DNA from: an uncultured Clostridia bacterium
Lineage (GTDB): Bacteria; Bacillota; Clostridia; Oscillospirales; Acutalibacteraceae
Assembly: GCA_947630835.1 (NCBI GenBank)
Contig: CANRIZ010000001.1
Span: forward strand, 1-64,000
Length of the DNA stretch: 64,000 nt
Direction of reading: 5' to 3'
The notes below the pieces were generated by a model. That model did no database searches, was not told the DNA's origin, and saw nothing but the letters and a program-made list of their open reading frames with translations. This document shows, piece after piece, positions 1-64,000 of this stretch; position 1 is the first letter of the stretch, and the number at the start of each line of letters is the position of its first letter. The translations under genes were made by a program, and so were the position numbers.

Positions 1-165
1 TTCACTGTGCTTCTTCTCACTCGGGTTGCTCTCGCTTCCCTCGTGCTTCTTTCGCTTTCACCACTCTTCCGGCTACTTGCGATTCTTGAATCTCAGGGTT
101 CCTTTTTTCTAAGTCGTTGTTTAATTTTCAAGGTCCAAGAATACGCACTCGTTGAGTGCTTTGAT
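1..165 (-). other. Probable rRNA operon leader (rRNA genes lie beyond the left edge)
   Basis: Read on the minus strand, this stretch follows directly after a near-consensus promoter and carries no credible protein gene. At 121-135 it holds the complement of TTGAAAATTAAACAACGA, which resembles the 'TTGAAAACTnAACAA' segment found in 16S leaders and 16S-23S spacers of Firmicutes. The rest is a purine-rich leader on the minus strand. I infer a 16S gene starting a short distance left of base 1. A tRNA cluster or another stable RNA is possible. No mature rRNA sequence is visible inside the window. Confidence 0.5.
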
Positions 166-194
166 ATCATATCAAATACGGCGACAAATGTCAA
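166..194 (-). promoter_or_regulatory. Strong sigma-A promoter for the leftward stable-RNA leader
   Basis: On the minus strand the sequence has TTGACA (189-194), a 17-bp spacer and TATGAT (166-171). The -35 matches consensus completely and the -10 at five of six positions. It points leftward into a non-coding, rRNA-leader-like stretch. Confidence 0.75.
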
Positions 195-290
195 CACTTA
201 TTTTTAAAAAAATTCAAAAAATTTTCGGTTTTTTAAAACGCCGCCGGGCGTTCTTTTTTTGTTGTCGAAATTCATACCTATATGCATACA

Positions 291-330
291 AAAAAACGGT
301 GCGCCGACCGTATAACGCACGCCGTTTTTT
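291..330 (-). terminator. Terminator downstream of the macro-domain gene
   Basis: AAAAAACGG(T)GCG and its complement CGCACGCCGTTTTTT flank a loop of about 12 bases. The stem has an A-run on one side and a T-run on the other, so it can terminate in both directions. It lies 45 bp beyond the stop of the minus-strand gene and separates it from the stable-RNA promoter. Confidence 0.7.
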
Positions 331-374
331 GATGAATTCTTTTGTTTTGTTCGCCAAAATATAAAATATTGTGC

Positions 375-1397
375 TTATGAACCGAGAAGGGCTTGGTCGA
401 AAGCAAACAAGGCCTCGTTTATTTCAAAGATATTATAATTTTTATGCGTTATGAAATATTCTATTATTATATCGAACTTACTGCTGTGTGAGAGCGCAAA
501 GCCCGCTTTAAGCAGCAATTCCTCGGTTTCTTCAAGGCTCAGCTCCAAAGCGATTGCAAAAGCCAATGCCGTAGCTTTACTCGGATGATAATAAATATCG
601 CCGCGTATTTTTGAAAAAAGCTTTCGGTCAACGTTCGCCTTTTTGTAACAGGCGCTGTCGGTAATGCCCTTTTCGTCAATCTTTCTCAAAAGCATCTGCG
701 AAAAGCTTTCGTCAATATTGTCGACTTCGTCTTTCAAGCTTCCGGTATCAAAGGCGGGGGCAAGCGCTTCGTCGCTTTTCTCTATCCCGGGATAAAGAAT
801 GGCAGCTGTCGTCAAAATCTTGCTTTCGCCCATATTATCCGCCCAGGTACGATTAAACTCAAAGTTATCGTCAACGTATTTATTGTCGATATAAGAGGCT
901 ATGTTATTAAAAAGCTTTTCGCCGATTTCAAAGGAATCCTTGTCAAAGATAACTATATAAACAAGCATATCGTGGTCGATAAGAAATTCCGTGATTATGT
1001 CAACCGCAACCTTCAGCGCCCGTGCTTTGGGGTAACCGTAAACGCCCGAAGAAATAAGCGGAAACGCCACGGATTCGCAGTCGTTTTCGGCCGCAAGCTT
1101 TAAGCCTTCCCGGTAACAGCTTTCAAGCGCTTCTTTTTCGCCGTTTTCCCCGCCTTTCCATTTCGGACCGACGGTGTGAATAACATATCTGCAGGGAAGC
1201 TTGTAAGCGCCCGTGATTTTTGCCTGCCCAACCTTACAGCCGCCAAGCTTTATACATTCCAAAAGCAGACCTTTACCCGCCGCTTTATGTATCGCTCCGT
1301 CAACTCCGCCGCCACCGAGCAGAGAAGAATTAGCCGCATTCACAATGGCGTCGCATTTTATTTTGGTTATATCGTTTCGTACAATCTGCAATGGCAT
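375..1397 (-). CDS. Macro-domain (ADP-ribose-binding/deacetylase-like) protein with C-terminal helical domain
   Basis: The N-terminal ~165 residues are a macro domain of the Appr-1''-p / O-acetyl-ADP-ribose deacetylase type, with NAANSSLLGGGGVDGAIH at the ADP-ribose site, YVIHTVGP and the SSGVYGYP loop. Family members bind ADP-ribose and many hydrolyse ADP-ribosyl or acetyl-ADP-ribose esters. The remaining ~170 residues form a separate helical domain with the pattern 'RKLFSKIRGD..Y.PSK.TALAFAIAL', which looks like a Cro/C1-type helix-turn-helix. I know this tail only from other firmicute macro proteins and cannot give it a function. A longer frame opens at 1415, but GAGGGG sits 9 bases before the ATG at 1397, so I use that start. 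The gene stands alone under its own promoter (1436-1464). Confidence 0.85.
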   Translation of the reverse strand: MPLQIVRNDITKIKCDAIVNAANSSLLGGGGVDGAIHKAAGKGLLLECIKLGGCKVGQAKITGAYKLPCRYVIHTVGPKWKGGENGEKEALESCYREGLKLAAENDCESVAFPLISSGVYGYPKARALKVAVDIITEFLIDHDMLVYIVIFDKDSFEIGEKLFNNIASYIDNKYVDDNFEFNRTWADNMGESKILTTAAILYPGIEKSDEALAPAFDTGSLKDEVDNIDESFSQMLLRKIDEKGITDSACYKKANVDRKLFSKIRGDIYYHPSKATALAFAIALELSLEETEELLLKAGFALSHSSKFDIIIEYFITHKNYNIFEINEALFAFDQALLGS

Positions 1398-1435
1398 ATA
1401 ATTTCGACCCCTCATAAAAAAATTAAATTACACAT

Positions 1436-1464
1436 ATAATATACATAAATTGCGGAAAATTCAA
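1436..1464 (-). promoter_or_regulatory. Promoter of the macro-domain gene
   Basis: Minus strand TTGAAT (1459-1464), 17-bp spacer, TATTAT (1436-1441), about 40 bp before the start codon. A two-turn direct repeat lies 5 bp upstream of the -35. Confidence 0.65.
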
Positions 1465-1469
1465 CAATT

Positions 1470-1498
1470 TCAGGGTAAACGACCGAAAAATCAGGGCA
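1470..1498 (-). promoter_or_regulatory. Direct-repeat activator-like box, copy 1
   Basis: On the plus strand TCAGGGTA (1470-1477) and TCAGGGCA (1491-1498) are spaced 21 bp start to start, that is two helical turns. Between them is AACGACCGAAAAA. The same box occurs at 42711-42739 upstream of the LRR-dockerin gene, in the same position relative to -35. The geometry resembles LytTR/AgrA/ComE-type response-regulator sites. The regulator is not in the window. Confidence 0.6.
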
Positions 1499-1575
1499 TA
1501 AAACCGAATTTTTTTTGAAAAACGCCGTTCCCGTCAAAAAAAAATCCACGTATTCCGCCGATAAAAATATTACAG

Positions 1576-1604
1576 TTGAAAATATAACGTTAAAGTATTA
1601 TAAT
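1576..1604 (+). promoter_or_regulatory. Promoter of the O-antigen-ligase-like gene
   Basis: TTGAAA (1576-1581), 17-bp spacer, TATAAT (1599-1604), 49 bp before the start codon. Confidence 0.8.
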
Positions 1605-1653
1605 GTAGATAATTTATGCAGAAGATATATTATTTTGTAAACGAGGTAATACA

Positions 1654-3147
1654 TTGAATATAAAATTTTTGGAAAGCGACGCAGTAAAGAAAATGCGTAA
1701 ATTTTTCATTTCGGAAAAATTTATGATAATTATGTTTTTGCTTGCCGCGTTGATAACTGTTTTTCATCTTGAAGTGCCGGGAGTAATAATATTTATTTTT
1801 ATTGTTTCTGCTCTGCTTGTAATATGCGACGACCTTTTGGCGACAACGCTGCCGTTTTTGCTGGTTTCATTGACCGCCATAAAATGCAACGATTCTTTTC
1901 ATATCTTTATTAAATATATCGGCTTTATCGTCGTAATACTTGCCGCCCTGATTTTTCACTTCGTATATTACCGTAAAAAAATCGTTTTAGGCAAGGCGCT
2001 GTACCCGATGATAGGCGTTTCGGTTGCCGTTACTCTCGGCGGCGTGGGCTTCCTTTCGCTTAAAGAATACTTTAATCTTGTATCTTTTTACTATGTATTC
2101 GGATTAGGCTTCGGCATGGTCATAATTTACATACTGCTTACAACCTACCTAAACGGCGAAAGAGATTATTCCGTTAAGGAAAAATTTACGGATATAATGA
2201 TTTATATGGGCTTGTTCGCCGTATTTATGATGATTGAATTTTATGCCGCGAATATCAACCTTGTTCTTGAAACAAAGCATATACTTTATATGCAATGGCG
2301 CAACAACATTTCAACCTTTTTAATGCTTGCGATGCCTTTTGCGGCGTTTAAAGCGGTAAAAAAGCCTTCGTATATTTTCCTTGTTCTGATATACTACCTT
2401 TGCATGCTGCTTGCGGGCTCGAGAGGCGGTTTGATTTTCGGCGGAATTGAGCTTGTAATGACTATAAGCATATTGATAGGCATTGACAAGCGGCACAGGT
2501 GGACTTATATAGCGATAGCTATGGGTATTTTAATCTCTGTAGCCTTCTATTTTCAGGATTTTTACGGCTTTTTCAGCGAAACGATTAACAGGCTCATTTC
2601 CGGGCTTATGGGCATTTCGGGTTCGGAAAAAGAGGTAAGACTTAAGCTTTTTGCAAGAGCCTTTGACGATTTTAACTCCAACCCCATTTTCGGAACGGGT
2701 CTTGCTTACATGGGTAACCGAGACGTTCACCCCTCCAAGGAATTTGCGCTTTGCTGGTATCACTGCGAACCGCTGCAAATTATGGCGAGCCTCGGCACGC
2801 TCGGAATAGTCGCCTTTGCAATACAGCTTATGTGGAGATTCTATATTTTCCTTAAAAAGAAAACCGTATTCAATATTACAATCCTCGTTTCCTACATAGG
2901 GCTTGAAATGATGTCGCTTGTAAATCCCGGAGTTTTCTGCCCGGTTCCGTACCTGTTTATGGTAACCATGTATTTGGCGATTGTGGAAATGGTCAACAAA
3001 ACCGATTTTACCAAGGACATTGCAAGCGAGATAAACGAGGAGCAGCAATTTGAGGAATCGGACGATTTGGACGACGATATTTACGACGATGACGATGAAA
3101 CCGTTAAAGCGAAACCGTTGAAAAGAAAAGCCTGTAAAACCCGATAA
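1654..3147 (+). CDS. O-antigen ligase/polymerase-like (Wzy/WaaL) membrane protein
   Basis: A 497-residue polytopic membrane protein with about 10-12 hydrophobic segments. The late periplasmic-loop-type stretch around residues 345-395 (FDDFNSNPIFGTGLAYMG then WYHCEPLQIMASLGTLGI) has the spacing and H/E-L pattern of the O-antigen ligase domain. Such proteins join or polymerise lipid-linked glycans outside the membrane; in a Gram-positive this would be a capsular or wall polysaccharide. The start is TTG with GAGG about 8 bases upstream. The last ~45 residues are very acidic (DDLDDDIYDDDDE) and then basic. No other polysaccharide genes adjoin it, so the substrate is unknown. Confidence 0.75.
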   Translation: MNIKFLESDAVKKMRKFFISEKFMIIMFLLAALITVFHLEVPGVIIFIFIVSALLVICDDLLATTLPFLLVSLTAIKCNDSFHIFIKYIGFIVVILAALIFHFVYYRKKIVLGKALYPMIGVSVAVTLGGVGFLSLKEYFNLVSFYYVFGLGFGMVIIYILLTTYLNGERDYSVKEKFTDIMIYMGLFAVFMMIEFYAANINLVLETKHILYMQWRNNISTFLMLAMPFAAFKAVKKPSYIFLVLIYYLCMLLAGSRGGLIFGGIELVMTISILIGIDKRHRWTYIAIAMGILISVAFYFQDFYGFFSETINRLISGLMGISGSEKEVRLKLFARAFDDFNSNPIFGTGLAYMGNRDVHPSKEFALCWYHCEPLQIMASLGTLGIVAFAIQLMWRFYIFLKKKTVFNITILVSYIGLEMMSLVNPGVFCPVPYLFMVTMYLAIVEMVNKTDFTKDIASEINEEQQFEESDDLDDDIYDDDDETVKAKPLKRKACKTR

Positions 3148-3160
3148 AATCGGAATATTT

Positions 3161-3197
3161 AAAAACCCGCTGCGTAAAACGTGCCGCAGCGGGTTTT
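3161..3197. terminator. Bidirectional terminator between the ligase-like gene and rpoD
   Basis: AAAAACCCGCTGCG pairs perfectly with CGCAGCGGGTTTTT across a 9-base loop. The flanking A and T runs let it serve the converging plus- and minus-strand genes. Confidence 0.9.
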
Positions 3198-3205
3198 TCC
3201 GTGAT

Positions 3206-4309
3206 TTAATCAAGGAAATCCTTGAGCTTTTTACTTCTTGACGGATGTCTTAATTTCCTGAGCGCTTTTGCTTCAATCTGACGTATTCTTTCACGGGTAA
3301 CGTCAAACGTCTTGCCGACCTCCTCAAGTGTTCTGGGATGTCCGTCCTCAAGCCCGAAACGAAGCTTTAAAACCATCGCTTCCCTCTCGGAAAGCGTTTT
3401 CAAAACCTCCTCGAGCTGTTCTTTAAGCAGAAGCATCGACGCCGCGTCGGCAGGGGCAAGAGCGTCGTCGTCGGGGATAAAATCTCCCAAGTGGCTGTCC
3501 TCCTCCTCGCCTATCGGGGTTTCGAGCGAAACGGGCTCCTGCGCAACTCTCAATATTTCGCGAACCTTGTCAACCGGCATATCAAGGTATTCGGCTATTT
3601 CCTCCGCCGAGGGATCTCTGCCGTTTTTATGAAGCAACTGGCTGTTTGTCTTTTTTACCCTGTTAATGGTTTCAACCATATGAACGGGAATACGAATGGT
3701 TCTCGCCTGGTCGGCAATCGCCCTTGTTATTGCCTGCCTTATCCACCAGGTAGCGTAGGTTGAAAATTTAAAGCCCTTGGTATAATCGAATTTTTCAACC
3801 GCTTTTATAAGACCGAGGTTGCCCTCTTGAATGAGGTCAAGAAACTGCATTCCCCTGCCTACATATCTTTTTGCAATGCTTACGACAAGCCTGAGATTTG
3901 CCTCTGCAAGACGTTGCTTTGCCTGGGGATCATTATCGGCTATACGCATTGCAAGGTCGATTTCTTCCTCCGGAGTTAAAAGAGGCACTCTGCCTATTTC
4001 CTTTAAATAGACCTTTACCGGGTCGTCAATGGCGCCGTTATGACCGTCGGCGGCAAGCTCGGCCGCCTCCTGCCCCTTGGGCAATTCCGAGTCGAATTCC
4101 GCCGCGTCGAGGTCAATATCAAAATCATCTACAATTTCAATATTAAAGCCTTCAAGAGTCTCGTAAACCTTTTCGAGATCCTCCATATCCAGATTGCTTT
4201 CAAGCATTGCGGCGTCAATTTCCTGGGTTGTTACCTTACCTGTTGCCTTCCCCTTTTCCACAAGCTCGGAAATCGGGTTTTTCTTTTCCGTTGCATTGTT
4301 GTTCTCCAT
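3206..4309 (-). CDS. rpoD: Primary sigma factor SigA/RpoD
   Basis: A 367-residue housekeeping sigma-70 factor that directs RNA polymerase to -35/-10 promoters. Region 1.1-like acidic N-terminus, region 1.2 ([22 protein letters not shown]), region 2 with the RPoD box ([32 protein letters not shown]), region 3 and region 4 with the -35-reading helix-turn-helix ([30 protein letters not shown]) are all present. The frame opens at a GTG at 4324, but AAGGTG lies six bases before the ATG at 4309, so I take that start. It sits 27 bp after dnaG, the usual macromolecular-synthesis order. Confidence 0.97.
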
Positions 4310-4336
4310 ATTTTTCACCTTCACACATTATGTATT

Positions 4337-6091
4337 TTATTTTTTATTAAACAAATTCAAAAAATCCGAATCGGACATTCCCGACGCGCTGTCGTATTTA
4401 TTCTTCCCGCTCTCGCCCTTTAAAACTTTGACGCAATCTTCAATTTCCGAAAAAGTATTGCTTATAAGACGAGAGGACGAGACTATTCTTGTGATAACCG
4501 ATACCTCGTCGTCGGAAAAATCGGGCGCTATAAACGACAAATCAACGGGCATATCCTTATCGAGCCTTGCGGATATTTCGCCATAAACGCGTCGGTTAAA
4601 ATCAGTAACGAAATCGTCCGCTCCGATTTTACTTTTAACGCTTTTGTAATAGGAGGGGTTCGACATAAGGCAGGCTATTATGGTTTCCTCCGCTTTTGCG
4701 GCATGCAGATTTTCGCGCCTGTCGGGATTAACCCTGTTAATTAAATCCTTGGGATTGTTAAATGATTTTTGAATATTGCTGAAATTTTCCCTGCTTTTTT
4801 GACTTTTTGAAATTCTCAAATTCTTTTCTATTTCTTTTGTAAACGCTTCTTTGTTTACGGACAGCTCGTCCGAAATTTTCGCAGCGTAAATATCGGCTTC
4901 AACAGAACTCGAAACGCCCGCAAGCACCTTTGCGGCGGCTTTTAAAAAGTTTACCTTGCCGTCGGAGGTGGAAACGTCGTATTTTTCACGCTCAAGCATA
5001 AGCTTGTATTCCGTATCGTTGGCGGCTCCGTCGATAAGCGTTTTAAACCTTGAAGCGCCGTATTTTTTGATTATTTCATCGGGGTCTTTTCCGCCCCGCA
5101 TATTGATTACCTTAATCCTCAGCGTTGTATGCGAAAATATATCTATAGCTTTTCTGACCGCCTTTTGACCGGCTTCGTCGGAATCGTAGCAAAGCAACAT
5201 CTCTCCCGTGTATCTTGAAAGAACCTGCGCCTGCTCCTGAGTAAGGGCCGTTCCCAGAGCCGCCACGGCATTGGTAAAGCCCGCCTGATGCAGCATAACC
5301 ACGTCGATATTGCCCTCGCAAAGGATAATATTTTCAAAATTATTTTTTTTAACGAAATTCAGCGCAAAAATTTCCCTGCCCTTTTTATAAACGGGAGTAT
5401 CGCCGGTATTTACATATTTTGCCCTGTCGTTTTCATCAAGCCTTCTTCCGCTGAAGGCTATAACGTTTCCTCTTAAATCAATTATCGGAAAAACGAGCCT
5501 GTTTCTGAAAGTGTCGTAATATGAGCCGGAGCTTCCCTTTTTTACAAGGTCCGCCGCATAAAGCTCCGAATCGGAAAAGCCCATACTGTTGAGATGATTT
5601 TTAAGGCCCGTCCACCCCGAGGGAGCAAAACCTATGCCGAATTTGGTTACGGTTTCCGCGGTAAGCTGCCTTAATTTACAGTATTCCCTTGCATTTTCGC
5701 CGCCCGGAGCAAAAAGCTGTTTGTTAAAAAACCTTGCCGCTTCTCGGTTTGCTTCGTAAATTCTCGTCCTTGTTTTTGAAATACCGCTGTCGTAATTGTC
5801 CGTAGGCAAAGCCATACCGCTTCTGTCGCATAAAAATTTAACGGACTCGACATAATCGAGATTTTCGATATTCTTTATAAAGGTTATAACATCCCCGCCG
5901 TTGCCGCAGCCGAAGCAATAATACGACTGAGTGTCCGGATAAACGTAAAAGGACGGCGTATTTTCGTTGTGAAACGGACACAAACCGCCGAGCAGCTTAC
6001 CTTTTCTTTTTAAGCCGACATAAGAAGATACAACGCTCTCTATATCGTTTCTGCTCCGAAGCTCGGAAATAAACAAATCGTCAAAAGCCAT
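4337..6091 (-). CDS. dnaG: DNA primase DnaG
   Basis: A 584-residue primase that makes RNA primers at the replication fork. The CHC2 zinc finger is complete (C38, H41, C59, C62 in CPFHNENTPSF...YYCFGCG). The catalytic core follows, with the TOPRIM motif ILCEGNIDVVMLHQAGF and YDSDEAGQKA near residues 255-315. The C-terminal ~130 residues should bind the DnaB helicase. AGGAGG precedes the ATG. The gene lies between dgt and rpoD on the same strand and is probably cotranscribed with them. Confidence 0.97.
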   Translation of the reverse strand: MAFDDLFISELRSRNDIESVVSSYVGLKRKGKLLGGLCPFHNENTPSFYVYPDTQSYYCFGCGNGGDVITFIKNIENLDYVESVKFLCDRSGMALPTDNYDSGISKTRTRIYEANREAARFFNKQLFAPGGENAREYCKLRQLTAETVTKFGIGFAPSGWTGLKNHLNSMGFSDSELYAADLVKKGSSGSYYDTFRNRLVFPIIDLRGNVIAFSGRRLDENDRAKYVNTGDTPVYKKGREIFALNFVKKNNFENIILCEGNIDVVMLHQAGFTNAVAALGTALTQEQAQVLSRYTGEMLLCYDSDEAGQKAVRKAIDIFSHTTLRIKVINMRGGKDPDEIIKKYGASRFKTLIDGAANDTEYKLMLEREKYDVSTSDGKVNFLKAAAKVLAGVSSSVEADIYAAKISDELSVNKEAFTKEIEKNLRISKSQKSRENFSNIQKSFNNPKDLINRVNPDRRENLHAAKAEETIIACLMSNPSYYKSVKSKIGADDFVTDFNRRVYGEISARLDKDMPVDLSFIAPDFSDDEVSVITRIVSSSRLISNTFSEIEDCVKVLKGESGKNKYDSASGMSDSDFLNLFNKK

Positions 6092-6131
6092 ATATACCTC
6101 CTTTTTATTATATCATAATTACCGTATAATA

Positions 6132-7130
6132 CTAATTTCCTATCCATGCGGACGGAATAAACAGCTTATTATATACGTTTAAAACGTAAATATCGGACAT
6201 GCTTGACACATAATCGCATGCCGCTCTTTCCCTGCCCTCGTTTTCGGCAATGCTCCTATAAAGCTCGGGAAGCTCGCCGTAATTGTCCCTGTAGTAAAAA
6301 TACAGCGTCTTTATCAAAGCCTCCGCCTTGCTTTCCTCGCCTTTGCATACACTGTTTGTGTAGACGTTTTTATACATAAATTTATGCAGCTCGTCGAAAG
6401 CCTCCCGTATTTCCCCGGAAAGGCAAATATCATCCTTACTGTTCTCAACGGCGGAAACCACAAGGGTGTTGATTCTTTTTGATTTTGTATCGCCGAGAGT
6501 ATTTAAAATTTCCTTTGGTATATCGCTTTCGCAAAGCACGCCCGCACGGCAAGCGTCGTCAATATCGTGATTGATATAGGCGATTTTATCTGCAAGCTTT
6601 ACTATTCTGCCCTCTAAACTGTCCGCCTCCTTACCGACGGTATGGCACACAATTCCGTCCCGTACCTCGTATGTAAGATTTAATCCGTTGCCGCCCTTTT
6701 CAAGCTTATCGACAACCCGAAGGCTCTGCTCGTAATGCTTAAAACCGCCCGGAAAAACCTCGTTAAGCGCCCTCTCGCCTGCGTGGCCGAAAGGCGTATG
6801 CCCGAGGTCGTGCCCCAAAGCAACGGCTTCCGTAAGGTCCTCGTTGAGCCTCAGCGCCCTTGAAATTGTCCTTGCAATTTGCGAAACCTCAAGCGTATGG
6901 GTAAGCCTTGTTCTGTAATGATCGCCCTCCGGCGAAAGAAAAACCTGGGTTTTGTGCTTTAACCGCCTAAAGGAGTTTGAATGTATAATTCTGTCCCTGT
7001 CCCTTTGGAAGCAGGTTCTTACGTCGCATTCGTTTTCCTTTCGTTCCCTACCCCTTGAGTTTACGGAAAGCACGGCGTAGGGCGACAGCATTTCTTTTTC
7101 AAAGAGCTCGGTATTTTCTCTTACAAGCAC
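6132..7130 (-). CDS. dgt: dGTPase (deoxyguanosinetriphosphate triphosphohydrolase-like)
   Basis: A 332-residue HD-superfamily enzyme that cleaves dNTPs to deoxynucleoside and triphosphate, thereby controlling dNTP pools. The metal ligands are visible: H78 in RLTHTLEVSQIA and H107-D108 in ALGHDLGHTPFGHAGE. The early segment RDRDRIIHSNSFRRLKHKTQVF is typical of the family. The start is GTG with GGGGGTG just upstream. It precedes dnaG by 40 bp, the common clostridial order dgt-dnaG-rpoD. The exact nucleotide preference cannot be read from sequence. Confidence 0.93.
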   Translation of the reverse strand: MLVRENTELFEKEMLSPYAVLSVNSRGRERKENECDVRTCFQRDRDRIIHSNSFRRLKHKTQVFLSPEGDHYRTRLTHTLEVSQIARTISRALRLNEDLTEAVALGHDLGHTPFGHAGERALNEVFPGGFKHYEQSLRVVDKLEKGGNGLNLTYEVRDGIVCHTVGKEADSLEGRIVKLADKIAYINHDIDDACRAGVLCESDIPKEILNTLGDTKSKRINTLVVSAVENSKDDICLSGEIREAFDELHKFMYKNVYTNSVCKGEESKAEALIKTLYFYYRDNYGELPELYRSIAENEGRERAACDYVSSMSDIYVLNVYNKLFIPSAWIGN

Positions 7131-7210
7131 AATAACACCCCCTGCAAAAAGCGCTTTACATTAGTATATACTCAAAAAAATATAAAAACCCTTTAATTTT
7201 TTCAAAAAAA

Positions 7211-7837
7211 TTACAAATTCATTTCTTCAAAACCTTCTCCGACCTTTTCGGGCATAATTCTGCCGTTGGACGCTTCAAAGATTTTTTCCTTTACGCTTTC
7301 CTCTTTTTCAGACGGTATGCCGAAGCTTACGGTCGTTTTCTCGCTGAAATCGGTATGCCGTATAACGCCGCCGAAATTTTCTATTAAAGAATTGAGCTTC
7401 CCGTAAAAGGAATAGTCGCAAACAGCCTTTAATTCCGCGCAGGGACGCATGGTTATAATTTTACCCGCTTCCAGGGCGATTTTTGCGGAATTTGAGTAAG
7501 CCCTTACAAGACCGCCTCCGCCCAAAAGGACGCCGCCGAAATACCTTGTAACCACAACGCATACGTCGGTTACGCCGGACTTTTCCAGCACGTCCAAAAC
7601 GGGCATACCCGCCGTTCCCTGAGGCTCGCCGTCGTCGGAAAACTTTTTAATATTTCCGTCTTTAAGTATGTAAGCGTAGACGTTGTGCTTTGCGTCCCAA
7701 TGCTTTTGTCGAATTTCATTGATAAAACCGTTCGCCTCCTGCGCGGTTTTAACGGGAGAAACGTACCCTATAAACCTTGAACGCTTTTCGGTAAACTCGT
7801 CAAAGCCCCTGTTCTTAACGGTTTTATATGAATTCAT
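7211..7837 (-). CDS. YigZ/IMPACT family protein
   Basis: A 208-residue protein of the YigZ/IMPACT (UPF0029) family. The N-terminal domain has SRFIGYVSPVKT, HNVYAYIL and DDGEPQGTAGMPVLDVL, followed by TRYFGGVLLGGGGLVRAYS; the C-terminal ~70 residues form the second ferredoxin-like domain. The biochemical role is not settled; the eukaryotic relative IMPACT modulates translation. The frame opens at 7876, but GGAGGG lies close before the ATG at 7837, so I take that start. Confidence 0.9.
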   Translation of the reverse strand: MNSYKTVKNRGFDEFTEKRSRFIGYVSPVKTAQEANGFINEIRQKHWDAKHNVYAYILKDGNIKKFSDDGEPQGTAGMPVLDVLEKSGVTDVCVVVTRYFGGVLLGGGGLVRAYSNSAKIALEAGKIITMRPCAELKAVCDYSFYGKLNSLIENFGGVIRHTDFSEKTTVSFGIPSEKEESVKEKIFEASNGRIMPEKVGEGFEEMNL

Positions 7838-7896
7838 TTTGCGCCCTCCGAATACGGAAATTAAAAAGCGGCACATAAGTACCGCTTTTGAAAATA

Positions 7897-8106
7897 TCAG
7901 TCTTTTTTACCGAGATTGTATCTTCTGTTGAACCTGTCAACACGTCCGCCCGTATCAACAAGCTTCTGCTTGCCTGTAAAGAACGGATGGCAATTAGAGC
8001 AAATATCAACACGAATGTCCTGCTTTGTTGAACTTGTTTCAAACGTAGCGCCGCATGCGCATTTTACAGTTGTGGGTTTATATTCGGGATGGATACCGTC
8101 TTTCAT
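7897..8106 (-). CDS. rpmE: 50S ribosomal protein L31
   Basis: A 69-residue zinc-type L31, part of the large-subunit central protuberance and inter-subunit bridge. The four zinc cysteines are C16, C18, C36 and C39 (CAC ... CSNC), so this is the C+ paralogue. MKDGIHPEY at the start and [11 protein letters not shown] near the end are hallmark segments. The gene is monocistronic or the first of a short unit with the YigZ gene 59 bp downstream. Confidence 0.97.
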
Positions 8107-8198
8107 TAACTGTCACCTCTTTTATATACCGTAAGTAATAATATAGCTTTAAAATATTAACATAAAGCAAAGAAAAAAGCAAGTGTTTTTTTATAAAT

Positions 8199-11100
8199 CT
8201 ACAAATTTACGGACTTTTCTTCTCCCAGAGTAAAGGAATACAGCAATAATTCGTCGACCTCGCAGGAAAAAATTTGCTCCGCCGCCGCCTTGTAAACCTC
8301 AAGCTGCCTGTGATACATAGTAACCAATTCGTCGCAGTCCGCCACCCTGTCGGTCTTATAATCCAAAACAACAGCCTTTCCGTTTTCAAAAAAGACGCAG
8401 TCTATAATACCCTGAACGATTATGCTTTCGTCTTCAAAATTTTCTTTAAGCTCGGGAAAAGCCTTGTTGACGGGTAGGCTTATTCTGAACTTCTGTTCCC
8501 TGACTACCCTTTCGGAAGCGGCAATTCTTCTGTAAAGCCCGCTTTTGAAAAATTTGCTTATCATTTCAAGGTCGAGGCTGTTTGCCTGCCGAGCACCGAG
8601 CATTGAAAGAGAAACGAGCCTTTCCTTTTCCGCCCGAGCGTCTTTGCTTGCTTTTTCAAAATCGCAGGTTTCCATAAACCTGTGAACCGCCGTGCCCTTT
8701 TGCGCCGAGGTCATATTCCCCGACTGCGTAAATTTGGGAACGTCGCTTGCAAAATACCGCATATTGTTTTCAAGCCTGTTAAAAGAGGAAGCGGCAAGCT
8801 TTGCGGCGCAGTTTGAAAGCTCGCCGTATTTGTAAGAAAATTCGGTTTTTTCTCTGATTTTCTTCAAAAGCTCAAGGTCGGTATCGGCCTTTTCGGCGGC
8901 GTTCTCCGTTTGTTCAAAAGAAGCGGTTTTTAATCTTTCCCCAACAATTTCAACGCTTAAATCAAAATCCGCGTTTTCGTCGATTTTCCCGCAGAAATTG
9001 CAGTTATCCCTTAATACGCAAGCGTCCTTGTGCGTTAAAAACGCCTTTATTAAAATGTCGGTAAAATTATGCGAATTTATTACCGCAACCGGGTTTAAAG
9101 GCGTTGAAACGCAGTCGCCGGAAGCGCTTTCTACGGCCTTGGCGGCGTTCGACTCTTCGCAGGTGATTATCAGTCGCTCCCTTGCCCTTGTCAAGGCAAC
9201 GTAAAGCACTCTGAGTTCCTCCGAACATTCGCTTTTCCTGTTGAGTATTTTTGCCGCTTCATATGCAACAGTACTGTATTTTCTGAAGGTTTTGTTGTCG
9301 TGAATTTTAATGCCCATTCCGATTTTTTCGTGTATCAAAAGGCTGTCTGCATTGTTTCGGCGCGTTCTTGAGCAATCCGAGAGAAAAACAACGGGAAACT
9401 CGAGTCCCTTGCTTTTATGTATGGTCATAATCTTAACAACGTCGGAATACTCGCTCACCGTTCCGGCGGGTTTAAAATCCGAGCCGTTCTTTCTCTTTCT
9501 GTCAATATACCTGATAAAGCCGGAGAGTCCGCATTTTCCGAAGCTTTCGTATTTTTCGGCATATTCAAGCAAAAGCAAAAGGTTGAGCTTTTTAATTTCG
9601 CCGTTATTTAAGGCTGTGACTACGGAAAGATAACCGGAATCCTCGTAAATCGTCCGCAAAAGCTCCTGCACGCTCAAAACGCAGCTCAAGCTTCTGTATT
9701 CGTTATACTTTTCAATAAAATACCCGCACTTTTCGCTTTCGGAATTTTTTACGGCATAGTACAATTCGCTTTTTCTTGAATTTATCCTGAGAAGCGATAT
9801 TTCGTCTGCGGAAAAGCCGAAAATCGGGGACATCAGCACGCTGACAAGATGAACGTCCTGCAAGGGATTGTTGATAACGGAAAGCAGGGAAAGCATAACG
9901 GAAATTTCGGGATTTTCAAAAAAGCCCTCGTCCTCCTCGAAATATGCGGGGATTTCACGCTTTTTTAATTCCTTTAATAATTCCGCGCCCATTTTTCTCT
10001 GCCTCAACAAGACGCAAATATCCTTAAATTTCACGGGTCTTGTTGAATTTATGTTCTTGTCGTAAACCCTTGCGCTCTTAATTACCTGCTCGATTTTGTC
10101 CGCTATCATCTGCGTTTCGGTATATTCCTTGTCGTTTACGCTTTCGTCGTCAAGCATAAGAAATTCGACGCATTTTTTGTCGCTGTCTTCATAACATTCG
10201 GCGCCCGCTTTCAGAGATTGCGTGTTATCGTAGTCGATTTCGCCCGCTTCTTTGCTCATAATCCTTTCAAAAATATAATTGACGGCGTTTAAAATATCCG
10301 GTCTGCTTCTGAAATTGCTGTCAAGGCTGATATAATCGGCATAGCCGCATTTGCCGTCCCTCCACCTGTTTATTCTTTCGAGAAAAACGTGCGGCATAGC
10401 GAGCCTGAAACGGTAAATGCTCTGCTTTACGTCGCCGACGAGAAACATATTTTTTTCATCGTTTGAAAGCAAGCTGAAAATTTTATCCTGCGCTTCGTTG
10501 GTATCCTGATATTCGTCAATAAGGATTTCGTCGTATTTTTCCCTGATTTCAAGCGCGGTCTGCGTAGGCTTTCCGTCGCAAAGCAAAAGCTTCAGCACAA
10601 AATGAACTATGTCGATAAAGTCATAGCTGTTTTCCTCCGCTTTTTTTTGATAAAAACGCTTTTTGTATTCAAGCACTATCTCCGTAAACTTGGCTACAAC
10701 GGGTTTTAAGAGCTCAATATCCTCGCAATATTCCTCCTCGCTTGCGCTTAAAACGGTTTTTACGCTTTCCATAACGTCTTTCATCTTATCCCTGTATTTT
10801 TTGGAAAAGATTTTTTGTGAGCAATATTGATAATCGCCTTTTAACCTCGGGAATGTTTCAAAGGACAGGCTTTCCAAGCCGGTTTTAAGGCTGTCCCAAT
10901 CCTTCGATTTGCACTTTTCGATAATATCGTTTATTTTTTCTTCGTCGTTTTTAAGTGTGATATAAACCTTTTCAAGCCCCTCGTCGCCCTCTGCGAAGCT
11001 TATTGCCATGTTAAGCAGCACGCCCGCGTACTCGGCGCAGTCGGCAATCTGCTTTAAAATTATTTCACCGAAAACCGTATCCTGCGGCTTTTGCTTTTCG

Positions 11101-11702
11101 GAATAAACGCTCTTTATTTCCTCAAGCCATTTTTCGGGCTGAGGATAAGCCTCCGAGTTTTTTGCAAAGCGAATGATTGATTTTGCAAGCGTATCGTCGT
11201 TCTTTCCGCAGCCGGTAACCTCGAGCAGCCTGTTGAAATCCTCGTCGGAATTCTCATAATACTCGTCCAGAACCTCGTTTACGGCCTCGTTTGAAATGAG
11301 CTTCGATTCGCTGTCGTCAAGTATTCTGAAATCGGGAGTAATCGACAGCCTGCCGAAGTTTTCCTTAACTATCGAGTTAAAAAATTGGTCTATTGTACAG
11401 ATATCCGCAAGAGGAAGCATCATTTTTTGCCTTAAAAGAAATTTGTTGGAGGGGTCAGATTTTATTCTTTCGTCAAGCGCCTTACCTATTCTTTCCCGCA
11501 TTTCGTTTGCGGCGGCCCTGGTAAAGGTGACAACAAGCAATCTGTCGATTTTTTGCGGGTTCTCCTCGGAGCACAGCTTATTGATAATTCTCTCTACCAG
11601 CACCGCGGTTTTCCCCGAACCTGCCGCCGCCGACACAATTAAGCTCTTTGAACGGGATTTTATCGCCTTCTCCTGCATGGGCGTCCATTTAACCTTACTC
11701 AT
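8199..11702 (-). CDS. addA: AddA subunit of the helicase-nuclease AddAB
   Basis: A 1167-residue UvrD-type helicase with a C-terminal RecB-family nuclease; with AddB it resects double-strand breaks and loads RecA. Walker A is AAAGSGKT near residue 31, motif II is DEYQDTN, motif III GDVKQSIYRFR, motif V TIHKSKGLEFPVVFLSD and motif VI LRVLYVALTRARERL. The nuclease signature is VVLDYKTDR about 50 residues from the end. The frame can be read from a GTG at 11711, but GGAGGGTG lies before the ATG at 11702. It overlaps the end of addB by 8 bases, indicating translational coupling. Confidence 0.96.
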   Translation of the reverse strand: MSKVKWTPMQEKAIKSRSKSLIVSAAAGSGKTAVLVERIINKLCSEENPQKIDRLLVVTFTRAAANEMRERIGKALDERIKSDPSNKFLLRQKMMLPLADICTIDQFFNSIVKENFGRLSITPDFRILDDSESKLISNEAVNEVLDEYYENSDEDFNRLLEVTGCGKNDDTLAKSIIRFAKNSEAYPQPEKWLEEIKSVYSEKQKPQDTVFGEIILKQIADCAEYAGVLLNMAISFAEGDEGLEKVYITLKNDEEKINDIIEKCKSKDWDSLKTGLESLSFETFPRLKGDYQYCSQKIFSKKYRDKMKDVMESVKTVLSASEEEYCEDIELLKPVVAKFTEIVLEYKKRFYQKKAEENSYDFIDIVHFVLKLLLCDGKPTQTALEIREKYDEILIDEYQDTNEAQDKIFSLLSNDEKNMFLVGDVKQSIYRFRLAMPHVFLERINRWRDGKCGYADYISLDSNFRSRPDILNAVNYIFERIMSKEAGEIDYDNTQSLKAGAECYEDSDKKCVEFLMLDDESVNDKEYTETQMIADKIEQVIKSARVYDKNINSTRPVKFKDICVLLRQRKMGAELLKELKKREIPAYFEEDEGFFENPEISVMLSLLSVINNPLQDVHLVSVLMSPIFGFSADEISLLRINSRKSELYYAVKNSESEKCGYFIEKYNEYRSLSCVLSVQELLRTIYEDSGYLSVVTALNNGEIKKLNLLLLLEYAEKYESFGKCGLSGFIRYIDRKRKNGSDFKPAGTVSEYSDVVKIMTIHKSKGLEFPVVFLSDCSRTRRNNADSLLIHEKIGMGIKIHDNKTFRKYSTVAYEAAKILNRKSECSEELRVLYVALTRARERLIITCEESNAAKAVESASGDCVSTPLNPVAVINSHNFTDILIKAFLTHKDACVLRDNCNFCGKIDENADFDLSVEIVGERLKTASFEQTENAAEKADTDLELLKKIREKTEFSYKYGELSNCAAKLAASSFNRLENNMRYFASDVPKFTQSGNMTSAQKGTAVHRFMETCDFEKASKDARAEKERLVSLSMLGARQANSLDLEMISKFFKSGLYRRIAASERVVREQKFRISLPVNKAFPELKENFEDESIIVQGIIDCVFFENGKAVVLDYKTDRVADCDELVTMYHRQLEVYKAAAEQIFSCEVDELLLYSFTLGEEKSVNL

Positions 11703-14700
11703 CGTTTTCACCCTCCCGCATAAGCTCGTTCAGCGCTTCGGCGTGGCTCATTTTTCTGATTTCCCTGACTTCGTCGCCGTCCTCAAAGCGGCAAATACAT
11801 TTATAATCGCAGCCGTCGCATTTTGACGGGTCGACGGGTCTTGCCTCTATCCTTCCGTTATGTATGCCCTCGCCTGTATCTGTTATAATTTTATCTATCC
11901 TTTTATTAAGCCTTTTAAGCTCCTCGGCGCTTATAAGATTCCCCGAAAGCGAACCGTCCTTTTTCTTCTTTGCGGGAATATAATACCCCATCAGGTCTTT
12001 TTCCATAGCCTCCGCGATGTTTATATCGTCGAGTATGATACCGCTCATTTTATTTTTCCGCTTCTGCATACTTTCTATTTCCGAAGCGTCCGCATTACGG
12101 TTAAGGCTCGGAGGCTCGGGCTTTGCGGACATATAAAGCACTCCGCAAGGCACTATTTCGCCGTATTTCTCCCTGCCGTTTTTGGCAATGGCAAAAAGAT
12201 ATATAAGCATCTGCGTGCTTAAACCTTCAAGCACGTCGCCCAGTCTGAAGGTTTTGCCGCCGGTTTTGTAATCTACAACCCGCAAATACTTTTTACCGTC
12301 CCTATCCATGGTGTCCACACGATCGACGCTTCCGGTTATTCTGATACTGCCGCCGTCCGAAAGAGCCAAAATATAAGGCTGTATTTCGCTGTCGTTTCTG
12401 ATACGCAGTTCAAAATCCGTAGGCGTAAACTCGCTTACGCCGAACTCCTCGATAAGTCTTTTCAAAATATTACGGCTCTGCTGTTCAATAGCGTAATACT
12501 GCTGTAAAAAACGCTTCGATTTGTTTTGCGCTCCGCCCATTTTTTCATTCAAGAAGTTTTGCAGAATTTCGGAAATTTTACTATTAATTTCGTCGTCGGA
12601 CATCTTTGCAAGCTCGGAGGGCGTGTTTTCCCTGAGTATAATTTCAAAAATCTCATGGATAATACTGCCGCTTAAAAGAGGATCGACCTGCGCTTCTTTT
12701 AAAGGTTCTATTTTTATACCGTACCTGCAAAAATATTTAAACGGACATTCGTTATAAGCCTGTATTTTGGAGGCGGACATATTGATATTACTGCCGAAAA
12801 GGTCAACCGCTGTCTTTTTGTTTTCAATTAAAAAGCGCTTGCGCTTCACCGCTGTTTTCAAAGCCTCCGCCCTGCCCCTGAACAAAGCTTTGCCGTCAAA
12901 ATAGCTTTCAAGAGTAGAGGTAAGGGCGTTGTTGTTTTTATATTCTTGAGCAAACACCTCAAAAGCCGAATAATCGCTTTCTATTTTTTCCAACGGGTCT
13001 AAGCTGTCGTAACCCAAAACCTTTATTGACGGAAAAATCTCCTTAATCTCGTCGATTATAACGGATTCGCTTTTGCCCTCTCCGTTGTAATCGGATTCGC
13101 AAAAGCTTACATAAAGCTTATCAACGGCAGAAGTTACGGCGCAGTAAGCCGTAAATCTTTCCTCGGTCTGCTTGTATTCGGCGGTTTCGGCAAGCTCTAT
13201 ACCCGCCTGCCGCAGTTTAATTCGTTCCTTATCGTTTAAAAGCCCGCTCGTTAACGGGTTTAACGGGAACACGCCCTCGTTTGCGCCCATAACAAAAACA
13301 ATTTTTTTCATAGACGTTCTGGTTCTGTCGGCAACGCCTATCGTAACCTCGTCAAGTCCCCTCGGCAAGGTTCCGAAATCGCTCTTTGTAAGCAGGATAT
13401 TGAAAAGCTCGCAGTATCTTTTGTCGCTTAAATTCGCGTGCTTTGAAACAAGGTAAAGCTTATCGAGCATATCCATAATAAGCGACCATACGGTTTCCTG
13501 TTCTTCGCACAGCGCAGGGTTTCCGCCCTTAAACAATTCCTGCGCCATTTCCTTGAGCCGTTCTCTTATACCGCTATTTTTTATAAACTCATACAAAACA
13601 ACGGTTTTTTGCTCGGACTGCGCCTGAGAAAAATCCCTTTTGAAAGCAAGTACGGGAGCTACCGCCTTTTTTCTGAGTCTGTTCAGCTCGTCGAGCTTTA
13701 ATTTATCGAAATCGTTAAGCTCCGAGCCGAAGCCGTTGGGATTTTCCGTAAAATCATTTTTCCATTGCGAGGCCGTTATTTTCCAAATATAAGCGTAGTT
13801 TTCAAGCTTAGCCGTTTCTTCGGGCGAAATGCCGGCAAGCCCGGTTTTTAAATAGCGAAAAATCGATTCGCTGTTAATTTCCCCGCAGGTAATATCGAAA
13901 AGGGACTTTAAAAGCACAACAAGAGGTTGGTTATCCAAAGGCTGGCGTTTATCCTCAAAAAAAGGAATTCCGTACTTTTTAAATGCGGACGCAAGCTCGC
14001 GGTCATAGCTGTTTTTCGAGCGTTCAAACACGATTATATCCCTGCACCTGACGTTGTCCTCCCTCATCAGGCGCTTTATGCTTTGCGCGACATATTCGCA
14101 CTCCTCCGCTTTGTTTTTGGCGGACAAAAGCGTTATACTCTCGGGAATTTCACTTTCAAAGCTTTCTTTTTCAAGCGAAAAAATATTTTTTTCAAGCCTT
14201 AGAAGATTTTTATCTATTCCGTTTTCGTATTCGTCAACTGTAATCGGATTTGCAATTTTCACACCGCATTTTGCGGCTGCGTCTTTAAGCCGATTAACTT
14301 GCCTGTTGACGTTTGCAAAAAAGGAATAATCGTCGTTAAAGCTGTTTTTATCGGTATTAAAGGCTATATAGATTTCATCGCTTTGAGCTATCGCCTTTTC
14401 TATTACCTTGCTTTCCTGCTTGGTAAAGCGCGTAAAACCGTCGATAATAACGGTTTTGTTTTCAAAATATTTATGGGTGTTGAAAAATTCGCAAAGAATG
14501 TCAAGCGTATCGTCGTTGTTGAAATAATCCTTGTCGAGCATAGCGTTGTAAAGGGAAATTATCAAAACAAGCTCCTCGATTTTATGCTTTAACGACGATT
14601 CCTCCGAGCTCTCGGCATACTCGCCGAGTTCCGCGACGGTGACGGAGCATTGCTTCAGCTCCGTGGCAAACGAAACCAAATTTTCAATAAGCGCCGGTCT

Positions 14701-15039
14701 TGTTATGTATTTTTTAAATACGTTCAGGCTGTCGCTCAAGGCTTCAAGCGCAAGGCTCATGGTCATCATTTTGATTGCGTCGTCAACCTGCTGTTTATCG
14801 GAAACGAGTCCGTTTTCCTCCAAAACAAGCTCCGCAAGTCTTGAAAGGCTTATAACCTCAACGTTTAAAGCGTCCTTTGCGCCCACCTTTTCAAGTATAG
14901 CCCTTTCCGTTTCATAGGAAAACTGCTCCGGCACGATGAAAATAAAGCCGTCCTTTCCCGCCTTTACTTGCCGCGCTGCCAGATTTATAAGGTATTCGCT
15001 TCTTTTACTTATGTTTCTTCCAAAAACAAGATTGAGCAT
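11695..15039 (-). CDS. addB: AddB subunit of the helicase-nuclease AddAB
   Basis: A 1114-residue inactivated-helicase/nuclease partner of AddA. FIVPEQFSYETERAIL near residue 34 and the C-terminal nuclease motif LRVVDYKTGG are recognisable. The iron-sulfur staple is complete: one cysteine in NECPFKYFCRYG and three in KCDGCDYKCICRF. The N-terminal nucleotide loop reads GRNISKRSEYL, lacking the GK[ST] core seen in many AddB proteins, so ATP binding there is doubtful. The gene is first in addB-addA. Confidence 0.93.
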   Translation of the reverse strand: MLNLVFGRNISKRSEYLINLAARQVKAGKDGFIFIVPEQFSYETERAILEKVGAKDALNVEVISLSRLAELVLEENGLVSDKQQVDDAIKMMTMSLALEALSDSLNVFKKYITRPALIENLVSFATELKQCSVTVAELGEYAESSEESSLKHKIEELVLIISLYNAMLDKDYFNNDDTLDILCEFFNTHKYFENKTVIIDGFTRFTKQESKVIEKAIAQSDEIYIAFNTDKNSFNDDYSFFANVNRQVNRLKDAAAKCGVKIANPITVDEYENGIDKNLLRLEKNIFSLEKESFESEIPESITLLSAKNKAEECEYVAQSIKRLMREDNVRCRDIIVFERSKNSYDRELASAFKKYGIPFFEDKRQPLDNQPLVVLLKSLFDITCGEINSESIFRYLKTGLAGISPEETAKLENYAYIWKITASQWKNDFTENPNGFGSELNDFDKLKLDELNRLRKKAVAPVLAFKRDFSQAQSEQKTVVLYEFIKNSGIRERLKEMAQELFKGGNPALCEEQETVWSLIMDMLDKLYLVSKHANLSDKRYCELFNILLTKSDFGTLPRGLDEVTIGVADRTRTSMKKIVFVMGANEGVFPLNPLTSGLLNDKERIKLRQAGIELAETAEYKQTEERFTAYCAVTSAVDKLYVSFCESDYNGEGKSESVIIDEIKEIFPSIKVLGYDSLDPLEKIESDYSAFEVFAQEYKNNNALTSTLESYFDGKALFRGRAEALKTAVKRKRFLIENKKTAVDLFGSNINMSASKIQAYNECPFKYFCRYGIKIEPLKEAQVDPLLSGSIIHEIFEIILRENTPSELAKMSDDEINSKISEILQNFLNEKMGGAQNKSKRFLQQYYAIEQQSRNILKRLIEEFGVSEFTPTDFELRIRNDSEIQPYILALSDGGSIRITGSVDRVDTMDRDGKKYLRVVDYKTGGKTFRLGDVLEGLSTQMLIYLFAIAKNGREKYGEIVPCGVLYMSAKPEPPSLNRNADASEIESMQKRKNKMSGIILDDINIAEAMEKDLMGYYIPAKKKKDGSLSGNLISAEELKRLNKRIDKIITDTGEGIHNGRIEARPVDPSKCDGCDYKCICRFEDGDEVREIRKMSHAEALNELMREGENDE

Positions 15040-15058
15040 ATTTTTTCACTTCTGATAA

Positions 15059-16351
15059 TCATTTAAGCATATACAATTTTGCCGAATGGGGTTTAAGCAT
15101 TGCCTCTATTTTATCCGTTATTTCGCCTATATCTTCTCTTTTCCAAAGGTCGCGCAAAATAAACTTGCCCGTAATTTTAAGCTCGTCAAAGCCGACGCTT
15201 ATGATTTTCTCCGTATCGTCCGCATTAAAGAGCGCAACTATTTTTTTGCCCTCGTCGCTTTCGGCTTCCCAAACAATTTCCCTGCCGTCGCTTTTTACGG
15301 GATGAGCCGAACGGGAATGTTGGTTAACGTCCAAAACCTCCCCGTTTGTAATAATGCCGAGCGTCCACTCGTCGTTATTTCTCAACTCGCCGCCGAACAT
15401 CAAGGGCGAGCGGAATATGCACCAAAGCGTCATCATCGTAATTTGCTCGTCCTTTGTAAACTGCGTATATCTGTTCTTGGGACCGTGGCAAGAACCGTTT
15501 ATTGAGATGTTGCCGAGCGGGAGCATATCGCAATCGGGCCAACAACCCTCGGAAACATATGGATACCATTGCTGTGTTCGTGAAAACATATCGTAAAGCT
15601 TATTCCAATCGTCCCAAAAATCTCCGGTCAATCTCCACATATTGGCGTGCTTGCAAAGATGCTCCGCGGCGCTGAGCTGCGCGGGCCCCGGAGAGAGAGA
15701 AAGCACCATATCCCTGCCGCATTTATCTATAGCCCGCCTTATCATCTCAATTTCTTCCTTTGCGGAATAGGGATTGTGCGGTTGAAATTCGGTATTTGCT
15801 ATATCGTCGACCTTTACAAAATCCACTCCCCACCGGGCGTACATTTCAAAAATCGAATCATAGTACAGCTGAGCCGCCTCGCACTTGGTATTAACGCCGT
15901 ACATATCGGTGTTCCAAGGGCAGACCGAAAAATGATGCGCAATCTGCCTTGCGGTTACGTCCGTACCGAGTATTTTGGTGTTCCTGTGAACCGCCTGACG
16001 CGGTATTCCCCTCATTATATGTATGCCGAATTTAAGCCCCATTTCATGTATTCTGTCGGCTATTTTTTTAAAGCCGACGCCGTTTGCCGCAGAGGGAAAA
16101 CGGTTCTCGGCAGGTATAAGCCTTGAATACTCGTCCATACAAAGCTCGGTAAAATTATTGTAATCGTTATCCTTAGCCTTGGGCTCATACCACTGAATAT
16201 CGCATACTACGTACTGCCAGCCGTATTTTTTAAGCTTGTCTCTCATATATTCGGCGTTTCCGATAAGCTGTTCCTCGTTTACCGCCGCTCCGTAGCAATC
16301 CCAACTGTTCCAGCCCATAGGCGGCGTAAGGGCAACTTTATTCTTGTCCAT
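15059..16351 (-). CDS. Glycoside hydrolase family 27 (alpha-galactosidase-like), cytoplasmic
   Basis: A 430-residue clan-D hydrolase without a signal peptide, so it probably acts on imported oligosaccharides. TPPMGWNSWDCYG at residues 9-21 is the family hallmark. The nucleophile should be D182 in GVDFVKVDD, and the acid/base lies in the CWPDCDMLPLG segment near 275-280. A C-terminal beta-sandwich domain of ~80 residues follows. Divergence from classical alpha-galactosidases (HIMRGIPRQAV, WYEPKAKD) means beta-L-arabinopyranosidase or another GH27 activity cannot be excluded. It has its own promoter (16385-16413). Confidence 0.85.
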   Translation of the reverse strand: MDKNKVALTPPMGWNSWDCYGAAVNEEQLIGNAEYMRDKLKKYGWQYVVCDIQWYEPKAKDNDYNNFTELCMDEYSRLIPAENRFPSAANGVGFKKIADRIHEMGLKFGIHIMRGIPRQAVHRNTKILGTDVTARQIAHHFSVCPWNTDMYGVNTKCEAAQLYYDSIFEMYARWGVDFVKVDDIANTEFQPHNPYSAKEEIEMIRRAIDKCGRDMVLSLSPGPAQLSAAEHLCKHANMWRLTGDFWDDWNKLYDMFSRTQQWYPYVSEGCWPDCDMLPLGNISINGSCHGPKNRYTQFTKDEQITMMTLWCIFRSPLMFGGELRNNDEWTLGIITNGEVLDVNQHSRSAHPVKSDGREIVWEAESDEGKKIVALFNADDTEKIISVGFDELKITGKFILRDLWKREDIGEITDKIEAMLKPHSAKLYMLK

Positions 16352-16384
16352 TATTAAAAAACTCCTTAATTGATTAATACACAG

Positions 16385-16413
16385 ATTTTATCACGAATTA
16401 TATTAAACTTCAA
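16385..16413 (-). promoter_or_regulatory. Promoter of the cytoplasmic GH27 gene
   Basis: Minus strand TTGAAG (16408-16413), 17-bp spacer, TAAAAT (16385-16390) with an extended TG before the -10. Confidence 0.65.
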
Positions 16414-16447
16414 TCGTTATAAAGCAATTATATACAAATAAAGGTAC

Positions 16448-16479
16448 AAAAAAGAGCAGACGGATAAAAATCCGCCTGC
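16448..16479 (-). terminator. Terminator of the symporter gene
   Basis: On the minus strand GCAGGCGGAT pairs with ATCCGTCTGC (one G-T pair) across a four-base loop, followed by TCTTTTTTG. It lies 18 bp after the symporter stop. Confidence 0.88.
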
Positions 16480-16496
16480 ACTTCAAATCGTATTAA

Positions 16497-18035
16497 TTAT
16501 ATCGAAGCCTTTACCTCTTCAAATTTTTCCTCAATTTCCTTTTCGGGAGCTTTTGTAAGAAGGCTTACCGCAATGATAAATACAAGACCTACAATAAACG
16601 CCGGAAGCAACTCGTAAATATCGAGTACTGTACCCGCAAATTTTGTGCGAATAACGAACTTCCATACGAATACCATTATACCGCCTGCAAGCATACCCGA
16701 AACAGCGCCCCATTTATTTGTGCGCTTCCAGAAAAGAGAACAGAGTATAACCGGTCCGAACGAAGCTCCGAAGCCCGCCCATGCGAAGGAAACTATCCTG
16801 AATACGGAGCTGTTGGGATCTCTTGCGAGTATTATCGCTATAATTGAAATTATAACAACGGATACACGGGCAAGAATTATGGATTTCTTTTGCGAAAGCT
16901 TAACGCCGAAGCTTTCCTGTACAATATTTTGCGAAATGCTCGACGCCGCCGCAAGAAGCTGTGAATCCGCCGTCGACATAGTGGAAGCCAATATACCCGA
17001 AAGTATAACGCCGCCTACAAAAGCGGGAACGTAGCCGTAGCTCGCAATTACCTTTGCTATGTCAACGATAATCGTTTCGGCGGCAGAAGCGTTTTCATAG
17101 CTCGGAATCATACCCGACTTCATAAGTGAATATCCGATAACGCCTATGATAACCGATATACCCATTGAAATAGTTACCCAAACGGAGGCAACACGGCGCG
17201 AAAGCTTTAATTTTTTCTCATCCTCAATCGCCATAAAGCGAAGAAGTATATGAGGCATACCGAAGTAACCGAGACCCCACGCAAGGGTTGAAGCAACGGG
17301 CAAAGCGCCGTAGCTTCCCGTTGTGCCGGAAGCCACGTCAAAGCCCCTGAACAAGTCAAGATAACCGTTAAGGCTCTGAACATTGGCAAAGACATTGCCG
17401 AAGCCCTTTGCCGCGCCTTCGCTGAAGCCGACAACAACAAATAGCGCAACGGTCATAACAATGCTTTGAATGAAGTCGGTCGTAGAAGCCGCAAGGAATC
17501 CGCCCAAAGTGCAGTAAACTATAATTACCACTGCGCTCAATATCATAGCTTTTAAATAATCCATACCGAAAAGCGAAGAAAAGAGCTTTCCGCAGGCGGA
17601 AAATCCGGAAGCGGTATAAGGGATAAAAAATACAATAATAATCAACGCGGCTATAACCGTTAAAATCTTTGTTTTATCCCCGAAACGCTTTGCAAAAAAG
17701 TCGGGAATTGTAAAAGCGTCAATCTTTTGACTGTAAACGCGAAGTCTTTTTGCAACAATAAGCCAGTTAATGTATGTACCGACGGCAAGCCCGATAGCGG
17801 TCCACGAAGCCTCCGCCAAGCCGCCCATAAGCGCAATTGCCGGAAGTCCCATAAGCAGCCAGCCGCTCATATCGGAAGCCTCTGCGCTCATTGCGGTAAC
17901 AAGCGGACCCAAATGCCTGCCGCCGAGGAAGAAGTCGCCGGAGGTTTTGTTTTTATCCGCAACCGCAAAACCTATCCCTACCATCATAGCCATATACAAG
18001 ACAATGGCAATGATGATAACAATATTGAATGTCAT
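16497..18035 (-). CDS. Sodium:solute symporter, PutP type
   Basis: A ~512-residue, 12-13-segment member of the SSS family, importing a small solute with sodium. Segments such as DFFLGGRHLGPLVTAMSAEASDMSGWLLMGLPA near the N-terminus and STADSQLLAAASSISQNI in the middle are close to the proline carriers. The sodium and substrate residues of the TM1 unwound region (SAEASDMSGW) are intact. Proline is the best guess. The frame opens at 18077, but GGGGAG precedes two adjacent ATGs at 18038 and 18035; the latter has better spacing. An inverted repeat and a TetR gene lie just upstream, pointing to ligand-responsive control. Confidence 0.9.
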   Translation of the reverse strand: MTFNIVIIIAIVLYMAMMVGIGFAVADKNKTSGDFFLGGRHLGPLVTAMSAEASDMSGWLLMGLPAIALMGGLAEASWTAIGLAVGTYINWLIVAKRLRVYSQKIDAFTIPDFFAKRFGDKTKILTVIAALIIIVFFIPYTASGFSACGKLFSSLFGMDYLKAMILSAVVIIVYCTLGGFLAASTTDFIQSIVMTVALFVVVGFSEGAAKGFGNVFANVQSLNGYLDLFRGFDVASGTTGSYGALPVASTLAWGLGYFGMPHILLRFMAIEDEKKLKLSRRVASVWVTISMGISVIIGVIGYSLMKSGMIPSYENASAAETIIVDIAKVIASYGYVPAFVGGVILSGILASTMSTADSQLLAAASSISQNIVQESFGVKLSQKKSIILARVSVVIISIIAIILARDPNSSVFRIVSFAWAGFGASFGPVILCSLFWKRTNKWGAVSGMLAGGIMVFVWKFVIRTKFAGTVLDIYELLPAFIVGLVFIIAVSLLTKAPEKEIEEKFEEVKASI

Positions 18036-18132
18036 CATAACACTCCCCTTTTTATACGAATGGGAATATTTTATCATACTTTTTTAAAGAATGGAATAGA
18101 GAATAAAGTCTAAACCGGTTTTAATAAAAATT

Positions 18133-18172
18133 AACGCCATAGCGGTCAATTTACATTGATTACTATGACGTT
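18133..18172. promoter_or_regulatory. Large inverted repeat, candidate TetR operator upstream of the symporter
   Basis: AACGCCATAGCGGTCAAT (18133-18150) and ATTGATTACTATGACGTT (18155-18172) are complementary at 14 of 18 positions around TTAC. On the minus strand a possible promoter TTGACC-N17-TATTAA for the symporter overlaps it. A pair of TAGACT words (18178-18196) and AGTCTA (18107-18112) flank it, extending the dyad. Location between the TetR gene and the symporter makes it the natural operator; this is inference. Confidence 0.5.
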
Positions 18173-18220
18173 GTTATTAGACTAAAGTATAGACTTTTTT
18201 TAAGTCAAAAAATAAATTTT

Positions 18221-18811
18221 TTATTTTTCGGCAAAATACCCGTTCAAGAACACGGGAAGTATCTTGCAACTGTAGGCGCACAGCGAGTATTCGCCGTTGC
18301 AAAGGCACCAGTCGTAAAGCAGCGCTCTTTCGTACAGGGCGTAAGCTTTAACTATATCGTTTACGGACCAACTTTCGGAAATTTCGCCTTTTTTCTGCGC
18401 GTCGATTACTATTGAGCGAAGCAGCTTAAAATAAGTTCTGTTATGATCGAGCAGGCTCTTTTCGCTTTTTGTGATAAGCTGAGACGACAAAAGCTGAGTC
18501 AGCAGGTCAAGGGAAATACTGTCCTCAATCATTCTGAAAAGCTCTTTATTTAAAAACAGCAATTTATCGGCGCAGGACATTTCGTCGGTCAGCACGTCGG
18601 CAAGCTCCTCATACTTGTCGTCAAAAAGATACGATAAGGAAGAAAGCAGAGCGTCCTTGCCGCTGAAGTAATGATAAAACGAACCCTTAGACGTTCCCGA
18701 TACAAAAACGATATCGTCAATGGTTGTGTCGTCGTATCCCTGCTCGTAAAACAGCTTCCACGCCGCTGAAACGATTTTCTTTTTGGTATTTTGCGTATTT
18801 TTCTTCTTCAT
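18221..18811 (-). CDS. TetR/AcrR family transcriptional regulator
   Basis: A 196-residue regulator. The N-terminal helix-turn-helix spans about residues 10-56 (IVSAAWKLFYEQGYDDTTIDD then GTSKGSFYHYFSGKDALLSS), typical of TetR. The C-terminal ligand and dimer domain is not close to any group I can name. It lies 186 bp upstream of the symporter on the same strand with a large dyad between them. It may repress the symporter, itself, or the upstream ZIP gene. The inducer is unknown. Confidence 0.9.
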   Translation of the reverse strand: MKKKNTQNTKKKIVSAAWKLFYEQGYDDTTIDDIVFVSGTSKGSFYHYFSGKDALLSSLSYLFDDKYEELADVLTDEMSCADKLLFLNKELFRMIEDSISLDLLTQLLSSQLITKSEKSLLDHNRTYFKLLRSIVIDAQKKGEISESWSVNDIVKAYALYERALLYDWCLCNGEYSLCAYSCKILPVFLNGYFAEK

Positions 18812-18880
18812 AGCGTTTACTTCCGTAAGTCTTATTTGGTTTTATTATAGCAAATAATGTAATTGACGGCAACAAAAAAA

Positions 18881-19636
18881 TCATATAACGCCGTTTATTA
18901 CGCACATAAAGCAAAAGCCGAGTAAAACAACAAACGAGGGCAGGGACGAATTTATGTTTCTTTTAATTTCGGGAATCATATTCTCACATATTACAAACAG
19001 TATGGTTCCGCCGGCAAAAGCCAAAATAAAAGGCAAAATAACGCTTGAAATATTAACAAGCAAAAAGCCCGTAAAAGTGCCTGCTATCTCGATTGAACCG
19101 GAAATAAACGCAACCGCAAGCACCTTGCTCTTTTTTATTCCGAGCGAAAGCATGGGCGGTATAATAATCATTCCCTCGGGGAAATTCTGAATTGCAATTC
19201 CGCTTGTAACCGTTACTATGTCGGAAAATTCACCTGTTCCGAAAGACACGCCGGTTGCAATACCCTCGGGCAAATGATGAACGGCAACCGCAAGCACAAA
19301 CAGAAGAATACTTTTGATTTTCGCCTCTTCCTCCGAATTTTTGCCGCTTATATTCATCATTTTTTCAATTCTCGGGATTGATTTTGATATAAGCTTTATA
19401 AAAAAAGCTCCGCATATTATTCCGAGGCAGGCAAGCAAAATATTTAAAATTCCGGGCTTTATTCCGACTGCGGGTTCTATAAGCCCCACAACCGCCGCAA
19501 AAAGCATTATACCCGCAGAAAACGCCGTAAGCAAATCGTTTAGCTTAACGGGCAGGTTTTTGACGGTAAAACCTGTAAGACTGCCCAAAAACGACGCCGA
19601 GCATATAATAACCGAAACTGTTATTAACTGTTTCAT
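18881..19636 (-). CDS. ZIP family divalent metal transporter
   Basis: A 251-residue ZIP-family protein with eight predicted membrane segments, importing zinc or other divalent metals. The metal site is visible in TM4 (AVHHLPEGIATGVSFG) and TM5 (IQNFPEGMIIIPPM), the usual HxxPEG pair with N replacing H in the second. A short loop between TM3 and TM4 carries EEEAK instead of a histidine-rich stretch. AGAGGTG precedes the ATG at good spacing. It ends 69 bp upstream of the TetR gene. Confidence 0.9.
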   Translation of the reverse strand: MKQLITVSVIICSASFLGSLTGFTVKNLPVKLNDLLTAFSAGIMLFAAVVGLIEPAVGIKPGILNILLACLGIICGAFFIKLISKSIPRIEKMMNISGKNSEEEAKIKSILLFVLAVAVHHLPEGIATGVSFGTGEFSDIVTVTSGIAIQNFPEGMIIIPPMLSLGIKKSKVLAVAFISGSIEIAGTFTGFLLVNISSVILPFILAFAGGTILFVICENMIPEIKRNINSSLPSFVVLLGFCFMCVINGVI

Positions 19637-19694
19637 TTTTCACCTCTTTACAAACAGTGTTGTACCATAATATTCCGCCGTATATAAAGAAGTG

Positions 19695-19728
19695 AAAAAA
19701 GCGAAGTGAAAACCACTCCGCTTTTAAC
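19695..19728 (-). terminator. Terminator of the M28 peptidase gene
   Basis: On the minus strand AAAAGCGGAGTG and CACTTCGCTTTTTT pair around GTTTT, ending in a T-run 16 bp after the stop. Confidence 0.8.
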
Positions 19729-19743
19729 CGTTTGTTCTCTTTA

Positions 19744-21000
19744 TTACTGTTTAGCTCCGTTATCAAACATTTCAAGAGCTTTTACCGACGCCGCAAAGCA
19801 ATTTGCAAGTCCCTCGGCGTTCATATTGTCATATGTATCTCTTCTTGTATGATAATAATTTTCAAGCTTATGATTAAGACCGGTTATACCCGTCGCGCGG
19901 AAGCCCGCTTTGGCAAAAGCCGCGGAATCGGTCGCGCCGCCGAGAGGAGGAACCCAGCCCTTTTTGCAGGGTACGTTAACAGCCTTTGCCGCCTCCATAT
20001 AGAGGTCGGAAACGTCCTTGTCAACCTTTACCGTACCGTTAAGGTCGCGGTAATTTGTCATAAGATACTTGGGGTCGTGAATTGTATCATAGGAAATGAT
20101 GAACGTAGGCACGTCTTTAAAATCGTCCTTATGTGCCTCGCACCAAGCCATAGAGCCTCTGAGTCCAGCTTCCTCCGAGCCTGTGAGGATTACGCCCAAT
20201 TCGGTGTTTTCAAGCTCAATCCCCTCGTCCTTCAAGGCTTTGAGAATTGCAATACCCATATAGCAGCCGGAAAGGTTGTCGTTTGCGCCGTCAACTATTC
20301 TGTGCTTATTCCACATAAAATAAAGCCCAATCATAAAAGGAATGAAAATAAAACCGCATACGGCCATTTTCGACCATAAATCCCACTCGGAGAAAGAACC
20401 GTTTGCGGAAAACATACCTACCGCCCTGTTATTTACGCAGGCGATAATCGAAAGGACAAGATAATAAACCGCGCCTATTCCGCAAATTACGGCGTGTCCC
20501 TCAAAGCCTACGCCGCCGAGAGCATAGTTTACGGGCCATTCCCAGCATGCGTCTGGATGTCCGTTAAACATTATACGCCTTTTAACCTCTCCCTTAGGTT
20601 TTTTGATTGCGGTAACGTTATGACCGGTTTTCTCGGGGAAGAACCTGTCGACAAGCTTTTTGTAAAGACCGAACTGAATAAATACTATGGCAAGACCCGC
20701 GACGATAAGCACAGCCGATACGACGGGAGCTATGAAATACAAAGCTATTGCCGCCAAAACAAAGCTTATCGTAAAATAAATCCAACCGAAGAAAGAATCG
20801 GGGTTTTCCTTAAACGATTCTATCTCGGCGCAGTCGCAGCCGCAGTCCTTTTTAAGCACGTCCGCCATATACTCGCACGCCTGAAGCTCGCCTTTTGAGC
20901 CGGGATCTCTTTTTTCAAAATCCTTGCATATATGAGTGATTTCGTCAATCATATACCGGGCGGCTTCGTCCTTTTTGCCGATAATTTTTGATAAATCCAT
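19744..21000 (-). CDS. M28 family metallopeptidase with membrane hairpin
   Basis: A 418-residue M28-type zinc aminopeptidase relative. Zinc-ligand segments are IMFNGHPDACWEWP, GANDNLSGCYMGI and LTGSEEAGLRGSMAW (catalytic and metal-binding glutamates), plus ISYDTIHD and a late NHKLENYYHTRRDTYDNM. Two hydrophobic segments near residues 75-120 and two more inside the catalytic region (TM around YYLVLSIIACV and ICGFIFIPFMIGLYF) suggest it sits at the membrane. A longer frame begins with TTG at 21015; GGAGG eight bases before the ATG at 21000 decides the start. Substrate unknown. Confidence 0.85.
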   Translation of the reverse strand: MDLSKIIGKKDEAARYMIDEITHICKDFEKRDPGSKGELQACEYMADVLKKDCGCDCAEIESFKENPDSFFGWIYFTISFVLAAIALYFIAPVVSAVLIVAGLAIVFIQFGLYKKLVDRFFPEKTGHNVTAIKKPKGEVKRRIMFNGHPDACWEWPVNYALGGVGFEGHAVICGIGAVYYLVLSIIACVNNRAVGMFSANGSFSEWDLWSKMAVCGFIFIPFMIGLYFMWNKHRIVDGANDNLSGCYMGIAILKALKDEGIELENTELGVILTGSEEAGLRGSMAWCEAHKDDFKDVPTFIISYDTIHDPKYLMTNYRDLNGTVKVDKDVSDLYMEAAKAVNVPCKKGWVPPLGGATDSAAFAKAGFRATGITGLNHKLENYYHTRRDTYDNMNAEGLANCFAASVKALEMFDNGAKQ

Positions 21001-21102
21001 TACCCAAACCTCCAAAAAATATTTATAATTTACTTTATCATATTAATGTAAAAAATTCAACACTTTGATTTGACTAAAACCGTATTTTTTTGCAAAAACA
21101 GC

Positions 21103-21132
21103 TTGATTATTTTTATATTTTGCATTTATAAT
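21103..21132 (+). promoter_or_regulatory. Promoter of the DUF2461 gene
   Basis: TTGATT (21103-21108), 18-bp spacer, TATAAT (21127-21132), about 30 bp before the ATG at 21163. Confidence 0.65.
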
Positions 21133-21162
21133 TTAATAAAAGCATTTAAAGGGAATGATAAA

Positions 21163-21846
21163 ATGAATTTAACGCCGCAGGCCTTTGATTTTCTTCTGGA
21201 AAACAGATTAAAAGACAGCAAGGAATGGTACAGGGAACACAAAGAGACGCACCAAAAGCTGGTAGTTGAGCCGTTCAGGGATTTTATAGCAAAAATGCAG
21301 CCCTATATAAACGAAATTGACCCGGGTTTAAGCTGCGAGCCGAAAAGGATTTCGAGAATTTACCGGGATACGAGGTTTACCAAGGATAAATCCACTTTTC
21401 GGGACAACGTATGGTACAGCTTTATGCACGGAAAAGAATTGTACGAGGGTTATCCCGTTTACTTTTTTGACGCTTCACCGAGGGGCTTTATGTACGGCTG
21501 CGGATACTACAAGGCAAGCTCAAAAAGCATAGAGGCTCTGCGCTCGCTCGTTTTGAAGCACGATAAGGCTTATTTAAAGGCGAGAAAAACCGTTGAAGCG
21601 CACAAGGAATATTCGCTTGACTGTAACCCTTACAAGAAGAACCGGTTTCCGCTTGTAAGCGAAAAAGACCTGCAGTGGGTAAACATCAGGGATTTTTGCG
21701 TAATAGTCGAAAGCAAGGAATTTGACCTGCTTTTCGGCGACACTCAAATACTTGCGGACGAAATGGGGAAAAGGTTTATTGAAATGAAACCGATTTACGA
21801 CTTTCTTATGAAAGCCGAAGCGAAGGTGGACAGAAGCAACAAATAA
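21163..21846 (+). CDS. DUF2461 family protein
   Basis: A 227-residue protein of the DUF2461 family (TIGR02453-like). The conserved core is FLLENRLKDSKEWYREHK at the N-terminus, then RISRIYRDTRFTKDKSTFRDN and a GFMYGCGYY segment. The function is not established. The frame extends upstream to 21070, but the promoter -10 lies at 21127-21132 and AAAGGGA precedes the ATG at 21163, so the upstream part is not translated. Monocistronic: own promoter and terminator. Confidence 0.88.
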   Translation: MNLTPQAFDFLLENRLKDSKEWYREHKETHQKLVVEPFRDFIAKMQPYINEIDPGLSCEPKRISRIYRDTRFTKDKSTFRDNVWYSFMHGKELYEGYPVYFFDASPRGFMYGCGYYKASSKSIEALRSLVLKHDKAYLKARKTVEAHKEYSLDCNPYKKNRFPLVSEKDLQWVNIRDFCVIVESKEFDLLFGDTQILADEMGKRFIEMKPIYDFLMKAEAKVDRSNK

Positions 21847-21851
21847 AGCTT

Positions 21852-21886
21852 GAGCCGAATCTCAAAATGAGGATTCGGCTCTTTTT
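21852..21886. terminator. Bidirectional terminator between the DUF2461 and MGMT-like genes
   Basis: GAGCCGAATC and GGATTCGGCTC pair across a short loop and are followed by TTTTT. It lies 5 bp after one stop and 5 bp before the converging stop. Confidence 0.88.
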
Positions 21887-21890
21887 ACGT

Positions 21891-22199
21891 TTATTCACCT
21901 TGCCACAAATAGTTTTTCAGGTCGACGATTCCTTCGTCGCTCACCTTTACGCCCTCAAGCCGCAAAAGCTCAATCTGCTGATTTTTGCCTCCGAACGCAA
22001 ATGCGTCGGAAACCCTGCCGAAACGGTTAACCACCCTGTAGCAAGGTATATGGGACGGATCGGGATTTACATGCAGCGCATAGCCTACCACCCTGGCCCA
22101 TCGGGGATTCCCCGCCATAAGCGCCACCTGACCGTAGGTTGCGACCTTGCCGCAGGGGATTTTTTTAACCGCTTCATAAATCAAATCAAACGTATTCAT
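21891..22199 (-). CDS. MGMT-family (alkyltransferase-like) DNA-binding protein
   Basis: A 102-residue single-domain relative of the C-terminal domain of O6-alkylguanine-DNA alkyltransferase. IPCGKVATYGQVA and the recognition helix region GNPRWARVVGYAL are conserved. The active-site motif is PCYRVV where alkyltransferases have PCHRV: the acceptor cysteine is present, but the histidine that activates it is tyrosine. It might be a weak transferase or an ATL-type lesion sensor. Its start lies 8 bp downstream of the gerAC stop, so it may be the tail of that operon. Confidence 0.87.
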   Translation of the reverse strand: MNTFDLIYEAVKKIPCGKVATYGQVALMAGNPRWARVVGYALHVNPDPSHIPCYRVVNRFGRVSDAFAFGGKNQQIELLRLEGVKVSDEGIVDLKNYLWQGE

Positions 22200-22206
22200 A
22201 TCTGCT

Positions 22207-23367
22207 CTATCCGTAGAGAATTGCCGCGGAGTCTCCTATTCCTTTCAGATTGACGTTTACAACAACCGAGTATTCCGCCGACTTCATATCCTCAGACCAA
22301 TTTTTAATATTGTTTTTAAAATATTCGGGCTGGGTTCTTTTTAGTCTTTTACCATAGCAGAACACGTCGGAGCTTGATTTCATTATACACTCATTTATGG
22401 AATTTTCCACATAATATTTAATTTTTTTCTCCGCCGCCGCCTTAATTTTTTCCAAATCGCTTACCGTAATCTTTGAAGTGAGCTTTTCGTTTATTTCGCT
22501 GAGGCTAACCGAAGTTTTAATATTGATTGTAAACTTGGGTTTTCCGTTTTCTATTTCCGTTTTGGTTTTGGTTTTGCTTTTTAGAATTATAAGAGCTATA
22601 TTTTTATTGTCAAACTCTGCGGGTATAACGCCCTTGTTTATTTGATTTCGCATAAATAAAATGCCGACCGCCACATCGTTGTTTTTGACCGCCACAAGCT
22701 TGTCCTTTTTAAAAACGGCTACATTGTCCGCAATAAACTTATTTTCCTTTTCGTCCTCTTTAAGCTTTATAAGGGGAACGGTCGCGTTGCATTTTTCATC
22801 TATTATTCTGTTTACAAGCTCGTAAACTCTGGTAGACAACACGCTGCTCTGCTCAGCCGAACGCTCGATTATCTGCTCCGCCATTCTTGCGGGTATTACG
22901 TTTTCGCCCGCCTTTGCAAACACAATATCCTGCGCCTTTCCCTGCGCGACGGCAACCAAAACCGAAGTTCTGTTTTCTATATTCCTTATAAAATCGTCAA
23001 GGCAGTCCGAGACGCCGTCGTTTGCAATATCCCAACCGAAGACGACTATTCTGTTTTGCGACAGAAGCGGCTGTTTTCCAGTTAAATTGGAAAGCTTTGT
23101 TATTGCCTCATAAAGCGAAGAACCTTTTTGAGAATAATATTTTACCATACTTTCCGGAGCGCTCTCGCTTGAGGCGTTCGAGCTTACGTCGGTATTAAGC
23201 GCCTGAACGCTCACATTAAGCTGACCGTCCTTTTCCTTATCTATACCGAGCGCAAGAATAATCAGCCTGTTTTTTAATTCGTTTGAATTGGCTTCCGTTA
23301 CCCTTGAGCAGCTGCAAAAAAGGCACAGCAATAAAAGCAGAGCCGTGATTTTCAATAAGGTTTTCAT
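22207..23367 (-). CDS. gerAC: Spore germination lipoprotein, Ger(x)C family
   Basis: A 386-residue C subunit of a GerA-type nutrient germinant receptor, located in the inner spore membrane. The N-terminus is a lipoprotein signal (hydrophobic residues 7-17, then CSC, modified cysteine probably C20). The body has the Ger(x)C pattern IILALGIDKEKDGQLNVSVQALN and VVVFGWDIANDG, and the C-terminal domain around KIKYYVENSINE. Its ATG overlaps the gerAB stop (ATGA). Confidence 0.93.
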   Translation of the reverse strand: MKTLLKITALLLLLCLFCSCSRVTEANSNELKNRLIILALGIDKEKDGQLNVSVQALNTDVSSNASSESAPESMVKYYSQKGSSLYEAITKLSNLTGKQPLLSQNRIVVFGWDIANDGVSDCLDDFIRNIENRTSVLVAVAQGKAQDIVFAKAGENVIPARMAEQIIERSAEQSSVLSTRVYELVNRIIDEKCNATVPLIKLKEDEKENKFIADNVAVFKKDKLVAVKNNDVAVGILFMRNQINKGVIPAEFDNKNIALIILKSKTKTKTEIENGKPKFTINIKTSVSLSEINEKLTSKITVSDLEKIKAAAEKKIKYYVENSINECIMKSSSDVFCYGKRLKRTQPEYFKNNIKNWSEDMKSAEYSVVVNVNLKGIGDSAAILYG

Positions 23368-24440
23368 TCTTTTGCACCTCTGTTTCGCAGCTTGTCGATT
23401 ATAAGCAGCGCGGCGGGTATAACCACAACAAAAAGCAAAAACAAAATGCTGTTTAAAATTAAAGACAAGTTTGCTTTAAAATACATTATGGATTTTGACT
23501 GCGCCAATATTACCGCCGAAATTATCAGGAACATAGATATTATTACCGTGCCGCGCTTTAATTTTTTGATATTCTCCGATAAAAGGTCGGCAATTATCAA
23601 TATCAAAAAGCTTGATTTTACAAACGCCGACATAATCCAAGTTCCTATTAGAAGCGCGTCCATTCTTTCAAAAACGCCGAATTGGGAAAGCACCGCCATA
23701 GAATGAAAAGGAAAAAGCTCCAACAGTGCGGCTTCGCCCAAGGTACTCATAAGGAAAAGAAAAATCAGGCTTGCAATCGAGATAAAGCAGATTATCCATA
23801 TTACAAAGCTTTTCATAAGCTTTCCCGAAACCTTTGGCAAAACAATCATAAGCGCCGCAGGCTCAACCGTACTCATAATCGTACCCCAAATCAAAACGCC
23901 CAAGGGCTTGATTCCGTCGTACAAAGCGGGCGAAAGATTGTTAATATCGAACCTTTCTCTTAACGAAAAAAGTATTACTATAAACGAAAGTATAAAAAAC
24001 AGCATCGTCACCGAGCCTACCCGACCCAGAGCCTCAAGCCCGTGCGAGGCGGCATAGCATGCGGCGGCTATGGAAAGCACCATAAAAAGCTCCGTGCTTC
24101 TTTGCGGGAACACAACGGCGGAAACGAACAGGTTAATTCTTGTAAGCGTCGAAAATATATACATCAGGAAAAACAATGCGTATATTATCGCAATAAGCCT
24201 TGTGAGCTTTTTTGAAACGCCGTCGCTTATTTGCGTAATTCCCCTGTTCTTTTTTATAAATATAAACGAGGGTATAAAGAACAGAATACTCAATACTCCG
24301 CCGAGCGCCGTTGAAACAATATAATCCGTATTGCCTATATTCAAATTTAGCACCGGCATAAAAGTAATTGTTGTTAAAAGCCTTGAAAGAAGCAGCAGAG
24401 AAAACAACTGCCAAGAGCTTATTTGTGACTTAGTATTCAT
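23364..24440 (-). CDS. gerAB: Spore germination permease-like subunit, GerAB family
   Basis: A 358-residue APC-superfamily membrane protein with about ten segments, the B subunit of the germinant receptor that binds small nutrients. The N-terminal ISSWQLFSLLLLSRLLTTITFMP and the GLEALGRVG segment near residue 135 match the endospore germination permease family. GGAG of the gerAA 3' end serves as ribosome site; the two genes abut without a gap. Confidence 0.92.
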   Translation of the reverse strand: MNTKSQISSWQLFSLLLLSRLLTTITFMPVLNLNIGNTDYIVSTALGGVLSILFFIPSFIFIKKNRGITQISDGVSKKLTRLIAIIYALFFLMYIFSTLTRINLFVSAVVFPQRSTELFMVLSIAAACYAASHGLEALGRVGSVTMLFFILSFIVILFSLRERFDINNLSPALYDGIKPLGVLIWGTIMSTVEPAALMIVLPKVSGKLMKSFVIWIICFISIASLIFLFLMSTLGEAALLELFPFHSMAVLSQFGVFERMDALLIGTWIMSAFVKSSFLILIIADLLSENIKKLKRGTVIISMFLIISAVILAQSKSIMYFKANLSLILNSILFLLFVVVIPAALLIIDKLRNRGAKE

Positions 24441-25943
24441 TTATTTCTCCATTTTGTCTATTTTTAATTCCCGTTTTCCGAGCCTTAACCAAGTTTCCCT
24501 TATAAAGTTATCCCTCATAGCGCCGAGCGAAAACGGAGCTAACGGAGAAAGCAGCGGAACCCCGTAGGGATTGGCGGCGCAAATGTTTACGAGCAGTACC
24601 GTAGCGCCTATAACTATGCCGTAAATTCCGAAAGTACCGCCTATAACCATAAAAACGAACCTTAAAAACGCAACCGGCTGGTACAAATGCGGCACTACGA
24701 AAGAGGTTATGGCGGAAAGCGCCACTACTATCAGCATAGGAGCGGCAACAAGGCCCGCGGTTACGGCGGCGTCGCCTATTACAAGAGCGCCTACAATACC
24801 TACCGTTTGCCCGACGGATTTCGGCATTCGCAAACCCGCTTCCCTTACTATCTCGTAAACAAAATGTATAAAAATCGTTTCAAGCATTACCGGAAACGGC
24901 GTTATACTTTCCTGAATTGCCAGGTCATAAATCATGGACACAGGGACTATTTCCTGATGGAAGGTACAAATTGCAATATAGAGTCCGGGCAAAAAAACGG
25001 CTATGACAAACGAAGCAAATTTTAAAACCCTTATGAGCGTAGTGTAAAAAGGGCGGAAATTATAATCGTCCATAGTCTGGAAATTTTCAGAAAACAGATA
25101 TGGAGCAATAAGCGCAAAGGGCGTTCCGTCAACGATTACCACTACCCTGCCCTCCGCCATTTCGGCGCAGGCTACGTCGGGCCGTTCCGTCGTACCCAAG
25201 GCGGAGAAAAAAGAAAAGCGTTTACTGTCTAGAAACGGTCTTAAATATCCCGAACCCAAAACCGTGTCAAGCTTTGCGTTTTTTATTCTCGATTTAATAT
25301 CCTCAACGGTCTCGGGCTTGGCTCTGTCGGACATATAGCAAACGCAAACCCTTGTTTTGCTTGTCCTGCCCGATTCTGTTATTTCGCATTTTAACACGGG
25401 AGTTCTTATTCTTCGCCTTAAAAGAGCCACGTTGTCCTTAAAGCTTTCCGTAAAGCCCTCGTGCGCTCCCTTTTCCTCCTTATCGGAAATTGCGTCCTCT
25501 ATGCTTCTTTTCGGGAAGCCCTGAACGCCGAAGCATTCGCAATATTTTACTCCGTCAACAAAAAGCACAACAAGTCCCGAAAGCACGTTCGCCATAGCGT
25601 CCTGCAAGGTTTCCGCTCTGGTCTGATCAATTCCCGCAACAACATTTTTGCTTATATATTCGAGCATCTTTTCGTTCTTTAGCGGATATTTTTTCTCGTT
25701 TACTATGGGCTTTACAACCTGCTCAACCACCAAAATGTTTTCGCACATTCCGTCCGCCATAACAAGGCAAATATCGGTTCCGTCGAGTTTTATCTGCTTG
25801 TAAAGTATATCGAAGCTTTCGCCGAACTGCATTTTCAAATAGCTTATATTCATCTGTAGATTTTCAAACAATGGCAATTTGGGCTCTTCCTCGCCCAAGG
25901 GGTCGGTAATGTTATATATATCTTTTTTTATAAAATCAAACAT
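24441..25943 (-). CDS. gerAA: Spore germination protein, GerAA family
   Basis: A 500-residue A subunit of the germinant receptor. The hydrophilic N-terminal half contains DGMCENILVVEQVVKPI and RRRIRTPVLKCE; the middle carries VVIVDGTPFALIAPYLFSENFQTMDDYNFRPF, a family hallmark; about five membrane segments follow, including GLRMPKSVGQTVGIVGALVIGDAAVTAGLV. The start at 25943 has AAAGG seven bases before it and is preferred to an ATG at 25958. A forespore sigma-G promoter would be expected upstream, but I could not find a convincing one. Confidence 0.94.
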   Translation of the reverse strand: MFDFIKKDIYNITDPLGEEEPKLPLFENLQMNISYLKMQFGESFDILYKQIKLDGTDICLVMADGMCENILVVEQVVKPIVNEKKYPLKNEKMLEYISKNVVAGIDQTRAETLQDAMANVLSGLVVLFVDGVKYCECFGVQGFPKRSIEDAISDKEEKGAHEGFTESFKDNVALLRRRIRTPVLKCEITESGRTSKTRVCVCYMSDRAKPETVEDIKSRIKNAKLDTVLGSGYLRPFLDSKRFSFFSALGTTERPDVACAEMAEGRVVVIVDGTPFALIAPYLFSENFQTMDDYNFRPFYTTLIRVLKFASFVIAVFLPGLYIAICTFHQEIVPVSMIYDLAIQESITPFPVMLETIFIHFVYEIVREAGLRMPKSVGQTVGIVGALVIGDAAVTAGLVAAPMLIVVALSAITSFVVPHLYQPVAFLRFVFMVIGGTFGIYGIVIGATVLLVNICAANPYGVPLLSPLAPFSLGAMRDNFIRETWLRLGKRELKIDKMEK

Positions 25944-26038
25944 TTTTATGCCTTTCATTATTAAATGTTATATTTGGTATTGCCATAAAAAGCAGTAATA
26001 TTCCCGATTTTTCTGCAAATTATATAAAAGGTGATTTT

Positions 26039-26716
26039 ATGCTGATTGGTTTGTTAAGGGCAATAATACTCTACATTGCCATTATAATTATTATGAGAAT
26101 ACTCGGAAAACGGCAGATAGGAGAATTGCAGCCTACGGAATTGGTTATTACGATACTCATTTCCGAAATACTCGCAATACCCATGCAGGATACAAAGCTG
26201 CCGCTTTTAAACACGTTTATACCGGTATTTTTGCTTGTAGGCTTTGAAATTCTCGTTTCCGTCATAAGCCTTAAAAGCATTAAATTCCGCTCTCTTCTTC
26301 AGGGAAATTCAATTACCGTTATAAAGGAGGGAAAGCTTGATTTAACTCAGCTTAAAAACCTGCGCTTCAGCGTTGACGATTTGCTTGAGGAGCTTCGCAA
26401 GAAAAATATTTTCGATATTTCAACCGTTCAAAGCGCGGTTGTAGAAACGAACGGAACTCTCAGCGTGCTGTTAAAATCCGATTACGACACGGTAAGGAAA
26501 AACGATTTAAATATAAAAGCGCCCGAAAACACCTACCCTGCCGTGGTGATTTCGGACGGACGAATTATTAATAAAAATTTACGCCAATGCAACACGGATA
26601 TAAAATCCTTCAATGAATTTTTAACAAACAGAAATATAAACGTAAAGGATATAATCCTTATGACTCTCGATACGGACGGAAAAATTTACACTATAAGGAA
26701 GGACGACTGTCTATGA
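26039..26716 (+). CDS. YetF/DUF421 family membrane protein
   Basis: A 225-residue protein with three N-terminal membrane segments (residues 1-80), followed by two soluble DUF421 subdomains. RILGKRQIGELQPTELVITILISEI is the family signature and RSLLQGNSITVIKEGKL opens the soluble part. DUF421 proteins are common in spore-formers, and the related spore protein 2Duf affects inner-membrane order and heat resistance; a spore role here is inferred from that and from the gerA and spoIIID neighbours. AAGGTG precedes the ATG. It overlaps the next gene by 4 bases. Confidence 0.9.
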   Translation: MLIGLLRAIILYIAIIIIMRILGKRQIGELQPTELVITILISEILAIPMQDTKLPLLNTFIPVFLLVGFEILVSVISLKSIKFRSLLQGNSITVIKEGKLDLTQLKNLRFSVDDLLEELRKKNIFDISTVQSAVVETNGTLSVLLKSDYDTVRKNDLNIKAPENTYPAVVISDGRIINKNLRQCNTDIKSFNEFLTNRNINVKDIILMTLDTDGKIYTIRKDDCL

Positions 26717-27102
26717 AAAGATTGTTTATAGCCGTTGCTCTTTTGGCGGCGTCTGTTTTGCTTTCACTGCTCGGATATATGGATTTAAAGACGAAGGGAA
26801 ACGAGCTTGCCGCTTCCTTCAATGAAACTGCAAAAGTATTTAAAAGCAGGGCAGAGGTCAACAGCGGTGATATTAACGGCAGTCTTGAATCGACGCTTGA
26901 GCTTTGGAAAAAGTATAAAACAAGATTTGAGGTTTATATAAACCACGACGAACTTGACGATATTCAAGACGCAACGATAGAGCTTGAACAGTATCTTGAC
27001 AAAAACAGAGACGTAAAGGTAGACGAGCTCTGTCTTGACTGCGTAAGCAAATTAGAGCATATAATCGACGCCGAAACGCCGTCTGTAGGGGAAATACTTT
27101 AG
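26713..27102 (+). CDS. DUF4363 family protein
   Basis: A 129-residue protein with an N-terminal membrane anchor (residues 4-22) and a helical extracytoplasmic domain (SLESTLELWKKYKTRFEVYINHDELDDI). The pattern matches DUF4363, usually encoded directly after a DUF421 gene in Clostridia. Function unknown, probably a partner of the YetF-like protein to which it is translationally coupled (ATGA). Its last 4 bases overlap the end of the convergent spoIIID. Confidence 0.8.
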   Translation: MKRLFIAVALLAASVLLSLLGYMDLKTKGNELAASFNETAKVFKSRAEVNSGDINGSLESTLELWKKYKTRFEVYINHDELDDIQDATIELEQYLDKNRDVKVDELCLDCVSKLEHIIDAETPSVGEIL

Positions 27103-27371
27103 TTTCCGCGTTTTTTCTGCGTTTTCAGCCTTTTATATTTTTCCCTTGTGGCTATACCGCCCCTGTAATGCCTTTGCGCCTTGTTTGTATCGAGAACCTT
27201 TCTTACCTCTTTGTATAATGCGGGATTTATTCTTTTTAATCTTTCGGAAACGTCTGCGTGAACCGTGCTTTTGCTTATTCCGAACTGTTTAGCCGCAGAT
27301 CTTACGGTTGCTCTGTTTTCGACTATGTATTCGCCGAGCCTTACGGCTCTTTCTTCCAAAATATAATCCAA
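27099..27371 (-). CDS. spoIIID: Sporulation transcription factor SpoIIID
   Basis: A 90-residue mother-cell DNA-binding protein that switches sigma-E-dependent genes on and off. The helix-turn-helix is TVRSAAKQFGISKSTVHADVSERL (about residues 22-45), followed by the basic tail (GIATREKYKRLKTQKKRGN) used for extra DNA contacts. The start is TTG with AGGAGG ten bases upstream. That ribosome site lies inside the 3' arm of a 17-bp hairpin (27378-27420). Confidence 0.96.
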   Translation of the reverse strand: MDYILEERAVRLGEYIVENRATVRSAAKQFGISKSTVHADVSERLKRINPALYKEVRKVLDTNKAQRHYRGGIATREKYKRLKTQKKRGN

Positions 27372-27377
27372 AATTTA

Positions 27378-27420
27378 AAACCTCCTTAACATATCACTAA
27401 TAAATATGTTAAAGAGGTTT
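27378..27420 (-). promoter_or_regulatory. Hairpin pairing the spoIIID Shine-Dalgarno (or upp terminator)
   Basis: On the minus strand AAACCTCTTTAACATAT and ATATGTTAAGGAGGTTT form a 17-bp stem with a single G-U pair and a 9-base loop. The 3' arm contains the whole AGGAGG of spoIIID. The following bases (TTTTAAATTTT) make a weak T-tract, so it could also end upp transcripts, whose stop is 24 bp upstream. Confidence 0.7.
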
Positions 27421-27443
27421 GATTTTATAACTTAAATATGATT

Positions 27444-28073
27444 TTATTTTGTACCGAAAATGCGGTCGCCGGCGTCGCCGAGCCCCGGAACTATATATTT
27501 ATGCTCGTTAAGGCACTCGTCGCAGGCGGCGCAGCAAATTTCAACGTCGGGATGCGCCTCGGTAAGAGCCTCAATTCCCTCGGGAGCGGCAATAATGCAC
27601 ATAAACTTGATTGACTTGGGATTGTACGTCTTTATCTGATTTATGGCGTCTATGGCGGAACCTCCCGTAGCAAGCATTGGGTCTATAACAAAAACTTCAC
27701 GCTGTGAAATATCGGACGGAAGCTTGCAATAATACGGTACGGGAAGTGCGGTTTCGGGATCACGGTACATACCTATATGCCCGACCTTTGCCGACGGAAC
27801 AAGCGACAATACGCCGTCAAGCATACCCATACCTGCACGAAGTATGGGAACAAACGCAAGCTTTTTACCCGCAATCACCTTGGTTTTTGCAACAGCCACG
27901 GGCGTTTCGACCTCAACCTCCTGCAAAGGCAGATCCCTTGTAGCCTCATAGCAAAGCAAAGCGGCAATTTCGGAAATAAGAGCGCGGAACTCTTTGGAGC
28001 CCGTGTTTTTATCTCTCAAAATGCTTAGTTTGTGTTGAATGAGCGGATGATTGGTAATAGTAACGTTTGACAT
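27444..28073 (-). CDS. upp: Uracil phosphoribosyltransferase
   Basis: A 209-residue pyrimidine salvage enzyme converting uracil and PRPP to UMP. The PRPP motif [14 protein letters not shown] is at about residues 130-143, and the uracil-binding C-terminus [14 protein letters not shown] is complete. [13 protein letters not shown] is also conserved. Full length for the family. A promoter lies at 28102-28131. Confidence 0.97.
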
Positions 28074-28101
28074 AGTAATACCCCCGTTTGTTTATATAAA
28101 G

Positions 28102-28131
28102 ATTATACATCTTTTTTCGGCATAAAAACAA
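28102..28131 (-). promoter_or_regulatory. Promoter of upp
   Basis: Minus strand TTGTTT (28126-28131), 18-bp spacer, TATAAT (28102-28107), immediately after the rpiB stop. Confidence 0.65.
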
Positions 28132-28132
28132 G

Positions 28133-28576
28133 CTATTTCTGCGATTTTTCAATATCGGTGATTTGGTCTATCCTTCTTTGGTGCCTCCCGCCCTCAAAAC
28201 CTGTATTCAAAAAAACGTCCACAAGCTCTAAAGCAAGCCCGACGCCCACTACTCTGCCGCCCATACACAGGACGTTGGCGTTATTGTGGAGCCTCGTATA
28301 TTTTGCGCTGAAATAATCGGAACAGCACGCCGCCCTTATTCCGTGAACCTTATTTGCCGCTATGGATATGCCTATTCCCGTTCCGCAGCAAAGAATGCCC
28401 ATATTATCGGGGCTTTCTGCTATTTTTTTGCAAGCGTTTTGCGCAATAAGCGCATAGTCAACAGATTCGGGAGAATAAGTGCCGCAATCGACATATTTTA
28501 TATTTTTCTCGTCAAGATAGGTTTTAACTGCCTCTTTTAACGCGTAACCGCCATGGTCAGCACCCAAATAAAGCAT
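28133..28576 (-). CDS. rpiB: Ribose 5-phosphate isomerase B
   Basis: A 147-residue LacAB/RpiB-family isomerase interconverting ribose 5-phosphate and ribulose 5-phosphate. LGADHGGYALKEAV at the N-terminus and GILCCGTGIGISIAANKV with the catalytic cysteine are intact; GGRVVGVGLALELVD and the GGRHQRRIDQI end are typical. A frame from GTG at 28594 exists, but AAAGGA precedes the ATG at 28576, which gives the family's usual length. It follows tsaB by 18 bp. Confidence 0.94.
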   Translation of the reverse strand: MLYLGADHGGYALKEAVKTYLDEKNIKYVDCGTYSPESVDYALIAQNACKKIAESPDNMGILCCGTGIGISIAANKVHGIRAACCSDYFSAKYTRLHNNANVLCMGGRVVGVGLALELVDVFLNTGFEGGRHQRRIDQITDIEKSQK

Positions 28577-28594
28577 AAATATAATTCCTTTCAC

Positions 28595-29290
28595 TTATTT
28601 GTTTTTATTTTTGTTGTTTAATTCCCGTTCCGCCTGGGGAAGCCGCAGATACGCCGGCAAAAGCTCCCCTGCTTTTAAGGTTTTCCCGCCGTTAATCAGC
28701 TTTTCGTATGACAAAAGCGCAACGCTTGAAGCGTGGGCGTATTGAAGCTGGGGACTGCATAGATAAATATTGTCTATTTCGTCTTTAAGCTTTTTATAAA
28801 CCATCTCCGCGCCGTCGCCCGCAAGTATAACTTTTTTATTTAAAGAGATTATTTTCCGCTTTAATTGCTCTATTAAAACAGCGTCGTCCGCGGAAATTCT
28901 TTTGCCGTTTTCAAACATAGCCGTATAAACCTGATTGCAGCGCGCGTCCATAACCGGACAGATAACCGCGTCAAAGTCCTTAAAGGGATATGCCGCCGCT
29001 TCAAGAGCCGAAACGGCAAAGCAGGGCTTGTCCTGCGCGTCCGCCATACCTTTGACGGCGGAAACCCCTATACGAACTCCCGTAAACGAACCGGGACCCG
29101 AAGAAACGGCGAAAACATCAATCTCGTTAATATTGATATCCGTTGTATTCAACACATTCTCAACCATAGGCATAAGGGTGCGGCTGTGAGTCAGCCCCGT
29201 ATTTGCGTAGCTTTCGCCCAAGAGCTTAAAATCCTCCGTAAGAGCCGCCCCTGCCGAAAGCGAGGAACATTCAACGGCTAAAATTTTCAT
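28595..29290 (-). CDS. tsaB: tRNA threonylcarbamoyladenosine biosynthesis protein TsaB
   Basis: A 231-residue ASKHA-fold partner of TsaD in t6A37 formation on ANN-decoding tRNAs. MKILAVECSSLSAGAAL, HSRTLMPMVENVL and the SSGPGSFTGVRIG loop are family hallmarks. The ATG overlaps the tsaE stop (ATGA). In many firmicutes rimI and tsaD follow; here rimI is instead fused to a phosphatase gene 7 kb away and tsaD is not in the window. Confidence 0.94.
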   Translation of the reverse strand: MKILAVECSSLSAGAALTEDFKLLGESYANTGLTHSRTLMPMVENVLNTTDININEIDVFAVSSGPGSFTGVRIGVSAVKGMADAQDKPCFAVSALEAAAYPFKDFDAVICPVMDARCNQVYTAMFENGKRISADDAVLIEQLKRKIISLNKKVILAGDGAEMVYKKLKDEIDNIYLCSPQLQYAHASSVALLSYEKLINGGKTLKAGELLPAYLRLPQAERELNNKNKNK

Positions 29291-29718
29291 ATTTCAAAAT
29301 CACACCCGTCTATTTTAATAATCCTGTCGTTATCGGTTTTGCCCTTTTCTATGTAAATTTTTATTGAATCCTCGGGAAGAGCGTTTTCGATATTTTCGCT
29401 CCACTCAACGCACAAAACGCTGCCCATATCAATATACTCAAAAAATCCGGTGGAATAAAGGTCGTCCCAGGAGGAAACGCGGTACATATCGTAATGGCAA
29501 AGCTCGCTGTTTTTTCCGTAAACGTTAACTATGGCAAAGGTTGGGCTTGAAACCTCGCAATTAAGTCCCATTCCCTTAGCTATGCCCGTGGTAAATGCGG
29601 TTTTACCCATACCCAAGCCGCCGAAAAAAGCTATTACCCTGCCGTTTTTCAGCCCTTTGCCGAGCCTTTCGCCCAACTTAACGGTTTCTCCGTAACCGTG
29701 CGTATTAAAAACCTGCAT
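29287..29718 (-). CDS. tsaE: tRNA threonylcarbamoyladenosine biosynthesis ATPase TsaE
   Basis: A 143-residue P-loop ATPase that recycles the TsaB-TsaD complex during t6A synthesis. Walker A is GGLGMGKT (about residues 33-40); SSPTFAIVNVY and CHYDMYRV follow, with the late VEWSENIENALPED segment. It is first in tsaE-tsaB-rpiB under a promoter at 29734-29762. Confidence 0.95.
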   Translation of the reverse strand: MQVFNTHGYGETVKLGERLGKGLKNGRVIAFFGGLGMGKTAFTTGIAKGMGLNCEVSSPTFAIVNVYGKNSELCHYDMYRVSSWDDLYSTGFFEYIDMGSVLCVEWSENIENALPEDSIKIYIEKGKTDNDRIIKIDGCDFEI

Positions 29719-29733
29719 TTAATCACCTGTAAT

Positions 29734-29762
29734 ATTGTACCACTAAAATTTATTTGAGTAAA
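29734..29762 (-). promoter_or_regulatory. Promoter of tsaE-tsaB-rpiB
   Basis: Minus strand TTTACT (29757-29762), 17-bp spacer, TACAAT (29734-29739). Its -35 is only 10 bp from the -35 of the divergent rodA-like promoter. Confidence 0.65.
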
Positions 29763-29772
29763 TAGTTTTGAC

Positions 29773-29801
29773 TTGAAATTAATACAATAACATAATATAA
29801 T
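29773..29801 (+). promoter_or_regulatory. Promoter of the RodA/FtsW-family gene
   Basis: TTGAAA (29773-29778), 17-bp spacer, TATAAT (29796-29801), 33 bp before the start codon. Back to back with the tsaE promoter. Confidence 0.8.
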
Positions 29802-29834
29802 TAAATAAAATATCAAAATATGCGGGGTGAAAAA

Positions 29835-30995
29835 TTGAAAAGAAAGATTAATCCTATTTTAAACTTTATCAAAGAAACAGATTTATATCTTTTCTTTTTA
29901 TGCGTTTTAGCCTCCGCTTTCGGTCTTATAATGGTTTTGAGCGCCACTAAATACAGTATTGAGGACGGCTCAAGGTTTTCAAGGGATTTTATAGTTACTC
30001 TCGCCGCCGTTGCCGTCGGTTTAATAATGTCCGTTATCATATCCTCGCTCGATTATCAGATTTTTACCAAGCTGTGGCCCGTGATTGCGGCGGTGTGCCT
30101 GTTGCTGATGATTGCGCTGTTTAAATGGGGTACCGGTCCCACCGCAAGGAGCGACGTACATACCTGGCTTAAATTCGGCCCGATAAGCTTTCAGCCGTCG
30201 GAAATAGTAAAGGTCGGCTTTATAATAACTTTCAGCGTTCATCTTGATAAGCTTAAATATAAAATCAATAATATTTTTTCGATTATTCAGCTCGGAATAC
30301 ATGCATTAATACCTATGGGGCTTGTCGCCGTTACCGGCGATATGGGTTCTTCGCTTGTTTTTGTTATAATAGCCGCGGTTATGCTCTATATTGCGGGGGT
30401 GCATTGGGGCTATTTTGCCGGCGTATTTGCTCTCGCCGCCGCCGCTTCGCCTCTTATATGGACTTACGGATTAAAGCAGCTGCAAAAGAACAGGATTTTG
30501 GCTCTTATTTACCCGGATCTTTATCCCAACGAGATATACCAACAGATGCGCGGGCTTAACGCCATAGGCTCGGGCGGATTTACCGGACAAGGACTTTTTC
30601 ACGGCGCATATACTCAGGCAGGAGCGATTCCCGAGGGAAAAAACGATATGATTTTTGCAGTTATCGGCGAGGAACTCGGTCTTGTAGGCTGTACCGCCGC
30701 CTTGCTTATACTTGTGCTTATTACTTTCAGAATGATAAGCATAGGGAAAAAATCCTTGGAGCAGTCTACAAACCTTATCTGCTGCGGTATGGCGGCGATG
30801 ATTGCGGGTCAAATGCTTATCAACATAGGAATGTGCTTGAAGCTTCTTCCCGTAGTAGGCATAACTCTTCCGTTTTTCAGCTCGGGCGGCTCTTCAAACC
30901 TCTGTATTTATTTGGGCATAGGGCTTGTTTTGAGTATTTACAGACACAACTGCGACCCGGGCGCAAACAACTTAAAGCTGTACAACTCTTTTTAA
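29835..30995 (+). CDS. FtsW/RodA/SpoVE family peptidoglycan glycosyltransferase
   Basis: A 386-residue SEDS-family protein with about ten membrane segments, polymerising lipid II into glycan strands with a class B penicillin-binding protein partner. GPISFQPSEIVKVGFIITFSVHL, the NEIYQQMRGLNAIGSGGFTGQGLF loop, PEGKNDMIFAVIGEELG and the closing LPVVGITLPFFSSGGSSNLC are all family signatures; the catalytic aspartate is in PEGKND. RodA is the best fit by overall pattern; SpoVE or FtsW remain possible. An ATG at 29820 is in frame, but GGGGTG sits five bases before the TTG at 29835. Confidence 0.92.
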   Translation: MKRKINPILNFIKETDLYLFFLCVLASAFGLIMVLSATKYSIEDGSRFSRDFIVTLAAVAVGLIMSVIISSLDYQIFTKLWPVIAAVCLLLMIALFKWGTGPTARSDVHTWLKFGPISFQPSEIVKVGFIITFSVHLDKLKYKINNIFSIIQLGIHALIPMGLVAVTGDMGSSLVFVIIAAVMLYIAGVHWGYFAGVFALAAAASPLIWTYGLKQLQKNRILALIYPDLYPNEIYQQMRGLNAIGSGGFTGQGLFHGAYTQAGAIPEGKNDMIFAVIGEELGLVGCTAALLILVLITFRMISIGKKSLEQSTNLICCGMAAMIAGQMLINIGMCLKLLPVVGITLPFFSSGGSSNLCIYLGIGLVLSIYRHNCDPGANNLKLYNSF

Positions 30996-31018
30996 CACAA
31001 ACGCGGCCGAACAGCATA

Positions 31019-31048
31019 AAAACCATCGGACAAACCGATGGTTTTTTC
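31019..31048 (+). terminator. Terminator of the RodA/FtsW-family gene
   Basis: AACCATCGG and CCGATGGTT pair around ACAAA, followed by TTTTTTC, 24 bp after the stop. Confidence 0.9.
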
Positions 31049-31109
31049 TTTGGTCTAAGTAAATTTACGCTTAAATTTGTGTGATAGATAATTTTTGTCT
31101 ATTTTAAAA

Positions 31110-33521
31110 TCAAAGCTTTTTTAAATTTGCCATTTTCGCCATAAGCTTTTTTGTGCCGACCTTCCGGAAAGCGATTTCGATAAGCATATCGTTACCCATA
31201 GCCCGGGTAGAGATAATAACCCCGTCGCCGAAAACCTTATGGTTTACGGAGTCGCCCGTCTTATAATCGAAATTGACAGCCGCCGATTTTTTGTTCCTGT
31301 TTGCAAAGCTGCTAATTTCGCTTTTTTTGCCGCCGGTTTCGTCCTTTACGCCGTTAAACGAGCCGAATTGGGAGAAAGACGGATTTTTCGCCGCATAAGG
31401 GGAACGCTCCCCTCCGAAGCCTCCCGAGAACGCGGTTTCGCTTGAATGGACAAGTAATTCCTCCGGTATCTCGTTAATAAAGCGGGACGGTCTGTAATAA
31501 TTTGTAGAGCCGAATATCATCCTTGTTTTTGCGTTGGTTAAAAATAATTCCTTCTTTGCTCTTGTTATTCCGACATAGCAAAGCCTGCGTTCCTCCTCGA
31601 CCTCAGCTTCGTTGTACATACTCTGTATTCCCGGAAAAACGCCCTCCTCCATTCCCGGTATAAAAACTACGGGAAATTCAAGTCCCTTTGCCGAATGTAA
31701 GGTCATAAGAGCTACGGCGTCGGCGTCGGCGTTATAGTTATCTATATCGGTCATTAACGCGACGTCTTCAAGGAAATCGCCGAGAGCCGCGTCGGGGTTT
31801 TCCTCCTTGAAGCGTGTAAGGTTTGCGCCCAATTCGTTTAAGTTTTCAACCCTGTCCTCAAATTTTTCGGGTTCCGATTTTAAGTATTCGAGATAATTTG
31901 TTTTTTCAAGCACCTTTGCGAGTATTTCCTCAAGCTCGCAATTTTCCGAAAGCTCAATTAACTCGTCCATCATATCCGTAAACTGCCGCAGTCTTCCCGC
32001 GCTTCGCTTTAATATCTCGTATTCGTCGGCGGTTTTAAGTACCTCGTAGAGCGAAACGCCGAGGGTATCGGCAATCTGCGAAGCGTAGCTTACGGAGGTG
32101 TCGCCTATTCCCCTTTTTGGAGTGTTTATAATTCGTTGCAGCCTTACCTTATCGGCGGGATTGTTTATTACGCTCAAATACGCCATAGCGTCCTTAATTT
32201 CCATACGGTCGTAGAACTTGTGCCCGCCTATAATCCTGTACGGAATACCGCTCCTTACAAGCGCGCGCTCTACGGAGTTTGACATAGCGTTCATCCTGTA
32301 AAGAACCGCCATATCGCTGAAGCTGTAGCCCTCGGAAGCCTTGTCGGAAATTTTTTTTGCTATGTATTTTCCCTCGCTTGTTTCATCGACTGCGGTGTGC
32401 CATATCACTTTTTCGCCGTCGCCGTTTGCAGTCCAAAGATTTTTTCCCTTGCGCTCGGAATTATTGGAGATAACCGCGTTCGCCGCGTCAAGAATATTCT
32501 GCGTGGAACGGTAATTTTGTTCAAGCCTTATTACCTTGGCGTTCTCATAGCGCATCTCAAATTTTAATATGTTTTCAATCGTTGCGCCCCTGAAGCGGTA
32601 GATACTTTGGTCGTCGTCGCCGACAACGCAAATGTTTTTATATCCGTCCGCAATCATCGAGGTGAGCTTATACTGAGCGAAGTTTGTATCCTGATACTCG
32701 TCAACCATAATATGGCGAAAACGGCGCTGATAGTATTCAAGCACCTCGGGACATTCTTCAAAAAGCCTTATGGTATTCACTATAATATCGTCAAAATCCA
32801 TAGCGTCTGCGTCAAAGAGCATCTTCTGATACTTTTTGTAACATTCGCCTATTTTTGAAAGCCTTAAATCGCTCTTATTCGTTTCGCAGAATTCCTCGGG
32901 AGATATAAGCGAATCCTTTGCCCTGCTGATTTCGCTCAATATAGATTTATGCGGTAAAAATCTGTCGTCGATATTAAGCAGCTTCTGAACCTCTTTGATT
33001 ACCCTTTTGCTGTCGTCCGAATCGTAAATGGTAAAGTGCTTTGAAAAGCCTATTCTTTCTCCGTCCCGCCTTAAAATCCTGACGCAACTTGAATGGAAGG
33101 TGCTTGCCCATATTTCCTCCGCCCTATCCCCGAGCATCAGAGAAAGTCTTTCCTTGAGTTCGTTCGCCGCCTTGTTGGTAAAGGTAATGGCGAGAATTTG
33201 CCAGGGCTTAACCGCGTTGACGCTTAAAACGTCGGCAATTTCGGGATAAACCGACGAGTTGCCGTCAAGGTACTTTTGCATATTAATATAATCGTTATCG
33301 TCGGGCGTGCGCTCAAACCTGTCGCTGTTGTATGCGTCGCCGTACTTAACAAGATTTGCGATACGGTTTACTACAACCGTGGTTTTGCCGGAACCCGCTC
33401 CCGCAAGAATTAAAAGCGGTCCTTTTGTATTAAAGACCGCTTCCTTCTGCATACCGTTCATTTTTTTAAATTCATTTTCAATTATCTGTTTTCTCAACCA
33501 TGCAAAGCTGCCAAAATCCAT
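31110..33521 (-). CDS. pcrA: ATP-dependent DNA helicase PcrA/UvrD
   Basis: An ~803-residue superfamily 1A helicase working in nucleotide excision repair, replication restart and plasmid replication. Walker A AGAGSGKTTVVVNRI, motif II DEYQDTNFAQY, motif III GDDDQSIYRFRGA, motif V TLHSAKGLEFPVVFIPG and motif VI RRLCYVGITRAKKEL are complete. The C-terminal Tudor-like domain (TGDSVNHKVFGDGVIISTRAMG) that binds RNA polymerase is present. A longer frame runs to 33599 into the neighbouring fumarase gene; the ATG at 33521 avoids that overlap and has GGAG 13 bases upstream. A ~30-residue stretch after the Walker A region (about residues 60-90 of this start) is longer than usual. Confidence 0.95.
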   Translation of the reverse strand: MDFGSFAWLRKQIIENEFKKMNGMQKEAVFNTKGPLLILAGAGSGKTTVVVNRIANLVKYGDAYNSDRFERTPDDNDYINMQKYLDGNSSVYPEIADVLSVNAVKPWQILAITFTNKAANELKERLSLMLGDRAEEIWASTFHSSCVRILRRDGERIGFSKHFTIYDSDDSKRVIKEVQKLLNIDDRFLPHKSILSEISRAKDSLISPEEFCETNKSDLRLSKIGECYKKYQKMLFDADAMDFDDIIVNTIRLFEECPEVLEYYQRRFRHIMVDEYQDTNFAQYKLTSMIADGYKNICVVGDDDQSIYRFRGATIENILKFEMRYENAKVIRLEQNYRSTQNILDAANAVISNNSERKGKNLWTANGDGEKVIWHTAVDETSEGKYIAKKISDKASEGYSFSDMAVLYRMNAMSNSVERALVRSGIPYRIIGGHKFYDRMEIKDAMAYLSVINNPADKVRLQRIINTPKRGIGDTSVSYASQIADTLGVSLYEVLKTADEYEILKRSAGRLRQFTDMMDELIELSENCELEEILAKVLEKTNYLEYLKSEPEKFEDRVENLNELGANLTRFKEENPDAALGDFLEDVALMTDIDNYNADADAVALMTLHSAKGLEFPVVFIPGMEEGVFPGIQSMYNEAEVEEERRLCYVGITRAKKELFLTNAKTRMIFGSTNYYRPSRFINEIPEELLVHSSETAFSGGFGGERSPYAAKNPSFSQFGSFNGVKDETGGKKSEISSFANRNKKSAAVNFDYKTGDSVNHKVFGDGVIISTRAMGNDMLIEIAFRKVGTKKLMAKMANLKKL

Positions 33522-33540
33522 TTTAAATTTATATCTCCAC

Positions 33541-34071
33541 TTAATTTTTAAACAAATTTCCCCCGTGAGAATCAATAGCCACGGTAAGGGGGAATTCATT
33601 AAAATTCAACCTTTTCACCGACTCGCAGCCAAGCTCCTCGAAAGCCGTAACCTCACACTCGGTAATACATTTTGAAGCCAAAGCGCCCGCTCCGCCAACA
33701 GCGCAGAAATAAACCGCGCCGTTTCTGACTATCGCCTCGCAGACCTCATTTGAGCGAGGGCCTTTGCCTACCATAGCGCAAAGCCCCATATCAAGCATTT
33801 TCGGCGCGTATACGTCCATTCTGCTTGATGTTGTAGGGCCGCACGAACCTATGGCAAGCCCCTCCGGGGTCGGGGTAGGGCCCGCATAATATATTACCGC
33901 GCCTTTTATATCGTAGGGCAATTTTTCCCCTTTTTCCAAAAGCTCAAAAATTTTCTTGTGCGCGGCGTCCCTCGAGGTGTAAACCGTACCCGAAAGATAT
34001 ACCGTATCGCCGGCCTTTAAATATTCGGCGGCGGTTTTAATTTCATCGGTTGTAATTCTGTATTCGCTCAC
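33541..34071 (-). CDS. Class I fumarate hydratase beta-subunit-type protein, orphan
   Basis: A 176-residue protein equal to the C-terminal domain of iron-sulfur class I fumarases and tartrate dehydratases. TVYLSGTVYTSRDAAHKK, IYYAGPTPTPEG and IGSCGPTTSSRMD are the substrate-binding motifs of the beta part. The alpha subunit, which holds the 4Fe-4S cluster, is not adjacent. The gene starts with GTG inside the stop region of a DivIVA-like gene (GTGA overlap), an unusual partner. It may pair with an alpha subunit elsewhere in the genome. Confidence 0.88.
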   Translation of the reverse strand: MSEYRITTDEIKTAAEYLKAGDTVYLSGTVYTSRDAAHKKIFELLEKGEKLPYDIKGAVIYYAGPTPTPEGLAIGSCGPTTSSRMDVYAPKMLDMGLCAMVGKGPRSNEVCEAIVRNGAVYFCAVGGAGALASKCITECEVTAFEELGCESVKRLNFNEFPLTVAIDSHGGNLFKN

Positions 34072-34898
34072 GCCTGTTCACCGTTTTTTCCGAAATCAAA
34101 GGTTGAATCGGGCTGAATATTAAGGTCCTCGTTAAAATCCGTATTCGGCGGATACTGGATATATGTGAGTCCGCTTCCGTCGTTTGTTTCTATGACGCCC
34201 CGTGCGTCGTCGTCAAGCTCGAAATTCAGGGTTAAATCCGGCTCAAACGAAGCGTCGTGACGAACGCTTAAATTCTTTGCGGCAGCCGCCATTCTCTGAG
34301 AAAGCACGGCAATATTCGCCTGTAATTCGTTTATTGAATTTGTAAACGAGGCGGAAAGCTTTTCGATATCCTGTGAAAGCCGTGAAATTTCGTTTGCCTG
34401 TCTGGTAATATCTTCGCCGGCAGCCTTGGACGCGTTATGCGCCCTTTCGTTTGCGGAAGCGACGATTTTTTCGGAATACTTGCGGGCGTCAAGATAAGCC
34501 GCTCCGAGCCTTGATTGCGCCTTTTTAAGCTCGTCGGTGTTGTTCTCGTATTTCTTTTTAACGCCGGCGTACTCTTCTTTAATCTCGGTAAGCTCGGCAA
34601 TACTTTCGCTCATCTCGCGGTTTTGCTCTTTAACCGCCTCGAGCTGAGTATTCTTTTCCTCCACGGAAGCTTTAAGTTCATCGTTTTCGTCGGTAAGCTC
34701 ATCGTTTTCGCACTCAAGCTCCCCGCACATGGAGGTAAGCTCCGAAACCTTTTCGTTAAGCTGCGAAATTTCCTTTTCTTTTAATTCGGCGTCGGATTTA
34801 AGCTGTTCAATCTGCTTTTGAAGCTCCTCGACATAGGCGAGAACGTCAACTTTTTTGAAGCCGCCGAAAACGCTTGTCCTCATAATTTTTTCATCCAT
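34068..34898 (-). CDS. DivIVA-like coiled-coil protein
   Basis: A 276-residue cytoplasmic protein. The N-terminal SVFGGFKKVDVLAYVEELQKQI is a DivIVA/GpsB-like membrane-curvature domain; residues ~25-130 are a long heptad-repeat coiled coil rich in E, K and L; a second helical stretch follows (residues 135-210), and the last ~60 residues are acidic and probably disordered. DivIVA-type proteins mark poles and septa, but this one's client is unknown. AGGTG precedes the ATG, and a promoter lies at 34940-34968. Translationally coupled to the orphan fumarase subunit. Confidence 0.8.
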   Translation of the reverse strand: MDEKIMRTSVFGGFKKVDVLAYVEELQKQIEQLKSDAELKEKEISQLNEKVSELTSMCGELECENDELTDENDELKASVEEKNTQLEAVKEQNREMSESIAELTEIKEEYAGVKKKYENNTDELKKAQSRLGAAYLDARKYSEKIVASANERAHNASKAAGEDITRQANEISRLSQDIEKLSASFTNSINELQANIAVLSQRMAAAAKNLSVRHDASFEPDLTLNFELDDDARGVIETNDGSGLTYIQYPPNTDFNEDLNIQPDSTFDFGKNGEQA

Positions 34899-34939
34899 AT
34901 TAACACCTCGGACACAAGTTCTTTATATTAACCGTAAAT

Positions 34940-34968
34940 ATTTTAACAGATTTACTCAATAAAAACAA
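34940..34968 (-). promoter_or_regulatory. Promoter of the DivIVA-like / fumarase-beta unit
   Basis: Minus strand TTGTTT (34963-34968), 17-bp spacer, TAAAAT (34940-34945), about 42 bp before the ATG. Confidence 0.6.
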
Positions 34969-35059
34969 CTATAATATTAATTTTGTAAAAAATTTGATTT
35001 TTGAGTAAATTCGTAGTAAGATAATAGTATAAATTTATTAATCTTTGGGGAGTGATATT

Positions 35060-36037
35060 ATGTCCGGTAAGAAAAAATCAGGTTTGATAAAATACCTTGC
35101 GATTACCGCAGGCGCTTTTTCCGCAACATTTGTAGTTATCGGCGAGATTACATATCATTTTGTGCTTTCAAGAAAAGGACTTAACAGCCCGATAGCCGCC
35201 CGCGTGGTAAACGGCGACGCGGAAAAGATTAAAAAAGACGAGTACAGGAACCGCCTTGAGCAGATTTACAAAGAGGGCGCTCACTGGTTTAAGGACGCAG
35301 AAAAAGAGAATATCTCGATTTACAACAGAAAAAATCAAACTCTGCACGCCAATCTTTTCAAACCCGAAAAAGAGAGCGAAGTATATGTAATTTGTATTCA
35401 CGGCTATACCTCTGCGCCGTGGAATATGGGCATTTATGTAAAAGAATTTTTAAATATGGGCTACAATGTAATTACACCGAGCCTAAGAGGGCATGCCGAC
35501 AGCGAAGAGGAATTTATCACTATGGGCTGGAACGACAGGCTTGACGTTATCGACTGGATAAATTACATAGTAAAAATGCATCCCGACTGCAAAATAATGC
35601 TTCACGGCGTTTCCATGGGAGCGGCAACTACCATGATGACCGTCGGGGAGGAATTGCCCGACAATGTTAAGCTTGCCATAGAGGACTGCGGTTATACCAA
35701 CGTTTGGGATATTATGAAGCACAAAATGTCGCAGATGAAAATTCCCGAATTCCCGTTTTTATACAGCTCAAACGACGTAAATAAGCGCAAAGCCAAGTTT
35801 GATTTTAAGAAGGCTTCCTGCACGGAACAGCTAAAAAAATGCAAAATCCCCATGCTTTTCATTCACGGTGAAAATGACGATTTTGTTCCCTATTCAATGC
35901 TTGACCCGGTATTTGAAGCCTGCCCGGCTCCGAAGGAAAAGCTTTCCGTACCCGACGCACCGCACGCACGTTCGGTATGCGCCCACCCGGAGCTTTACTG
36001 GCCTGCGGTAACCGACTTTATAAACAAATATTTATAA
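35060..36037 (+). CDS. Alpha/beta hydrolase, membrane-anchored
   Basis: A 325-residue serine hydrolase of the alpha/beta fold, related to the YqkD/esterase-like firmicute group. An N-terminal hydrophobic anchor (residues ~12-36) places the catalytic domain outside. The oxyanion HGYTSAPWN, nucleophile elbow HGVSMGAAT (Ser in GVSMG), the acid in HGENDDFVP and the histidine in DAPHARS form the complete triad. The start at 35060 follows GGGGAG; an in-frame TTG at 35045 lies in that ribosome site. Substrate not predictable. Confidence 0.87.
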   Translation: MSGKKKSGLIKYLAITAGAFSATFVVIGEITYHFVLSRKGLNSPIAARVVNGDAEKIKKDEYRNRLEQIYKEGAHWFKDAEKENISIYNRKNQTLHANLFKPEKESEVYVICIHGYTSAPWNMGIYVKEFLNMGYNVITPSLRGHADSEEEFITMGWNDRLDVIDWINYIVKMHPDCKIMLHGVSMGAATTMMTVGEELPDNVKLAIEDCGYTNVWDIMKHKMSQMKIPEFPFLYSSNDVNKRKAKFDFKKASCTEQLKKCKIPMLFIHGENDDFVPYSMLDPVFEACPAPKEKLSVPDAPHARSVCAHPELYWPAVTDFINKYL

Positions 36038-36099
36038 AATTAAATATACACGGCCGGAATACTACCGTTTAAACAGGCCACATTAATTTGGAGGTTTAT

Positions 36100-36525
36100 A
36101 TGTTCGATATGATATGGCCCTTGTTGCTGATTGTAGGGTCCAACTGTGTTTATAACATCTGCACGAAGTCTGTACCCGAAAACGCAAACGCTTTCGGCGC
36201 ATTAACCGTAACATATCTTGTAAGCGCAGGAATTTCATTGATTATTTTTTTATTTAGCGCAGGTCCTTCTAATGCCGTCGGGCAATTGGGCAAAATCAAC
36301 TGGTCGTCGTTTGTTTTGGCGGCGTCGATTATAGGGCTTGAAGCGGGATATGTTTTTCTTTACCGTGCCGGTTGGAAGGTAAGCAACGGCGCTCTGACCG
36401 CAAACATATGTCTTGCGGTGGCGCTGCTTTTTATAGGGTTTCTGCTTTATAAGGAGCATATTTCCCTGCGTCAACTCGCCGGTGTTGCCGTATGCGGGCT
36501 CGGTCTGTTTTTAATTAACAGATAA
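36100..36525 (+). CDS. Small EamA-like membrane protein
   Basis: A 141-residue protein with four to five membrane segments resembling one half of an EamA/drug-metabolite transporter (LLLIVGSNCVYNICTKSVP at the start, GLEAGYVFLYRAGWKVSNGALTANI and HISLRQLAGVAVCGLGLFLINR at the end). Full-length EamA carriers have two such halves, so this should function as a dimer. GGAGG precedes the ATG. Substrate unknown. Confidence 0.8.
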   Translation: MFDMIWPLLLIVGSNCVYNICTKSVPENANAFGALTVTYLVSAGISLIIFLFSAGPSNAVGQLGKINWSSFVLAASIIGLEAGYVFLYRAGWKVSNGALTANICLAVALLFIGFLLYKEHISLRQLAGVAVCGLGLFLINR

Positions 36526-36538
36526 ATTTATTTATATC

Positions 36539-36585
36539 AAATAAGGCGCATTTTCCGTTTTTTACGAAAACTGCGCCTTATTTTT
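36539..36585. terminator. Bidirectional terminator overlapping the end of the phosphatase-RimI gene
   Basis: AAATAAGGCGCA and TGCGCCTTATTTTT pair, with a second inner pairing of TTTTCCGT and ACGAAAA. The stop codon of the minus-strand gene (36562-36564) lies in the loop, so its last codons form one arm of the terminator. The plus-strand gene ends 13 bp before. Confidence 0.85.
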
Positions 36586-37458
36586 GTCTTTCCGGCCGTC
36601 CTCATTCAAAAACTTTGTCATAAGAACCGCGTCTTCCTTGGGCTTTTGGTAAAATCCTTTTCTCAAGCCCACTTCCCTGTAACCGTTTTTTTCGTAAAGC
36701 CTTCTTGCGCTGCCGTTGCTTTCCCTTACCTCAAGAGTAATAAACTCCGCCTGCTCGAATTTTGACGTTTCCTCGATTTGCCTTAAAAGTCCGCCGCCTA
36801 TTCCCCTGTTTCTGAAGCTCTCTTTAACCGCGATATTGCTTATGGAAACCTCGCCGCATACATTAAACGCTCCTATGTACCCGACAAGCTTATCACCGAG
36901 CTTTGCGGTGTAAAACCTTGCGTTGAGGTTTTCGAGCTCTTCTTGAAAGGATTTTTCGCTCCAGGCAAGGGAAAAATTCTCTCTTTCAAGCTCTGCGATA
37001 TAGGGTATATCCCCTTTTTCCATAGGCGAAATTAAGATGCCGTCCCTTACAAAGAGCAAAATTCTGTGAAAATTTGAACGGATTTCTTTAGCCGTTTTAA
37101 GGTAAACGTCGCCGTCGCAGCCAAAAGGATCGCCTATTTCAAGCGCCATAACCTTTGCTTCGGGATTAAAAGCGCTTATAATTTCTGAAATTGACGAAGT
37201 CATACATATGAAATAGGTTTCAGGGGTAAAATCATCGACTTTTAAAGCTTTGGTTTTATGGTTTTTAATATCTGCGCCGAGAATTTCTGCGGCATACACG
37301 GCGTTTTCCGTAACGCTGCCGCCGTCACGGCAAAATATACCTGCGCTCGAAGCTTCAATTCCTTTGATATTTTCGGCTTTTAGATATTCCCCGAACAGAC
37401 CCTCCGCCATGGGACTTCTGCACGAGTTTCCCGAACAAACAAAAACAACCTTTTTCAT
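36562..37458 (-). CDS. Fusion of low-molecular-weight protein phosphatase and RimI acetyltransferase
   Basis: A 298-residue two-domain protein. Residues 1-~135 are a low-molecular-weight tyrosine/arginine phosphatase: the CX5R loop is C8-SGNSC-R14 followed by SP, and the general-acid loop is EIGDPFG. Residues ~140-290 are a GNAT domain of the RimI type (SLAWSEKSFQEEL, acetyl-CoA loop VKESFRNRGIGGGLL, LEVRESNGSARRLYEKNGY), which acetylates the N-terminal alanine of S18 in known cases. Both active sites look intact. The frame is uninterrupted. It starts 3 bp after the polA stop, so it is cotranscribed with polA. Confidence 0.88.
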   Translation of the reverse strand: MKKVVFVCSGNSCRSPMAEGLFGEYLKAENIKGIEASSAGIFCRDGGSVTENAVYAAEILGADIKNHKTKALKVDDFTPETYFICMTSSISEIISAFNPEAKVMALEIGDPFGCDGDVYLKTAKEIRSNFHRILLFVRDGILISPMEKGDIPYIAELERENFSLAWSEKSFQEELENLNARFYTAKLGDKLVGYIGAFNVCGEVSISNIAVKESFRNRGIGGGLLRQIEETSKFEQAEFITLEVRESNGSARRLYEKNGYREVGLRKGFYQKPKEDAVLMTKFLNEDGRKDKNKAQFS

Positions 37459-37460
37459 AA

Positions 37461-40037
37461 TTAACCCTTTGCGTCGTACCAGGTTTCGCCTATGTTTGCG
37501 TCGATTAACAGCTTCACCTTCATTTTACAGGCGCTTTCCATTTCCTCTTTGACTATATCCCTTACCTTTTGAGCCTCGTCTTTCGGGCTTTCGACTATCA
37601 GTTCGTCATGCACCTGCAAAAGCAGACGAGCTCCCGAGCCCTCGGCTTTAAGTCGGTTATATACCTTAATCATCGCTATTTTAATTATATCAGCCGCCGT
37701 ACCCTGAATAGGCATATTCCTTGCAACCCTTTCGCCAAATGAGCGTATCATACCGTTTGAAGCGGAAAGCTCCGGCAAATACCTTCTTCTGCCGAAAAGG
37801 GTTGAAACGTAGCCGTTCGCCTTTGCCCTTTCGACTACGTTTTTCATATACTTATCAACGCCGGAATAATGGTGCAGATAATCCTTGATGTACCTGTCCG
37901 CCTCGGCTCTTGAAACGCCAATATCCTTGCCCAGCGAAAATGCGCCTATACCGTAAACTATGCCGAAATTTACAGCCTTAGCCCTTGTTCTCATTAAAGG
38001 CGTAACAAAATCCACGGGCATTTTAAACACCTGCGAAGCGGTTACGGTATGAACGTCCACCCCGCTGTTAAACGCCTCTATCATATTTTGGTCGTCCGCA
38101 ATATCGCACAGAACCCGAAGCTCTATCTGCGAATAATCGGCGTCGATAAAAGTGTAACCTTCCTTGGCTTTAAAAAATTTCCTCATTTCCCTGCCGATTT
38201 CGGTTCTGACGGGAATATTCTGCAAATTAGGTTCGGTAGAGGATATTCTGCCGGTTCTCGTTTCGGTCTGGTTGAAATTCGAGTGTATTCTGCCATCGTC
38301 GGCTATAGTTTTCAAAAGCCCGTCGCAATAGGTGGATTTAAGCTTTGAATAGGTCCTGTATTCAAGTATCAGCCTTACAATCTCGTATTCGTCGGCAAGG
38401 CCTTCAAGCACCTCGGCGTTTGTGGAATAACCCGTTTTAGTCTTTTTCTTTGTCGGAATTTTAAGCTTTTCAAACAAAATCACGCCGAGCTGTTTGGTGG
38501 AATTGATATTAAACTCCTCGCCGGCAAGAGCGTAAATATCGGATTCAAGCTTCTCGATTTTCTCTTTCATTTCATCGCCGAATTTTTCAATTCCGCTTTT
38601 ATCAACCTCTATTCCGTACACCTCCATGGAGGCAAGCACCTTGCACAGGGGCATTTCAATCTCCTCAAACAGCTTGAGCTGTCCCATTCTGTCAAGCTCA
38701 ACCATAAGTTTGTCGCACAATACCTTAAAGCCCGCCGCGTTTTTCTCCTGCCGCGAATCAAGCTCCTGCTCGGGAACGGAAAATTCCTTTAAAAGCCTTT
38801 CAACGCTGTAATCCTTTGCAGACGGGTTTAAAAGATAAGCCGCCAGCATTAAATCAAAGTCAATATCGCCGATTTCCTTATTCTCTTTAAAGTAACGGGA
38901 ATACAGGGGCTTTGCGTTGTAGGTATATTTTTTAATTTCTTTGTCCGAAAGTATATTTTCAAATTTTTCTATATCCTCGGGTGAATTTAAGAAATAAACG
39001 GCGTTATCGTCCGTAACATATATTTCCGAAATGTTACCGCTGTCGTCGAAGCCGCAGTTAAAATATACGCGCTTATTTTCATTGACGGACTGCGAAACGA
39101 GGGAAAAACAGTCGGCCTTGATTTCAAGCTTTTTTGCCCGCTCCGTTTTGCCCGAAGCCCTTACCGGGGTGTAATTCAGATTAAGCTTTTCCAAAACCTT
39201 AAACATTTCAAGCGAGGTTAAAATGCCGACGGCTTTGTTAACGTCGGGTTCGCCCTTTTTGTAAGAGTTAATGTCCGTATCCATGGGAACGTTCCTGTCT
39301 ATTGTGCCGAGCTTATAGCTCAAATACGCAAGCTCCTTGTTTTGCGAAAGCTTCAAGCGCAGGGAGTCTTTAATATCAATGGAGTCGAGATTTTCGTAAA
39401 TATAATCAAGACTGCCGTAATTGATTATAAGCGACTCGGCGGTTTTTTTGCCGACCCCGGGAACGCCGGGTATGTTATCGGAACTGTCGCCCATAAGCGC
39501 TTTTATATCCTTCATCTGTTCGGGACTTACGCCGTACTCCTCTTTCAGCTTTGCAACGTCGTATAAAGCAGTTTCCGCCCTGCCCATTTTGTTGGAGGCA
39601 AGCAGCACGTTTACATGTTCGCCGATAAGCTGCAAACTGTCCCTGTCGCCTGTGGCGATATACGCAGTATTGCCTTCGCCGCAATGGAGGGAAAGAGTGC
39701 CTATAAGGTCGTCCGCCTCATAGCCCTCCTTTTCTACAATTTTATAGCCCAAAGCCGTTATAAGCTCCTTTAAAACAGGCATTTGCTGTGCAAGCTCCGA
39801 GGGCATGGGCTTTCTTCCCGCCTTATAATCCGCATACATTTTATGCCTGAAGGTGGGAGCTTTTAAATCAAAAGTAACGGCAACGCTTTCCGGCTTTACC
39901 TCCTGTTCAAGCTTTAAAAGCATATTCATAAAGCCGTAAATAGCGTTGGTATATCTTCCGTCCTTAGTGGTAAGCAGTTTAATTGCGTAAAAAGCACGGT
40001 TTAAAATGCTGTTTCCGTCTAAAATGAGTAAGTTCAT
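37461..40037 (-). CDS. polA: DNA polymerase I
   Basis: An 858-residue family A polymerase for gap repair and Okazaki-fragment maturation. The N-terminal ~290 residues are a 5'-3' exonuclease (SVAVTFDLKAPTFRHKMYADYKAGR, GDRDSLQL, KALMGDSSDNIPGVPGVGKKTA). The middle domain lacks the proofreading carboxylates: VYFNCGFDD stands where DTE is expected and KKYTYNAKPLY where an aspartate is expected. Polymerase motifs A (DADYSQIELRVL), B (RTRAKAVNFGIVYG) and C (LQVHDELIVE) are complete. Full family length. Confidence 0.97.
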   Translation of the reverse strand: MNLLILDGNSILNRAFYAIKLLTTKDGRYTNAIYGFMNMLLKLEQEVKPESVAVTFDLKAPTFRHKMYADYKAGRKPMPSELAQQMPVLKELITALGYKIVEKEGYEADDLIGTLSLHCGEGNTAYIATGDRDSLQLIGEHVNVLLASNKMGRAETALYDVAKLKEEYGVSPEQMKDIKALMGDSSDNIPGVPGVGKKTAESLIINYGSLDYIYENLDSIDIKDSLRLKLSQNKELAYLSYKLGTIDRNVPMDTDINSYKKGEPDVNKAVGILTSLEMFKVLEKLNLNYTPVRASGKTERAKKLEIKADCFSLVSQSVNENKRVYFNCGFDDSGNISEIYVTDDNAVYFLNSPEDIEKFENILSDKEIKKYTYNAKPLYSRYFKENKEIGDIDFDLMLAAYLLNPSAKDYSVERLLKEFSVPEQELDSRQEKNAAGFKVLCDKLMVELDRMGQLKLFEEIEMPLCKVLASMEVYGIEVDKSGIEKFGDEMKEKIEKLESDIYALAGEEFNINSTKQLGVILFEKLKIPTKKKTKTGYSTNAEVLEGLADEYEIVRLILEYRTYSKLKSTYCDGLLKTIADDGRIHSNFNQTETRTGRISSTEPNLQNIPVRTEIGREMRKFFKAKEGYTFIDADYSQIELRVLCDIADDQNMIEAFNSGVDVHTVTASQVFKMPVDFVTPLMRTRAKAVNFGIVYGIGAFSLGKDIGVSRAEADRYIKDYLHHYSGVDKYMKNVVERAKANGYVSTLFGRRRYLPELSASNGMIRSFGERVARNMPIQGTAADIIKIAMIKVYNRLKAEGSGARLLLQVHDELIVESPKDEAQKVRDIVKEEMESACKMKVKLLIDANIGETWYDAKG

Positions 40038-40114
40038 TTGAAAATCTCCGTTTTACATTTATTACTTTTAGTATATCATAACGCGACGAAAAATGCACTA
40101 AAAAAATAGCGAAG

Positions 40115-40143
40115 TTGCGCTTTTGTATAATCTGTGCTAAAAT
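40115..40143 (+). promoter_or_regulatory. Promoter of dusB
   Basis: TTGCGC (40115-40120), 17-bp spacer, TAAAAT (40138-40143), 28 bp before the ATG. Confidence 0.55.
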
Positions 40144-40171
40144 AAATCAAAAATTATTTTAAGGAAAGCTT

Positions 40172-41137
40172 ATGTATATAGGTGATTTAAAAATTGAAGG
40201 CTTCGCCGCTCTTGCACCGATGGCGGGGGTTGCGGACAGAGCTTTTAGGGAGCTTTGCCGTGAATACGGCGCGGCTTATACCGTTTCGGAAATGATAAGC
40301 TCCAAGGGCGTTACCATGGGCGACAGGAAATCGAAGGAGCTTATGCGCTTAAACGAAGCGGAACGACCGGCGGGCGTACAGATTTTCGGAAGCGACGCAG
40401 AAATTATGGCGAAAAGCGTTAAATCCGTTCTTGAAGTAAAGCCGGATTTTATAGATATAAATATGGGCTGTCCCGCGCCGAAAATTGCGGGAAACGGCGG
40501 CGGGGCTTCGCTTATGAGAGAGCCAGAAAAGGCGGAGGAAATAATAAGGGCTGTCGCGGCTTCAACCGATTTGCCGGTAAGCGTTAAAATGCGCTCCGGT
40601 TGGGATTTTGACAGCGTTAATGCGGTTGATATGGCGAAGCGGGCGCAAAGGGCGGGCGCAAAGGCGGTAACCGTACACGGCAGAACACGTCTGCAAATGT
40701 ACGCCCCTCCCGTGAACACAGAAATTATAAGACAGGTAAAGGAGAATTTAGATATACCCGTTATAGGAAACGGCGACATAACCGACGGTCAAAGCGCCGC
40801 GTTAATGTTTGAAAAAACGAATTGTGATTTTCTGCTTGTGGGCAGAGGCGCGCTCGGCAGACCATGGGTATTCCGGCAGATTAACGCCTATATGAGCGAC
40901 GGGAGGATTATCCCCGAACCGCCCGTAAGCGAACGTATGCGAGTTATGGTAAAGCATATCAGACGAATTTGCGAGTATAAGGGCGAGCGAGTCGGGATAA
41001 GAGAAGCGAGAAAGCATGCGGCTTGGTATATGAAAGGGATAAGAGGAGCGGCGAAGTACAGGCGTGAAGCGGGAATGCTTGAAAGTATCGAACAGCTTGA
41101 AGAAATAGCGTTTAAGATAACAATGGAAAACGATTGA
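40172..41137 (+). CDS. dusB: tRNA-dihydrouridine synthase (DusB type)
   Basis: A 321-residue FMN enzyme reducing uridine in the tRNA D-loop. APMAGVADRAFRELCREYGAAYTVSEMIS at the N-terminus, the catalytic cysteine in DINMGCPAPKIAGNGGGASLM, the SVKMRSGWD and VHGRTRLQMY strands and IGNGDI with GRGALGRPW are all present. The C-terminal helical domain is complete. Three 34-bp tandem repeats begin at its stop codon. Confidence 0.93.
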   Translation: MYIGDLKIEGFAALAPMAGVADRAFRELCREYGAAYTVSEMISSKGVTMGDRKSKELMRLNEAERPAGVQIFGSDAEIMAKSVKSVLEVKPDFIDINMGCPAPKIAGNGGGASLMREPEKAEEIIRAVAASTDLPVSVKMRSGWDFDSVNAVDMAKRAQRAGAKAVTVHGRTRLQMYAPPVNTEIIRQVKENLDIPVIGNGDITDGQSAALMFEKTNCDFLLVGRGALGRPWVFRQINAYMSDGRIIPEPPVSERMRVMVKHIRRICEYKGERVGIREARKHAAWYMKGIRGAAKYRREAGMLESIEQLEEIAFKITMEND

Positions 41138-41238
41138 AGCTTCGCTCAAATTTGCAGAGTGCAACAGTCAAAGCTTCGCTCAAATTTGCAGAGTGCAACA
41201 GTCAAAGCCCCACTTAAACTTTCGGCGGGCAACAGTCA
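41137..41238. repeat. Three tandem 34-bp repeats after dusB
   Basis: Units lie at 41137-41170, 41171-41204 and 41205-41238. The first two are identical (starting AAGCTTCGCTCAAATTTGC and ending GCAACAGTCA); the third is diverged in its middle but keeps the AAGC start and the GGCAACAGTCA end. No open frame of note runs through them. They sit between dusB and a group of palindromes. Confidence 0.9.
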
Positions 41239-41245
41239 GAGTTTT

Positions 41246-41310
41246 CCCCGACTTTTACAAAAGTCGGTGGGGTCGAGGGGCAAAGCCCTCGTCGCAGTCC
41301 GCAGACTGCG
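41246..41310. repeat. Cluster of three palindromes (REP-like)
   Basis: Three consecutive hairpins: CCCCGACTTTT/AAAAGTCGGTGGGG (41246-41272), CGAGGG/CCCTCG (41274-41291) and CGCAGTC/GACTGCG (41293-41310), one or two bases apart. None has a T-run directly after it. The layout looks like a repetitive extragenic palindrome element; whether it recurs in the genome cannot be seen here. Confidence 0.7.
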
Positions 41311-41339
41311 AAATTCCTTTTAATTTCATTATATTACAA

Positions 41340-41376
41340 AAGCGGTTATACCAAGACATACAAGGTATAACCGCTT
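41340..41376. terminator. Hairpin downstream of the LRR-dockerin gene, copy 1
   Basis: AAGCGGTTATACC and GGTATAACCGCTT pair perfectly over 13 bp with an 11-base loop. A near-identical stem occurs at 42775-42814. It lies 75 bp after the LRR-dockerin stop and could also end dusB transcripts, although T-runs are weak (TTAATTTT on plus, TTTTGT on minus). Confidence 0.65.
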
Positions 41377-41450
41377 AATTTTAACTTAACTTTTAACTTT
41401 TAAACTTAAACTTTTTGTAAATGCTTTTTATTCTTAAATGATTTTGCCGT

Positions 41451-42575
41451 TTAAACAGTTCTCATTCCCGCTACTGTCTGAAGAACCCACTTCGCGTCGA
41501 CCGTGGTAACCTTACCGTCGCCGTTGAGGTCGGCGGCCTTGAATTGCGCGTTGCTGAAAGTCCTTGACCCCGCTATGTTCTGCAAAATCCACTTAGCGTC
41601 AACGGTCGAAAGATTGCCGTCGTTGTTAACGTCACCTTTTGCGCCCGATACGTCGGGCGTCGTCGGATTTTCGGGAGTGCTTGACTGTTCTTCGTTTAAC
41701 GGAATAAATTGCAAATCCCAACCGTCGGCATATGTCTCGGCTGTTGAGCCTTTATACCCGTAAATCGTAAAATGCGCTTCAAAATTGCTGTCGTCGCCTA
41801 TAACGTTTAATTCGCAATCCTCATTTAAAATTTCGATTTTTTTAAAATTATCGCAATTGCCAAATGCCATGCTACCCAGACTTACAACGCTTTCGGGTAT
41901 GGTAACGCTTTCAACTGCGGTTCCGGAAAACGCTCTTTCGCCTATAGTTTCTACTCCGTTTGAAATGTTAATACTTTTCAAAGAACTGCAATGACCAAAT
42001 GCAGCACTACCTATGCTTTTAACATTACCGGGGATAGTTATGCTTGTTAAGCCTGTGCAACAGTAAAAAGCCATCTCACCTATGATTGTAACACCGTTAC
42101 CTATTATTATGTTAGTTAAGCTGTCGCACTCTTCAAATGCCATAAGATCTATGCTTGTAACGCTGTCGGGTATTGTTATGCTTGTTAAGCTGTGGCATTT
42201 TTCAAATGCACTATTGCCTATGCTTGTAACGCTTTCGGGTATTGTTATGCTTGTTAAACCGTTGCAATGTGAAAATGCGCTATCGCCTATGCTTGTAACG
42301 CTGTCGGGGATAGTTACATTTGTTAGGCTGTTGCAATATGAAAATGAATTATCACCGATAATTTCAACCGTGTGGCCGTCAAGAGTTGAGGGAATTTCAA
42401 GCGATTCCGCCTTCCCGTTATAACTTCTAATTTTCGCTGTGCCGTCTTCAAGTATTTTATACCCGAAATCTCCGCTTACCTCCGCAAATGCGGTAACCCC
42501 TGCCAATGGCAGAGCCGTTAATATCACAGCTAATGATATTAACAATGAAATGAGTTTTTTTGTTCCTGTTTTCAT
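41451..42575 (-). CDS. Secreted BspA-type leucine-rich-repeat protein with type I dockerin
   Basis: A 374-residue exported protein. Residues 1-31 are a signal peptide ending in TAFA. Residues ~65-275 hold about nine BspA/LRR_5 repeats of ~23 residues with the core SLTSITIPDSVTSIGxxAF. A short linker (SSTPENPTTPDVS) leads to a type I dockerin (residues ~313-374) with two calcium-loop repeats, GDVNNDGNLSTVDAKWILQ and ADLNGDGKVTTVDAKWVLQ. It should bind a cohesin on a scaffold or cell surface; LRRs suggest protein or host binding. GAGAGG precedes the ATG. Promoter at 42677-42705 with the direct-repeat box above it. Confidence 0.92.
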   Translation of the reverse strand: MKTGTKKLISLLISLAVILTALPLAGVTAFAEVSGDFGYKILEDGTAKIRSYNGKAESLEIPSTLDGHTVEIIGDNSFSYCNSLTNVTIPDSVTSIGDSAFSHCNGLTSITIPESVTSIGNSAFEKCHSLTSITIPDSVTSIDLMAFEECDSLTNIIIGNGVTIIGEMAFYCCTGLTSITIPGNVKSIGSAAFGHCSSLKSINISNGVETIGERAFSGTAVESVTIPESVVSLGSMAFGNCDNFKKIEILNEDCELNVIGDDSNFEAHFTIYGYKGSTAETYADGWDLQFIPLNEEQSSTPENPTTPDVSGAKGDVNNDGNLSTVDAKWILQNIAGSRTFSNAQFKAADLNGDGKVTTVDAKWVLQTVAGMRTV

Positions 42576-42676
42576 AGTATCGCCTCTCGTTTTTTATTTC
42601 TGCTCTCGGCGTTTTTTGCTCAGATAAAATTTATTTTTTATCTCCGCCGATTTTGCAAATTTTTCTGACACTTTTG

Positions 42677-42705
42677 ATTTTACAACTTAAAAATTTAAAT
42701 TTCAA
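42677..42705 (-). promoter_or_regulatory. Promoter of the LRR-dockerin gene
   Basis: Minus strand TTGAAA (42700-42705), 17-bp spacer, TAAAAT (42677-42682), about 100 bp before the ATG. The direct-repeat box begins 5 bp upstream of -35, as at the macro-domain promoter. Confidence 0.65.
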
Positions 42706-42710
42706 TACAA

Positions 42711-42739
42711 TCAGGGTAAACGACCGAGAGATCAGGGTA
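42711..42739 (-). promoter_or_regulatory. Direct-repeat activator-like box, copy 2
   Basis: TCAGGGTA occurs at 42711-42718 and 42732-42739 (plus-strand reading), again 21 bp apart, with AACGACCGAGAGA between them. The spacer sequence and following ATAAAAC also match copy 1 (1470-1498). Confidence 0.6.
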
Positions 42740-42774
42740 TAAAACTTGAATTTTGCCTTTTGCCGACGAAAATC

Positions 42775-42814
42775 AAAGCGGTTATACCAAGTTTTACCTC
42801 GGTATAACCGCTTT
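42775..42814. terminator. Hairpin downstream of the broken LRR gene, copy 2
   Basis: AAAGCGGTTATACC and GGTATAACCGCTTT pair perfectly over 14 bp with a 12-base loop. It repeats the stem at 41340-41376 and occupies the equivalent place after the second LRR gene. Confidence 0.65.
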
Positions 42815-42868
42815 AGCTTTGCTTTAATTTGTTACCTGTCGCAACTTTTTTTGCAATAAATTGTTTAA

Positions 42869-43481
42869 TTATTTCACCGTTTCCAAAGTCTTGCCGTCGC
42901 CGCTTACGTCGCCGATTACTATTTCCGCGAATTTGTTGCCTTTAGCTTTTGCGTAATCTTCGGCGGTTGAACCCGAATAGCCGTGAATAACGGTTTGAGC
43001 GGGTATTTCGGACGTTTCCAAACCGCAAGCCTTGTTCAAAACATAAATATCGGTTAAGCCGTCGCAATTGCCGAACGCATACTCGCCTATGCTTGTAACG
43101 CTGTCGGGGATTACATATGTCCCCGCCTTTCCCTCGGGATATCTTAAAAGCTCTGTTTTGTTTTTATCAAACAAAATACCGTCTTGGGAAGAATATTTTT
43201 CATTGGCAGTGTTTACCTCAATATTTTCGAGATGTTTCAAAGAATCAAACGCATAGCCGGCATCGATACTTTCGACTGTTTCGGGTATAATTACCTTCTT
43301 TATGCCGCTGCGGTCGTATTTTACGGGTTCTGCCGCCGCTGCGTCGCCCTCGGTGGCTTCCGGTACAAAAGCGTCTTTAGCAAGGCTTACAACCTTGTGG
43401 CCGTCTATTTCGCGGGAAAGACGATATTATCATTATCAACGATAACAATAACGAGATACGCTTTTTTGAAATTGATTTAAT
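42869..43481 (-). pseudogene. Broken BspA-type LRR protein gene
   Basis: The open part (42869-43426, minus) encodes IDGHKVVSLAKDAF, IKKVIIPETVESIDAGYAF, YVIPDSVTSIGEYAFGNCDGLTDI and HGYSGSTAEDYAK, all LRR_5 or BspA segments, ending in GDVSGDGK, a truncated dockerin-like start. Upstream, a good signal peptide (KSISKKRISLLLSLIMIISS) lies in another frame, 8 bases after AAAGGAG, and its first codon is ATT at 43479-43481 rather than ATG. Signal and LRR parts are thus separated by a frameshift and the start is degraded. I infer a decayed paralogue of the neighbouring LRR-dockerin gene. A shorter cytoplasmic product from an internal TTG (43240) is possible but would not be secreted. Confidence 0.75.
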
Positions 43482-43546
43482 AACAGGATCTCCTTTATAA
43501 TTTATTTTTAAAATCGCTTGGATTTTATGCACTTTAAAAAATAAAC

Positions 43547-44620
43547 TTATACCTCAACGGGTTCCTTCATACCCGAAACAATCTGCAAAACATATTTTGC
43601 GTCGACCGTGGAGAGCTTACCGTCGTTATTCATATCAATAACATAGGTCATTTCGTTTGTCATGGTTTTTGTGCCCGCAAGGATTTGGAGCATCCATTTT
43701 GCGTCGACAACCGTTATATTGCCGTCCGCCGTTACGTCGCCGAGAAGTTTTTTTGCCGCAGGCGGCGTTACGGTTACCTTCACTTTTCCGCTTACAGTAC
43801 CCTTACCGTCAACGGAGGTTATGCTTGTTGCGACTTCGCAGCTTCCCGTTTCAAGCCCGGTAAGCTTTACGGCATTTGTCATAAGCTCGGCGCTTAATGT
43901 TTTTTCGTCGGATAAAGTAAAGCTTTTGGGGTTGATGATAAACTTAACGCTCGTCCAGCCGGCGTTTACACATTCAAAAAATACGCTGTCGCTTTTGCCC
44001 TTTTCTATTGTTAAGGCTTCGGGCTCGGTAACTATTTTTTCAACAAGCTTTTTTTCGCACAAAATGTTGAAATTGCCCGTATCTTTTTTAACGGTTCTTG
44101 TTTCCTCGGGAGTTCCCTCGATATTTGACGCCAAAATTACGAAAAAGTAAATGCCGTTGTGATAAACTATGCCGACGCCAACGCTCTTGTAATCCGATTT
44201 AAGGAAATTATAAAACATTTCGTTTTCTTCCCCGAATATTTCCTCAAGGCTGTTAACGAATGCAGAAGCGTATTGATAAGTTCCGTTTTTAAACTTTTCG
44301 GGCATTACGCTTTCGTAAGAATTTTTGTTTTCCGTATCGTTGGGTCTTGCGCTTCCCAAATATACGGCGCATTCCGCCGCGCGCTGCATGGCGGCGTCCA
44401 TAAGCTCTTTATCCGCAGTAAAGGTATCGAGCCTGTTTACCGTGCGATAATTGTTTATGCGGTCAAATAATTTGTAAGACGTTTCATAATCGGCAGTTCC
44501 CGATATTTCAATGTTATAAAGCTCTTTTTCCTCGGCGCTGTCCCCGGCGGCGAAAGAACAAAACGCAAACATATTTACCAGCAATGCCGCAGCCATAAAA
44601 AGTGATATTAATTTTCTCAT
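43547..44620 (-). CDS. Secreted CAP (SCP/PR1)-domain protein with type I dockerin
   Basis: A 357-residue exported protein. The signal peptide spans ~1-25 (LISLFMAAALLVNMFAFCSFAAG). Residues ~43-170 match a CAP domain (YKLFDRINNYRTVNRLDTFTADKELMDAAMQRAAECA and VGVGIVYHNGIYFFVILAS). A beta-rich stretch (~205-285) follows, then a type I dockerin (GDVTADGNITVVDAKWMLQ and DMNNDGKLSTVDAKYVLQ). CAP proteins have no single known activity. AAAGGAG lies right after the mtaB stop, 14 bp away, so the gene is probably read from the mtaB transcript. Confidence 0.88.
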   Translation of the reverse strand: MRKLISLFMAAALLVNMFAFCSFAAGDSAEEKELYNIEISGTADYETSYKLFDRINNYRTVNRLDTFTADKELMDAAMQRAAECAVYLGSARPNDTENKNSYESVMPEKFKNGTYQYASAFVNSLEEIFGEENEMFYNFLKSDYKSVGVGIVYHNGIYFFVILASNIEGTPEETRTVKKDTGNFNILCEKKLVEKIVTEPEALTIEKGKSDSVFFECVNAGWTSVKFIINPKSFTLSDEKTLSAELMTNAVKLTGLETGSCEVATSITSVDGKGTVSGKVKVTVTPPAAKKLLGDVTADGNITVVDAKWMLQILAGTKTMTNEMTYVIDMNNDGKLSTVDAKYVLQIVSGMKEPVEV

Positions 44621-44634
44621 TGTGTTTAACTCCT

Positions 44635-45915
44635 TTATTCAGCGTAACAGTATTCACTGTCGCTTCCTGTAATTTTAACTTTTATCGGTATTCCTTCTTT
44701 AAAATTTCCCTTTATCCTTACCGGCGTGTAATTTGCGGTATAGCCGAAGCCGAAGCCGTTTTCAAGCTTGGATTCGGGTATAATTTCAAGGGTTCTGCCG
44801 ATTTGCTTTTTTAAAAATCCGCGCCTGATTTCGCAGGCTGTTTCGTTCAAAACGGCAGCTCTTTTTTCTTTTACCGATTTTTCAATTTGTCCGTCAAATT
44901 CGGCGGCCCTTGTACCTGCCCTGACCGAATACGGGAAAATATGTATTTTTTCAAATCCCACCTTTTTTACAAATTCTACTGTTTCAATAAAATCCTTATC
45001 GCTTTCACCCGCAAAGCCTACCATAACGTCGGTAGTAAGGGTGCAATCGGTAAAGCTTTTTCTGAGTTTTTCGCACAGAGCGAAATATTCTTCCGCCGTG
45101 TAATGCCTGTTCATTCTCTTTAAGGTGCCGTTACAGCCGCTTTGCAAAGAGATATGGAACTGCGGACAAAGCTTCGGAAGCTTTGCAAGCTCCGATATAA
45201 CCTCGTCGGTTATGTGGTCGGGTTCAAGCGAACCCAGACGGACTCTTTTGATATTTTCGGGTTCGCAGGCCGCCTTTACCGCATCGTAAAATTTTTCGCC
45301 GCTGTCCTTACCGTATGCGGAGAGATTAATCCCAACCAGCACGACCTCGCAAAAACCCTTTTTTGAAAGCCCGAAAGTTTCGTTCCTTATTTCGGAAACG
45401 GGCTTTGAGCGTACCCTACCTCTTGACTTCGGGATTATACAGTACGAGCAGAACCTGTCGCAGCCGTCCTCGATTTTAACTATTGCTCTTGTTCTTTCGT
45501 TAAAATCTCCTATGGGCATACCCGTAAACTTTTCGCCGTCAATATGCTTATTTATATTTACCTGCCTTGTTCTGTTTTCGAGATACAAATTTAATCGGTT
45601 TATCAGGTTTATATTATCCTTATTCCCCATAACTATGTCTGCCGCTTCAAGCCCGCCCGCCATATCGGGAAAAGCCTGCGGCATACAGCCTGTTAAAATA
45701 ACTATGCTGTCGGGATAATTTCTTTTTAAACGCCTGACCGTCTGCCTTGTTTTTCTGTCGCTTTCCGAGGTAACGGTACAGGAATTGACTATAAAAATAT
45801 CCGCTTCGCAATCCGTTAAAGTGATTTCATAACCGTGTCTTATTAAATCCTCGGTTATCTCCTGAGTTTCGTATTGATTTACTTTGCACCCGAGCGTATA
45901 AAGCTTAACTTTCAT
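44635..45915 (-). CDS. mtaB: tRNA t6A37 methylthiotransferase MtaB
   Basis: A 426-residue radical SAM methylthiotransferase converting t6A37 to ms2t6A37. The N-terminal UPF0004 domain holds three cluster cysteines (TLGCKVNQYE, VNSCTVTSESDRK, LTGCMPQ); the radical SAM motif is DGCDRFCSYCIIPKSRG; a TRAM domain closes the protein. KVNQYET distinguishes MtaB from MiaB (which has MN..DSE). The frame opens at 45963, but GGTGGA precedes the ATG at 45915. Works downstream of TsaB/TsaE in this window. Confidence 0.93.
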   Translation of the reverse strand: MKVKLYTLGCKVNQYETQEITEDLIRHGYEITLTDCEADIFIVNSCTVTSESDRKTRQTVRRLKRNYPDSIVILTGCMPQAFPDMAGGLEAADIVMGNKDNINLINRLNLYLENRTRQVNINKHIDGEKFTGMPIGDFNERTRAIVKIEDGCDRFCSYCIIPKSRGRVRSKPVSEIRNETFGLSKKGFCEVVLVGINLSAYGKDSGEKFYDAVKAACEPENIKRVRLGSLEPDHITDEVISELAKLPKLCPQFHISLQSGCNGTLKRMNRHYTAEEYFALCEKLRKSFTDCTLTTDVMVGFAGESDKDFIETVEFVKKVGFEKIHIFPYSVRAGTRAAEFDGQIEKSVKEKRAAVLNETACEIRRGFLKKQIGRTLEIIPESKLENGFGFGYTANYTPVRIKGNFKEGIPIKVKITGSDSEYCYAE

Positions 45916-46123
45916 ATATCCACCAAAAATACCGCCCGAAGCGCCGAAAAGCCCCTGCGGCAAAATAAATTACCTTTTTATATTTTATCACATTTTTTTG
46001 CATTTGTATATAAAAAATTATCGCTTTAAAAATGCCGCGGACAAGTTATTAAGAAATAAATTACAGTTAATTTTTTGAATACGAAAATGTATTAAAGAAA
46101 AAATATTTTAGGGTGCTTCAACA

Positions 46124-46513
46124 ATGGAAAAAGCGAGAATGTTTTTAATATATTTTCTTTTCGGCTCGACTTTGTACGGGCTTATAGAAATAGCCTACAG
46201 AAACCGCACGCACTGGTCAATGCTTATATTGGGCGGAACGGCGTTATATGCGATTTATGAATTTTCAAATTCTTTTCCCAAAAAAAGCCTCGCCGTAAAA
46301 TGCCTTATCTCCGCCGCATTTATTACTATGCTCGAGCTGTTTACGGGAATTTTGGTAAATTTGATTTTCAAAATGAACGTATGGGATTACCGCAATATGC
46401 CTTTTAATATTTTGGGACAAATTTGCCCGATATTCAGCGCCTTATGGTTTTTGATTTCAATTCCGGCAAACGCATTCGTTAACTGCGTTAAAGCCTATAC
46501 AAAAAATAAATGA
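46124..46513 (+). CDS. Small membrane protein, CmpB-like (putative ABC permease type)
   Basis: A 129-residue protein with four hydrophobic segments. LELFTGILVNLIFKMNVWDYRNMPFNILGQICPIFSALWF matches the family Pfam calls ABC_trans_CmpB, for which no transport function has been proven. AGGGTG lies upstream of the ATG. It converges on the next gene with a shared terminator. Confidence 0.75.
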   Translation: MEKARMFLIYFLFGSTLYGLIEIAYRNRTHWSMLILGGTALYAIYEFSNSFPKKSLAVKCLISAAFITMLELFTGILVNLIFKMNVWDYRNMPFNILGQICPIFSALWFLISIPANAFVNCVKAYTKNK

Positions 46514-46537
46514 GCCGCAAAACGGCTCACTTATTTT
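46503..46537. terminator. Bidirectional terminator between two converging small genes
   Basis: AAATAAATGAGCCG and CGGCTCACTTATTT pair around CAAAA. The stem includes the stop codon of the plus-strand gene and the last codons of the minus-strand gene. Confidence 0.75.
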
Positions 46538-47205
46538 ATATCCTTTTTGCACATTACGGTTAAGGCTATGTTATCGTAATATATCACAACGAGCGAATAA
46601 GTATGCTTCTTCGTACTGTACGCTTCATAATACGAGGTTTTGTAGCGGCCGTAATCCTGCTTATACATAGCTTCGTTTTCCAAAGTCTGCATATCGGAAA
46701 GATCGCCGTAGGTTTCCTCGGTTCTGTAGGGTTCGCCCAAAATAGCGCTTATTTCCTTATCCGTTTGGAAAAGCAAGGTGCCTTCCTCGCGTACTTTTTT
46801 CATATTTTCATACTTTTGCCTGTGTTCGTCGTCTGTAAAGGACAGCCTGTTTAAAGTGATATACTCGATAAACGTATTTTCGCCGGGCGCAGCGCTTGCT
46901 TTTTTAATAAGACTGTTTACGATTAATATTCTTAATTTCGGGTGTTCAACCCATTTTTCCGAGGTATAGGTAAAGAAGGTCATACGGACAATATGGAAAA
47001 CAAGCAATATAACAAACGCCGTAAAGAAGAATTTTACCAAACCCCTGACGAGCGCTTTTGTCTGCTTTTGCTCCGTTGTTTCCACATCGACAATGGCTCT
47101 GATTGCGCCGGTTTCGTCGTACTTGAATTTTTTGTTTTCATAAATAACGACTCTCGGCGGAATATAAGGGGTAATTCCCCTATTCCCATTGTTATTACCG
47201 TACAT
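46531..47205 (-). CDS. Hypothetical membrane-anchored protein
   Basis: A 224-residue protein I do not recognise. A G/N-rich N-terminus (MYGNNNGNRG) and ~60 cytoplasmic residues lead to one membrane segment (about residues 58-78), then a ~145-residue outer domain. The latter contains FQTDKEISAILGEPYRTEE, similar in outline to the 'lG.P' segment of SmpA/OmlA-like folds, but this is weak. GGGGTG precedes the ATG. Monocistronic between terminators and the GH27 gene's end. Confidence 0.7.
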   Translation of the reverse strand: MYGNNNGNRGITPYIPPRVVIYENKKFKYDETGAIRAIVDVETTEQKQTKALVRGLVKFFFTAFVILLVFHIVRMTFFTYTSEKWVEHPKLRILIVNSLIKKASAAPGENTFIEYITLNRLSFTDDEHRQKYENMKKVREEGTLLFQTDKEISAILGEPYRTEETYGDLSDMQTLENEAMYKQDYGRYKTSYYEAYSTKKHTYSLVVIYYDNIALTVMCKKDIK

Positions 47206-47249
47206 AACTCACCCCGAATATTAAAGATTTTGAAGCCTTTTTGATTTTA

Positions 47250-48974
47250 TCAGCCAACTGCCGCCTTAACCCTGAACACGGCTGTTCCGTGCGCGGGCAC
47301 CTTGGCGTTTAACGAAACGGCGGATTCGTTTGTTTCCTTTGTCCAAAGGTCGGTATATTCGTATGATTTGGCGTCGGGCATATCGATAAAGCTTTGATTT
47401 ACTATATCCTTAAAGTATATGCTCATTTCCTTTTCTTCCTTTGTTTTATTAAAGAAGCAAACGGCGGTTTCGTTGTTTTCAAGCGGTTTTACAAGTATAT
47501 CGGTAATACCGTTTGTTTTAATGCGCCTGCACGCAACGCCCTTTTTATCCTGGTCAACGGCTATAATATCCTTATTTGTAAGGATTTTAAGAACTTTGTT
47601 ATCGCTGTCAACAGTACCGTCCGGCTTTATAAATTCCCTTATATCGTTACCGAGAATCAAAGGCGCGGAAAGCATCGCCCATAGGGTAAAATGAGCCTTG
47701 TTTTCCTCAACCGTAAGATTGCCGTTGCCGACCTCAAGCATATCGGGGTCGTTCCAGCCGCCTATTCCCGCATAACTGTACAGCCTTACAGTAGCCTCAT
47801 AAATGCCTACTACGGAAGCCCAAACAGGTCTTATATCCGGCGTTGTACGCCAAAGATTTCCCGCTTTTGCGCCCCATTTCCAAGGTCTGTTCGTACCCCA
47901 TTCGCATATAGAATAAACTATGGGCTTTTCTTCGGTATTATTCTGCCGGGCATAAAGCTTTACAGCCCTTTTAAGCTCCTTGCCCATTTTAATATACTGC
48001 GTTGCGGCGCTGTCCGCCTTAGAGCCTATGGGATTTTTAATTTCAACGGTGTTTAAGCCCTTTTTAAGCTTAATATAAAGCTGAACCCTGCCGTCGGTAC
48101 TCCAAGCCTTTGTGGGCGGGAAATCAACCTCATAAAAATCCGTGCCGTTTACGTTTACCGAGGCGTATTTTTCTACCTCACCGGTTTTTCTGACAACGAT
48201 TGTTAAAATATATTCGCCGTCGTTTTCAATACCGTCCGCGGCGAAGCTTACGCTTCCCGTTCCCGAATCAAGCCTGCCGATATAGCTGCCCTTTTCATCG
48301 GTAAAAAGCTTGGCGGTTCCCGAAAGAGAACAGTCCTTCGCCTCTTTCCTGCATACGACGTCGCCCTCTTTGGAGGAAATAAGCATTTCGATAATCAACG
48401 GAGCTTTTGAAGTGATGGGCTTATTATGGCAAAAATCGTATTTAAAGTATTCTATTCCCCACTGTGCAAAGGTTTCCGCGTCAATTCTCTCATGCCCGAG
48501 GGAAGCGGGTAAATCCTCGCAGGTAAGAGTTCCGTTGGAAGAATAGATACCCGCTTTGAAGCCTTTTTCGTTAAGCTTTTCGACAAGCGACTTGATTCCG
48601 CTCGGAAAAGCGGAAAGATCGCCCTGTAATCTCCCGTTTTCATCGCGCATTGAGCTGTGCCAACAGTCGTCGAGATTGACATATTGATAGCCCGCGTCGA
48701 GCAAACCGGATTTTTTCATAGCGTCGGCAATTTGAAGTATTTTGTTTTCGTCAATGTGATTGCGAAAAGCGTTCCAGCTTGACCAGCCCATAGGTGGGGT
48801 GAGAGCCGCGCCGTTATTGTACTTCTCGTCGTTTTGAATATGAAGCCCGGCTTTGGCTATCGCTTTTTTAATATCGCATTCCGGACAAAAATCCGAGCTT
48901 TTCTTTTTTGCTATAACGCTTGCGGCGGCTACGGCGCCCGTGACAACCGCAGCGGAAAAAATTTTACCTAACAT
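47250..48974 (-). CDS. GH27 alpha-galactosidase with an inserted carbohydrate-binding-like module
   Basis: A 574-residue clan-D alpha-galactosidase. A short hydrophobic N-terminus (residues 4-20, then KKKSS) suggests export or anchoring. The barrel starts with LTPPMGWSSWNAF, has VNLDDCWH, and the nucleophile is about D180 in EYFKYDFC; the acid/base lies in GIGGWNDPDMLEVG. Residues ~205-315 (from SLSGTAKLFTDEKGSY to GLNTVEIKNP) are not part of the GH27 fold and read like a CBM6/35-type beta-sandwich placed between barrel strands; YSICEWGTNRPW then resumes the barrel. A C-terminal beta domain closes it. Start at 48974 follows GGGGG. Confidence 0.92.
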   Translation of the reverse strand: MLGKIFSAAVVTGAVAAASVIAKKKSSDFCPECDIKKAIAKAGLHIQNDEKYNNGAALTPPMGWSSWNAFRNHIDENKILQIADAMKKSGLLDAGYQYVNLDDCWHSSMRDENGRLQGDLSAFPSGIKSLVEKLNEKGFKAGIYSSNGTLTCEDLPASLGHERIDAETFAQWGIEYFKYDFCHNKPITSKAPLIIEMLISSKEGDVVCRKEAKDCSLSGTAKLFTDEKGSYIGRLDSGTGSVSFAADGIENDGEYILTIVVRKTGEVEKYASVNVNGTDFYEVDFPPTKAWSTDGRVQLYIKLKKGLNTVEIKNPIGSKADSAATQYIKMGKELKRAVKLYARQNNTEEKPIVYSICEWGTNRPWKWGAKAGNLWRTTPDIRPVWASVVGIYEATVRLYSYAGIGGWNDPDMLEVGNGNLTVEENKAHFTLWAMLSAPLILGNDIREFIKPDGTVDSDNKVLKILTNKDIIAVDQDKKGVACRRIKTNGITDILVKPLENNETAVCFFNKTKEEKEMSIYFKDIVNQSFIDMPDAKSYEYTDLWTKETNESAVSLNAKVPAHGTAVFRVKAAVG

Positions 48975-48994
48975 AATAAACCCCCGTAAAACAA

Positions 48995-49033
48995 CAGAGT
49001 ATAGTGAATATGTATGCAACCCACTATACTCTG
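48995..49033 (-). terminator. Terminator of the ispH-S1 gene
   Basis: CAGAGTATAGTG and CACTATACTCTG pair perfectly across 15 bases; on the minus strand TTGTTTT follows. It lies 11 bp after the stop of ispH-S1 and just ahead of the GH27 start. Confidence 0.75.
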
Positions 49034-49044
49034 AAAATCAAAAT

Positions 49045-51300
49045 TTATTCTTCAGCCGAATTTTCCTGTTCGGAGGAGTCCTCGGTTGCTTCTTCCGGCT
49101 GAGCCGTTTCGGCGCTTTCTTCGGTTTCTTCAACCGTCTGCGTATCCTCCGAAACAGGTTCTTCCGCCATAGGTTCCTCCGCCGTAGCCTGCGTTTCCTC
49201 CGCCGCTTCCGCTTCAACGGGAGCTTCCGCCTCTGCGGGCGCTTCAACTTCGGTTCCTGCCTCTGCGGGCGCTTCAATTTCGGTTTCTGCTTCAACGGGC
49301 GCTTCGGCTTCTGCGGGAGCTTCTTCAATGGGAGCTTCGGCAACCGGAGGCTCAAGAAGGGCTTTTATCGAAAGGCTTACGCGTTTCTTGTCAAAGTTAA
49401 TGTCAAGGATTTTAACGTCAACCTTTTCGCCTATTTTGAGTACGTCCGCAGCGTTTGCAACGTGCGAATATGAAATTTCGGAAATATGTATAAGGCCGTC
49501 AATACCGGGAATTACGTTTGCAAAAGCTCCGAAGGTTGTAAGCCCGACTATCTCGGCTTTTACAACGCTGCCGACAGGATAATCTCTTTTAAGAATTTCC
49601 CACGGATTGTCTTCAATCTTCTTAAATCCGAGCGATACCTTTTTGTTTTCCGTATCAAGAGATTTAATGTAAACATCAACGGTGTCGCCAACATTGACAA
49701 CGTCCGAAGGATGCTTGATCCTTGTCCAGGAAAGTTCGGAAATATGAATCATTCCGTCAACGCCGCCTATATCGACAAACGCGCCGTATTTTGTAAGAGA
49801 ACGGACAATTCCGGTGTAAGTTTGACCTTCAGCGGCCTGAGCCCAAAACTTATCGGCCTGTTCCCTGCGCAAATCTCTGCCTGCGGCTTTAATGGAGCCT
49901 ACAACTCTGCGCCTTCTCTTATCGACCTCGATAATTTTAAACTTAACCGTTTTTCCAACCATATCTTCAAGAGAATCGTTACGGTTGATTTTTGAAAGCG
50001 ACGCGGGAACAAAGACGCGTATACCGTTGTATTGAACGAAGAGTCCTTTTCCCTCTCCGACTACGCCGATAACCTTGCCTTCAACCGCCTCGTCGTTATC
50101 CTCGGAAATTCTTTCCCAAGCTTTGGACGCGTCATAGCGCCTTTTTGAAAGCATAACGGTGCCCTCGGCGTCGTTTGTTTTCATAATAATAAGCTCCAGC
50201 TTATCGCCAACGCTTACTTCTTTTGTGAGGTCAACGGCAGGATCGTTGTTGTACTCTTCCTTGGGAATGTAGCCGGTATGCTTTCTGCCGACTATTTCAA
50301 CCTCGATTTCAGAAGGAGAAACACCTACGACAACGCCCACAACCTTTTGGTCTGTGCTTTCGTCGATATATTCTTCAAGCATATCAGCAAAAGATGTATC
50401 ATCGGCCGTTGTTGCCTCCTCCTTTACTGCATTTGCATTGGTTTGTTCCAAATTTTCGGACATTGTTTTAAGTACCTCCTTAATTATACCGTCGGGCGTT
50501 GAAGCGCCGGCAGTAACACCGACTGAGTCAAAAAGGGATAAATCTATTTCATTGAGTTCCTCAGCGGTTTCAAGCAGAAACGTGGGACAATTGGATTGGC
50601 AAACGGCTTTCAGCTTGGCGGTATTCGAGCTTTGACGACCGCCTATGATTATCATAGCGTCGTTTTCAAGCGAAAGCCGGGCGGCTTCCTTTTGTCTTTC
50701 TTCTGTTGCATTACATATTGTATCAAAAATAATTGCATTTGTATAGTTTTTTTTAATTTTTTTTACACATTTTTCAAAAAAATTTACTGAAAATGTTGTC
50801 TGAGCTACCACAATTAGATGATTTTTGTCTAAGTCGGGGTTATTTTCTATAATTTCATCGAGTTCCCGCTCGCAATTAAACACAAAAGATTTGCCCTTGC
50901 AGTAGCTTCTGATACCTATTACCTCGGGATGTTTGCTGTCGCCGGCAATTAAAGTTACGCTGTTTTTTGAGGAATTTTCGCTGACCGTTTTATGTATTTT
51001 TGAAACAAATGGACAGGTCGTGTCGCAGTAATCGGGAGAAATTTCCTTTACCTTTTCGAGCAATTCTTTTGTAATACCGTGCGCCCTGATAACAAGCACG
51101 TCGCCGTTTCGGCAATCCTCGGGCCTTTCGACCGTTCTCACTCCCCTTTTTTCAAAAGAAGAAATCACTTGGGGATTGTGAATTATCGGTCCGAGAGTGC
51201 AAACGCTTTTACCGTCGCTTACAAGCTTTTCAAGCAAATTAACCGCCCTGTTTACGCCGAAACAAAAGCCGGCGGTTTTTGCAAGATTTATTTTGCGCAA
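49045..51300 (-). CDS. ispH: Fused HMBPP reductase (IspH) and ribosomal protein S1
   Basis: A 751-residue bifunctional protein. Residues ~1-280 are IspH, the last step of the MEP pathway, with the three cluster cysteines (AGFCFGVNRAV, DTTCPFVSKIHK, DTICNATEERQ) and VIRAHGITKE. Four S1 domains follow (~310-635), the third and fourth being canonical (GIVRSLTKYGAFVDIGGVDGMIHISELSW; AEIVGLTTFGAFANVIPGIDGLIHISEISY). The last ~95 residues are an Ala/Glu/Pro/Val/Thr repeat tail. This fusion is known in Clostridia. GGAGG precedes the TTG at 51300; an in-frame TTG at 51315 overlaps that site. Overlaps plsC by 13 bp. Confidence 0.95.
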   Translation of the reverse strand: MRKINLAKTAGFCFGVNRAVNLLEKLVSDGKSVCTLGPIIHNPQVISSFEKRGVRTVERPEDCRNGDVLVIRAHGITKELLEKVKEISPDYCDTTCPFVSKIHKTVSENSSKNSVTLIAGDSKHPEVIGIRSYCKGKSFVFNCERELDEIIENNPDLDKNHLIVVAQTTFSVNFFEKCVKKIKKNYTNAIIFDTICNATEERQKEAARLSLENDAMIIIGGRQSSNTAKLKAVCQSNCPTFLLETAEELNEIDLSLFDSVGVTAGASTPDGIIKEVLKTMSENLEQTNANAVKEEATTADDTSFADMLEEYIDESTDQKVVGVVVGVSPSEIEVEIVGRKHTGYIPKEEYNNDPAVDLTKEVSVGDKLELIIMKTNDAEGTVMLSKRRYDASKAWERISEDNDEAVEGKVIGVVGEGKGLFVQYNGIRVFVPASLSKINRNDSLEDMVGKTVKFKIIEVDKRRRRVVGSIKAAGRDLRREQADKFWAQAAEGQTYTGIVRSLTKYGAFVDIGGVDGMIHISELSWTRIKHPSDVVNVGDTVDVYIKSLDTENKKVSLGFKKIEDNPWEILKRDYPVGSVVKAEIVGLTTFGAFANVIPGIDGLIHISEISYSHVANAADVLKIGEKVDVKILDINFDKKRVSLSIKALLEPPVAEAPIEEAPAEAEAPVEAETEIEAPAEAGTEVEAPAEAEAPVEAEAAEETQATAEEPMAEEPVSEDTQTVEETEESAETAQPEEATEDSSEQENSAEE
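49060..49335 (-). repeat. Repetitive coding tail of ispH-S1
   Basis: The DNA encodes an acidic low-complexity tail built from EAPAEAEAPVEAE-like units (six or more EAP or EAE blocks), with matching imperfect nucleotide repeats such as GCTTCAACGGGCGCTTC. Such tracts expand and contract by slippage. Expected to be unstructured. Confidence 0.8.
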
Positions 51301-51926
51301 TGTCCTTCCTCCCAAAGCTCGGTAATTTCGTCCATGATAATTTTTGTGGCGTTTCTCAATTCCCGAGGCGAATGGTCTTGGGTAAATCCGAGGTCTTCGT
51401 TTTTAATTATTTTTCCGAAGCGGACGGTAAGCGGCGTGCCCTTTTTAAACCCGTCGGAAGTGTAAATTGCCGCCGGAAGAATATCCGCGCCGGTCATCTT
51501 CGCTATAAACGCGGCGCCCGATTTACCCCTTGCGGGCTTAAAATCCTTTGACCTTGTACCCTCGGGGAAAATTCCCAACGGCCAGCCGTTTTTGATTATC
51601 CGTGCGGCAAAATTAATTGCCGACATATCGCCCTCTCCCCTTTTTACGGGGAAAGAATTGCAGTGCTTGCAGAGAAAACCGACAACGGGATTTTCAAAAA
51701 GCTCCTGCTTTGCCATAAAATGAACGGGTCTTTTAACGCCGGCGCATATTATAGCGGGATCCAAAGCGTTCTGATGGTTGCAGGCTATTATATACCCTCC
51801 GCTTTCCGGTATATTTTCCGTTCCCGTAAACTTGATTTTATACATAAGAGGAAGCAGCGCCTTAACCATTCCCCTCATAACGTAATAGCCCTTGTATTCG
51901 CAAGCCTTGTCATAATCGAAGTTCAT
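51288..51926 (-). CDS. plsC: 1-acyl-sn-glycerol-3-phosphate acyltransferase
   Basis: A 212-residue PlsC-family membrane-associated enzyme making phosphatidic acid. The catalytic NHX4D box is NHQNALD (about residues 51-57) and the acceptor-binding motif is FPEGTRS. One N-terminal hydrophobic segment anchors it. Its ATG overlaps the cmk stop (ATGA), and its end overlaps ispH, the usual clostridial cmk-plsC-ispH cluster. Confidence 0.95.
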   Translation of the reverse strand: MNFDYDKACEYKGYYVMRGMVKALLPLMYKIKFTGTENIPESGGYIIACNHQNALDPAIICAGVKRPVHFMAKQELFENPVVGFLCKHCNSFPVKRGEGDMSAINFAARIIKNGWPLGIFPEGTRSKDFKPARGKSGAAFIAKMTGADILPAAIYTSDGFKKGTPLTVRFGKIIKNEDLGFTQDHSPRELRNATKIIMDEITELWEEGHCAK

Positions 51927-52588
51927 GACATTTTCTCCTTAATAACGCTTATAATTTTGTTTACGGACTGTTCGAGGTCAAGTCCGCTTGTATCTACCGT
52001 AACGCTGTCCTCGGCAGGCTTTAAAGGCGCAATTTCACGGTGGGAATCGTTGTAATCGCGAATTTTCAAATCGGACAGCACTTCCTCGTATGTGTCCTTA
52101 GCGCCCTTTTGCACAAGCTCTTTATACCTTCGCATAGCGCGTATCTCGGGAGAAGCGGTGAGAAAAATTTTAATCCGTGCGTCGGGCAATACAACCGTGC
52201 CTATATCCCTGCCGTCCATTATGCAGTTGTTTTTGGCGGCTATATCCCTCTGCAAATCAAACAAAAACGCTCTGACCGCGGGAATGGCGGACACGTTGGA
52301 AGCCGCCATGGACGCTTCGGGAAGCCTTATTTCCTCGGAAACATCCTCGCCGTTTAAAAAGACATGCTGAACATCGCCGACGAATTTAAGCTCCACCGTA
52401 ATTTTTTCGAGCGATTTACCGACCTCATCCGCATTTTTTGAGTCGATACCGTTTCTTAAAGCGTAAACGCCGACCGCGCGGTAAAGCGCTCCGGTATCGA
52501 CATAAATGAAGCCGAGCTCCTTTGCCGCCGACCTTGAAATTGTGCTTTTGCCTGCGCCCGCAGGACCGTCAATGGCTACGTTTATCAT
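51923..52588 (-). CDS. cmk: Cytidylate kinase
   Basis: A 221-residue (d)CMP kinase. The P-loop is DGPAGAGKSTISRSAAKELG near the N-terminus; YVDTGALYRAVG, MDGRDIGTVVLPDA and FLTASPEIRAMRRYKEL are the NMP-binding and lid features. GGAGAGG precedes the ATG. Translationally coupled to plsC. Confidence 0.97.
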   Translation of the reverse strand: MINVAIDGPAGAGKSTISRSAAKELGFIYVDTGALYRAVGVYALRNGIDSKNADEVGKSLEKITVELKFVGDVQHVFLNGEDVSEEIRLPEASMAASNVSAIPAVRAFLFDLQRDIAAKNNCIMDGRDIGTVVLPDARIKIFLTASPEIRAMRRYKELVQKGAKDTYEEVLSDLKIRDYNDSHREIAPLKPAEDSVTVDTSGLDLEQSVNKIISVIKEKMS

Positions 52589-52612
52589 ATGAACCTCTCC
52601 AAAATATAATTT

Positions 52613-53851
52613 TTATTCCCGACTTGCGCTTACGGCGGCAAGATATGCCGTTGAAAACGCAATCTGTAAATTAAAGCCGCCCGTATATGCGTCCAAATCC
52701 ATTACCTCGCCGGCAAAATAAAGATTTTTACAAAGCTTGGACTCCATAGTTTTGGGATTTATCTGCTTGCAGTTTACCCCGCCCGAAGTGATAACCGCCT
52801 CTTCCACGGGGCGAAAGCCCAACACGGTAAGCTTTAAATTTTTTATTGTATGAGCAAGTCTTTGCCGCATTTCCCTGGTAATCTGATTGGATTTTGTTGC
52901 GGGACGGACGTCGGAAAGCCTTATTACCGGATTGATTATCGCCCCGGGCAGTAACATTCCGAGCGAATTTGAAATTGCCTTGTTTGAATTTTCCGCCAAA
53001 TCCCTTTGCAGCCGTAAATCAAGCTTTTCCATAGAGAGAGCCGGCTTCATATCAATATAAATTTCATATCTGCCCTTTTCCATATTTCGCATATGCGCGC
53101 TTGCGGAAAGTATCATAGGTCCGGACGCTCCGAAATGGGTAAAAAGCATTTCGCCGAAATCCTCATATATCTGCTTGCCCGTTTTTGTATCCATGACCTT
53201 TATTGAGCAGTTGCGAAGCGAAAGCCCCATAGCCTCGCTGCAAAAGCCCTCCCGACAGATAAGCGCCACAAGAGACGGCCGCGGCTCGACAATTTCGTGA
53301 CCCGCCTGCTTTGCAAGTATATATCCGTCGCCCGTTGAGCCTGTTTTGGGGTACGAAAGCCCGCCTGTTGCGACTATTACCTTATCGGCAAAAAATTTGG
53401 TTTCGTCCCAAGTTTCAACTCCGATAACCGCATTGTTTTCCAAAATAAGCCTTTTTACCCTGCCCGTAATTACTTTTACGCGGTTTTGAGTTATAAACCT
53501 GTTAAGCGCGTCGACTATATCCGAAGCCCTGTCGCTTTGAGGAAATACTCTGTTGCCCCTCTCAACCTTTAAGGGAACGGACAGCGACTCGAACAAATTT
53601 CTTGTGTCCTGCGTGCCGAAGCGTGAAAATGCGCTGTAAAGGAACCTGCCGTTTTTTGGCACGTTTGAAACGAGCTTGTCGATATCCGTTTCGGCGTTTG
53701 TAAGATTGCACCTGCCCTTGCCGGTTATAAGAAGCTTTCTGCCTATTTTATCGTTTCTCTCAATCAGGGTAACGTCGCCGCCGTTTTTTGCCGCAAAGCC
53801 CGCCGCAACGCAGCCCGACGCGCCTGCGCCTATAACAATAATTTTACTCAT
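52613..53851 (-). CDS. YhiN/HI0933-family FAD-dependent oxidoreductase
   Basis: A 412-residue flavoprotein of the family annotated as aminoacetone oxidase-like or BaiN. The dinucleotide fold is IVIGAGASGCVAAGFAA; KIGRKLLITGKGRCNLTNA, the VATGGLSYPKTGSTGDGY segment and the late TSGGVNCKQINPKTMESK, GEVMDLDAYTGGFNLQIAFSTA are signatures. Substrate unknown. The gene overlaps the end of the RpiR gene by 8 bases and precedes cmk by 24 bp. Confidence 0.9.
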   Translation of the reverse strand: MSKIIVIGAGASGCVAAGFAAKNGGDVTLIERNDKIGRKLLITGKGRCNLTNAETDIDKLVSNVPKNGRFLYSAFSRFGTQDTRNLFESLSVPLKVERGNRVFPQSDRASDIVDALNRFITQNRVKVITGRVKRLILENNAVIGVETWDETKFFADKVIVATGGLSYPKTGSTGDGYILAKQAGHEIVEPRPSLVALICREGFCSEAMGLSLRNCSIKVMDTKTGKQIYEDFGEMLFTHFGASGPMILSASAHMRNMEKGRYEIYIDMKPALSMEKLDLRLQRDLAENSNKAISNSLGMLLPGAIINPVIRLSDVRPATKSNQITREMRQRLAHTIKNLKLTVLGFRPVEEAVITSGGVNCKQINPKTMESKLCKNLYFAGEVMDLDAYTGGFNLQIAFSTAYLAAVSASRE

Positions 53852-54725
53852 CCGGATTTATTTCATCCTTTTCATAAACCTGATACTTGTCCCAGATGGA
53901 TTCAAGCTTGTTGAAATTACCGTAAATCTCGTCCTTTTTGCTTAAAGTAACGCTTACTATCAGCGCATTGATAAGGCTAAGCGGGGCTACAAGCGAGTCT
54001 ACCACGGAAGCCATACTGCTTTTTGCCACAAGCAGATAATCGGAAAACGGAGCAATGGGAGATTTAACGGTGTCGGTAACGGAAATTACGGTTGCTTTTC
54101 TGTCGTGAATAAATCTTATGGCGTTTACGGTCTGCCTTGAATATCTCGGAAAGCTTATTGCGATACAGACATCGTTTTCGTCTATTCTGAACATTTGCTC
54201 AAACATCTCGGAATTGGACGAGGTGTCAACCAAAACCACGCTGTCAAACACAAGATTAAAATAAAACGCCAAAAAAGACGCAAGCGCCGCAGAAGAACGA
54301 ACGCCCAAAATATAAATTTTTTTTGCGTTGTTAATAGCTTCAACCGATTTTTTGAAATCCTCCTTCGAGATTTCTTCCGCAGTTTGCCGTATAAGCTCCA
54401 TATCGCCCGACAAAACCGTTCCGACTATATCGCCGTCGCCTATCAGCGAACGTGAAACCTCAAGCCTTTGCACCGCAGTCAGCTTGGATTTTATTAACTG
54501 CTGCAATTCCTTTTGAAGCTCGGGATAGCCTTTAAACCCAAGCTCCGAAGCAAAACGCACAACCGTCGATTCGCTTGTGCCGACCTTTTTGCCGAGAACC
54601 GAAGCGGTCATAAAAGCTGCTTTATCATAATTTTTCATAATGTAATCGGCAATTTTCTTTTGTCCTTTTGACAACGAAGCCGCATTTTTTTCGAGCTTAT
54701 CCAACAAATCGCTTTTCATTTTCAC
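53844..54725 (-). CDS. MurR/RpiR family transcriptional regulator
   Basis: A ~293-residue regulator with an N-terminal RpiR helix-turn-helix (KKVGTSESTVVRFASELGFKGYPELQKEL, about residues 50-80) and a C-terminal SIS domain (KIYILGVRSSAALASFLAFYF and AISFPRYSRQTVNAIRFIHDRKATVISVTD) that binds a sugar phosphate. GGG lies five bases before a GTG at 54725, preferred to ATG at 54749 or 54719. No sugar-phosphate operon adjoins it, so its targets are elsewhere, or it regulates the flavoprotein-cmk unit to which it is coupled. Confidence 0.9.
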   Translation of the reverse strand: MKMKSDLLDKLEKNAASLSKGQKKIADYIMKNYDKAAFMTASVLGKKVGTSESTVVRFASELGFKGYPELQKELQQLIKSKLTAVQRLEVSRSLIGDGDIVGTVLSGDMELIRQTAEEISKEDFKKSVEAINNAKKIYILGVRSSAALASFLAFYFNLVFDSVVLVDTSSNSEMFEQMFRIDENDVCIAISFPRYSRQTVNAIRFIHDRKATVISVTDTVKSPIAPFSDYLLVAKSSMASVVDSLVAPLSLINALIVSVTLSKKDEIYGNFNKLESIWDKYQVYEKDEINPDE

Positions 54726-54751
54726 ACTTACCCTTTTTAATTCTTGCATTT

Positions 54752-54780
54752 ATTATAAATGATTAAAAAATTTTTTGCAA
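54752..54780 (-). promoter_or_regulatory. Promoter of the RpiR gene
   Basis: Minus strand TTGCAA (54775-54780), 17-bp spacer, TATAAT (54752-54757), about 27 bp before the GTG start. It lies 38 bp from the left end of the inverted-repeat element. Confidence 0.7.
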
Positions 54781-54818
54781 GAAAAGCTGCAAAATTATTG
54801 AAAATCAATTCGGAAAAT

Positions 54819-55102
54819 CTTAAGGTGAGGGGAGCCGAACACACACCGCTTCACGCAGGCTCTTTTCGGCGCTTTTACGCTTCTCCTCGTTGCCTTGCGT
54901 CAGCAAGACTTCCTCGTCCGCACGCAAAATCACACGAAAAATAGCTCTGCGTTAAGTGCAAAGCAGTTTTCACCGAGCGGATTTGCGTTCAGGCAAGGAA
55001 GCGTCCGAAGAAAATACTGTCGTATTGTCAAGGGCGGTGACACAGCATGGGCGTAAATCCGCCGTTGAAAACCGGTGTGGGTTCGGCTCCCCTCGCCTTA
55101 AG
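54819..55102. mobile_element. 284-bp element with 30-bp terminal inverted repeats (MITE-like or structured RNA)
   Basis: The arms 54819-54848 and 55073-55102 (CTTAAGGTGAGGGGAGCC... and ...GGCTCCCCTCGCCTTAAG) are complementary at 28 of 30 positions, one of the exceptions being a G-U pair. The interior has further complementary pairs: CTTCACGCAG with CTGCGTTAAG, and GCGGATTTGCG (54977-54987) with CGTAAATCCGC (55052-55062). There is no credible gene inside. TA at each outer edge would fit the target duplication of an IS630/mariner-derived MITE. The right arm contains the stop codon of tmcAL. A structured non-coding RNA is the alternative. Confidence 0.6.
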
Positions 55103-56285
55103 TGAACGCTATGTTATCCGTCATTTCCGTACCGCAGGGACGTATAACGGGCAAGGTTAAGTTATATATGTCCGTCGCCCTGCATTCAAGCTCAAAACAT
55201 CGCTCGGCGTCCCCGCCCAAGGGTGAAATATCCGAGCTTCTCATTACAACGGGAAGCTTTGAGGCGCTTTTTGAATTTTTCAAAATTTCCCTCCCCTTCC
55301 CGTTGAAGCCGAGAACTCTCAAATAGGGCGGTAGCGCGGCGGTATCCGACTTTTTAATTCCCAAAAAAGCGCACAAAACTATACGCCTTATTCGGGAGTG
55401 GGTATATCTTTTGGTCTTTGCGTTTTCAAAAACCTGAGCAAGAGTACGAGCGTCCTTGGCGGCGTTAAGTATTCTGTTTTCTATGCCCTCGGAAACATCG
55501 GGGGTATCCCTGAAGCTTTCGCCGCCCGCCATACGCAGAAACGAAAGCACGGCGATATCAAGCTTTCGGTATTCGGACGGCGCGGCGCCGTCTTTTAACG
55601 CCTGCGCTAAAATCCCGAAAGAGGATTCGGGCATATATTTTTCAAATTTTTCGCCGTCTTTTATCTTTTTTCGTATATAAGAAGCGCCCGCAAACGTACC
55701 GCAAGGCTCGTTTTCATCGTGTCCGGCTCCTTTTCTTAGTACGGCTCCGGGTTTAATTCCCGAATTTAAACCGTTGAGTGCGCCGATATATTCGACGGCA
55801 AGTATATCGTTGGGAGAACGCAAAACGCAGGCAAGCTCGCTTCCGTATAAATTCTCTACAGCCCTTTGGCGCGCAGAAGCGTAGGTAATACCCGTTTTTA
55901 AAAGCTCGGAAATCCCGTTCTGAACTTGCGTGTTTTTCAATTTTTCCGCCAAGTCAGTAAGCTTTGAAACGTCGCCGCATTCGCTTCCGAAAGCCAGAGT
56001 ATCGACCGTACCGAGGCTGTCAAGCAGGCTTACTCCGCCCCTTGCAAAGGTCTGCGCTCCGGAAAGGCAGTAAGCAACGGGAAGCTCCAAAACCAAATCC
56101 GCGCCGCAAAGAAGCGCTTGCTTCGCCCTCATACGCTTTTCCAAAACGGCGGGTTCGCAGCGCTGAACAAAATTGCCGCTCATAACGCAAACTACGCCGT
56201 CGCCGTCTTTTTTTACGCTGTCAATAAGATATTTATGGCCGTTGTGAAACGGATTGAACTCGGATACAATTCCTATAACGCTCAT
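55098..56285 (-). CDS. tmcAL: tRNA(Met) cytidine acetate ligase
   Basis: A 395-residue YlbM-family enzyme forming N4-acetylcytidine at the wobble base of elongator tRNA-Met from acetate and ATP. The nucleotidyltransferase core is IGIVSEFNPFHNGHKYLI with MSGNFVQRCEPAVLEKRMRAKQAL; LRSPNDILAVEYI also fits. A frame from 56315 exists, but AAAGGA precedes the ATG at 56285, which overlaps the upstream gene's stop (ATGA). Its TAA (55098-55100) lies in the inverted-repeat element, so the last residues may differ from relatives. Acetate use fits with ackA divergently next door. Confidence 0.92.
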   Translation of the reverse strand: MSVIGIVSEFNPFHNGHKYLIDSVKKDGDGVVCVMSGNFVQRCEPAVLEKRMRAKQALLCGADLVLELPVAYCLSGAQTFARGGVSLLDSLGTVDTLAFGSECGDVSKLTDLAEKLKNTQVQNGISELLKTGITYASARQRAVENLYGSELACVLRSPNDILAVEYIGALNGLNSGIKPGAVLRKGAGHDENEPCGTFAGASYIRKKIKDGEKFEKYMPESSFGILAQALKDGAAPSEYRKLDIAVLSFLRMAGGESFRDTPDVSEGIENRILNAAKDARTLAQVFENAKTKRYTHSRIRRIVLCAFLGIKKSDTAALPPYLRVLGFNGKGREILKNSKSASKLPVVMRSSDISPLGGDAERCFELECRATDIYNLTLPVIRPCGTEMTDNIAFT

Positions 56286-56782
56286 ATTTCCAAATCCTTT
56301 CCGATAATCTTCCATTCGTTTACGAGCCTTTCCACGCCGAAAGAGGCGTTTGCGGGGCTTGTTGACGGCAAGGCGACTATATCCCTGCCGGTCTTTTCTT
56401 TAACATATTTATTATAAAGCCTTTCGGCCGTTTTTCCGTTGGCATAAAGGGTTTTTATTTTTGCCCTTGTGAGTATTTCGGTAAAATCGTTTGCAACGAC
56501 GTTTTTTATCGAGCTGTCGGCGGAATTTGATATTTCGCAGGATTTTATCACGTCCCAAACGGCGATACGGTTTGAAAGCAGAAAGCGCTTTTTCTCGTCC
56601 GTGCTTTCGGGTAAATCCGTTTTCAGTATTTTTGAGAGCACAGTCCAAAACCTGTTTTGGGGATGTCCGTAATAGAAATTGATTTCTCTCGATTTTACGG
56701 AGGGAAAGGTTCCGAGTATTAATATTTCGGAATTTTCGTCAAATACAGGTTCAAACGTATGCGTTAAAAAACGCCTGTTCAT
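56282..56782 (-). CDS. DNA-deoxyinosine (hypoxanthine-DNA) glycosylase
   Basis: A 166-residue uracil-DNA glycosylase superfamily protein of the family 6 type that removes deaminated adenine from DNA. LILGTFPSVKSREINFYYGHPQNRFWTVLSKIL contains the active-site and base-recognition segment; IAVWDVIKSCE and the late LPSTSPANAS loop (which enters the groove) are conserved. AAGGATGAGG precedes the ATG at 56782. It is translationally coupled to tmcAL. Confidence 0.88.
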   Translation of the reverse strand: MNRRFLTHTFEPVFDENSEILILGTFPSVKSREINFYYGHPQNRFWTVLSKILKTDLPESTDEKKRFLLSNRIAVWDVIKSCEISNSADSSIKNVVANDFTEILTRAKIKTLYANGKTAERLYNKYVKEKTGRDIVALPSTSPANASFGVERLVNEWKIIGKDLEI

Positions 56783-56813
56783 ATGCCTCATCCTTAAAGT
56801 TTAATCTTTAGTC

Positions 56814-56842
56814 TTGAAAAAATCCAATATTAAGTATATAAT
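56814..56842 (+). promoter_or_regulatory. Promoter of ackA
   Basis: TTGAAA (56814-56819), 17-bp spacer, TATAAT (56837-56842), 43 bp before the ATG. Confidence 0.8.
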
Positions 56843-56885
56843 ATTACAGAAAAAAATTCAACAAAAACCAATCGGAGGATTTATT

Positions 56886-58094
56886 ATGAAAATACTCGTT
56901 ATTAACGCAGGCAGTTCGTCGCTTAAATATCAGCTTATCGATATGGAAAACGAGAACCTGCTTGCAAAGGGAATTTGCGAGCAAATAGGCGACGATAACG
57001 CAACGTTTACGCATAAGGTTCCCTCAAACCCGGAAAAGACAATTAAGAGCCAACCTCATCTTATGGCGGATCACAGCGAGGCTATACAGTTGGTTCTCGA
57101 CACCCTTGTAAGCGAGGAATACGGCGTTATTAAGTCTATGGACGAAATAGGTGCGGTAGGTCACAGAGTTCTTCACGGCGCGGAGAAATTTTCATCCTCC
57201 GTTCTTGTTACCGAGGAAATGAAGGAAGCCGTTAAGGAATGCTTCAAATTCGGTCCTCTACACAACCCCGCAAATCTCAAAGGCATAGAAGCTTGCGAAA
57301 AAATTATGAACGTACCGCAGGTTGCCGTTTTCGACACGGGATTCCATCAGACAATGCCCGACTACGCATATATGTATGCCCTGCCCTATGAATTTTACGA
57401 AAAGGACGGCATAAGGAGATACGGTTTCCACGGAACGTCGCACAGGTACGTTTCGGGCAGATGTATCGAGCTTCTCGGCGGCAAGGCGGAGGGAACGAAA
57501 ATAGTTACCTGCCATCTCGGCAACGGCTCGTCAATTTCAGCGGTTAAGGACGGAAAGTGCTTTGACACGACCATGGGTCTTACTCCGCTCGAGGGCATTA
57601 TAATGGGTACTCGCTGCGGTTCTATAGACCCGGCCATTATTCCGGTTATTATGAAATCGCACAACCTCACTCCCGACGAAATGGATACGCTTATGAACAA
57701 GAAAAGCGGTATGCTCGGTATTGCCGGCACAAGCGACAACAGAACCATTGAGCAGAGGGCAAAGGACGGAGACGAAAGAGCCAAGCTCGTAGAGTCGATG
57801 CTCTGCCATCAGCTTACCAAATACATCGGCGGTTTTGCGGCGGCTATGGGCGGACTTGACGCTGTTGTATTTACCGGCGGCATAGGCGAAAACAACCCGC
57901 AGTACAGGACAAGGGTTGCGGAAAAAATCAAATTCCTCGGTACGGATATTGACGAGGAGAAGAACCATATCAGAGGCGAGGAGGTTGAAATCTCCGTTCC
58001 CGGCTCTAAGGTTAAGATGTACGTTATACCCACAAACGAAGAGCTTGTTATTGCGAGGGACACGCTTGAGATTGTCAACTCACTCAACAAATAA
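56886..58094 (+). CDS. ackA: Acetate kinase
   Basis: A 402-residue ASKHA enzyme making ATP from acetyl phosphate, the main energy-yielding end step of fermentation. MKILVINAGSSSLKYQLID, HRVLHGAEKFSSS, VFDTGFHQTMP, RRYGFHGTSHRYVS, CHLGNGSSI and VFTGGIGENNP are all present. GGAGG precedes the ATG; the frame to 56814 covers the promoter and is not coding. No pta gene adjoins it. Monocistronic with its own terminator. Confidence 0.97.
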   Translation: MKILVINAGSSSLKYQLIDMENENLLAKGICEQIGDDNATFTHKVPSNPEKTIKSQPHLMADHSEAIQLVLDTLVSEEYGVIKSMDEIGAVGHRVLHGAEKFSSSVLVTEEMKEAVKECFKFGPLHNPANLKGIEACEKIMNVPQVAVFDTGFHQTMPDYAYMYALPYEFYEKDGIRRYGFHGTSHRYVSGRCIELLGGKAEGTKIVTCHLGNGSSISAVKDGKCFDTTMGLTPLEGIIMGTRCGSIDPAIIPVIMKSHNLTPDEMDTLMNKKSGMLGIAGTSDNRTIEQRAKDGDERAKLVESMLCHQLTKYIGGFAAAMGGLDAVVFTGGIGENNPQYRTRVAEKIKFLGTDIDEEKNHIRGEEVEISVPGSKVKMYVIPTNEELVIARDTLEIVNSLNK

Positions 58095-58111
58095 TTAAAT
58101 CCGATAAAATT

Positions 58112-58147
58112 AACTCCCGTTTGAATTTGATTCAAGCGGGAGTTTTT
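58112..58147 (+). terminator. Terminator of ackA
   Basis: AACTCCCGTTTGAA and TTCAAGCGGGAGTT pair with one G-U, loop TTTGA, followed by a T-run. Confidence 0.9.
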
Positions 58148-58161
58148 GCGTGTTCGCGTAT

Positions 58162-58575
58162 TTAAAAGTTTTTGCCCTCAAGCAAATCCTTTAATGTTAT
58201 GGAATTAAAAAATCCGTTTACCGTTTCGTAAAGCTTTTTCCACATGGGAAGCGTTTTGCAGTTTTCTGCCCGACTGCACGGCTCTGCTCCGCATTCAAGG
58301 CAGCTTACGGGGGATAAGTCGCCCTCGGATATTCTCAAAATATCTCCTACGGTGTATTGCTCGGGCTTTTTTGCAAGCCTGTAGCCGCCGCCCTTGCCGT
58401 GGACGCCCTCTACCAAGCCCTCTTTGACAAGGGAGGGCATTATACGCTCGATGTATTTAAGAGAAAGCTCCTGACGCTCGGCAACCTCTTTCATGGGGAT
58501 ATATTCGTTTTGACCGTTTTGCGCCAAATCGAGCATAACTCTGAGAGCATAACGCCCCCTTGTTGAAATCATCAT
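58162..58575 (-). CDS. Rrf2 family regulator, CymR/IscR-like
   Basis: A 137-residue dimeric Rrf2 regulator. The winged helix includes STRGRYALRVMLDLAQ, VAERQELSLKYIERIMPSLVKEGLV and the wing GKGGGYRLAKKPEQYTVGDILRISEG. Four cysteines follow in CLECGAEPCSRAENC, similar in place to the cluster ligands of IscR though with different spacing. Context with cysK and metY points to control of cysteine and methionine synthesis, as CymR does with CysK. The start at 58575 follows GGGAG; a frame from 58614 would overlap cysK. Last gene of metY-cysK-rrf2. Confidence 0.9.
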   Translation of the reverse strand: MMISTRGRYALRVMLDLAQNGQNEYIPMKEVAERQELSLKYIERIMPSLVKEGLVEGVHGKGGGYRLAKKPEQYTVGDILRISEGDLSPVSCLECGAEPCSRAENCKTLPMWKKLYETVNGFFNSITLKDLLEGKNF

Positions 58576-58610
58576 TTTTAACTCCCGAAAGCCTCTTCTG
58601 CTTAATTTTA

Positions 58611-59540
58611 TCAATCTTCAAACAAAGGCGTTGAAAGATACCTGTCGCCGGTATCGGGAAGAAGCACAACTATGTTTTTGCCCTCGTTCTCGGGGCGTTT
58701 TGCAAGCTCAATAGCCGCATACGTCGCCGCTCCCGAGGAAATTCCGACAAGCACGCCCTCGCTTCTGCCTATCAGCTTACCTGTTTTAAATGCGTCGGCG
58801 TCCTCTACAGGTATAATCTCGTCGTAAATTTCGGTGTTAAGCACCTCCGGTACAAAGCCCGCGCCTATACCCTGAATCTTGTGCGCTCCCGATGTTCCCT
58901 TTGAAAGCACGGGGGAAGATGCAGGCTCTACGGCTACGATTTTAATATCGGGATTTTTTGACTTTAAATACTCGCCTACTCCCGTTATAGTGCCGCCGGT
59001 ACCGACTCCCGCTACAAAAATATCAACCTTTCCCTGCGCGTCCTCGTAAATTTCGGGACCGGTTGTAAGCCTGTGAATTTCGGGATTTGCGGGGTTGACA
59101 AACTGCCCGGGTATAAAGCTGTTTTCAATATCTTTGGCAAGCTCGTCGGCTTTTTGTATAGCTCCGCTCATTCCCTTTTTACCGTCGGTCAGCACAAGCT
59201 CTGCGCCAAAGGCTTTCATAAGCTGTCTGCGCTCAACGGACATAGTTTCGGGCATAACTATAATTATGCGGTAGCCCTTTGCGGCGGCTACGGCGGCAAG
59301 CCCTATTCCTGTATTTCCGCTTGTGGGCTCGATTATAACGGAATCGGGCTTCAACGCCCCTCTTTTTTCCGCGTCTTCAATCATAGCCTTGGCAATCCTG
59401 TCCTTTACCGAACCGGCGGGATTAAAGTACTCTAACTTTGCCGTTATCTTTGCCTTAAGCCCAAGCTTTTTCTCAATATTCGTAAGTTCAAGCAGCGGAG
59501 TTTTTCCTATTATATCCGCCGCGCTTTTATAAATTGCCAT
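58611..59540 (-). CDS. cysK: Cysteine synthase A
   Basis: A 309-residue PLP enzyme making cysteine from O-acetylserine and sulfide. The PLP lysine is K46 in [12 protein letters not shown]; the substrate loop is [12 protein letters not shown] and the phosphate loop is [12 protein letters not shown]. Full length. GAGG precedes the ATG. It may also serve as co-repressor partner of the Rrf2 protein downstream, as in Bacillus CymR; this is inference. Confidence 0.96.
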
Positions 59541-59563
59541 TTTACTGTACCTCGTTTCTATAA

Positions 59564-60850
59564 TTATTGATTAACGGCTTTAAAGCCCGTTTCAAGATCT
59601 GCTATAATATCGTCAATATGCTCCGTTCCGATTGAAAGCCTTACAGTATTCGGCTTAATTCCCTGGTCGGCAAGCTCCTCTGCGCTCAACTGGCTGTGGG
59701 TTGTTGTTGCCGGGTGAATTACAAGGCTCTTAACGTCTGCGACGTTGGCAAGCAAGGAAAAGATTTTTAAGCTGTCGATAAACTTTTTAGCTTCCTTTTC
59801 CCCTCCTTTAATCTCAAAGGTGAAAATCGAACCGCCGCCGTTGGGGAAATATTTTTCATAAAGCTTATGGTCGGGATGCTCCGGCAAGGACGGATGATTT
59901 ATATTTTCGACCGACGGATTGGAGCTTAAATATTCGATAACCTTTTTTGTGTTTTCCGCATGGCGCTCAACCCTAAGCGATAGGGTTTCTATACCCTGCA
60001 AAAGCAGGAATGCCGCAAACGGAGAAATAGCAGCGCCCGTATCCCGAAGCAAAATCGCCCTAATATAGGTGACGAACGCCGCGGCGCCTGCCGCCTCGGC
60101 AAACGAAACGCCGTGATAGCTCGGGTTCGGAGCCGATATTGCCGGATAATTGCCGCTTGCCGCCCAGTCGAATTTACCGGAATCGACTATAACGCCGCCA
60201 AGCGTAGTGCCGTGACCGCCCAAAAACTTTGTGGCGGAATGTACAACTATATCCGCGCCGTGTTCTATAGGTCTTAAAAGGTACGGCGTAGCAAAGGTGT
60301 TATCCACCACCAAGGGCAAGCCGTATTTGTGGGCAAGCTCGGCAAGAGCGTCAATATCGGGAATATCGCTGTTCGGATTGCCGAGAGTTTCAATGTAAAT
60401 AGCCCCGGTATTCGGTTTTATCGCCGCTTCAACCTCCGCAAGATTATGTATATTTACAAAGCTTGCGCTAATGCCGAAATTGGGAAGCGTATGCGCCAAA
60501 AGATTATAACTGCCGCCGTAAATGGTTTTCTGCGCTACAATATGCCCGCCGTTTTGAGCCAAAGCCTCGAGGGTATATGTAATTGCCGCAGCGCCGGAAG
60601 CAAGCGCAAGCGCGGCGACGCCGCCCTCCAAAGCGGCTATACGTTTTTCCAAAACGTCCTGCGTGGAATTTGTTAAACGCCCGTAAATATTGCCGGCGTC
60701 GGCAAGAGAAAAACGAGCCGCGGCATGTTCGCAATTACGGAAAACATATGACGTGGTCGCGTAAATGGGCACGGCTCTTGCGTCGGTTGCGGGGTCCGGA
60801 GTTTCCTGACCGACGTGAAGCTGTAAAGTTTCAAATTTATATTCAGACAT
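59564..60850 (-). CDS. metY: O-acetylhomoserine/O-acetylserine sulfhydrylase
   Basis: A 428-residue Cys/Met-metabolism PLP enzyme making homocysteine from O-acetylhomoserine and sulfide. [27 protein letters not shown], the YGGSYNLL loop, [34 protein letters not shown] with PLP lysine K208, and [12 protein letters not shown] at the end are hallmark segments. The ribosome site AAAGGA is about 10 bases upstream. It is the first large gene of the sulfur operon, behind a leader peptide and hairpin. Confidence 0.95.
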
Positions 60851-60878
60851 AATATTTATTTCCTTTCGATAACAAAAT

Positions 60879-60916
60879 TGTGAATTAAAACGTGATTTTA
60901 TAAAATATAATTCACA
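60879..60916 (-). promoter_or_regulatory. Leader hairpin between the leader peptide and metY
   Basis: On the minus strand TGTGAATTA and TAATTCACA form a 9-bp stem around a 20-base loop. The leader peptide's stop codon lies in the 5' arm, and the metY ribosome site follows the 3' arm by about 12 bases. Confidence 0.5.
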
Positions 60917-60968
60917 TTCGCCCGAAACGGAAATTTTGCCTTACGAGTTTTTCAAAATAATTTGCCAC
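60912..60968 (-). CDS. Leader peptide upstream of metY
   Basis: An 18-codon frame, MANYFEKLVRQNFRFGRM, starts with GTG preceded by GGAGG at five bases, a better ribosome site than that of metY itself. It lies between the promoter (61033-61061) and metY (60850). The peptide has no cysteine and one methionine, at the end apart from the start. Its stop falls in the arm of a hairpin. A translated regulatory leader is the likely role; conservation is untested. Confidence 0.5.
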   Translation of the reverse strand: MANYFEKLVRQNFRFGRM

Positions 60969-61007
60969 GGTTACCTCCGAAAATGTAAGAAAAATGCTCC
61001 TTTTTTA

Positions 61008-61034
61008 TTTACCTACCAAATAGGTTGGTTAAAT
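61008..61034. promoter_or_regulatory. Candidate Rrf2 operator overlapping the metY transcription start
   Basis: ACCTACCAAATAGGT (61011-61025) is a 5+5 palindrome (ACCTA/TAGGT), and the overlapping minus-strand reading has CCAACCTATTTGG. Outer ATTTA and TAAAT extend the symmetry. It begins at the -10 of the metY promoter and covers the start point, a repressor position. The assignment to the Rrf2 gene of the same operon is inference from context. Confidence 0.55.
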
Positions 61035-61061
61035 TGTAGCACCAAATATATTTCCTGTCAA
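61033..61061 (-). promoter_or_regulatory. Promoter of the metY-cysK-rrf2 operon
   Basis: Minus strand TTGACA (61056-61061), 17-bp spacer, TACAAT (61033-61038). The leader is about 175 nt long and carries the palindrome, the leader peptide and a hairpin. Confidence 0.8.
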
Positions 61062-61081
61062 TACCAAAAATTAAAAATTTT

Positions 61082-61112
61082 CAAAAAAATAAGGACAGGT
61101 TGCCCTGCCCTT
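61082..61112 (-). terminator. Terminator of the GH38 alpha-mannosidase gene
   Basis: On the minus strand AAGGGCAGG and CCTGTCCTT pair with one G-T around GCAA, followed by ATTTTTTTG. It lies 6 bp after the stop. Confidence 0.85.
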
Positions 61113-61117
61113 AAAAA

Positions 61118-64000
61118 TTATCTGATTTTAACGGTCACTATCTCAAACGGTTTAAGGCTTACGGGTATCTGCCTGCCGCCGGTTTTGATAAGCTTTAAAT
61201 CCTTTTCCGTCATATCGCAAAGGGTTACGCTCTTAAAATCGAAGCCCGCGGTAATAACCGTGTTTGTCCTTTTGTTAAAGCTTTCATACATTCTTATGAT
61301 AATTCCGTCTCCGTCCTCCGCCTTTTTTACGGTTTCTATCACTACGTTTTCATCAGCGCAGGAAATGAGGGAATATTCGTCGCAGAGCTTACCCTGCCGT
61401 TTTCCTATCTCAAAGGCGGTCATGGGGTTATTGAGCTCGTAAGCCTGTTTTATTGTGCCGGCCTGCCTGTAATCGCCCGCATGAGGATAAAGAGAATATG
61501 TGAAATAATGCTCGCATTTATCCGCCGTCGGGTCGGGATAAGTTCCGCTTTTGAGCATGGTAAGGCTCATAACAGAGTCGTGTATGCTGTGACCGTATTT
61601 ACAGTCGTTAATCAAACTTACGCCGTAGCCGTATTCGGAAAGGTCGGCGTATTTATGAGCGCAGACCTCGAACTTTGCGCTGTCCCAGCTTGTGTTGTAA
61701 TGCGTGGGACGTTCAACGCTTCCGAACTGGATATCGTAAGTCGCTTTATCGGCGTTAATGTCAACGGGAAAAGCCGTTTTTAAAATAATATGCGATTCTT
61801 TCCAGTCGATATATGTATCAAAGTCTATTCGCTCAATATCGTCATAAAGCCAAATTTTTTGAATTATAACGCTGTTTAAAAAGCTTTTTTTGATTTCAAG
61901 CCCTGCTCTTGCGCCGTCCTTTATTTGCTTTACCGATACTACCTTGTCTACCTCCCACGACTTATCGGTGTAATAATTGCTGATTTCCCAGTTGTCATAA
62001 TCCCTCGGAAAATCCTCGTAAGCCGTAATGACGTTGCCTCTTGCGTTCTTTTTGAGAACGTCCCTCGAATTTCTCTTATCGTAAATTTTTGCGAGAGTTC
62101 CCTTTTCGTCAAAGACAAGACGGAAATAAGAGTTTTCTACGGTATTATCCGTTACGTTTACGCTGTCCGAAATTTCCGGCTTTTTAATTACCTTGTATCC
62201 CTTTGCGGGAATGTTTTTGACGCTGTAGGTTTTTGAGCCGATTTTAACCGCGCCGTTTCCCATAAAGGAATTGGGGTTAAAGACTATTATTCCGCCCTGC
62301 GTATTTACGTTGGAAATTATATCGTTATATGCGTCGCAAGCTATTTTTTCGCCTGAAATTCTTATCTGCTCATATTGCTTTGACGAAACCTCGTAAACCT
62401 CTTTAATGGAAGAACCGGGTATAATATCGTGGAACTGATTGAGCAGTATTGTTTCCCAGCCGTCGTGAAGCTCCTTGGAGGGATATTTTTTATTATTGAG
62501 CTTTTCATTCATAACGGCAAGCGTTTCCGCCTTTTCAAAAAGGAACTCGCTTTTTCTGTTGTTTCGTTTGTTTTTTGCCTGCGAGGTATATGTTCCCCTG
62601 TGATACTCAAGGTAAAGCTCGCCCTGCCATTCGGGCGTTTTGGGATTTTTCTGCGCTCTCCTTTTTACCCTTTCAAGCATAGAACCCGCAAATTCCATTT
62701 TTGCCTTGGGTACTCCGGTAACTCCCCTTTTGAGTATATCGTAATATTCAAGGTCTTTTCTTACCGGTCCGCCGCCTCCGTCGCCGTAGCCGAAAGTAAT
62801 CATAATCTCGTTGTTTATGCTTTTCTGCTGATAGCGGTCATACCCGCCCTGAAGCTGGGAGGGATTGAGTTTTGCGTTGTAAGTGCTGTTTGTTGCCGTC
62901 GGAACTCCCCTTGTTTTATCCTGCGCCGTCATAAAATACGCGAAAATCTCGGTGCCGTCGATACCCTTCCACCAAAAGGTATCGTAGGGTATCCGGTTGG
63001 TTTCGTTCCAACCGATTTTTGAGGTTACAAACTTATCCACACCGCTTTTTCTTAAAATTTGGGGCAGCGCCGCAGAGTAGCCGAAAACGTCGGGAAGCCA
63101 TAACACCTTGCAATCGACCCCGAATTCTTCTTTAAAAAAGCTTTTGCCGTAAAGCACCTGCCTTACAAGGCTTTCTCCCGAGGAAAGGTTGCAGTCCGCC
63201 TCTACCCACATTGCGCCTTCAACTTCCCATCTGCCCGCCTTAACAAGTTTTTTCACCTGTTCGTAAAGCTCCGGGCTCTCCTCTTTAAGGTACTTGTAAA
63301 GCTGTGCCTGGCTCGACATAAATTTATACTCGGGATATTTTTTCATCAAGGCTATAACCGTTGCAAAGGAGCGCTGAACCTTCTCCCTTGTCTGCGCAAG
63401 AGTCCAAAGCCAGGCTACGTCGATATGAGTGTGACCTATGCAAACGGCGTTTACGTCCTCCGCCTTACAGTATTTTGAGTAAAACTCCGTATTAATGTAA
63501 TTTAAGGCGGCTTCAACGGATTTGTCAAACTCCTTGGAATGTTTGACCCTCATATCAAGCATATTAACGGCGTTGATTATATAATTTTCAATTTCGATAT
63601 ACTTCTTTTCTTCGGGGGAAAGGTACTCTGTTACCTCAAAGGGAACAATCAAAGAGTAATAGAGCTTCCTCGCCTGCTCGTTATACGCTTTCATTTTAGC
63701 GTCAAAGTCAAGATAAGCGTCTCCCGCCATACCCGTATAAGCATAGATATATATTTCGTAGCTCTGTTTTGCGTTATCGAGGAAAATCTCCCTATGATTC
63801 ATATCGAGTCCCTGAGTTAAAACGCCGTCAACGTAAACTATAAACTGCGGATTGATGGCGTCCCAGCCGTTTTCGCCTGAGCTTGTGGAAATTTCGATTT
63901 CGACGTTCCTGCCCCTTAAATGCGGAGGAACAATAAGCTTTTTATAAAACCAGGCGTGTTCGTCCTGCTTGCCGCCCCAACGGTCGTTTAAACCGAAAGG
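61118..64000 (-). CDS. Glycoside hydrolase family 38 alpha-mannosidase (5' end outside the window)
   Basis: At least 960 residues are in the window and the frame stays open to base 64000, so the start lies beyond the right edge. The N-terminal beta domain seen at the edge reads WGGKQDEHAWFYKKLIVP and STSSGENGWDAINPQFIVYVDG. The catalytic domain has the zinc and active-site motif CIGHTHIDVAWLWTLAQTREK, the nucleophile region VLWLPDVFGYSAALPQIL and EADCNLSSGESLVRQ. The C-terminal two-thirds are the usual beta-sandwich domains. Bacterial GH38 enzymes are mostly cytoplasmic and trim alpha-mannosides of N-glycans or yeast mannan. A terminator follows at 61082-61112. Confidence 0.95.
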   Translation of the reverse strand, partial: PFGLNDRWGGKQDEHAWFYKKLIVPPHLRGRNVEIEISTSSGENGWDAINPQFIVYVDGVLTQGLDMNHREIFLDNAKQSYEIYIYAYTGMAGDAYLDFDAKMKAYNEQARKLYYSLIVPFEVTEYLSPEEKKYIEIENYIINAVNMLDMRVKHSKEFDKSVEAALNYINTEFYSKYCKAEDVNAVCIGHTHIDVAWLWTLAQTREKVQRSFATVIALMKKYPEYKFMSSQAQLYKYLKEESPELYEQVKKLVKAGRWEVEGAMWVEADCNLSSGESLVRQVLYGKSFFKEEFGVDCKVLWLPDVFGYSAALPQILRKSGVDKFVTSKIGWNETNRIPYDTFWWKGIDGTEIFAYFMTAQDKTRGVPTATNSTYNAKLNPSQLQGGYDRYQQKSINNEIMITFGYGDGGGGPVRKDLEYYDILKRGVTGVPKAKMEFAGSMLERVKRRAQKNPKTPEWQGELYLEYHRGTYTSQAKNKRNNRKSEFLFEKAETLAVMNEKLNNKKYPSKELHDGWETILLNQFHDIIPGSSIKEVYEVSSKQYEQIRISGEKIACDAYNDIISNVNTQGGIIVFNPNSFMGNGAVKIGSKTYSVKNIPAKGYKVIKKPEISDSVNVTDNTVENSYFRLVFDEKGTLAKIYDKRNSRDVLKKNARGNVITAYEDFPRDYDNWEISNYYTDKSWEVDKVVSVKQIKDGARAGLEIKKSFLNSVIIQKIWLYDDIERIDFDTYIDWKESHIILKTAFPVDINADKATYDIQFGSVERPTHYNTSWDSAKFEVCAHKYADLSEYGYGVSLINDCKYGHSIHDSVMSLTMLKSGTYPDPTADKCEHYFTYSLYPHAGDYRQAGTIKQAYELNNPMTAFEIGKRQGKLCDEYSLISCADENVVIETVKKAEDGDGIIIRMYESFNKRTNTVITAGFDFKSVTLCDMTEKDLKLIKTGGRQIPVSLKPFEIVTVKIR

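Follow-up and report, generated by a model that had tools for sequence, protein, structure and literature searches.

The two-part direct-repeat box at positions 42710–42745 of the window (the whole analysed stretch of 64,000 nucleotides from an uncultured Clostridia bacterium) is very probably the operator of one LytTR response regulator, encoded on contig C8 of the same assembly and predicted to act as an activator. As far as comparison of sequences can tell, it is a regulatory site of an ordinary kind, belonging to a new, clearly delimited regulon for which a candidate regulator can be named.

On the plus strand, positions 42711–42739 read TCAGGGTAAACGACCGAGAGATCAGGGTA, that is TCAGGGTA twice, 21 bp apart (TCAGGGTA-N13-TCAGGGTA), and the pair that an earlier note on this DNA had placed at this spacing near the LRR-dockerin promoter is thereby read directly. 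The order on the minus strand is box, 5 bp, TTGAAA, 17 bp, TAAAAT and the LRR-dockerin gene. The 29-bp element described in that note is present, but its limits were drawn too short: comparison of 18 promoters (13 from our own assembly, G000, and five from G035, a genome of the same genus) starts the repeated unit 6 bp further upstream, so that the full element extends over about 42710–42745. The unit, GTnnTwyACCCTGAT, is about 15 bp long and is present in two copies with a 21-bp period; the T, C, G, G and T of a TCGGT centre are kept in 17–18 of the 18 promoters and the next C in 14. Across the same promoters ACCCTGATn stands twice with 12 bp between, in agreement with direct repeats of the LytTR type. 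The features of the window are as follows.

42710–42745, minus strand: whole two-part box, the putative operator (18-promoter comparison and pattern scan)
42731–42745, minus strand: first, promoter-distal half-site GTTTTATACCCTGAT
42710–42724, minus strand: second, promoter-proximal half-site GTCGTTTACCCTGAT
42722–42727, minus strand: conserved centre TCGGTC, which runs into the second half-site (18-promoter comparison)
42700–42705, minus strand: -35-like TTGAAA
42677–42682, minus strand: -10-like TAAAAT
41451–42575, minus strand: BspA-type LRR (LRR_5) and dockerin type I protein of 374 aa, target of the C1 box at 42.7 kb (Pfam LRR_5 196 bits, Dockerin_1 47.1 bits)
1469–1504, minus strand: the other box of the window (one mismatch in the 29-mer)
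1459–1464, minus strand: -35-like TTGAAT of the macro-domain promoter
1436–1441, minus strand: -10-like TATTAT of the macro-domain promoter
375–1415, minus strand: macro-domain protein, a 346-aa ORF, target of the C1 box at 1.5 kb (Pfam Macro 154.2 bits)

The other copy reported for the window was found at 1470–1498 with an identical inner AAACGACCGA, but one of its halves reads TGCCCTGA, which is the single mismatch in the 29-mer. Likewise, the 5-bp offset to the promoter holds at both boxes, and it is only the hexamers that had been misread, those of the macro-domain promoter being TTGAAT-N17-TATTAT instead of TTGAAA-N17-TAAAAT. The opinion that such agreement is unlikely by chance is borne out by shuffles of the window, which gave on average 0.11 matches at up to three mismatches, two matches being reached in one shuffle of 100. 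Just upstream of the box at 42710–42745 a long inverted repeat, AAAGCGGTTATACC...GGTATAACCGCTTT, occupies 42775–42814 and is possibly the terminator of the preceding genes. Further on, between the box and the CAP-domain dockerin gene at 43547–44620, the minus strand carries at 42869–43540 an LRR gene remnant interrupted by stop codons and lacking an intact frame, in which a 123-aa ORF has a sub-threshold LRR_5 match.

A genome-wide motif search, which had been suggested as a check, was carried out over the whole assembly (2.10 Mb, 39 contigs) with the ACCCTGATNNNTCGGNNNTNNACCCTGA pattern at up to three mismatches and returned 13 boxes, 12 of them exact and one with one mismatch; nothing appeared at two or three mismatches, and the reversed-pattern control gave 0 matches. 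A sequence model trained on 16 promoters, the 18 minus the two copies at contig ends, recovered the identical 13 boxes, all with E of 6e-17 or better and the next match at 0.42, 150 of 1595 first-look candidates being scored. A looser pattern produced 29 matches at up to three mismatches versus 2 in its control, the 16 at three mismatches not being taken as boxes. With the window shuffles and the genome-wide control, chance origin of the boxes was ruled out. The arrangement relative to the promoter is equally regular: when at least four of six letters are demanded in each hexamer, a -35/-10 pair starts exactly 5 bp behind the 29-mer at all 13 boxes of our assembly and at 17 of 18 if G035 is included (200 shuffling rounds gave 0.4 on average and never more than 3 of 18). 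The gap to the -35 is thus 5 bp from the 29-mer, or 3 bp if counted from the 9-mer.

Beyond the two genes of the window, the boxes of the assembly stand before the following targets.

C13, C14 at 60.7 kb and C14 at 63.3 kb: LRR_5-dockerin proteins
C14 at 52 kb: dockerin protein
C27: second macro-domain gene, then an LRR_5-dockerin gene
C7: Tad-like pilus operon (TadZ, T2SSE ATPase, two T2SSF proteins and Flp1-like pilin)
C3: large-protein operon (276-aa and 1866-aa proteins without Pfam matches)
C8: zinc-ribbon protein and zinc-ribbon/DUF805 protein
C18 and C19: downstream sequence running off the contig ends
C6: no ORF with a ribosome-binding site within 420 bp (script scan)

Contigs C18 (L033) and C19 (L034) both stop at about 38 bp past the box, and since the breaks fall in identical sequence a repeated gene that the assembly did not separate probably follows. 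Behind the C6 box a 249-nt stretch of the plus strand (L028, about 2812–3060) folds more stably than any of 200 shuffles (z -5.3) and shows a hairpin with six T behind it, although no plus-strand terminator was reported there by the terminator scan; Rfam, which returned nothing at gathering scores in the four loci tested, gave it no match. We consider it a candidate small RNA some 230 nt long. A general dockerin switch was ruled out, as 6 of the 57 dockerin matches in the assembly stand behind a box. The pilus was rejected as a conserved target too: TadZ was not found in G035, G025 and G038 and has only a weak match in G267, near which the ORFs resemble by eye type VII secretion and not Tad.

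Five LytTR genes are present in the assembly, and the box adjoins the C8 one alone, about 70 bp before its start. The encoded protein of 237 aa scores 56.8 bits for LytTR (cut-off 22.6) and 20.3 bits for Response_reg, under the cut-off of 30.2, the N-terminal acidic residues and FLDI being conserved; judged by these signatures it would carry its LytTR domain behind a receiver domain. Neighbouring kinases are found as well, two GHKL kinase genes following the regulator in our assembly and one following its ortholog in G267. A search of solved structures gave one match, to a designed repeat protein, which was taken as spurious. The C8 box sits between the regulator gene and the divergent zinc-ribbon gene, and its promoter faces the latter, away from the regulator; on the regulator side the -10 is TATAAT, and CTGAAA-like letters adjoin the box (C8 sequence and scan of G035). 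It is this layout of box and promoters that suggests autoregulation.

Among 39 genomes of the genus (27 of them at least 90% complete with little contamination), boxes with 0–1 mismatch occur in two, G000 with 13 and G035 with 5, and these are also the only genomes holding the regulator at more than 44% identity (100% and 67%, respectively), the co-occurrence thus resting on two genomes. In 398 genomes drawn from the family, three further single matches with two mismatches (G172, G229 and G318) were rejected as boxes, such a promoter being absent behind them and two lying inside listed ORFs. Also rejected were the single match in G032, with three mismatches, and the five three-mismatch matches in G001, which overlap at 21-bp steps; this tandem array of 21-bp units (G001:C15:24006-24117) recalls, at three mismatches, the spacing of the box. 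The boxes of G035 are placed as follows.

Box 1: beside the regulator, its -35 (CTGTAA) being poor and no convincing gene following
Box 2: before a 275-aa/1859-aa pair resembling by eye the C3 operon
Box 3: before an LRR_5-dockerin gene
Box 4: 485 bp ahead of two AMP-binding enzyme genes
Box 5 (L097, C1 450–1845): at a place syntenic by eye to position 1470 of the window, with a GLUG-motif gene instead of the macro-domain gene

For the last of them, comparison with 375–1504 of the window revealed that neighbours and box are alike and that the gene behind the box differs, which reads, from the two sequences, as exchange of the target under a kept promoter. A sixth, weaker site of G035 (E 1.9e-7) lies ahead of an LRR_5 gene whose dockerin match is sub-threshold, in a position that by eye corresponds in synteny to the C19 site.

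A similarly built box in other letters, alike in position and strand, recurs upstream of regulator orthologs, e.g., CTTTTTACCACGCAAAGTCGGTCCGTCGCCACGCAAA in G025. A clear box (score of at least 15) adjoins 8 of 15 orthologs (G000, G035, G038, G025, G267, G487, G490 and G482), and two more, G501 (13.5) and G431 (12.6), both below 15, were classed as weaker boxes since they agree in position, strand and AGTwwTTyACC start; beside the other five (G002, G037, G160, G251 and G468) there is none. None of 27 other LytTR loci reached 15, the best control scoring 13.3 (28 loci were given, L088 was dropped as having no ORF, and L005 and L087 are one gene). In G000, G035, G038, G025 and G267 the score was reached by 0 of 200 shuffles; it is not independent for G000, G025, G038 and G267, having been written after these four were seen. 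The six new orthologs, which come from the genus of G267, were fetched after the score had been written and were examined with the score unchanged: G487, G490 and G482 were equalled by 0 of 300 shuffles, G501 by 2, G431 by 19 and G468 by 250. If repeats are judged by identity only, 21 bp is not a conspicuous period in this second genus, and two other LytTR genes also have a good 21-bp repeat in the upstream stretch. In a midpoint-rooted tree with 18 other LytTR proteins (from 18 of the 28 control loci), 14 orthologs form one group at 100/100, G160 being left out on account of an in-frame TGA; possession of a box is not clustered on the regulator tree beyond shuffles (165 of 500). Just before a conserved His, G000 and G035, with half-sites that end in CTGAT, have Val and the other 12 orthologs have Cys; our guess would be that this residue drives the respelling. 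A wider respelled regulon in G025 and G038 cannot be claimed, since matches to TTGCGTGG-N13-TTGCGTGG at up to three mismatches stay there at background level, controls being similar or higher; at 0–1 mismatch solely the copies adjoining the two regulator genes are found. In G267 a long series of genes, all on one strand, is transcribed away from the regulator ortholog on C17 (L169, L173): FHA/DUF6382, zinc-ribbon, phosphatase-like and kinase-like ORFs come first and WXG100-like and large FHA/ATPase-like ones follow, by eye a type VII secretion locus.

How the copies came to be where they are deserves separate consideration, as a duplicated promoter cassette or a mobile repeat could have spread them with no common regulation involved. 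Part of the set does look like this: flanks are shared at C1 42.7 kb, C13, C14 (60.7 and 63.3 kb) and C19, which are duplicated LRR-dockerin promoters, and contigs C18 and C19 terminate in the same stretch. Yet the two window copies display no flank similarity to each other (local score of at least 20, about 300 bp on each side), so a mobile repeat does not explain them and was ruled out as their origin; no common flanks were found among the C3, C6, C7, C8, C14 (52 kb) and C27 boxes either, and G035 has boxes at syntenic places. Spread without common regulation is therefore hardly credible, and the proposal of the earlier note that the copies are a shared regulator site, which longer transposable repeats covering the promoters would have undermined, is supported. 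A genuine operator may nevertheless serve another protein, one of the four other LytTR products or an unrelated regulator, the C8 gene being just one among its targets. The presence of these four genes and the five orthologs without a box leave some room for that, but none of the four has an adjoining box, box and C8 ortholog co-occur within the genus, and the footprint tracks the clade of the C8 regulator and not the 27 other LytTR loci, which renders assignment to another protein quite improbable.

Assignment to the C8 regulator being preferred, its sign of action has to be weighed. The regulator might bind and repress, or act differently on the two sides of a divergent site, given that on the regulator side the box abuts the regulator's own -35-like region; against this, 17 of 18 promoters carry the box upstream of the -35 without any overlap, and activation is what has been published for LytTR repeats so placed, according to the consulted parts of that study (PMC6193735). 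Repression or two-sided action is accordingly judged unlikely. From the conservation, geometry, linkage, co-occurrence and footprint read in the sequence we infer binding, phosphorylation, activation and autoregulation in the following form. A signal would act through the neighbouring GHKL kinase, which would phosphorylate the LytTR regulator; the latter would bind the two half-sites on one helix face, next to the -35, and recruit RNA polymerase to promoters with imperfect hexamers, while also controlling its own gene. The likely outcome would be coordinated production of BspA-type LRR/dockerin proteins, the Tad-like pilus, the large-protein operon and two macro-domain proteins. A bolder picture, in which the two-component system acts as master switch for surface identity and turns on jointly, in the manner of AgrA/RNAIII, the LRR-dockerin coat, the Tad-like pilus, the macro-domain proteins and the structured small RNA of C6, and in which the operator is respelled together with the DNA-contact motif of the regulator as genes are swapped under a fixed box, appears doubtful to us, though worth stating.

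With the activator assignment, a dockerin-rich lineage of Clostridia would gain a defined regulon, a candidate regulator and a 36-bp operator. LRR-dockerin proteins, Tad-like pilus and macro-domain proteins would share one likely signal, making any clue to one of these groups relevant to the others. Moreover, box and regulator seem to have changed in step across two genera, and such co-divergence would be a natural data set for reading the DNA specificity of LytTR proteins.

Comparison with known systems relies on the consulted parts of the papers cited. Among the open-licence PMC matches listed, no paper treats LytTR together with a tad pilus and none describes a box regulon of LRR-dockerin, pilus and macro-domain genes. 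A LytTR gene has been linked to cellulase genes, with no operator in the parts consulted (PMC5733062). XydS/XydR of Clostridium cellulolyticum resembles our case in being a two-component system tied to dockerin-bearing genes and is compared on that link alone; unlike the targets described here, those of XydS/XydR are a hemicellulase cluster responding to straw (PMC3572039). LytTR operators are in general direct repeats of 9–11 nt spaced 11–13 nt, with no family-wide consensus (PMC4847170), and YpdB and BtsR/YehT of Escherichia coli are alike in combining a LytTR response regulator with repeats of this size and spacing. Their targets are metabolic (pyruvate response), and the letters of the YpdB site are unlike those of the box.

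HdrR and BrsR of Streptococcus mutans have 9-bp repeats starting ACC, mostly 12 bp apart, with autoregulation as well as outside targets (PMC6193735). Their repeats lie 4–11 bp upstream of the -35 (PMC6193735); the present box is also just upstream of it, at 3 bp from the 9-mer being slightly closer than the published range. Unlike HdrR/BrsR, its repeat is ACCCTGAT with a conserved centre and a gap of 3–5 bp to the -35, according to the end point chosen for the unit, and whereas HdrR and BrsR have a membrane inhibitor protein as partner, the C8 gene is followed by GHKL kinases (PMC6193735). A LytTR regulatory system (LRS) of the S. mutans type was rejected, the following genes having GHKL ATPase domains. 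In agr P2/P3 of Staphylococcus aureus repeats exist for each of two promoters, whereas one box lies between two in our assembly, and the half-site letters differ (PMC4227749). What the AgrA sites share with the box and its candidate regulator, as far as the consulted parts of that work describe them, is a two-component LytTR regulator, direct repeats upstream of promoters and a divergent intergenic region by the regulator's own genes, and the AgrA motif corresponding to the Val/Cys-His site is FFRCHNS, with H200 close to DNA (PMC4227749).
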